From assembly GCA_015484595.1 (NCBI GenBank), contig WFMM01000158.1, positions 1-32,454 on the forward strand: a stretch of 32,454 nucleotides of DNA. Reading direction: 5' to 3'. The stretch comes from Nitrospirota bacterium. Lineage in GTDB: Bacteria > Nitrospirota > Thermodesulfovibrionia > Thermodesulfovibrionales > JdFR-85. The stretch's first letter is position 1; the number at the start of each line of letters is the position of its first letter. Under the pieces are notes generated by a model. It was not told where the DNA came from. It did not search any database and saw only the letters and a program-made list of their open reading frames with translations. Positions 1 to 32,454 of this stretch are shown one piece after another. The position numbers were made by a program, and so were the translations under genes.

Positions 1-617
1 TAGTCCCTGAGTTCGGGAACGAAGTGGGGATTTTTAAGAAACCTTACATCAAAGAGCAGGTCTATGTTCTGGGGGATCCCGAACTTAAACCCAAAGGATA
101 TGAGATTAATAGAAAAGCTCTTTTCTGAAGTGTCACCATAGGTCTCTGTAATAAGTGCCCTTAATTGATGAGGTGTATAGGACGATGTGTCTATTACCCT
201 GTCAGCTATCTCCCTTAGGGGGTTCAGGTATTCAGTTTCAAGCCTAAGGGCCTCTTCCACATCCATATCTGTTTGCTCAGAAAGCGGATGGGGTCTTCTG
301 GTCTCCTTGAATCTCCTCAAAAGCACCGAGGGCTCTGCCTCAAGAAATACAACCTCCACATGATGAAGCATCTTCATCTCGGATATAATCTTTTCAGCAT
401 CCTTAAGAAGTTCCTTTTCTCTTACATCAATGCTCAGTCCTATGTTTTTCATGTTCTGTGTTTCCCCACTCAGGGTTATAAAGTTCTTAAGAAGCGGAAG
501 GGGGAAGTTGTCAATACAGAAGTAACCGCTGTCCTCGAGTGCCCTGAGTGCTACTGACTTACCAGCCCCTGAAAGGCCCGTAACGATGATTATTCGTTTT
601 TTCAAATCCTCTGCCAT
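1..617 (-). CDS. rapZ: RNase adapter protein RapZ (YvcJ family P-loop protein), 3' end beyond window
   Basis: Manual minus-strand translation from ATG at 617: MAEDLKKRIIIVTGLSGAGKSVALRALEDSGYFCIDNFPLPLL...; Walker A GLSGAGKS and the DNFP/LP motif are typical of RapZ. Open to the window edge, so absent from the ORF track. Confidence 0.9.
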   Translation of the reverse strand, partial: MAEDLKKRIIIVTGLSGAGKSVALRALEDSGYFCIDNFPLPLLKNFITLSGETQNMKNIGLSIDVREKELLKDAEKIISEMKMLHHVEVVFLEAEPSVLLRRFKETRRPHPLSEQTDMDVEEALRLETEYLNPLREIADRVIDTSSYTPHQLRALITETYGDTSEKSFSINLISFGFKFGIPQNIDLLFDVRFLKNPHFVPELRD

Positions 618-637
618 GGTTATTCATACAATACAAA

Positions 638-665
638 CCACCATCCCTGTTTCCAGAGATGGTGG
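638..665. terminator. Hairpin between hpf and rapZ
   Basis: CCACCATC-N12-GATGGTGG inverted repeat; only a weak T-run. Confidence 0.4.
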
Positions 666-693
666 CCTGTAAAGGGTGGCATTGACTTTTTTA

Positions 694-1215
694 TTATTCT
701 GGCTCAATTAATCCAAAGTCACCGTCTTTTCTCTTGTATATTACATTTATCTGGTCTGTATCGGAATTGGTAAAGACAAAGAAGTCCTTGTCAAGAAGTT
801 CCATCTGCATTGCCGCCTCTTCAACGGTCATGGGCTTCATGGCAAACTTCTTTCTCTTGATAATCCTTACCTCAGGTGTTTCCTCACTAACCTCTGTTTC
901 AGTGGAGGATGAGGCTTTGTTTTCCTTTCTGTGGGCAGTCAGTTTGCCCTTGTATTTCTTAATCTGTCTGTCAAGTTTTTCAATTACCTCGTCAATAGAG
1001 GCGTAGATCTCACCTGTTACAGCTTCAGCCTGAATTATCACACCGTTTACCCTTAGCTGGATCTCAGCCTTGTGACGATACTTCTCAACTGAAAGTGTGA
1101 TGTTGGCCTCGGTGATGTTGGACACATACTTGTCAAACTTTTTAACCTTTGACTGTGCGTAGTCCCTTAAGGCTGGTGTGATTTCAAGATGACGACCATA
1201 GATTTTCACATTCAT
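694..1215 (-). CDS. hpf: Ribosome hibernation-promoting factor, long form (HPF/RaiA)
   Basis: 173 aa; N-terminal S30AE-like domain (MNVKIYGRHLEITPALRDYAQSKVKKFDKY) and C-terminal dimerization domain (VIKRKKFAMKPMTVEEAAMQMELLDKDFFVFTNSDTDQINVIYKRKDGDFGLIEP). Confidence 0.95.
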   Translation of the reverse strand: MNVKIYGRHLEITPALRDYAQSKVKKFDKYVSNITEANITLSVEKYRHKAEIQLRVNGVIIQAEAVTGEIYASIDEVIEKLDRQIKKYKGKLTAHRKENKASSSTETEVSEETPEVRIIKRKKFAMKPMTVEEAAMQMELLDKDFFVFTNSDTDQINVIYKRKDGDFGLIEPE

Positions 1216-1250
1216 GACAACCTCCGATTGTTAATTATTAATTAGCAAAA

Positions 1251-1478
1251 TCATAATTTTTCCAAAAAACTATCAACCGATATCCTTGCCTGTTTCAATA
1301 TATGCGATAATGTTGACCTTTTTATAGGCTTATGTGCTGGAACTATGATCTTCAAAACTTCATTCACTACATGTTTTTGCATTCTGATATGAGAACCTTT
1401 TTGCTTAACTACTACCCATCCATCTCTTTGTAATGCCTTAATAACCTTGTCATAATTTAGACTCGGAACCTTGCTCAT
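1251..1478 (-). CDS. hicA: HicA-family mRNA interferase toxin
   Basis: 75 aa, dsRBD-like HicA fold with GW..VVKQKGSHIRMQKH (catalytic His); overlaps hicB by 4 nt. Confidence 0.88.
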   Translation of the reverse strand: MSKVPSLNYDKVIKALQRDGWVVVKQKGSHIRMQKHVVNEVLKIIVPAHKPIKRSTLSHILKQARISVDSFLEKL

Positions 1479-1678
1479 ATTGCTAATTCTACTTCCTCTG
1501 CTTGAGCAATAGCTAACCTATCATCCTCCACAGGTTCCAGATAAAGTTCAATGGCTTCTCTAATGTTTTTTAACGCCTCTTCTTTTGTATCGCCCTCAGA
1601 AATACAGCCAGGCAGGGAAGGAACTATGGCTGTATACCCACCTTCTTCACTAGGTTCCAGGTATACCTTGATTTTCAT
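1475..1678 (-). CDS. hicB: HicB-family antitoxin
   Basis: 67 aa, MKIKVYLEPSEEGGYTAIVPSLPGCISEGDTKEEALKNIREAIELYLE, the canonical HicB N-terminal partial RNase H-like fold. Confidence 0.9.
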   Translation of the reverse strand: MKIKVYLEPSEEGGYTAIVPSLPGCISEGDTKEEALKNIREAIELYLEPVEDDRLAIAQAEEVELAI

Positions 1679-1726
1679 ATTCTCCTCCGCATACTTCTAT
1701 TTTCTCACTATTTGTTTTATGACCTC

Positions 1727-3199
1727 TTACGAGAGATTAACCCTTTTTCTCTTCGAGTGGGAAGGTATCTTCAGTTCCTCTCTGTACTTGGCAACTGTCC
1801 TGCGTGCAATCTTTATATTCTTTTGTTTCAGGAGATCCGCTATCTTTTGGTCACTGTAAGGCTTTCTTGGGTCTTCACTTTCGATAATCTTTTTTATCAT
1901 CTCCTTGACAATGGTTGATGATACCTCCTGACCATCAGAGTTTTTAAGGCCACTTGAGAAAAAGAACCTGAAGCTGAATATTCCGTGCTCGCAGGCAAGG
2001 TATTTATTAAGGGTTACCCTGCTTACAGTGCTTTCGTGCATATGGATATCCTCTGCAACGGTTTTAAGATTAAGGGGCTTCAGGTAGTCCTTTCCCTTTT
2101 CAAAGAAGTCTCGCTGAAACTTCACTATGCTTTCAGTAACCTTGTATATGGTTCTGTTACGCTGGTCAAGGCTCTTAAGCAACCACATGGCAGAGCGGAG
2201 CTTTTCAGTAAGGAACTTTTTCTCCTCCTTTGTAAGGTCCTTCTGGTTTGCAAGAATCATCCTGTAGTAGCTGTTAAGCCTTATCCTTGGCATACCCTCT
2301 TCGTTAAGGGTTATCTTGAAACCCTCCTCTGTCCTTTCCACAAACACATCCGGCACTATGTAGTTTGTCTCGTGAGAGGCAAAGTTCCTTGCAGGCTTGG
2401 GGTCGAGTTCGTTGATGATGTTTACAGCCATCATTACATCCTCAAGGGTTGCATTGTACTGCTTCACGATGGCATTGTAGTTCTTTTTCTCAAGGTCTTT
2501 GAGATTGTTCTGAACAATCCTTTCAACCAGCGTGCCTTCAAGACCAAGATGTCTTAACTGTATGAGCAGGCACTCCTTTAGGTCCCTTGCACCAATTCCA
2601 GGAGGGTCAAGGTCGTGTATTATCCGCAATGCCTCCTCTACCTTTTGAACCGGTTTTCCTGAAAGCTCTGAAAGCTCCTCAACAGTGGTTTTCAGATAGC
2701 CGTTTTCGTCAATGTTGCCAATGATAAGCTCTGCTATCTCCTTTATCTCCTCAGGTGCATCAGTGAGGCGTAGTTGCCAGTTCAGGTGGTCGTACAAAGT
2801 GGTGGATGAGCTTGCAAACTGCTCAAAGCTTGGAGCTGTTTCCACGCCAGGGTTAAAGTATCCGAGGTCCCGACCATCATGTCCTCGCTCCTCAAAGTAA
2901 TCATCCACCATGAAACGCATCATCTTCTCAAGGGGAAGAAGGTTTTCATCAGGTGTGGTCTCTTGAGACTGCTCATCCTGCTCCTGTATCTGTGAGGATG
3001 GAGAGTCATTTCCATCGGGAAGCTCTTCCCTTAACTCATCCTGTGCCTCCTCAAGAAAGGGGTTCTGCATCAGTTCCTGATTGATAGCCTGCGTGAGCTC
3101 AAGCTGTGGTAACTGAAGAAGTTTGATAGCCTGCTGAAGCTGTGGCGTTAATACGAGCTTTTGCGTAAGTTTCAGGTCTAATTTTGTTTCAAGTGCCAT
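1727..3199 (-). CDS. rpoN: RNA polymerase sigma-54 factor
   Basis: 490 aa; N-terminal LKLTQKLVLTPQLQQAIKLLQLPQLEL and C-terminal RpoN box ARRTVAKYREELKIPSHSKRK. Confidence 0.98.
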   Translation of the reverse strand: MALETKLDLKLTQKLVLTPQLQQAIKLLQLPQLELTQAINQELMQNPFLEEAQDELREELPDGNDSPSSQIQEQDEQSQETTPDENLLPLEKMMRFMVDDYFEERGHDGRDLGYFNPGVETAPSFEQFASSSTTLYDHLNWQLRLTDAPEEIKEIAELIIGNIDENGYLKTTVEELSELSGKPVQKVEEALRIIHDLDPPGIGARDLKECLLIQLRHLGLEGTLVERIVQNNLKDLEKKNYNAIVKQYNATLEDVMMAVNIINELDPKPARNFASHETNYIVPDVFVERTEEGFKITLNEEGMPRIRLNSYYRMILANQKDLTKEEKKFLTEKLRSAMWLLKSLDQRNRTIYKVTESIVKFQRDFFEKGKDYLKPLNLKTVAEDIHMHESTVSRVTLNKYLACEHGIFSFRFFFSSGLKNSDGQEVSSTIVKEMIKKIIESEDPRKPYSDQKIADLLKQKNIKIARRTVAKYREELKIPSHSKRKRVNLS

Positions 3200-3924
3200 T
3201 ACAGTGCAAACTCCTCTCCAAGATAGGTTTCCCTGACCTCTTTATTGTTGACAAGCCTTTCCGGGGTTCCTTCATCCAGTATCTCACCATTGTTTATAAT
3301 GTATGCCCTGTCAGTTATCGAGAGAGTATCCCTTACATTGTGGTCTGTTATCAATACTCCTATCCCCTTATCTTTAAGATACCTCAAAATCCTTTTTAAT
3401 TCAAGTATTGCTATGGGGTCAATGCCTGCAAAGGGCTCGTCAAAGAGTATAAACACAGGCTCTGTGGCAAGGGTGCGGGCAATCTCGGTCCTTCTTCTTT
3501 CGCCCCCTGAAAGCATGTATCCCTTTCGGTCAGCAAACTCCCTGAGTTTAAACTCATCAAGTAGTCTCTCGACACGCTCTGCTATCTCTTCACCGCTGTA
3601 GCCTCTTATCTCAAGGACAGCCATCAGGTTTTCCCTAACCGTGAGCTTTCTGAATACCGATGGCTCCTGTGGAAGATAGCTTATGCCAAGCCTTGCCCGT
3701 TGATACATTGGAAGCCCCGAGATCTCCTGCTCATCAAAAAAAATCCTTCCTCCATCCATCTTTATCATTCCGACCAGCATGTAAAAGGTGGTCGTCTTGC
3801 CAGCTCCGTTTGGGCCCAATAACCCAACTATCTCACCTGAATTAACGCTCAGGTTTACCCCCTTAACTGCTACTTTTCCCCTGTATGTCTTTTTTAATCC
3901 TTCGCAGTAGAGTTTATGAGCCAT
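3199..3924 (-). CDS. lptB: LPS export ABC transporter ATP-binding protein LptB
   Basis: 241 aa; Walker A GPNGAGKTT, signature LSGGERRRTEIARTLA; adjacent to lptA/lptC and rpoN. Confidence 0.96.
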   Translation of the reverse strand: MAHKLYCEGLKKTYRGKVAVKGVNLSVNSGEIVGLLGPNGAGKTTTFYMLVGMIKMDGGRIFFDEQEISGLPMYQRARLGISYLPQEPSVFRKLTVRENLMAVLEIRGYSGEEIAERVERLLDEFKLREFADRKGYMLSGGERRRTEIARTLATEPVFILFDEPFAGIDPIAILELKRILRYLKDKGIGVLITDHNVRDTLSITDRAYIINNGEILDEGTPERLVNNKEVRETYLGEEFAL

Positions 3925-4429
3925 CTTTTCTGGGCTCCTGTTTTATTGTCAGGTGCGAGTTTTCAACCTCTGAGTTTCCTGTCTGGAGGTTATAGGTTAT
4001 CCTGCTACCACGCACTACGGTCTTTGGGTCCTCGGCCACAGGGTTACCAGTGAAGACTATCAACTGTTTGTCCCTGTAATACAGGGCCTCCCGGGCAGTG
4101 ACCTTCTGGTCTTTTTTGGTGACCACCACATGACCTTTTGCGTGAATAACTTTAATCTCACCATCTTTTTTGTACTGGACTTCCATCCAGTCTGCCTTCA
4201 GGGTAGTCTGTCCCTGCGTTGCAACCACATTGCCTGAAAAGGTGGCCAGGCCCTTTTCGTTGTCTGTAACGAGCCTGTCAGAGGTTATCTCTATTGGACC
4301 TTTGTCGTTGAAAAAACCCTTTTCAGTTGATGTCGCAGCACCTGCTGAAAGGGGCAGGATAACAAAAGCAAGGAGTGTTATTAAAAGCCCATTAAGTGGT
4401 ATTTGCTTATTTAAAAATGGTTTTGACAT
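3914..4429 (-). CDS. lptA: LPS transport periplasmic protein LptA (OstA-like)
   Basis: 171 aa; signal peptide plus OstA-type repeats (PIEITSDRLVTDNEKGLATFSGNVVATQGQTTLKADWMEV). Confidence 0.9.
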   Translation of the reverse strand: MSKPFLNKQIPLNGLLITLLAFVILPLSAGAATSTEKGFFNDKGPIEITSDRLVTDNEKGLATFSGNVVATQGQTTLKADWMEVQYKKDGEIKVIHAKGHVVVTKKDQKVTAREALYYRDKQLIVFTGNPVAEDPKTVVRGSRITYNLQTGNSEVENSHLTIKQEPRKDGS

Positions 4430-4913
4430 TTCCTTCTATCTCCAGTCTGTTTCTGTCCTTTAGTTTAGCCCTTTCTCCTGTGATGGTAAGTCTTTTTCCC
4501 CTTATAATCACACCGTTTTTTGCAGAGATACTGCCCTTTTCAGGGTTGTATTTAAGATTGCTGGTTTCAAACTGGAGTTTTTCTGTGTAACCCTTCACAG
4601 TGCTATCAAACCGTATTGTCCCCTTTTTGAGGTTATAAACCCCACTTTCAGAGGAGAGTCTGAACTGTCTTTCAGGATAGTAGATGGAGACATCGCTCAG
4701 GTAGGCCACATCCTGGTTTTGTGTAAATCGAGCCTCCTTTATGCTTGCAACCCATTGAACTGAATCCTTAAGAATCTTTTTTATTTTAATGTCCTTCATT
4801 ACAGAGCTTTCAGTGTGAAGGCCGAACTGGTCCGTTTGAAGGGGATGCTTTAAGAGTATAAGCCCACTCAGTATAATTAACAGAGGAAGGGTAAGATATA
4901 TAGTCTTTTTCAT
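4407..4913 (-). CDS. lptC: LPS export system protein LptC
   Basis: 168 aa; N-terminal membrane anchor, LptC-like beta-jellyroll; position upstream of lptA. Confidence 0.85.
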   Translation of the reverse strand: MKKTIYLTLPLLIILSGLILLKHPLQTDQFGLHTESSVMKDIKIKKILKDSVQWVASIKEARFTQNQDVAYLSDVSIYYPERQFRLSSESGVYNLKKGTIRFDSTVKGYTEKLQFETSNLKYNPEKGSISAKNGVIIRGKRLTITGERAKLKDRNRLEIEGNVKTIFK

Positions 4914-5044
4914 ATCTAAATTTTAACAGAATTTAATATTAATAGCAAGAACCTTGCCAGGAAGGGAGGGGGAGGGGGCAGTTTTTAGTTTTGAGTGAAT
5001 AGTGTTGAGTGTTTAGTAAAAAAAACAACTCAAGTAATATTATC

Positions 5045-5125
5045 AACGCAATGAACGCAATTAACGCAAGTAACGCTATTAACGCAATGAACCCAATGAA
5101 CGCAAATAACGCTCCCAACGCAATA
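5045..5125. repeat. 9-bp tandem array, consensus AACGCAATN, 9 in-phase units
   Basis: aacgcaatg/aacgcaatt/aacgcaagt/aacgctatt/aacgcaatg/aacccaatg/aacgcaaat/aacgctccc/aacgcaata read directly. Confidence 0.95.
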
Positions 5126-5263
5126 ACCAATAACTAATACACCAATATACCAATATACCAATTTCTAATCTCTAAATCCCAAATTCTAAACAAATACCAA
5201 ATCACAATTTCTAAAACAAAAGCGGGGTTGTTTAAAAATATAGTGGAGTGGTGGGTAAGAAGA

Positions 5264-5302
5264 AAAGCCCGTCCGCATTTAAAAGATCAGCGGACGGGCT
5301 TT
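5264..5302 (-). terminator. Rho-independent-like hairpin downstream of first PEP-CTERM gene
   Basis: AAAGCCCGTCCGC-N13-GCGGACGGGCTTT, 13-bp stem immediately 3' of the CDS. Confidence 0.8.
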
Positions 5303-5324
5303 AAAGTGTTTTAAAGAGTCCTGT

Positions 5325-5975
5325 TTATTTGTTCTTTTTTCTCTTTCTCAATCCCGCAACGCCCACGAGCCCGCTTCCGAGGAGAAGGAGGGTAGAGGGT
5401 TCGGGGACGGGGGAGGTAACTACATCTTCTATCCCAAGATTGAAACCATGCCAGAATTCTGGCTGTAAGACATCAAACGAGAAAGAGCTATAGATTCCTT
5501 GAAATTGCAATATTCCATTAAATTCCGTACCAGTAAAATTATTTCCGTCAATAGAATAATCAACATATCCCCAGTAGTTAGGGCCAGAAGAGAGAACTGT
5601 GAAAGGGGAATCAAAACTGTAAGTTACATCTGCATATGGAGCTCCTACGCTGACAAGGGCTAAGTAAGGGTTGATTACCGGAGTGTCAAAGTAGAGGGTA
5701 AAGTTTCCTACATCATAAATTCTTATCAAATCCGTAGGCTGAAGCCCGCCGAAACTTCCGGATGGTGATGTTCCTCCAGTATAAGAATTGTTATAGTAAT
5801 AGTCACCGTCAATTAAATCCCATGTATTACCTGAGAGAGAAACATGAATGTCAGTACTCCCTATAGTGAGAGTACCGGAAGTGGTTGATTGCCAATCAAT
5901 CCATGTAACTGCCCATGCATTAGGTAAGAGGGAAAAGATCAAAGTAATACATAACAATAATAAAAATTTTTTCAT
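5325..5975 (-). CDS. PEP-CTERM sorting domain-containing secreted protein
   Basis: 216 aa; signal peptide; C-terminus VPEPSTLLLLGSGLVGVAGLRKRKKNK (PEP motif, TM segment, basic tail). Confidence 0.92.
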   Translation of the reverse strand: MKKFLLLLCITLIFSLLPNAWAVTWIDWQSTTSGTLTIGSTDIHVSLSGNTWDLIDGDYYYNNSYTGGTSPSGSFGGLQPTDLIRIYDVGNFTLYFDTPVINPYLALVSVGAPYADVTYSFDSPFTVLSSGPNYWGYVDYSIDGNNFTGTEFNGILQFQGIYSSFSFDVLQPEFWHGFNLGIEDVVTSPVPEPSTLLLLGSGLVGVAGLRKRKKNK

Positions 5976-6119
5976 CGTTTATTACCTCCTTTTTAAAATT
6001 ATTTTTTCTAACTTTGTTTTCAATCTTTGGAAAATTTAACAAATTTTAACTTGCGAGGAAATTAAAATACTGGATTGCATATGTTTCGTTCCTCCCCTTA
6101 TTTTTCTAAATTTAAAAAA

Positions 6120-6134
6120 GCAAATAATATGCCA
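6120..6134 (-). promoter_or_regulatory. Sigma-54 (-24/-12) promoter of PEP-CTERM gene 1
   Basis: Minus strand TGGCATATTATTTGC: GG-N10-GC spacing exact. Confidence 0.85.
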
Positions 6135-6191
6135 AGATAAAATATTATTATTTTTCAACAAGTTATAATTAACAGGAAAAGATAAATATAA

Positions 6192-6214
6192 AAGTGTAAA
6201 GATTTTTTACACTT
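6192..6214. promoter_or_regulatory. Palindrome AAGTGTAAA-N5-TTTACACTT upstream of PEP-CTERM gene 1
   Basis: Perfect 9-bp arms; counterpart at 9440-9468. Confidence 0.7.
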
Positions 6215-6268
6215 AAAAACGCTGATTTCTGGTATTTTTATATAAAATGCCTAATAATCAGGCAAAAA

Positions 6269-6311
6269 CTGTAAAATTTTTCGACAGTTAAGTGTAAAGT
6301 TTCCCGACAGT
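6269..6311. promoter_or_regulatory. Paired activator-like boxes (PEP-CTERM locus 1)
   Basis: CTGTAAAATTTTTCGACAGT (6269-6288) and GTGTAAAGTTTCCCGACAGT (6292-6311), 23 bp apart; nearly identical pair at 9525-9567. Confidence 0.8.
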
Positions 6312-6400
6312 TATGATATCTTTAATATTCCACCTCGTAGGTGGTATTTTGTATTCCTCAATGGCTCATAAATAATTCTCCTGCTTTCATTTTAAAATGC

Positions 6401-6406
6401 TATAAT
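6401..6406 (+). promoter_or_regulatory. Extended -10 (TGC-TATAAT) of HEPN gene
   Basis: aaTGCTATAATaa; same string upstream of the second MNT/HEPN gene (9686-9694). Confidence 0.6.
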
Positions 6407-6412
6407 AATTTT

Positions 6413-6802
6413 ATGAAAAGATGGAACGACTGGTATAAACAGGGTAAAAGGGATTTTGAGAGAGCACAGTTAGACCTTGAGTATAAGTATTACGAGTGGG
6501 CATGCTTTACCTCACAACAGGCATCAGAAAAGATAATTAAGGCTTTGGCTTTAAAATTAGGCTTCAATATGTGGGGGCATTCTCTTACAGAAATATTGAA
6601 CATCCTTTCAGAGAGTTTAGATATACCTGATGATATAAAAGATGATGCTAAACTTTTAGATTTATACTATATACCAACAAGATACCCCAATGGTTTTCCA
6701 TCCGGAAAACCTGCTGACTACTTTACTGAAAAACATGCAAGGGAGGCCATTAATGCGGCAGACCGTATCATCAGGTTCTGTGAAGGCTATATGGATAAAT
6801 AA
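6413..6802 (+). CDS. HEPN domain protein (HepT-like partner of MntA-type nucleotidyltransferase)
   Basis: MKRWNDWYKQGKRDFERAQLDLEYKYYEWACFTSQQASEKIIKALALKLG...; HEPN-type helical protein; the ATG at 6413 is preferred over the longer ORF start because of the promoter position. Confidence 0.85.
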   Translation: MKRWNDWYKQGKRDFERAQLDLEYKYYEWACFTSQQASEKIIKALALKLGFNMWGHSLTEILNILSESLDIPDDIKDDAKLLDLYYIPTRYPNGFPSGKPADYFTEKHAREAINAADRIIRFCEGYMDK

Positions 6803-7106
6803 GGAGAAGCTTATAGAAAGATTAAAGTCAGCGTGTTCTGATGCCAGGAAAGAATTTCCTGAAATAAAGGAGATATGGCTGATTGGTTCACTTGCTAAAG
6901 GAGAAGAAACGGGATTAAGCGATATAGATCTGTTTATTATCGCAAACACAAAAATAAAAAATCCTATTGAGAGGATTAAGCCATATTTCAACTATTTCAC
7001 TGATAAACTTAAAATGAGTATTGATATAATTGTGGCAACCCCGGAAGAGAAAAGTTTATTTAACAGATTTTTAAAAGAAGGACTCCTTATAAAAACTGTT
7101 TCCTGA
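6753..7106 (+). CDS. MNT-type nucleotidyltransferase (MntA-like)
   Basis: IWLIGSLAKGEETGLSDIDLFII: GS-x10-DxD nucleotidyltransferase signature; overlaps the HEPN gene. Start uncertain (ATG 6753 or GTG 6780). Confidence 0.85.
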   Translation: MRQTVSSGSVKAIWINKEKLIERLKSACSDARKEFPEIKEIWLIGSLAKGEETGLSDIDLFIIANTKIKNPIERIKPYFNYFTDKLKMSIDIIVATPEEKSLFNRFLKEGLLIKTVS

Positions 7107-7212
7107 ATCTGTAAATTTTATCACTCACATGAGTATTGTCAGGAGGGAATTTAATGTCTCCCTTTCAGGACAAGAATCTGTCCGTGGTGACCCTTATGTT
7201 GTGTGTTCTTAA

Positions 7213-7344
7213 TTATCTTTGAGAATCCCTATAAATTTCATCTCTGATTACCATGAGGACCTCCCTCATACTTCTTTCCCTTGATGGAACTACTTTCCCT
7301 AACTTTATAAAACACTCTCTAATTCTTTCAGTTTCTTCTCCCAA
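7213..7344 (-). CDS. Possible 43-aa ORF with TTG start
   Basis: Manual translation MGEETERIRECFIKLGKVVPSRERSMREVLMVIRDEIYRDSQR; GGGGAAGGAG just upstream; overlaps the 3' end of 7305..7616 in another frame. Confidence 0.35.
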   Translation of the reverse strand: MGEETERIRECFIKLGKVVPSRERSMREVLMVIRDEIYRDSQR

Positions 7345-7616
7345 TACTCCTTCCCCTGCTGTGCAAATTCCCATGCCATGAGATCATCGTATTTTTCAAA
7401 ATCCTCTTCCCGGGATTCATACTGTCTTTTAAACTCCTCCAGGTTCGTACCATATTTTTTTTCAAATCCTTCTATCTCTTCTGCGAAACTGGAGATCCTG
7501 CAAAGAATCTCTGTAACTAGAGAATCCTTTATTAAACCCTTTACATCCTTAAAATCCAACTCTCGTATCAATGCATCAATTTTCTCATTTAAAGTTAAAG
7601 TGGACAATCCATTCAC
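7305..7616 (-). CDS. Hypothetical coiled-coil-like protein, 103 aa
   Basis: Intact ORF with charged helical composition; no family recognised. Confidence 0.6.
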   Translation of the reverse strand: MNGLSTLTLNEKIDALIRELDFKDVKGLIKDSLVTEILCRISSFAEEIEGFEKKYGTNLEEFKRQYESREEDFEKYDDLMAWEFAQQGKEYWEKKLKELESVL

Positions 7617-7687
7617 TCCCTTTTGAAAGGTCGGTTTTTAAAAACCTTTATCTAAATATACAATAGAAAAAGAGCAACTTGCAACAT

Positions 7688-7732
7688 AAAAAAACCACCC
7701 ACCCACCAATCAATCAAGGACCGGTGGGTGGG
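7688..7732 (-). terminator. Rho-independent terminator of the two-gene PEP-CTERM operon
   Basis: Minus strand CCCACCCACC-N15-GGTGGGTGGG followed by TGGTTTTTTT. Confidence 0.88.
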
Positions 7733-7766
7733 CAAGTCTTTAAGGTCACTGCCTGTCAATAGCTTC

Positions 7767-8357
7767 TTAGTTTTTAAATCTCTTTCCCAATCCCACAACA
7801 CCCACGAGGCCAGAGCCAAGGAGGAATATGGTGGCAGGCTCTGGGACAGGGGCAACATTAGTGTTTACATTAACAGTGATTGTTCCATAATTGTCAAAAT
7901 TATTTGAATCCCAGTAATACAATTTCAATATCCCATCCCCTGGCGCTGTGCCTGAAAAGTTAGTCCCCAGGAGAAAGAAATTTCCTTCTATTTCTCCAAC
8001 CAAAGCCCCATATGGTGCACACAAACCATTTTGACACCAGTTCCCAAAATTCGCACCTATTAAAGTGCCTGCTGGTTGACCAGATTCATCTGAGCCAGTT
8101 GCATACAATGGCCCTATTAGTCCATCTGCATTTGACCATCTTGGAAGAGAACCTGCACTCCATAGATCATTTGGATCTGCAGTCACTGTGAAGAAATCAC
8201 CAGATGATAAATAAATTCCTGTGTCAAGTCCTGTTCCACCAGAACTACTGTTGGCTTTTGCATCAACGGTAAATGTTAGACAAAAGGCGTCATTAGCAAC
8301 AAAAATTAGAAAGAGACATAATAAACAAATTGTAACAAGATATTTTTTTCGAGTCAT
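7767..8357 (-). CDS. PEP-CTERM sorting domain-containing secreted protein
   Basis: 196 aa; signal peptide; C-terminus VPEPATIFLLGSGLVGVVGLGKRFKN. Confidence 0.92.
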   Translation of the reverse strand: MTRKKYLVTICLLCLFLIFVANDAFCLTFTVDAKANSSSGGTGLDTGIYLSSGDFFTVTADPNDLWSAGSLPRWSNADGLIGPLYATGSDESGQPAGTLIGANFGNWCQNGLCAPYGALVGEIEGNFFLLGTNFSGTAPGDGILKLYYWDSNNFDNYGTITVNVNTNVAPVPEPATIFLLGSGLVGVVGLGKRFKN

Positions 8358-8358
8358 C

Positions 8359-9162
8359 TTAACCTCCTATATTTGATTCTTTCTTTTTTAAACCTTTTCT
8401 CACACTCACAACACCCGCAAGCCCGCTTCCAAGAAGAAGCAGGGTTGAGGGCTCGGGTACGGGGGAAGCTCCACCGCTACCTCCGGTACTACTAGCAAAG
8501 CTTACATCCGCAGGACGCACGGCAATGCCGACGCCGAACCGATTATCAGGTTGCCCACCCTGTAAGCCGCTCCAGAAATCAAAGAACCATGCAAAATCCG
8601 GATGACGTAAGTAGTACTTGTTTTTATAATTCGTACCATACCAATATCTATAATAACTCTTGAGATTATCAAAGGGACCGGTATTTTTTAGACCATAGCC
8701 TGACCGTCGGAGTTTACCACTTGTATCATAAAGGGCAAGATTGTCAAGCTCATCGTAAAAGAGGTGCGCCAATTCGCCTGTTGAGGTATCTACATTAAAA
8801 CCACAGTCTGTACCTGAGTAACCCCAATTATTACAGCCGTCATTGCCATTGTCATTGACCTTTGGCAAACGCCAGTTCCCTGTCCATGAAACGGTTACCC
8901 CAGGGTCAAAGTTGTAGGTCAAGAACCTGTGTAAACTATTAGTCCAGCTAACATAGGATGACCAGCTTTTATAATATGTGGGGGTTAAAAAGATTACAGT
9001 ATAATCCAACCACACGATTCCCAGGTCATCGTCATAGATGAGGTTGTAGTCAGAAGAGTTGTAAGTGGCTGTTCCAATTTTAATTAGCGTTGCTTGAGAT
9101 GCTGATAAAGCACCTGACAAAAATATTAGAATGCTTAAAAAAACAAGTACCCTTTTCATCAT
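8359..9162 (-). CDS. PEP-CTERM protein with DUF1566/Lcl-like domain
   Basis: 267 aa; LIYDDDLGIVWLDYT...WRLPKVND pattern; C-terminus VPEPSTLLLLGSGLAGVVSVRKGLKKKE. One nt separates it from the downstream PEP-CTERM gene. Confidence 0.88.
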   Translation of the reverse strand: MMKRVLVFLSILIFLSGALSASQATLIKIGTATYNSSDYNLIYDDDLGIVWLDYTVIFLTPTYYKSWSSYVSWTNSLHRFLTYNFDPGVTVSWTGNWRLPKVNDNGNDGCNNWGYSGTDCGFNVDTSTGELAHLFYDELDNLALYDTSGKLRRSGYGLKNTGPFDNLKSYYRYWYGTNYKNKYYLRHPDFAWFFDFWSGLQGGQPDNRFGVGIAVRPADVSFASSTGGSGGASPVPEPSTLLLLGSGLAGVVSVRKGLKKKESNIGG

Positions 9163-9366
9163 TTATCACCTCCAGTCCTTAATTTTTTAATATCCGTAAA
9201 ACAAGTGTCCTATCCATGAAAATCAAGAATTCGTTTCAGATACAGAATTGTTAAACATTAATACTTAGTAGAATGAAAGAGATAAATGAAATAAAGAGAA
9301 GATAATTAGGGTTGTTATTCTTTTAAACTATTCATTCTTATCACCTCCCCTAACAAAAAACTCTCA

Positions 9367-9381
9367 GCAAATAACATGCCA
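9367..9381 (-). promoter_or_regulatory. Sigma-54 (-24/-12) promoter of PEP-CTERM operon 2
   Basis: Minus strand TGGCATGTTATTTGC, GG-N10-GC exact. Confidence 0.85.
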
Positions 9382-9439
9382 ACGATAAATTATTATTAAT
9401 TTTTCAATACTTATAAAAATACAAAAAATTAAACCATAA

Positions 9440-9468
9440 AAAAAGTGTAAAGTTATTTTACACTTTTT
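9440..9468. promoter_or_regulatory. Palindrome AAAAAGTGTAAA-N5-TTTACACTTTTT upstream of PEP-CTERM operon 2
   Basis: 12-bp perfect arms; counterpart of 6192-6214. Confidence 0.7.
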
Positions 9469-9524
9469 ATGAACTAAAAAATCGGCTAATAATAATTTTA
9501 TGTATAAAATTCAATAAGTTAGAA

Positions 9525-9567
9525 CTGTAAAATTTTCCGACAGTTAAGTGTAAAGTTTCCCGACAGT
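9525..9567. promoter_or_regulatory. Paired activator-like boxes (PEP-CTERM locus 2)
   Basis: CTGTAAAATTTTCCGACAGT (9525-9544) and GTGTAAAGTTTCCCGACAGT (9548-9567). Confidence 0.8.
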
Positions 9568-9739
9568 TACGGTTAATTAGCTTAAATGTCCATCCAATAA
9601 AGAGGTTATGTTTTTAATAAAGATTGTGGAAATAGTCTCTTGGCATTTGAAAAAAAGCATTTTTAATTCTTTCATATAAAAAGAATGCTATAATAAAAAA
9701 GCTCCAGACTATAGGGGACAGATACTGAACAAAATTGCT

Positions 9740-10648
9740 ATGACAGCAGAGCTTAAACAGATAACATTGGAGAAAATTACTAAGATACTCTCTGAAAGAC
9801 TTAAGAGAGTATCTTTAGATGTAATTTCAGCAGCTATTTATGGCTCCTGGGCAAAGGGTTTACAAACAGAAGACTCTGATATAGACTTACTGATTATCTC
9901 AAATTCAGTAAATCCTAAAAGGCACAGGAGGGGAAAAGAGATTGCTTTAATAAAAGAGGAACTCTCCATCGGGTATCCGCTCGATATTATTCTCCTTACA
10001 CAGAAAGAATGTATCTCAAACTTTAGAAACCATAACCCTCTTTTTTTAGACATTGCCTGCGAAGGTGTTATATTGTTAGACAGAGGTGGATTTCTTAAAG
10101 CTTTGATCAAAGAGACCAGGGAATACATTAAACAGAAAGATATTGAAAAACTTAAAGATGGCTGGAGATATCCGGTTAAATACAGAGAGGCAACATATCT
10201 TTCCAGTGTAAGCAATAAAGACTTTGCCCTTGCTATGTTAAAAGATGGAAGAAGGGATTTTGAGATAGGTTTGTCCCTTACCAGGGATGGTTATTTTGAT
10301 AAAGCCATATACCATTTTCAACAGGCAGTGGAGAAATCTATTAAGGCCGTGCTTATATCCTTTGGAGAATTCAAGAAAACGCATTTTGTCGGTGAAGTAT
10401 TGATTCAAAAATTAAAAGATATTGAGATTGACAATGAGTGGAAAGATAAATTAATAATGGCTTCAAAGATTAGCTCTGAATTGGAACCCGAAGTAACATG
10501 GAGCAGGTATCCTGGAATTGAACATGGGCAGCTATGGATACCCTATGAAGAATACTCAAAAGAGGATGCTATAGGTGATAAAGAGAAGGCTGAAACAGTA
10601 ATAACAATCACCTCAGAGTTTATTAAATGGTGGTTTAAGGAAAAGTAG
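9740..10648 (+). CDS. Fused nucleotidyltransferase-HEPN protein
   Basis: 302 aa; N-terminal AAIYGSWAKGLQTEDSDIDLLII (MNT), C-terminal DGRRDFEIGLSLTRDGYFDKAIYHFQQAVEKSIKAVLISFG (HEPN). Confidence 0.88.
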   Translation: MTAELKQITLEKITKILSERLKRVSLDVISAAIYGSWAKGLQTEDSDIDLLIISNSVNPKRHRRGKEIALIKEELSIGYPLDIILLTQKECISNFRNHNPLFLDIACEGVILLDRGGFLKALIKETREYIKQKDIEKLKDGWRYPVKYREATYLSSVSNKDFALAMLKDGRRDFEIGLSLTRDGYFDKAIYHFQQAVEKSIKAVLISFGEFKKTHFVGEVLIQKLKDIEIDNEWKDKLIMASKISSELEPEVTWSRYPGIEHGQLWIPYEEYSKEDAIGDKEKAETVITITSEFIKWWFKEK

Positions 10649-10656
10649 ATTACAGT

Positions 10657-12576
10657 TTATCTTTTCTGTCTGAACTGGCTGATGATTTTTTCTCCTTCCT
10701 CAATATTGTGAATGGCTGCTGAACGGAGCTGTCTCCACCTTTTTTTCTTTTTCTTTGAAAAGCCCTTTGAGAGGGTGTCTATCTCCTTTATCTCCTTCAT
10801 AAGCCTAATAAACTTCTCTTTGTATCTTTTGTATTTTCCTCTGTCAGTCTTTATTGAGAAATCCCCGGGCATTGACCACTTGTCGCCAAGGTAAATCCAG
10901 GTGGCAAAGTCACTGAGCTTTGCACCTGGAAGGAGTCTGATTGGGGTTGTGTTTTTAATGTCAACGAATCTCAGCCCTTTACTGTCTGCGATGATTTTAT
11001 GATTGCCTTTGAAGGTATCTGCTCCGTCGTAGTCATTAAACTCCCAGGTGCTGTAAGATATCTGGGTCTCCGAGGCATGGCAGCTATCGCAGTCTCTTGC
11101 CTTTCGGAAAGGATGGGCTGCCTGCTCTATCTCTATCCAGAGGAGGTGTTTATTGTTTGCAGGCAGGCCATCAAAGGTGCCAACGATGTAGTAGGCATCT
11201 CTGGTTTCACCATTGGGCCAGCGGAATTTAATCTTTCCTGATGGAGGGACATCCCTCTTTATGTTACCCACGCTGTGGGGCCAGACCTTAACAGGCATCC
11301 AGCGACCCTTCTGGTCCTTCATGATGATCGGTGGCTCCTGAATACCGTAATAAAGGGAGTACTTATGAAAGGGATTTGGCCTCTCGGCAACACTGCCTGG
11401 TCCCCAGACAGTAAGCTGATAACCACCAAGCCTCCGGACATGGCAGGTGGCACAGTCGAGGTTTTTGTGGATGCCCTTTGCGTGGGCATCTTCGGTTTCT
11501 ATGTGACAGTCCTGACAGGTGGCAGCCCTCTCAAGGTCACCCATGCCATTTTCACCTGTTGGGTGACAGTCCACGCAGGTGATACCCAGTTTGTAATGCA
11601 CATCAGGCTTCATGCCCTGAGGGATGGAGTAGTCACCACCAGGGTAGGTCTCTCCCCTTCTGCTAATCATTGCACCGGGGTGACACTGCGAGGCGGTTCT
11701 TCCACCACCAAGACAGGTCTCAGGTGGTGGCACCCTTGAAAAGGAGTGTCTTCCCCTTTTGTTTGACGGTGTGTAGTGGCAATCGAGACATCCTGCGTGG
11801 CAGACATTACAGAACTTCTGTTTGTCCTCAGCCTGTCCCTTTGAGAAGGGGACATTCAGGTCTTCCATAATCTCCTTAGTGTTTTTGTAATCAAAGCCTG
11901 CCTTTTTAAGCACCTCTGGGGGTTGAAGGTCTGCAAAGGATGGGCCACAGTTGTGAGGACCGTAGGGTTTTAGCCAGGTGCGCATGGTTCGCTGACGGTA
12001 GTTTCTTGCCATTATGCTTTTTCTGAACTGTTTCAGTTCATCAGGATGACAGTCGGGCCTGCCGCAGGTCTTCTCTGCTATCCTGGGGTCAAAACCAAGG
12101 GTCTCTGGGTCACGGTCGTGCCAGAGGATGTTTCGGACATCCTCAAGCATGTAGAGTTCACCCTGGTAAAGCTCCTTTGGCATGAGGGCAAACATCCTGT
12201 CGTCCCCGGTTTCTCTTAATGGTCCAGGGTAGCCACGGTTTCTCGGAAGCAGCGAGCCGTCCATGCCAACTATCAGCATCTTAAGCATACCCCTGTGTGC
12301 CTTTTTCATGTCCTTTGCCCTGCCGTCTCCGAGGTGACAGTCACGACAGAGGATGTTAGGGTGGTGACTCTGTTTTTGAACCTCCTCAGGAGTGATGTAG
12401 GCCCACTCTGCGTTTAGCTTTTTAAGCAGTTTTTTGTTACTGTGGCATCGGATGCATTCGGCGGAGGAATCCTTCCATGACCTGTAGCCAAGAAAACCCA
12501 CAATAAGAAAAAACTGAAGTGCAAGTGCGATGACTGCGCCTTTGGTGAGCCTCGAGCTTATCCGTCCGACACTCAT
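10657..12576 (-). CDS. Membrane-anchored multiheme cytochrome c
   Basis: 639 aa; N-terminal TM then CIRCH, CRDCH, CGRPDCH (CX4CH), CNVCH, CLDCH, CLGGGRTASQCH (CX9CH), CVDCH, CQDCH, CATCH, CDSCH. Confidence 0.9.
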   Translation of the reverse strand: MSVGRISSRLTKGAVIALALQFFLIVGFLGYRSWKDSSAECIRCHSNKKLLKKLNAEWAYITPEEVQKQSHHPNILCRDCHLGDGRAKDMKKAHRGMLKMLIVGMDGSLLPRNRGYPGPLRETGDDRMFALMPKELYQGELYMLEDVRNILWHDRDPETLGFDPRIAEKTCGRPDCHPDELKQFRKSIMARNYRQRTMRTWLKPYGPHNCGPSFADLQPPEVLKKAGFDYKNTKEIMEDLNVPFSKGQAEDKQKFCNVCHAGCLDCHYTPSNKRGRHSFSRVPPPETCLGGGRTASQCHPGAMISRRGETYPGGDYSIPQGMKPDVHYKLGITCVDCHPTGENGMGDLERAATCQDCHIETEDAHAKGIHKNLDCATCHVRRLGGYQLTVWGPGSVAERPNPFHKYSLYYGIQEPPIIMKDQKGRWMPVKVWPHSVGNIKRDVPPSGKIKFRWPNGETRDAYYIVGTFDGLPANNKHLLWIEIEQAAHPFRKARDCDSCHASETQISYSTWEFNDYDGADTFKGNHKIIADSKGLRFVDIKNTTPIRLLPGAKLSDFATWIYLGDKWSMPGDFSIKTDRGKYKRYKEKFIRLMKEIKEIDTLSKGFSKKKKKRWRQLRSAAIHNIEEGEKIISQFRQKR

Positions 12577-12577
12577 A

Positions 12578-13357
12578 CTACTCCTTTATACAGAGACGTT
12601 TTATACCAAGGGCCTTGCCTGTTTTTTCGTCCACCTCTATGCAGACAGCAGAAAACATCCAGCCCCCCTTTGCGGTCTCAAACTTTTTTGGCAACTGGGT
12701 GATGAACTTTTTGACAATGATATCACTTTTAACCCCTATAACAGAGTTCTTTGGCCCGGTCATTCCCACATCAGTGATGTAGGCAGTTTCACCAGGCAGT
12801 ATCTGTTCGTCAGCAGTCTGGACATGGGTGTGGGTGCCTAAAAGGGCGGTAACCCTTCCATCAAGAAAATACGCCATTGCCAGTTTTTCCGATGTGGCCT
12901 CTGCATGAAGGTCTACGATGATGATGTTGGTCTCTTTCTTAATTGCTTCAATCTCTTTTTCCACTGTCCTGAAGGGACAATCCATAAGCCCCATAAAGAC
13001 CCTGCCCGAGAGGTTTATTATCCCCACCTTTACAGAGTTTGATGCCCTGTAAACGATGGAGCCCCTACCAGGCACACCGGGTGGGTAGTTAAGGGGGCGA
13101 AGGATGCGGTCTTCCTTTGGAAGCAGCGAAAGGGCCTCCTTTTTGTCCCAGATGTGGTTTCCCGAGGTCATTATGTGGATGCCTGCTGAGAAGAGCTCAG
13201 AGGCCGTCTTTTCAGTGATGCCAAAACCACCAGCAGCGTTTTCACAATTGGCAATTACGAGGTCTAATTTTAGTTTTTTTATGAGGTCAGGAAGGATGGC
13301 CTTGACTGCCCTCCTTCCTGGTTTTCCAACTATGTCGCCAATAAAAAGGATGTTCAT
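12578..13357 (-). CDS. ymdB: YmdB/TIGR00282-family metallophosphoesterase
   Basis: 259 aa; MNILFIGDIVGKPGRRAVKAILPDL...NCENAAGGFGIT...TSGNHIWDKKE; directly downstream of rny. Confidence 0.93.
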   Translation of the reverse strand: MNILFIGDIVGKPGRRAVKAILPDLIKKLKLDLVIANCENAAGGFGITEKTASELFSAGIHIMTSGNHIWDKKEALSLLPKEDRILRPLNYPPGVPGRGSIVYRASNSVKVGIINLSGRVFMGLMDCPFRTVEKEIEAIKKETNIIIVDLHAEATSEKLAMAYFLDGRVTALLGTHTHVQTADEQILPGETAYITDVGMTGPKNSVIGVKSDIIVKKFITQLPKKFETAKGGWMFSAVCIEVDEKTGKALGIKRLCIKE

Positions 13358-13366
13358 CTGAGGTGC

Positions 13367-14929
13367 CTACCTGGCATAATCTACAAACCTCGTCTCCCTG
13401 ATGACCATCACCTTTATCTGTCCTGGATAGGTGAGCTCTGACTGAACCTTCTTGGCAATCTCTCTGGCAATCAGGGACGACATGTCATCAGAGATGTCCT
13501 CGGGTTTAACGATGATGCGGATCTCCCTGCCAGCCTGCATGGTGTAACACTTTTCCACACCGTCAAAGGCTGTGGCAATCTCCTCAAGCTTCTGTAGCCG
13601 TTTTATGTAGTTTTCTATGCTTTCCCTTCTTACGCCTGGACGGGCTGCAGAAAGTGCATCAGCAGCAGCCACCAGTGCTGATTCCACGCAGTTGGGGTCA
13701 ATGTCACCGTGATGGCAGGCAATGGCGTTTAGCACTCGCTCGTCCTCACCGTACTTTCTTGCTATATCATAGCCTATCTCGTGGTGAGAGCCCTCAATCT
13801 CGTGGTCAACTGCCTTTCCTATGTCGTGAAGAAGACCTGCCCTCTTTGCAAGTTTTACATCCACCCCGAGCTCTCCAGCCATTATGCCTGCAAGATAGGC
13901 AACCTCCCTTGAGTGCTGAAGCACATTCTGTCCGTAGGATGTCCTGTACTTGAGACGGCCAAGCAGGTTGATAAGGTCAGGGTGTATCCCGCTCAGACCA
14001 AGGTCAAACACTGCCTTTTCACCCTCTTCTTTGATGGTTGCCTCAACCTCTTTCCTCACTTTATTGACCACCTCTTCGATTCGGGCAGGGTGTATTCTGC
14101 CGTCAGAGATAAGCCTTTCAAGCGAGATGCGGGCAATCTCTCTCCTCACAGGGTCAAAGGACGAAAGGGTGACCATCTCGGGGGTGTCGTCAACTATCAG
14201 GTCAACCCCTGTGGCTGCCTCGAGTGCCCTTATGTTTCTTCCCTCACGGCCTATTATCCTTCCCTTCATCTCGTCATTGGGAAGCGGGACAGCCGTAACA
14301 GTGGCATCAGCCACATATTCACTTGCATAACGCTGTATGGCAAGGGAGATTATCTCCTTTGCCTTCTTCTCTGCCGTATCCCTTGCCTCGTCCTCAATGG
14401 ACTTTACGAGTTTGGCTGCCTCAAAACGGGATTCCTCCTCAACCCGTGCAAGGAGCTCCCTTTTTGCCTCCTCTGCCGTCATGCCTGCAATCTGCTCCAG
14501 TTTTTTCTGCTGCTCATCAAGCAGTCTTTTTAACTGCTCGTCCCTTTCCTTTATAGACCTTTCTCTGCCAAGGAGACTCTTTTCTCGGTGAATAAGGTCT
14601 GCCTCCCGTTTTTCAAGCTGGTCGAGTTTTCGTTCAAGGTTTTCCTCTTTATTACTGAGCCGTCTTTCAATACGATTAAGCTCGTTTCTCCTTTCCCTCT
14701 GCTCCTTTTCAGCCTCAGAGCGGGCACGGTAAAGGATGTCCTTTGCCTCAAGCTGTGCCTCACGCTTTATACGCTCTGCCTCCCTTTCAGCCTCTCTTAT
14801 AACCCTGTTACGCTCCTGTTCAAAGTTTATCTCCTGCTGCTTAGCACCTTTTTTATTTAAAAGGATAACTATTACCGATATGGCGCCACCAATCACAAGA
14901 CCAATCAACAGGTATATAACCGTATTCAT
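13367..14929 (-). CDS. rny: Ribonuclease Y
   Basis: 520 aa; N-terminal TM and coiled coil, KH domain [30 protein letters not shown] domain [17 protein letters not shown]...[12 protein letters not shown]. Confidence 0.97.
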
Positions 14930-16200
14930 TTCCGTCCTCTCCTCCTTCTGTTCATTAGTGATTTTATAGTTTTTTCATAGCCCTGGTCAGAGGGGATGTA
15001 AAAGCTCCTCTGACGCTCCATGTACTGTTGCGGGACATAATGTCCCTGAAAGTCGTGGGGATACTTATAACCCACTCCCCTGTTAAGCCTCTTTGCTCCA
15101 GGGTAGTGGGCATCCTTCAGGTGTGATGGAACCTCCTGAAGGGGCTCGTTCCTTACTGCCTCAAGGGCAGCCTCTATTGCCCTGTAAGAGGCATTACTCT
15201 TAGGTGCAGTGGCAACATAGAGGGTTGCCTGTGCAAGGGGTATCCTCCCCTCAGGCATACCGATCTTTTCAACTGCCTGCATTGCAGCCACTGAGACCTG
15301 GAGTGCCTGTGGGTCAGCGTTTCCGACATCTTCAGAGGCACAGATAACGATTCTGCGGGCAATAAACATGGGGTCTTCGCCAGATTCAATCATCCTTGCA
15401 AGCCAGTAAAGGGCAGCATCCGGGTCAGAGCCTCTCATGCTCTTGATAAAGGCAGAGATGATGTTGTAGTGCTCCTCTTCGTCGTAGTAGAGCATCCCTG
15501 TCTGAATGCTTTCTCTGACTCTGTCAGGGGTGATGACGGTTGGGGATATTCCTTCTTTATAGTTTGCAAGAAAGGCAAGCTCAAGAAGATTAAGAGCCTT
15601 CCTTGCATCGCCTGATGCGTGCAGTGCAATCAACTTAAGGGTCTGCCTGTCAATACTTATCTCATATTCACCAAGACCCTTTGGTGAGCTAAGTGCACGC
15701 TCAAGAAGGACGAGGATTTCCTCCTCTTTCAGAGGCTTGAACTCAAAGATGTGAGACCTTGAAGCAAGGGCAGGTATCAGGGCAAAAAAGGGATTCTGTG
15801 TTGAGGCACCAATCAGGGTTATGTCACCCGATTCGACATGGGGTAGCAGGGCATCCTGCTGGAGTCGGTTGAAACGGTGGATTTCATCAACAAAGAGTAT
15901 GGTCCTTTCCCTTTTTGCAAAAACAAGGGCATCTCTTATGTCTTTGACACCAGAAGTTACGGCATTAAGTGAGATGTACCTGGCACGGGTTTTTCTGGCA
16001 ATAATCCTTGAAAGTGCGGTCTTGCCAGTGCCTGGAGGTCCATAGAGTATGAGAGAGACGATACGGTCCTCCTCAATAAGACGCCTCAGTGGTTTACCCT
16101 CACCAAGGAGTTCCTGCTGTCCACAGAACTCTTCAAGGCTTTCGGGCATCATGCGCCATGCAAGGGGTCTTTCCCTTTTATCGTTAAAAAACAGTTCCAT
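14926..16200 (-). CDS. rarA: Replication-associated recombination protein A (RarA/MgsA AAA ATPase)
   Basis: 424 aa; [56 protein letters not shown]. Confidence 0.96.
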
Positions 16201-16278
16201 AGTTGATAATAAAACAGATTAAGTTCTCTTATGGTGAAGCTACCTTTGGAGGGTTGTTTGTGAAAAGTCTTTAGAAAA

Positions 16279-16656
16279 TTATATTGTGTTTAAAACTAAA
16301 TATCCCTTTTCCCGGAATCCATTGTTTTTGAGATGCCTTCTATATTGTTTAAGTAGTCTACCTTTGATTCCAGGCCATACAGGTCTTTTATTTCCAAGGC
16401 CATTGCCTCCAAAAGTATAATTCACCATAAGAGGTTTTAACATCCCGCCCAAAGGTGTTGATGCAAAATTAGACCCCATAAAGACAGGTGGGTGCCCTGA
16501 AGGGTGTTTAGGCTTCCGAGCACTCAACAGGCCACAGAAACAGGACAGTGCGATGAGTATTTCTGTCACGGTTGAGTGCTCGGCCTGCTCACCACATCCC
16601 TTACCCGGACTCCCAAAAGGTCCAAGATGTCGGATCAACTTTTCCATCATAATCAC
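16279..16656 (-). other. Doubtful 125-aa ORF overlapping candidate 6S RNA
   Basis: Listed ORF; the first half lies over the structured RNA region; no recognised family. Confidence 0.3.
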
Positions 16657-16684
16657 CAGAGGGCAGGAAAATTATCCTACTCTT
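16445..16684 (-). ncRNA. ssrS: Candidate 6S RNA (ends approximate)
   Basis: Minus strand has UGGUGAGCAGG-[CCGAGCACUCAAC...GUUGAGUGCUCGG]-AAGCCUAAA, resembling the E. coli 6S segment GGUGAGCAUG-CUCGG..CCGAG-AAGCCUUAAA. Flanking AAGGGAUG/CACCCUU, UUGGACC/GGUCUAA and GUUGAU/AUCAAC can pair to form a long rod. Upstream promoter-like TTGCAA-17-TTATAA. Lies upstream of rarA. Confidence 0.68.
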
Positions 16685-16742
16685 TTATAACAAATGTGAG
16701 GGTTATGTTGCAAGTTTAAAAATGAAAAGGATGGTAAAAAAA

Positions 16743-16773
16743 TTGACCAAACCCGAAAGCCGGGCTTGATCAA
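16743..16773 (-). terminator. Rho-independent terminator after tusA
   Basis: Minus strand TTGATCAAGCCCG-GCTTT-CGGGTTTGGTCAA then TTTTTTT. Confidence 0.9.
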
Positions 16774-16808
16774 CAGGTTTGGGGAGGGTCAAAAGACTTA
16801 TATCCAGT

Positions 16809-17048
16809 TTAGTTTTTTCTTATGTAAAACTTAAACACACCATCCTCTTTTTCACTGGATAAAAGCTCGTGACCAAGCTTTTTCAAAAGTGCCGGTATGT
16901 CTGCAGCAGAGCCAGGGTCAGTTGCCTGAACCTCAAGTATCTGGCCTGAATTGATTTCCTGAAGTGCCTTTTTGGTCTTAAGCACCGGCATTGGACAGTT
17001 AAGTCCCTTTGCATCAATGACCTTGTCTGCCTTGATCTCTGTCATCAT
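16809..17048 (-). CDS. tusA: TusA-family sulfurtransferase
   Basis: 79 aa; DAKGLNCPMPVLKTKKALQEINSGQILEVQATDPGS (CPxP motif). Confidence 0.92.
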   Translation of the reverse strand: MMTEIKADKVIDAKGLNCPMPVLKTKKALQEINSGQILEVQATDPGSAADIPALLKKLGHELLSSEKEDGVFKFYIRKN

Positions 17049-17097
17049 CTCTTTCCTCCTTTATCGTGGTATTAGCCTGTTTAACAGGTTCACAGTT

Positions 17098-17628
17098 TTA
17101 CTTCTCACCATACTCCCCGTATTCATCGATGACATCCTGAACGAGGTCGTGAAGGAGATTTTCCACGGGCTGAAGCACATCTCTGTTGCTGTTGTCATTC
17201 CATATCAGGTGCCTATAGGAAAGATACACCCTTTCCTCGTTGTCAGGCAGTGTATAAACCATTATCTGATAGGGGCAAAAGGATATAAAGTGTGGATTGC
17301 GTTCAAGCATGTTCCTTGATATAACGGCACTACAAAACTCCATGACCTTTGCTTTTAAGTATATCTTTTTCGTTCTTCCAAGGGCCTTTCCTGTGCGGTC
17401 AAGCATCTCCTGTATGTGAGAAACGCTTGAGATGACCATCCCCCTCTGGTTCAGCGCAAACTTAAGACTATCCCACACATCATCGAAGTTGCCTCTGACA
17501 CTTTTAATGACCACTGCCTCCTTGTAATGGGGTATCTGTTTCCTGACCGCCTGCCTGGTACTACACTGAAGTAACGATATCATCAGAGGAAATGCTATAA
17601 ACAGGGCCATGATCTTTTGGGCCTTCAT
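17098..17628 (-). CDS. DUF302-domain lipoprotein
   Basis: Start at 17628 (TAATG overlap with yeeE stop); lipobox-like LISLLQC; DUF302-like sequence. Confidence 0.78.
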   Translation of the reverse strand: MKAQKIMALFIAFPLMISLLQCSTRQAVRKQIPHYKEAVVIKSVRGNFDDVWDSLKFALNQRGMVISSVSHIQEMLDRTGKALGRTKKIYLKAKVMEFCSAVISRNMLERNPHFISFCPYQIMVYTLPDNEERVYLSYRHLIWNDNSNRDVLQPVENLLHDLVQDVIDEYGEYGEK

Positions 17629-18857
17629 TATAGACTCCTCATCATCTTCCACTGTAAATATTTTGCACCTGACACAGCGCCGATAAGTATGAAGGTCATG
17701 GTGAGTATGCTCCCAAGCGAAAGTGTTGAGAAACCACTTAGCCCCTGACCAATGTTACATCCAAGGGCAAGGACTGCACCAAATCCCATCAGCAGTCCAC
17801 CCCAGAGATTGTATTTAAACTGCTCAAGAGGTGGTGCTACCCATGTAAAGGTCTTTGTTATCAAGGATGCAATGAGGGAGCCTGCCACCACTCCAAGTAC
17901 GGAGGCAATGGCAAAGTTTATAGACTCTCCAGTCCAGAGTATTATATACCTGAATGTCTGGGCATCTGCCAGCGCAAAGGTAAGACTCTTTGGACGCCAG
18001 AACTGAAGCAGTGTCGGGTCGTCAGGGCCAGAGAAGGAAAACTGGTCAACCACCTGAACGGTCTTGTAGGCAATGCCATTTATCCACCAGGCAAACAAAA
18101 TGGTAAGACCTATTGCCACGCCTGCAAGGGGCCACCTCCAGCCCCACCAGTCAGAATCCTTTGGAGCCCTGAGCATAAAGATAAGAAGGGCAATCTCTAT
18201 TACTATGAGTATCACCCAGAAGGGCAGGCCTTTCAGGATATCTGGCAGGTACTGGTTCTGAAAACCAATGGTTAATTTGTTGAAATAATCAACTCTGACC
18301 TTTGCAAGTATCCCCCATAGGGTAGCACCAGAAGAGAAGATAAAGGCCATAACACTAACGAGGCCGCCTAAGTTGCCCTCACCAGCCCTGACCAGAATCC
18401 TGCTTGCACATCCACCGGCATATACGATGCCGACACCGAATATAAACCCACCGACAATGTAACTGAGCCAGGTAAAGGGCGATGATATGTATATACAGTG
18501 ATAGATGTCCACATAGCCTAATTTGTAAAGTATCTGGGTGCCCAGTATTGAGACGAAAAGGGCCATTGCATAAGCCCTTGTCTGTGTAAGGTCACCGGTA
18601 GTGACTATGCTATGACAGGCAGCGGCTATGCAGAACTTTGACCTCTGAACCACCGCACCCATAAGAAATCCAATTATAAAGCCGCCAATGATAACAGAAG
18701 TTCTTATGGATAGTTTTATTGCCTCAATCTCCTCATCACTGAGATTGTCTATGTCGAGGTGACCAAAGGAATAGATCCTGTAAATGAGATAAAGGGTGAT
18801 GGCAAAACCGATAATGATTATAGATACAACCACTCCTTCCCTTGTTTTCTCTGACAT
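17628..18857 (-). CDS. YeeE/YedE (TsuA-like) sulfur-compound transporter
   Basis: 409 aa polytopic protein; GAVVQRSKFCIAAA, GCASRILVRAGEGNLGGLVS, GFGAVLALGCNIGQGLSGFSTLSLGS motifs. Confidence 0.92.
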   Translation of the reverse strand: MSEKTREGVVVSIIIIGFAITLYLIYRIYSFGHLDIDNLSDEEIEAIKLSIRTSVIIGGFIIGFLMGAVVQRSKFCIAAACHSIVTTGDLTQTRAYAMALFVSILGTQILYKLGYVDIYHCIYISSPFTWLSYIVGGFIFGVGIVYAGGCASRILVRAGEGNLGGLVSVMAFIFSSGATLWGILAKVRVDYFNKLTIGFQNQYLPDILKGLPFWVILIVIEIALLIFMLRAPKDSDWWGWRWPLAGVAIGLTILFAWWINGIAYKTVQVVDQFSFSGPDDPTLLQFWRPKSLTFALADAQTFRYIILWTGESINFAIASVLGVVAGSLIASLITKTFTWVAPPLEQFKYNLWGGLLMGFGAVLALGCNIGQGLSGFSTLSLGSILTMTFILIGAVSGAKYLQWKMMRSL

Positions 18858-18890
18858 AGTGCCTCCTTATCTGTTTTTAAAAAACATAAA

Positions 18891-18905
18891 GCATTTTTTG
18901 TGCCA
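18891..18905 (-). promoter_or_regulatory. Sigma-54 promoter of yeeE-DUF302-tusA
   Basis: Minus strand TGGCACAAAAAATGC, GG-N10-GC exact; predicted start ~23 nt upstream of ATG with an SD between. Confidence 0.82.
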
Positions 18906-18946
18906 GATTGAAAAGGCTTGTTTTTAAGGCTTTCTATACAGGGTTA

Positions 18947-18995
18947 TGTGCAAAAAGGTACAGAGGAGTAATTCTCTGATGTGCATTAATGTACA
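18947..18995. promoter_or_regulatory. Paired activator-like boxes upstream of yeeE
   Basis: Minus strand TGTACATTAATGCACA (18980-18995) and TGTACCTTTTTGCACA (18947-18962), 33 bp apart. Confidence 0.78.
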
Positions 18996-18996
18996 A

Positions 18997-20343
18997 TCAG
19001 AGGAGGTTGTACTTTATCATCTTGGTGCGGAGTTGTCTTCTGGTGATGCCAAGCCTTCTGGCAGCACGGGTTTGATTCCAGTTTTCAAGTTTCAGGGCAT
19101 TAAGCACTGCCAGTTTTTCAAGCTCTGCTAATTTTAACCCTGATATATCACCTAAATGTTCTGGAATCACATCGTCCCTGAGGTCTTCAAGTACAGTTGA
19201 GGCTATCTTCTGGGGCAGGTCTTTCAGTGTGATGGTTTCATGTCTTGTAAAAACCACCGCACGCTCGATGGTGTTTTCCAGTTCCCTGATATTTCCAGGC
19301 CAGGAATATTTCACGAGCGCATCCATTGCCCTGTGGTCTACTCCTTTTACAAACTTCTGATTTTCCTCTGTATATCTTCTAAGAAAGTGTTCAACAAGCA
19401 AAGGGATGTCCTCTTTTCTTTCTCTTAGTGGTGGCACCTTGATGGGAATAACATTGAGACGGTAAAAGAGGTCTTCTCTGAATCTACCTTCCTTTATCTC
19501 CTGTTCAAGGTCTTTATTGGTTGCAGCTATTATACGACAGTCTGACTTTACTGGCTCGGTGCCGCCAATACGATAAAACTCCTTTTCCTGAATAAACCTG
19601 AGCAGTTTTACCTGCATACCGAGGCTCATCTCTCCTATCTCGTCAAGAAAGAGAGTGCCCCTGTCTGCAAGCTCTACCTTACCTCTTTCAAGTCCCACTG
19701 CACCTGTGTAAGCACCTGCTTCATGCCCAAAGAGTTCGTTTTCAATAAGTTCAGCAGGTATGGCGGCACAGTTAATGGCTATAAAGGGTTGGTCCTTTCG
19801 GTTTGACGCACTGTGTATTGCTCTTGCGACAAGTTCTTTACCTGTGCCTGACTCACCAGTGATGAGCACATTTGCCCTGCTTGTGCTGACGATCTCAATC
19901 GATGCAAGTATGTCTTTGATGGCGTTACTGGTGCCTATGATTCCGTACTGGTTGCCTGCAATGGTTTCCCTCTGGCCAATGCCTTTGTGTAGAAGTGCGT
20001 GCCTTACGATGGCAAGCATCTCCTCCATCTCCAGTGGTTTAGTAAGATAATTGGATGCCCCCTCTTTCATGGCTTCCACAGCGTTTTCAATGCTTCCATA
20101 GGCAGTGATAATTATCACAGGCAATTCAGGTGTATTTTGCTTTATGTACCGAAGAAGGTCAAGCCCTGACCTGCCAGGAAGCCTCATATCTGAAAGTACC
20201 AGGTTAAATCTCTGCGCCTGTAGTTTTGATACAGCCTCCTCGAAGTTTCTTGCAGTCTCAACATCGTAGCCTGCGTCGTTGAGGAACTTTTTTAGCATCC
20301 TCAATATGTTTCTTTCATCATCAACTACAAGGATTCTTTCCAA
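18997..20343 (-). CDS. NtrC-family sigma-54-dependent response regulator
   Basis: 448 aa; receiver domain (ILVVDDERNILRML...SDMRLPG), AAA+ GESGTGKELVARAIH and GAYTGA loop, Fis-type HTH NWNQTRAARRLGITRRQLRTKM. Confidence 0.96.
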   Translation of the reverse strand: MERILVVDDERNILRMLKKFLNDAGYDVETARNFEEAVSKLQAQRFNLVLSDMRLPGRSGLDLLRYIKQNTPELPVIIITAYGSIENAVEAMKEGASNYLTKPLEMEEMLAIVRHALLHKGIGQRETIAGNQYGIIGTSNAIKDILASIEIVSTSRANVLITGESGTGKELVARAIHSASNRKDQPFIAINCAAIPAELIENELFGHEAGAYTGAVGLERGKVELADRGTLFLDEIGEMSLGMQVKLLRFIQEKEFYRIGGTEPVKSDCRIIAATNKDLEQEIKEGRFREDLFYRLNVIPIKVPPLRERKEDIPLLVEHFLRRYTEENQKFVKGVDHRAMDALVKYSWPGNIRELENTIERAVVFTRHETITLKDLPQKIASTVLEDLRDDVIPEHLGDISGLKLAELEKLAVLNALKLENWNQTRAARRLGITRRQLRTKMIKYNLL

Positions 20344-20412
20344 TGTTACTGCTCCCTGTATATCCTGTATTCCCTGCTATTATTCTGCAGGGTAGCTTCA
20401 TTTTCCGTGTCT

Positions 20413-21858
20413 TCATACTGGTAATATTATAATAAAATAAGCACCTTCAGAAGATTCAATTAGCTTTATTTCACCATGATGGGCAAGGATTATTTTATAA
20501 ACAGTGGGAAGACCAAGACCGCTTCCTTCCACTTTTGTAGTGAAAAAGGGCTGAAATACCCTTGATGCGATTTCCTTTGGAATCCCGGGGCCTGTGTCCT
20601 TTATGTGAATCTCAAGCCCTCTGTCAACGGTATTGAACCACAAGAGGACCTTGCCTCCCTCCTTCATTGCCTGTATTGAGTTCATAAATAGATTCATAAA
20701 TACCTGTTTCATCAGGGCAGGGTCAACCATTACAGGAGGTATATTACCATTCCTTTCGTACTCAATGGTTACACCTGAATCTTCAAGGTCAGGTTCCAGC
20801 AGATCAGTTACCTTATCCAGTATATCCACTATGTTGGTCGGTTTAGGCACGGGAACGGGCAGTTTTGCAAACCTGAAGAATTCATCTGCCATGCTAAGCA
20901 TTTCATAGGCCTCATCTTTGATAATCTCTATATATTCGTTGAGGTCTTCTCGGTTGGCTGACTGCTCTATTCCGGACAAAGCCCCTGTAATCGCATGAAG
21001 ACTGTTTCTGAGTTCGTGTGCTATCTGGGCAGACATCTCACCGATTGCTGCAAGACAGGTCATCTTTTCCTTTTCTTCAGATAGTCTTTTGTATTCCGAG
21101 AGATATCTTCTGAGGGTCTCACGCATGTGGTTAAATGAATGACGAAGCTGCTCGGTTTCGTCTTTATAAGTGCTGGTGTTTTCTGGCGTTGAGGCAGAGT
21201 AGTCAATCTCCTGCTCGAAACTCTCTATCTCCTTTGACAGTGTGATAATTGGTCTGGTTATGAGGATTGAAACGACATAGGCTCCCCCAATGCCTATTGC
21301 CAGAATTACGAATGAAAGATAGACAAGTTGAAGTATTGTCTTTTTCAGGTCCTCTTTAAATGCCCTGTCTTCTGCCTCGGTGTTAAATGTCAGGCTGAGG
21401 GCACCCAGTTTGTCCTCTCCTATTATTACAGGAAGTGATATAGTGCTTTCTGAAGATTGGTTGAGTTTAGATGTTTTGTGTTTTAACAGCTCTGAGAGAT
21501 CTTTGTCATACCTTCCAATCATGCCGATGTCGTCAGAGGCAATGATAACACCCCTTTTGTCAACGACCCTTGCGGTTTTTATCTGTCCTGTGGATTTTAA
21601 CTGTCTTATCTGTTCCAGCAAAAATCCGTAGTCTCTGGTTATGATTGCGTCCGAGGCATTTAAGGATAGTTTTTCAGCTACACTTAGATGAAACTGTTTC
21701 CTCTGCATAAGAAGATTTTTCCGAGACATGGAAAGCACAATGATGCTTACTGAGATGTAAATAAATATGATAAGCACGACGACATACAATACGGCCTTGG
21801 TCTTTATGCTTGTCCGTTTGTGTATTTCTTTTATGAATTTCATTGTTAATAGTTTCAT
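20413..21858 (-). CDS. Membrane sensor histidine kinase (HAMP-HisKA-HATPase)
   Basis: 481 aa; two TM segments, IAHELRNSLHAITGALSG (H-box), VFMNLFMNSIQAMKEGG, DTGPGIPKEIASRVFQPFFTTKVEGSGLGLPTV. Confidence 0.95.
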   Translation of the reverse strand: MKLLTMKFIKEIHKRTSIKTKAVLYVVVLIIFIYISVSIIVLSMSRKNLLMQRKQFHLSVAEKLSLNASDAIITRDYGFLLEQIRQLKSTGQIKTARVVDKRGVIIASDDIGMIGRYDKDLSELLKHKTSKLNQSSESTISLPVIIGEDKLGALSLTFNTEAEDRAFKEDLKKTILQLVYLSFVILAIGIGGAYVVSILITRPIITLSKEIESFEQEIDYSASTPENTSTYKDETEQLRHSFNHMRETLRRYLSEYKRLSEEKEKMTCLAAIGEMSAQIAHELRNSLHAITGALSGIEQSANREDLNEYIEIIKDEAYEMLSMADEFFRFAKLPVPVPKPTNIVDILDKVTDLLEPDLEDSGVTIEYERNGNIPPVMVDPALMKQVFMNLFMNSIQAMKEGGKVLLWFNTVDRGLEIHIKDTGPGIPKEIASRVFQPFFTTKVEGSGLGLPTVYKIILAHHGEIKLIESSEGAYFIIILPV

Positions 21859-23408
21859 TTACTAACATTAAGCAGATCTGTTCGCTGACTACGCATATTA
21901 AATACCTGAAGTGCTCTTTTCAACCTGGTAATCAAAGACCCTTTTATACCCTTTGAGGCATTTATTAACCAGTTATTTTTTACTGGCACAGAAGCAATTG
22001 TTCTGAACTTTCTTATATCCATATCGTCTTTTATTGATTCAATAGATGAAAGGCTTACAAAAGCAGCATCAATTTCGCCCTTGTAAAGTGAAACCAAGAC
22101 CTTCTCATAAGTGCCAAGGCTCTTGATATCGAGACTTTCAGGGTCAATTCCTTTATGTTTCAAATAATTAATCTGAGCAATATATCCTGCCTCAGAATAT
22201 CTTGAAGGAACTCCTATTCTTAGTTCCTGAAGCGATCGTAAGTCCCTTATATTTGATGAATTTCTTACAATTATCAGACCCATTGTTGGTTCTGTAAGGC
22301 CCTTTATCGTAACAGATGAAATGGGATTGATAATATTTCGTTTATTAAGAGTTAAAGAAAGGAAATGATTTTCTAAAAATAATGCTGGCTCATCTACTTT
22401 TTGTATCTGGATGAAATCCATTATCTTTGGCAGAACAATAACCTTAACTCTCATATTAATTTTTTTTAAAAGAAAATCTATCAATGGATTTAACTTAACA
22501 AATATCTCAGGCTCAAAATACACGGGCTCTACATAAAGCTTTATGTAACCTTTGTCTTCTGAATAATAATCCCTCTCAGGGTTAATGGTATTCATAAGTA
22601 CTCGCACGATGTCGTAATCGTGGTCGTAGGCTGGGTCAAAGCCTTCAACTCCTTTTTCAATGCTTTTAAAGATCTCTTTTGATTCTTTCGCTCTATTTAC
22701 AGAAAGGAATGCCTTCCTGATAAGTCCAATCCATTTACTGCCAAGTGAACTTCGAGCAACGAAGAGATACTGTGGAATAGAATAGGAGTATCTCAACACC
22801 CTTAAACCCCGTCCGATATAGGAGGTTGCCATCATCTCGGAAACAGCGGTAGCATCAAACATGCGTGCAAGAACGGCTGTCAGTGCACTCTGGTCTGAGC
22901 CGAGTTTTACCATGTCTATCATGTTTTCCTCTGTGATACCCACATGCTTTAACATTATCTCAGGCAGCAATCCCGACCCTGGGCATGCATATCTTCCGAA
23001 GACAAAACTACCATCGCTGAGCTCTATGGTTCTTTTGATCTTAGAGTCTTCTCTAACCAGAATTACACTTCTGTAGTAGGAGCTTCCATTTACTCTGAGT
23101 TTTACAATGGGCTCTATTGCTAAGCCGTCTCTTGCCTCAACATAGAGGGTAGGGCAGAGGTATGCAATATCTGCAGTGCCGTCCTTAAGGGCTTTTATAA
23201 CCATGGAGCTTTTTTTCGCTACACCAAGCTCTATGTTGACATTCAGTTTCTTTTGTAAATAGTCCTTCAATGGAAGGAACCTTTTGTACATAACCGATGG
23301 TGAATCAAGGGGGATAATAAGGAGCTTCAGGGTTGTTCTGGCCAGGGAGTTTTCTGGCAGGAATAATAGAATTGTAAAGACAATACAGAGTAACCTGCGT
23401 CTTTTCAT
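21855..23408 (-). CDS. Tandem PhnD-like periplasmic binding protein
   Basis: 517 aa; signal peptide and two PhnD-like modules (LLIIPLDSPSVMYKRFLPLKDYLQKKLNVNIEL...ADIAYLCPTLYVEAR and LYVEPVYFEPEIFVKLNPLIDFLLKKINMRVKVIV...GEIDAAFVSLSS). ATGA overlap with the kinase gene. Confidence 0.85.
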   Translation of the reverse strand: MKRRRLLCIVFTILLFLPENSLARTTLKLLIIPLDSPSVMYKRFLPLKDYLQKKLNVNIELGVAKKSSMVIKALKDGTADIAYLCPTLYVEARDGLAIEPIVKLRVNGSSYYRSVILVREDSKIKRTIELSDGSFVFGRYACPGSGLLPEIMLKHVGITEENMIDMVKLGSDQSALTAVLARMFDATAVSEMMATSYIGRGLRVLRYSYSIPQYLFVARSSLGSKWIGLIRKAFLSVNRAKESKEIFKSIEKGVEGFDPAYDHDYDIVRVLMNTINPERDYYSEDKGYIKLYVEPVYFEPEIFVKLNPLIDFLLKKINMRVKVIVLPKIMDFIQIQKVDEPALFLENHFLSLTLNKRNIINPISSVTIKGLTEPTMGLIIVRNSSNIRDLRSLQELRIGVPSRYSEAGYIAQINYLKHKGIDPESLDIKSLGTYEKVLVSLYKGEIDAAFVSLSSIESIKDDMDIRKFRTIASVPVKNNWLINASKGIKGSLITRLKRALQVFNMRSQRTDLLNVSK

Positions 23409-23430
23409 AAAGTATTATAACTTAAATTTG

Positions 23431-23456
23431 CGGAGATGGGGTGAGTCCCATCTCCG
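23431..23456 (-). terminator. Hairpin between soxB and the binding-protein gene
   Basis: CGGAGATGGG-N6-CCCATCTCCG perfect 10-bp stem; weak T-run (AAATTT). Confidence 0.6.
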
Positions 23457-23472
23457 CTATTTCCGTAAAAGA

Positions 23473-25137
23473 CTAAAGCACAATCTCAGGACGGTCCAGT
23501 TTTACATTGATGGTCTTCTTTTTTCTTATATAATCTAACACGATGTCATACACTGGTGGCCCTGACTGTGGTGCCATTGATGCCCATCCTGTGAAGCTGT
23601 ACTCTGCATCAGGTTTTACTGGTTTGCCTCTTACCTTAAGGTCCTGAATCCTGTTTCCCATCTTTTCGTTGACCACGATCTTGAAATCAAGTCCCTTTGT
23701 CCTTACAATGTCTCCACCCTGCTGCCTGTATGGGTCGGGATTGAAGAGGTTATCGGTGATGTCTTCAAGGATGTCCTTTAACATGGAACCCTTCATCTTT
23801 GCCTTGTAAGTATTGGGATAAGTGAGGGCAGTCTGTGAGTATACATCGTCAGCAGTAATAGGGCCGGGAAGCACGGTTCTTCCCCACCTGAATCCAGGTG
23901 AGAAGGCAAAATCAGTATCGTAATACTCAATCAATGCTTCACAGATAAGGTCATCAAAGGTGCCGTCAAGGTTACCTCTTCTGTAGAGAACGGTTTCTGT
24001 CTTTCCTACCACCTCATTTAGTTTGTCCCTGTAAGGGGCTCTAAGCTCATCTATGAGTTTTGCTGTCTCAGGGTCAGGCTCTATCATCTCAGACATGACA
24101 GGTATGAGCCTGAAGGAGTAATCCGTTATCCTCTTTCCCTTCACTTCAAGGTCAAGCCTTGAAAGGAACTTGCCGTAACAGCCTGATGCTATAACCAGTG
24201 TGTTACCAACCACAATAGGCTTTGGCACTCCGTCGTGTGTGTGTCCACCGAGTATTACATCTATGCCCTTTACCCTGCTTACCATCTTTTTGTCCACATC
24301 CGCACCATTGTGTGAAAGTACAACCACAAGGTCAACCTTCTTTGACCTGACCTCGTCAACCACCTCCTGCATCTCCTCTTCTCTGATACCAAATGACCAG
24401 TTTGGAATAAATCTCCTCGGGTTGGCAATAGGTGTGTATGGGAAGGCCTGTCCTATCAGGGCTACGCTGAGACCGTTAATCGATTTTATCACATAGGGTT
24501 TAAATATCCTATCGCCCCAGGTTGCATCAAACACATTCTGTGCAACAAAGGGAAAGTTCATCATATCGATTAATTCCTTTACCCTCTCCTCTCCATAGGT
24601 AAACTCCCAGTGGCCTGTCATTGCATCACATTTGAGATGATTAAGCACCTTCACCATATCTTCACCCTTTGTCCACATACTGACCGCAGAGCCCTGAAGT
24701 GTATCACCTGTGTCTAAGTAGAGAACCTTATTGCCTCTTTCAGCTCTGATACGGTTTATCAGTGAAGCGATATAGGCAAAGCCACCCATCTTTCCGTATT
24801 CCTTTGCAAGGGCAAGAAAATCGTCGCTGGTATAGGCATAGGCCTCAAGGGTATGAGGTTTGATACCAAAGTGTCTGAGGAAATCCTTGCCAGTAAGGTG
24901 AGGTGGTTTCCCTTTGTTTACCCCGACACCAATGTTTGTGTCTGGCTCCCTGTAATATATTGGTACGAGCTGAGCATGACTGTCAGTTGTGTGAAGTATG
25001 GTCAGGTTCCCCTTTGGCTTGAACTCAAGCAGCCTGTCACTTGAGAGGGTTTTAGCAAGCACTGAAGGAGGAACAATCGTAGTAGCACCTGCGGCAAGTG
25101 ATAGCATCTTGATAAACTCTCTTCGGCTGACACTCAT
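23473..25137 (-). CDS. soxB: SoxB thiosulfohydrolase
   Basis: 554 aa; Tat-type SRREFIKML signal; LHTTDSHAQLVPIYYREPDTNIGVG..., GDTLQGSAVSMWTKGEDMV, HNGADVDKKM, GGHTHDGVP. Confidence 0.96.
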   Translation of the reverse strand: MSVSRREFIKMLSLAAGATTIVPPSVLAKTLSSDRLLEFKPKGNLTILHTTDSHAQLVPIYYREPDTNIGVGVNKGKPPHLTGKDFLRHFGIKPHTLEAYAYTSDDFLALAKEYGKMGGFAYIASLINRIRAERGNKVLYLDTGDTLQGSAVSMWTKGEDMVKVLNHLKCDAMTGHWEFTYGEERVKELIDMMNFPFVAQNVFDATWGDRIFKPYVIKSINGLSVALIGQAFPYTPIANPRRFIPNWSFGIREEEMQEVVDEVRSKKVDLVVVLSHNGADVDKKMVSRVKGIDVILGGHTHDGVPKPIVVGNTLVIASGCYGKFLSRLDLEVKGKRITDYSFRLIPVMSEMIEPDPETAKLIDELRAPYRDKLNEVVGKTETVLYRRGNLDGTFDDLICEALIEYYDTDFAFSPGFRWGRTVLPGPITADDVYSQTALTYPNTYKAKMKGSMLKDILEDITDNLFNPDPYRQQGGDIVRTKGLDFKIVVNEKMGNRIQDLKVRGKPVKPDAEYSFTGWASMAPQSGPPVYDIVLDYIRKKKTINVKLDRPEIVL

Positions 25138-25163
25138 ATAGCGCCTCCTTTAAAATAAATTTG

Positions 25164-25988
25164 TTACATTCTCATTCCCGGGACCTCTAAGGGTAACCCA
25201 TTTGACTGGTATGTCAGATAAAGCTCAAGCGCCCTTATCTCCTCGCTCTGGTACTTAAATGGTTTTGCTCTCATGTTTTTCATACATCCCCTGATTCGCC
25301 TCTGAATAGAGCCGGCTTTACCCCACTTAAGTCTGTAAGATGGCCAGTGGTCACCATGATGTCTGTTTGGAGAGAGGAGATTTGTCCTTACCCGTTTACA
25401 TGCGTATTTCACATGACAAATGGCACAGTTGAAGTTCCACTGTCCCATGCGTGTGTAATAGAGTCTTTTGCCCTCTTCATAAAACTTCCTTGCAGGTCCA
25501 TCAATGCTGACATTAATGGGAACACCATTTGAGAGAGATTTAACATAAAGGGTCAGTGCAAGCTGGTCATAGGATTCGTACTTAAGAGGCTTTGCACCCA
25601 TTTTGTCCTTTCTGCATCGGTTAATCTGCAGGGCAATGGTGTTGATGCCCTTGATGGTGGGGTCGTATTTTGGATAGTGTGCTGCCACTCCTCTTAGTTT
25701 TTCGCCATTTTCACCGTGACAGCTGGCACAGGATTTTCCCTTTGTGCCTTCTACCTTGTGATAAAGGTCCTCTCCATCGTCAAGCATTAATTCAGCAGGA
25801 TTTCCCTCTTCTGCCATCTCCTGTGTCGAATTACCATAGAAGTTAAGGTAAATCTTTTCGTATTCCTCATAGGTGCAGTTAGGCGTGTACTCTTTAATAT
25901 CATCGCCAGCTTTGACAATCTTTGAGAAGGTAATCGGCACAAGGAGTATGGCAAGGCATAATAGCAGCTTCATTATCTTTCCATGCAT
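25164..25988 (-). CDS. soxA: SoxA, diheme c-type cytochrome subunit of SoxXA
   Basis: 274 aa; CASCH and CAICH heme motifs, conserved GCMKNMRAKPFKYQSEEIRALELYLTYQSNG. Confidence 0.94.
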   Translation of the reverse strand: MHGKIMKLLLCLAILLVPITFSKIVKAGDDIKEYTPNCTYEEYEKIYLNFYGNSTQEMAEEGNPAELMLDDGEDLYHKVEGTKGKSCASCHGENGEKLRGVAAHYPKYDPTIKGINTIALQINRCRKDKMGAKPLKYESYDQLALTLYVKSLSNGVPINVSIDGPARKFYEEGKRLYYTRMGQWNFNCAICHVKYACKRVRTNLLSPNRHHGDHWPSYRLKWGKAGSIQRRIRGCMKNMRAKPFKYQSEEIRALELYLTYQSNGLPLEVPGMRM

Positions 25989-26006
25989 TGTATAACCTCC
26001 TCGGCT

Positions 26007-26342
26007 TTATTGTGGTTTAATCTGAACAGTTTTCTCAAACTGTTTCCCTTTGATGTCTTTCCAGACAATCTTTAGTGGAGCAGCCTTGTCAGCCTTCAGA
26101 TAAAATGTCATAAAGGGGTTTGCACTAACTGCAATAGTCCACTCCATGTGGGTAATTAGCTCTCCACCATAGTACACACTTACATCGTTTATGTAGTATG
26201 CTGGAATCCTCTTTCCGGTCTTTTTGTTCTTACGAAAACCTGTCTCCATTGGATGAGTAATTAATGCCTTAACAGGAATTACATCCCCTTTGTGATATCT
26301 CCTTGGTAGCCTGATTTTTATTTTTCCTATTCCTTTTGCCAT
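26007..26342 (-). CDS. soxZ: SoxZ, thiosulfate carrier subunit
   Basis: 111 aa; KIRLPRRYHKGDVIPVKALITHPMETGFRKNKKTGKRIPAYYINDVSVYYGGE. Confidence 0.95.
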   Translation of the reverse strand: MAKGIGKIKIRLPRRYHKGDVIPVKALITHPMETGFRKNKKTGKRIPAYYINDVSVYYGGELITHMEWTIAVSANPFMTFYLKADKAAPLKIVWKDIKGKQFEKTVQIKPQ

Positions 26343-26370
26343 GTTTCCTCCTTATTTTTTAAATTCTTTT

Positions 26371-26865
26371 TTATCCTCCACAACCACCGATGGTTACTTT
26401 GACCATCTTCTTAGCACCATAGAGTTCACCTTTGTTGGTCTCCATTATGACTCTTACATTTGAGGTCTTACGCATCTTGATTCTCAGAGAAAGGGCGGCC
26501 TTTCCGTTTGCTGGAGTAAGCTCTGCACTTGCCGTGAAGGGATGGAAGTTTTTGTCCACAAAGATGTATATCTTTTTTACATAATGGTCCTTTTGCATTG
26601 GCAGGTCTGATTTGATCGTAATTGGAACCACTGCACCGTTTTCTGCAATTATCGGGGTTTTGAGCTTTACTCGTGAGTAGTTGATCTTTCTGCCGTCAAA
26701 GAATTTTTTAAGCACATCCCTTATGTCTTCTTTTTCAGGTTTTGCAGCCTCTGCAACTGAGGATTTAAACAGACCATCGACTGATGGAGATGCTATAATG
26801 GCGCCAGCTGCAAGCCCTGTCATTAAAAGAAATTGTCTTCTGGATATCCTTTTTAGCTCTTTCAT
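26371..26865 (-). CDS. soxY: SoxY, sulfur carrier with C-terminal GGCGG
   Basis: 164 aa; Tat-type SRRQFLLMTG signal; ends VKVTIGGCGG. Confidence 0.97.
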   Translation of the reverse strand: MKELKRISRRQFLLMTGLAAGAIIASPSVDGLFKSSVAEAAKPEKEDIRDVLKKFFDGRKINYSRVKLKTPIIAENGAVVPITIKSDLPMQKDHYVKKIYIFVDKNFHPFTASAELTPANGKAALSLRIKMRKTSNVRVIMETNKGELYGAKKMVKVTIGGCGG

Positions 26866-26915
26866 GTTTCCTCCTTAATAACTTATGTGTTTCTCTGTTT
26901 TTAAAAGAAGTTTTC

Positions 26916-27308
26916 TCACTTAGTTGTTTTCTTGAGAGAATAGAGGTAATCTACAACAGCTTCGATCTGCTCCGGGGTAAGTATCTTGTTTGGTCCAAAG
27001 GGTGGCATGATGGTGTCAGGATTGAACTTTCTTGCATCGTAAACCCACTGCCTGACTATGTCTCTGTCTGCCTCAGTGAAATGCTTCATCACTTCCACAA
27101 GATTTGGGCCAACATTTCCAGGTGATTCCACATCCGGCAGATAGTGGCAGGACACACAGTTTCCAAGTTTCCTGGTAGTGCAGATCTTTCTACCCTCTTT
27201 GAGTTTGTCAGAGGCAGAAAAAACCTGCGAAACTGATAGGGTTAAGAGGAAAGCCACTGCCATCACCATCACCGTCAGGGTTTTTAAAGCCTTTGTGTCT
27301 TTTTGCAT
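26916..27308 (-). CDS. soxX: SoxX monoheme cytochrome c
   Basis: 130 aa; signal peptide, NCVSCHYLPDVESPGNVGPNL..., IMPPFG, ILTPEQIEAVVDYLYSL. Confidence 0.94.
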   Translation of the reverse strand: MQKDTKALKTLTVMVMAVAFLLTLSVSQVFSASDKLKEGRKICTTRKLGNCVSCHYLPDVESPGNVGPNLVEVMKHFTEADRDIVRQWVYDARKFNPDTIMPPFGPNKILTPEQIEAVVDYLYSLKKTTK

Positions 27309-27332
27309 CCTCGCACCTCCTTTCTAATTTTT

Positions 27333-27722
27333 TTATTTACAGTTGCTGCTTCTAAGCCTCACATAGTTACAGAGGATATCTTTGAAATCCTCTTTGGTCA
27401 ATAGCCCTGGGACTCTGAAAATCTCGTGTCCCTTTGCATCTACAAATACAACCGTAGGGACCCCCTTTACATTATATAGCCTCGTTACCTCACGCTCTGT
27501 CTTTTTGTCATAAACAAGTTTTTTTCCTGTTACATTTATCTTTTTTATTTCCGTGTTTGAAAGGATGTTTCTTATGTCTTTGTCTTCAAGGACCTTTTCC
27601 ATTTTTTTGCACCATCTGCAGTTGTTAACATAGAAATAAAGCATCCTCACTTCTTTTGCAAAAATTGTTGTCTCTGTAATAACCAATATAACGGCTATCA
27701 GAAAAAATTTCCATATTTTCAT
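27333..27722 (-). CDS. soxW: SoxW-like periplasmic thioredoxin-family protein
   Basis: 129 aa; signal peptide, CRWCKKMEKVLED redox motif, GVPTVVFVDAKG; first gene of the sox operon. Confidence 0.82.
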   Translation of the reverse strand: MKIWKFFLIAVILVITETTIFAKEVRMLYFYVNNCRWCKKMEKVLEDKDIRNILSNTEIKKINVTGKKLVYDKKTEREVTRLYNVKGVPTVVFVDAKGHEIFRVPGLLTKEDFKDILCNYVRLRSSNCK

Positions 27723-27734
27723 GTTAATAGATTA

Positions 27735-27749
27735 GCAATGATTATGCCA
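27735..27749 (-). promoter_or_regulatory. Sigma-54 promoter of the sox operon
   Basis: Minus strand TGGCATAATCATTGC, GG-N10-GC exact, just upstream of the soxW ATG (27722). Confidence 0.82.
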
Positions 27750-27832
27750 GAACCAATAATTATTCTAACTTATTGAAATTAAATGAAAATTTACCATCAT
27801 GGCCAGAATTTTACAGAGCATGATAATTTTTC

Positions 27833-27880
27833 TGTCCCTTTTTGCACACCTGTTATTTAAGAGGTGTACATTTTTGAACT
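27833..27880. promoter_or_regulatory. Paired activator-like boxes upstream of soxW
   Basis: Plus strand TGTCCCTTTTTGCACA (27833-27848) and TGTACATTTTTGAACT (27865-27880), 32 bp apart. Confidence 0.72.
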
Positions 27881-27907
27881 TATATTTGATGGGAAATTCA
27901 GAGGGTA

Positions 27908-28075
27908 TTATTCAGAGGGGACTATCTCTTCAATTTGCATAACAGGTATGGTAAGCCAGCCTGACTCAGATTTGAGATAAACCTCCTGCTCGTTTATCTC
28001 TACGAGCCTGCCCGTGTAGGTAATACCATTTGCATGAACGGTTACGTTTTTACCTATCATCTCGTAAGGAAACAT
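27908..28075 (-). CDS. Small SH3/Sm-like protein, 55 aa (below ORF-track cutoff)
   Basis: Manual translation MFPYEMIGKNVTVHANGITYTGRLVEINEQEVYLKSESGWLTIPVMQIEEIVPSE. Confidence 0.75.
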   Translation of the reverse strand: MFPYEMIGKNVTVHANGITYTGRLVEINEQEVYLKSESGWLTIPVMQIEEIVPSE

Positions 28076-28108
28076 GGGTATATTATAACCAAAAGAGATT
28101 TGGTTTGT

Positions 28109-28216
28109 GTGTTAATCGCGTTGATTGCGTTATTTGCGTTTATTGCGTTAATCGAGTTCATTGCGTTTATTGCGTTCTTTGCGTTGATAGCGTTTATTGC
28201 GTTAGTAGAGTTTGTT
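28109..28216. repeat. 9-bp tandem array, consensus GCGTTNATT, ~12 in-phase units
   Basis: gcgttgatt/gcgttattt/gcgtttatt/gcgttaatc/gagttcatt/gcgtttatt/gcgttcttt/gcgttgata/gcgtttatt/gcgttagta/gagtttgtt; reverse complement of the 5045-5125 array. Confidence 0.95.
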
Positions 28217-28355
28217 GAGGTTGGGGGGTGTGGTTAGTGTTTAATTTTGAATTTTGAGTGTTGAGTTAATGGTTTTTTAATAGCCACTAAACATTATTTA
28301 CTCAAGAGTGAAAACTAAACCTACACGCTACTCCCTACACGCTATACGCTAATTA

Positions 28356-28716
28356 GGGAGTTTGAGGGGGGCCTCAAAGGGGGTTTACCCCCTTTTGAAA
28401 ACCCCCGAAATAAGGAACAAAATAAATTTATCAAATTATTGGGGGAGTTTGAGGGGACGAGGTCCCTCAAAGGGGCTTCGCCCCTTTGGAACCCCAAATA
28501 ATGAAAAATTTTTAACCATATCGGGGAGTTTGAGGGACGAAGTCCCTTCAAAGGGGCTATGCCCCTTTGAAACCCCAAATAAGGATTAATAATTTAAACA
28601 TATTTGGGGAGTTTGAGGGGCAAAGCCCCTCAAAGGGGTTTCACCCCTTTGAAACCCCAAATAAGGATTAATAATTTAACCATATTGGGGAGTTTGAGGG
28701 GGCGGAGCCCCCTCAA
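28356..28716. repeat. ~82-bp tandem repeat with two hairpins per unit (4 full copies + 1 partial)
   Basis: Units starting GGGAGTTTGAGG at ~28356, 28442, 28523, 28606, 28687; period 81-86 bp. Confidence 0.95.
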
Positions 28717-28723
28717 TGCCCTG

Positions 28724-30031
28724 CTAACGCTTCAGATTTACCAGTTCCTGAAGGAGGTTGTCAGTAGTTGTTACAATCCTTGAGTTTGCCTGAAATCCTC
28801 TCTGTGCTGAAATCATGGTGATAAACTCCTCTGCAAGGTCAACATTACTTAGCTCAAGGGAGTTACTAAGCACCCTGCCAAAACCAGAGTTAGCTGGTTC
28901 GCCTATTACCGGCTGTCCTGAGGCATAGGACTCAGCAAAGAGGTTTCTACCAAGTTTTACCAGTTCCTGAGGTGCAACGAACTTTGCAAGTGCAACCTGG
29001 GCAAGTGGTTTTGTCTGTCCATTGGTGAATATTCCTGTGATGAGACCATCCTCTGATATGTTCAATGTGGTTAGTGAGCCTGCTGTATAGCCATCCTGAT
29101 TTATAAACAGTGTTGTAGAGTCTGTACCAAACTGTGTGGTTGCATCCAGACCATCTCCACCATCGGTGGTAATACTCGTGCCAAAGTCAAAGTCGATCGC
29201 CTGTGCTGCTGTGGCTCCGTTAAAGTCTATACCAGTGCCACCAGTGTTGTAGTAAGTTATGGCACTTTCTGTATCAAGTGCACCATTTGTATCAAAGGTA
29301 ATGGTGCCTGATGCAACCAGTGCTGAGGTCCCGTCAGTTGATACTACAGTTGAAGAAACCTCAGAGGCATCTGCTACTGCATTCCAGTTCCAGGTGTTTG
29401 CAGCCGTTTTAGTGAAATAGACCGTTAAATTATGAGAGTTGCCAAGAGAGTCAAATACAGTAACGGTAATGTTAAAGTTGGATGTGCTGTTTCTGTTATT
29501 TATGTTGAATCCACCTGCAATTGTCTGGCTTTCAGAACTTAGGTTTGCTGCAATTAAAACCTTGGTAGTGGCATTTGGTGGGCTGTTTACGGCAGATATG
29601 TTGATGTCGTCAATAACGCCTGTGGCCTGACCAGTATTGGTAAACTGGTAACCCTGAATCCTGTATCCATCGGGGTTTACGATGTAGCCGTCCTTGTCCA
29701 CCTTGAACTGTCCTGCCCTTGTGTAGTAAGTAGCGTCTTTGTCTTTTACGATAAAAAAGCCATCCCCATCAATAGCCATGTCAAGGGCATTGGAGGTTGT
29801 TTCAAAGGAGCCCTGGTTAAATATTGGTGAGACATCTGTTACGATAACTCCTCGTCCTATCTGTGAGTTTCCACCAATACCCGTGATTGCCCTGCTCAAG
29901 ACATCTCCAAAGCTTACCCTGCTTCGTTTAAAACCAATGGTGTTCATGTTTGCCACATTGTCACCGATTACTGAAAGTGAAACACCATTTGCATTTAGAC
30001 CACTGATTGCTGAAAAAAGCGAGGATAACAT
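28724..30031 (-). CDS. flgE: Flagellar hook protein FlgE
   Basis: MLSSLFSAISGLNANGVSLSVIGDNVANMNTIGFKRSRVSFGDVLS... and C-terminal NVDLAEEFITMISAQRGFQANSRIVTTTDNLLQELVNLKR; AGGGAGGTG SD upstream of ATG 30031. Confidence 0.95.
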   Translation of the reverse strand: MLSSLFSAISGLNANGVSLSVIGDNVANMNTIGFKRSRVSFGDVLSRAITGIGGNSQIGRGVIVTDVSPIFNQGSFETTSNALDMAIDGDGFFIVKDKDATYYTRAGQFKVDKDGYIVNPDGYRIQGYQFTNTGQATGVIDDINISAVNSPPNATTKVLIAANLSSESQTIAGGFNINNRNSTSNFNITVTVFDSLGNSHNLTVYFTKTAANTWNWNAVADASEVSSTVVSTDGTSALVASGTITFDTNGALDTESAITYYNTGGTGIDFNGATAAQAIDFDFGTSITTDGGDGLDATTQFGTDSTTLFINQDGYTAGSLTTLNISEDGLITGIFTNGQTKPLAQVALAKFVAPQELVKLGRNLFAESYASGQPVIGEPANSGFGRVLSNSLELSNVDLAEEFITMISAQRGFQANSRIVTTTDNLLQELVNLKR

Positions 30032-30032
30032 T

Positions 30033-30653
30033 TTATGCACCTCCCTGAGTGATGGTCTTTATCTCTCCGAGGGAAACCCTCGATCCATTTTCAAGGATTA
30101 AATAGGTGGTATCTTCTGAAAGGTCAATACCTGTAATCAACGATTCAACCTCTGTGGGCACAGCAGTTGACTGTCCCTCTTTGTCAATACCAATAAGTTC
30201 AACCTTGTAAACACCCTGTGGGACCTGATTGCCTGATGAATCGGTTCCATCCCATTGGTAGGTTCTGTTTCCAGCCTGAGCTGGACCAAGGTCAATACTC
30301 TTAACCAGTTCGCCACTTTGATTGTAGATGTTTAGTGTGAGAGAGTTAAGGGGCTGGTCAACATTGTAGCTAAACTCAACAGGGGTCCCCTTGTAATTAA
30401 TCCTGTCGCCCTCAGAGCGAACATATCTTCCAATCAGGTTGGTAAATACAGACTGGTTTAGCCCCTTCTGAATTTCTTTGAGACTGTCAATGTTTTCGTT
30501 AATGTGGATAAGCTGCTCAAGTGAACTGAATTGAGCAAGCTGTGCCGTGAACTCCTTGCTTTCCAATGGATTAAGTGGGTCTTGGTACTGAAGCTGCTTT
30601 GTAAAAAGCCTGAGAAACTCATCCCTGCTTACCGTGTTGGTAATACTGTTCAT
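30033..30653 (-). CDS. flgD: Flagellar hook capping protein FlgD
   Basis: 206 aa; FLRLFTKQLQYQDPLNPLESKEFTAQLAQFSSLEQL. Confidence 0.95.
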   Translation of the reverse strand: MNSITNTVSRDEFLRLFTKQLQYQDPLNPLESKEFTAQLAQFSSLEQLIHINENIDSLKEIQKGLNQSVFTNLIGRYVRSEGDRINYKGTPVEFSYNVDQPLNSLTLNIYNQSGELVKSIDLGPAQAGNRTYQWDGTDSSGNQVPQGVYKVELIGIDKEGQSTAVPTEVESLITGIDLSEDTTYLILENGSRVSLGEIKTITQGGA

Positions 30654-30663
30654 AGTGCCTCCT

Positions 30664-32454
30664 TTATACCCTTATACTTAAATTGTTAAGTGAGTCCCGA
30701 ACCATCGGGGGATTAACTTTTTCTGTGGCATCTAAGTTTTCATCCATAATAGCTTCTGGATGCCTTCCTCTCTGTCTGAGATTAAAGGAAAACTCCTTTG
30801 GAGTAAAACCGTCCTGATAAAGTGAGGTATAGAGGTTTGTTATGTTGCCTTTTAGCTCCAGCAGGTCTTTCAGGCTCTCAAGGGATATGTCTGCCTGCAC
30901 AGTGCTATGATGCACCATAACCTTTAGCTCAATCCTGCCTTTATCCCCTGCATCAATGTCGAGTTTTATGCTGTGGATGGAGCCGTTGTTTTGATGATTA
31001 TGGATTATCTCCTTTATCTTTGAAACAATCTGGCTGAATCTTTCTATGTTGCTGTTTTTATGGGTAGCAGCTTTGTGATGAATCTGGCCGAGAGGCCTTT
31101 CAGAAATATCCTGAGCCTGATCTGCAAGGGGTTTCTGATTATTAAGGGATTGATTATCACTGCGTTCATCCCTTCTGTCTGACCATTCATTATCATTTGA
31201 GAGGATCTGTTTTTCTGGATGTACTGCTGTTTTAGAGGCATCTGGTGTGGTAGATGGCTCTTTTGTTGCTTCTGAGGCTTTTGGAGCTTTAGTGATGATT
31301 TGTTGTTTTTCGATTGTCTTTTTCTTTTCTGATATTGAATGTGTTTTGTCAACCTGTTCCCTGGTATGTATCTCATCATTTTTCAATGCAAGGGGGGCGA
31401 GTTTTTCTACCCTCTGTGTAGATTTGTTTTTTACTGGTTTCTCTTTTAAGGGAGATATTCTCTTTAAAAGGATTTTTCCTTTTCTGTCTTGCTCTTTGGA
31501 GACAAAAGGCTCATGGGTTGCTTTTTTAGAGCCCCCTTTGTTGCTTATAAAAAGTTCTTTAATCTGAACATCTCCATCCCTACCAAAAAGAGGTAATCCC
31601 TTTAAGATAGCTTTCTCCCTGGTGTGGATACGTGGTTTTTTATCCTCTTGCTTAAGGCTCTTTAATGTATAGGAAGTAACCCTGGTGGTATCTTTTCCGA
31701 TGTCAAGTTCAGTTTCAGCAGACTCAATACTGCTGCTATTCTTTTTTAGGGCTTGATTTAACAGAGGATCAATCCTTTCAATAAGTTCATTTATTTTTAC
31801 TTTGAACTCTGAAGGACCAATCTCTGAACCACTTTCAATAAGCAGTTCCTCGGGAATGTCAAGTCTGATTAAAGTAAAGGCATTTTTCTGCTCTGACCCC
31901 CTGGTTTTTACATCTCCTGAACCCTGAGTACTTGGTGGAGAAAACACTTCCTCTGCTTTTAAGCTTTCTACCTTTCCATAGGACAGGTTTGAAGTATTAT
32001 CTACTGTTACCTTCCTATAAAGCTTGCCAGAATGATTTTTAAGTATTGCCTTATCTTCAGCCCCTTCTTTTATTCCTTCCCTGTCTAAACCAAGTGGCTC
32101 ATAGCTTATCAGATACTGGGTTTTATGATTCAGGTTATCAGTAAGTATCAGTATGGTCAAAAGGGGTTTTTCAGCCTTTTCTGTGATGCTTTCAACCTCA
32201 TGCTCACGTTCAGTGGGGGCTTTGGAATTTAAAGCAAAGCTACCTATGTCATCTAAGAGGCCAGGCATACCGACATCTTTTTTATGGGGAAAGGATTTAT
32301 GGGTTAAGAACTTAAATACCGCTTCAAGGGTGTTTTTAGAGAGGAAATGAATCTCGGGGCCTTTACTGTAAATGCCCTTTGATGGCTCTTTCTCTTCAAT
32401 GTTATTGATGCGGAGGGTTTTGTTATTTATTTGGGTAACCCCTGTTACTAAGGA
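30664..32454 (-). CDS. fliK: FliK-like flagellar hook-length control protein, 5' end beyond window
   Basis: Long low-complexity linker and a FliK-like C-terminal domain (IHSIKLDIDAGDKGRIELKVMVHHSTVQADISLESLKDLLELKGNITNLYTSLYQDG); frame open upstream of the listed Met (32268) to the window edge. Confidence 0.8.
   Translation of the reverse strand, partial: SLVTGVTQINNKTLRINNIEEKEPSKGIYSKGPEIHFLSKNTLEAVFKFLTHKSFPHKKDVGMPGLLDDIGSFALNSKAPTEREHEVESITEKAEKPLLTILILTDNLNHKTQYLISYEPLGLDREGIKEGAEDKAILKNHSGKLYRKVTVDNTSNLSYGKVESLKAEEVFSPPSTQGSGDVKTRGSEQKNAFTLIRLDIPEELLIESGSEIGPSEFKVKINELIERIDPLLNQALKKNSSSIESAETELDIGKDTTRVTSYTLKSLKQEDKKPRIHTREKAILKGLPLFGRDGDVQIKELFISNKGGSKKATHEPFVSKEQDRKGKILLKRISPLKEKPVKNKSTQRVEKLAPLALKNDEIHTREQVDKTHSISEKKKTIEKQQIITKAPKASEATKEPSTTPDASKTAVHPEKQILSNDNEWSDRRDERSDNQSLNNQKPLADQAQDISERPLGQIHHKAATHKNSNIERFSQIVSKIKEIIHNHQNNGSIHSIKLDIDAGDKGRIELKVMVHHSTVQADISLESLKDLLELKGNITNLYTSLYQDGFTPKEFSFNLRQRGRHPEAIMDENLDATEKVNPPMVRDSLNNLSIRV

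Follow-up and report, generated by a model that had tools for sequence, protein, structure and literature searches.

A hairpin array adjoining flgE in a Nitrospirota bacterium: probably the inner part of an incomplete element from a new MITE family

A tandem array of folded repeats lies directly 3' of flgE in a window of 32,454 nucleotides (the whole stretch of DNA that was analysed, contig WFMM01000158.1 of a Nitrospirota bacterium of the order Thermodesulfovibrionales, JdFR-85 lineage). We consider it likely that this array formed the inner part of an element, now truncated, that belongs to a new family of MITEs (non-autonomous transposons), scattered over the genome and probably selfish. 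What is new is the family, which has an internal, expandable double-hairpin module; the kind of element is already known and has precedents in BrickBuilt and BOX.

Structure of the array

Direct reading and TRF (period 82, 3.4 copies, 28437-28716) agree on tandem double-hairpin units of about 82 bp that abut flgE, as the initial annotation had described them (Table 1). The arms of hairpin A are TTTGAGGGGC...GCCCCTCAAA and those of hairpin B CAAAGGGGC...GCCCCTTTG, with AT-rich spacers between; by direct reading GGGAG precedes each A and AACCCC follows each B. The last copy is indeed an A alone, terminating 6 bp short of the stop codon of flgE, which occupies 28724-28726 on the minus strand. The differences among stems reported earlier were also recovered on direct reading: A has GGGAC/GTCCC in copies 2-3, GGGGC/GCCCC in copy 4 and GGGGGC/GCCCCC in copy 5, and the closing pair of B is C-G in copies 2 and 3 and T-A in copy 4, with an extra G-C in copy 1. 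The A-B phase in which the units were first read is one of two framings, because the single copies of relatives run B - AT spacer - A. The array folds far more strongly than shuffled sequences (z=-8.0 as RNA, z=-9.2 as DNA). A known structured RNA family was ruled out, as the search of the window region against Rfam 15 gave nothing at the gathering score, and a search of nine loci gave 0 matches.

Table 1. Features of the array and of its neighbourhood in the window.
Feature	Position	Strand	Details and basis
Whole array	28356..28717	+	5 A, 4 B, ~82-bp period; TRF, direct reading, folding
Unit 1	28361..28397	+	degenerate A 28361-28378 overlaps B1 28375-28397; direct reading
Unit 2	28448..28488	+	A2 28448-28471, B2 28468-28488; direct reading
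Unit 3	28529..28569	+	A3 28529-28552, B3 28549-28569; direct reading
Unit 4	28612..28651	+	A4 28612-28634, B4 28631-28651; direct reading
Terminal A5, without B	28693..28717	+	direct reading
flgE, flagellar hook protein	28724..30031	-	Pfam FlgE_D2, Flg_bbr_C; homologues in relatives
flgD, upstream of flgE	30033..30653	-	Pfam FlgD
Next ORF downstream of flgE, 55 aa	27908..28075	-	no Pfam match; gene call, Pfam

The parent element

The search for further copies that had been proposed returned 37 matches to the array units at about 30 distinct places of the bacterium's own assembly (2.11 Mb, 96% complete), in arrays of 1-5 units whose number varies by site. Most of these arrays are enclosed in a longer element whose ends are constant (GAGGCTGTTCAAGAAAA ... 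GAGCCTGTTGAACAGGCTC), and in most copies the left arm begins GAGGCTGTTCAAGAAAATCAAGGGTTTTACACTGGGGGC and the right arm finishes TTAATTAAAAATCAATAAGTTAGAGCCTGTTGAACAGGCTC. There is also a short form with the same arms and no array. Intact elements span about 105-160 bp when the hairpin module is missing and about 200-365 bp when it is present, and the measured lengths run from 106 to 364 bp. The terminal inverted repeats are GAGGCTGTTCAA / TTGAACAGGCTC, with one conserved mismatch. The right-end palindrome is found at 39 sites of the genome when up to 2 mismatches are allowed (a control pattern gave 0); a search of 60 relatives with up to 1 mismatch located it once in each of two genomes.

Exact target-site duplications of at least 5 bp flank 9 of the 21 copies that have both ends, against 0.57 expected from shuffled flanks (p=2e-4). 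Examples are AGTGAATA, CTTATAA and TATGGAT and, at array-bearing copies, GAAATAA and TAAAATTTTC; L031 and L025 are array-bearing copies with a duplication of at least 5 bp. The length of the duplication varies from 5 to 10 bp and an exact repeat of 5 bp or more is missing from 12 of the 21 copies, an untidy pattern if a single DDE transposase was at work. An empty site is provided by the gap between rpsC and rplP, where a genome of the same genus (G001) lacks the element and reads AGTAAATACAGAGCGAGG and our genome reads AGTGAATA, element, AGTGAATACAAAGCGAGG: the single AGTAAATA of the former stands against the duplicated AGTGAATA of the latter. This gap is also free of the element in the other genomes compared, and the ssb-rpsR gap, which holds an array-bearing copy here, is far shorter in G003. 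Being short, putatively non-coding and present at tens of dispersed sites, the parent element is a MITE; a search for phage or plasmid carriage gave no match. The suggestion of a structured mobile or amplifying repeat made in the initial annotation is thus borne out by the many dispersed copies and by the inverted repeats, target duplications and empty site of the element that carries them.

Neither an element end nor a target duplication was found at the window copy, so its membership of the family rests on the shared 82-bp units. Its right edge CAATGCCCTG (28714..28723, +), which halts at the flgE stop codon, resembles the right-arm start CAAAGCCCTGGTGAAAG of intact copies and is a probable remnant of that arm; we infer a copy truncated at both ends.

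Other repeats were seen in the window. A lone palindrome like the right end (2 mismatches) lies at 17073-17091, flanked by two genes of the minus strand and 24 nt ahead of a start codon; it may be all that is left of a copy of the element. Tandem arrays of a degenerate 9-bp repeat (GCGTTAATT / AACGCAATT-like) occupy 28111-28204 and 5027-5131, with similar runs near other element copies of the genome (L173, L175), and two short arrays of one 23-mer, TGTAAAATTTCCCGACAGTTAAG, are found some 3.2 kb apart at 6270-6313 and 9526-9569.

Comparison with known systems

The closest precedents are BrickBuilt and BOX. BrickBuilt, a MITE with an internal minisatellite from Porphyromonas gingivalis (PMC4596501), likewise has a leader and a tail with inverted-repeat ends around variable tandem repeats, is intergenic and dispersed (19 copies), makes short target duplications of variable length and includes many copies without ends. 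However, its repeats are of 23 bp without spacers instead of 82-bp double-hairpin units with AT spacers, its ends are different, and it lies 49-591 nt from coding sequences, whereas the copies described here are near start codons in gene orientation. The BOX elements of Streptococcus pneumoniae (boxA-boxB(n)-boxC; PMC3049150) are also modular, structured, dispersed and located within operons, with a middle module that may be absent or multi-copy; their host is unrelated, and the likeness is one of description, not of aligned ends or module. Inverted pairs of short GC-rich palindromes, dispersed and sometimes in tandem, are typical of the REP, REPIN and BIME sequences associated with RAYT (PMC3116915, PMC3733652), but our genome has no Y1_Tnp and the carrier element makes target duplications. 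By direct reading, the palindrome pair found here also has GGGAG in place of a GTAG or CGTC tag.

Location relative to genes

In gene orientation, a Shine-Dalgarno-like motif follows most right ends within a few bases. As raw counts, uncorrected for how common the motif is across the genome, 20 of the 24 right ends that can be oriented by their arm have one immediately downstream but not on the side of the arm, and of the other 16 ends 15 have one on a single side. The right end is mostly 16-33 nt from the called start codon, and the copies mostly face the downstream gene. Further copies occupy the groES-groEL and nusG-rplK gaps (groEL and rplK identified by Pfam, groES and nusG read from the sequence), and placement close to a Shine-Dalgarno-like motif is seen beside divergent genes too. 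The spot just before the Shine-Dalgarno may be the only harmless place in tight operons. A stronger proposal would be that insertion or retention of the MITE is specific to a position a few nucleotides before the Shine-Dalgarno in gene orientation, even in the S10 and other housekeeping operons, and that its expandable hairpin module acts as a portable leader or intercistronic control in which the number of units tunes expression; we regard this as rather improbable.

The array next to flgE is oriented opposite to flgDE, the minority orientation among the copies. The last hairpin had been proposed as a terminator of flgE, but no intrinsic terminator (a GC stem followed by a U-tract) was found on either strand in 27700-29000, so that it is not one of the intrinsic, canonical type. 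A Rho-dependent or mRNA-stabilising effect on flgE may still exist: the hairpins in the RNA could aid Rho or protect and stabilise the flgE 3' end, and may weaken read-through into the next gene. Direct reading revealed terminator-like hairpins immediately 3' of flgE in several relatives, and therefore the array could have replaced one. At flgE itself an empty-site comparison is unusable, because the relatives examined have another gene order after flgE and the genome of the same genus contains no close match to this gene.

Origin of the array and alternative explanations

The most probable history begins with intact elements, from GAGGCTGTTCAAGAAAA to GAGCCTGTTGAACAGGCTC, that a transposase acting in trans would have inserted, creating short target duplications. 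Their B - AT spacer - A module would have multiplied in tandem to 1-5 units, most simply through slippage or unequal recombination between the 82-bp repeats, and the window copy would afterwards have lost both ends. Units are 81% identical within arrays and 78% between arrays (p=0.048), a difference so slight that it argues weakly for recent local duplication. The mobiliser was sought in two transposase families: the assembly of the bacterium (G000, 96% complete) has 0 matches to Y1_Tnp (PF01797), which speaks against a REPIN with its RAYT in this genome, and it has no DDE_Tnp_1. An autonomous copy could be missing, since these repeats lie at or close to the ends of several contigs.

A period of 82 bp and a unit number that differs between sites are also what slippage local to flgE, with no mobile DNA, would leave behind, but about 30 dispersed sites, the conservation of the element's ends, its target duplications and the empty site make this reading extremely improbable and refute it as a complete explanation. 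A more serious alternative, although we still think it unlikely, is that B - AT spacer - A is an older REPIN- or BIME-like double hairpin spread by a Y1 (RAYT-like) transposase, with the MITE ends as a secondary association. Single cores without these ends do occur in other families of the order, their flanks differ in other genera, and several core-bearing genomes have Y1_Tnp genes. On the other hand, besides the absence of Y1_Tnp from our genome, no core hairpins were seen next to Y1_Tnp genes, save for B-like hairpins at 2 of 5 Magnetobacteriaceae loci, and it is whole elements with their ends that carry the target duplications here. Maintenance of the hairpins for a function in RNA (3' stabiliser, attenuator or intercistronic control), their mobility being incidental, appears less probable again. 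Strong folding, stem covariation, right ends immediately before Shine-Dalgarno-like motifs in gene orientation and the hairpins after flgE in relatives would all suit such a role; yet the family is lineage-specific, with ends nearly absent from the 60 relatives, the downstream genes are unrelated housekeeping genes, there is no U-tract and the window copy is in the minority orientation.

The initial annotation took the covariation of the stems as a possible sign of selection on structure. Compensatory changes are evident within the hairpins: the lengths of the G-run and C-run of A are concordant in 35 of 40 hairpins (17.2 expected) and the arm lengths of B in 39 of 44 (27.2 expected), both with p<1e-4 by permutation, values that overstate independence because the copies are paralogues. 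The closing pair of B is C-G in 30 hairpins, T-A in 10 and unpaired in 4. Length covariation is absent from the GGGG-(A,B)-CCCC enclosure and from the alternative CCCC-(AT spacer)-GGGG fold, outer stems that vary too little for a strong test. In palindromic DNA an arm may be templated by its partner during replication (quasipalindrome correction). Paired stems do not prove selection, then, as one arm can be copied from the other, and selection on structure is not established; self-correction of the palindromes could explain the covariation as well as selection does. We give even chances to a purely mechanical change of stem pairs, in which template switching copies arm onto arm. Inverted loop pairs (AAA/TTT, AGA/TCT, GAA/TTC) are present, and covariation is limited to the tight hairpins and absent from the distant GGGG/CCCC stems, as self-correction of close palindromes predicts. 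Against this, the outer stems are too invariant for a strong test, and families of the order also differ by two-sided changes, such as GGGGC/GCCCC to GGGAC/GTCCC in the A stem across taxa.

Related hairpins in other genomes

Other genera and families of the order have single B - AT spacer - A cores, and the named records with an A hairpin include Thermodesulfovibrio, Thermodesulfovibrionales and Magnetobacteriaceae genomes. At L041, L044, L049, L053 and L061 (G003, G005, G010) the core lies within other elements, whose outer inverted repeats vary by copy while the ends stay complementary, e.g. GGTATGGTAGAGTCT or GGTATTAATTTT. At L055, L047, L067 and L101 (Nitrospirota and one record labelled Deltaproteobacteria) cores are found beside hairpins such as GTGAAGCTCCGACC...GGTCGGAGCTTCAC and TTTACGAAAACTGCC...GGCAGTTTTCGTAAA, which we take to recall IS605-type ends. 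In two genomes of one genus (L052 and L054, in G027 and G038) an A hairpin at the same site seems to extend into the 3' end of the gene upstream of it. The hairpin GGGAGTTTGAGGG...CCCTCAAAG, often with a second one, also occurs in L064-L131, records of the distant phyla of Desulfovibrio, Acetobacteraceae and Clostridia; a single Desulfovibrio genome from a termite gut has 20 or so matches.

Biological meaning

What was a curiosity beside flgE can now be described as a transposon family, in a lineage of Nitrospirota that has been little studied. The presence of the same core within different types of flank across genera suggests that a conserved folded core can outlive changed transposon ends. 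The family is unusual in sitting within conserved ribosomal-protein and chaperonin operons, and its many natural insertions lend themselves to the study of how an operon copes with a strong hairpin placed after a stop codon and before a ribosome-binding site.
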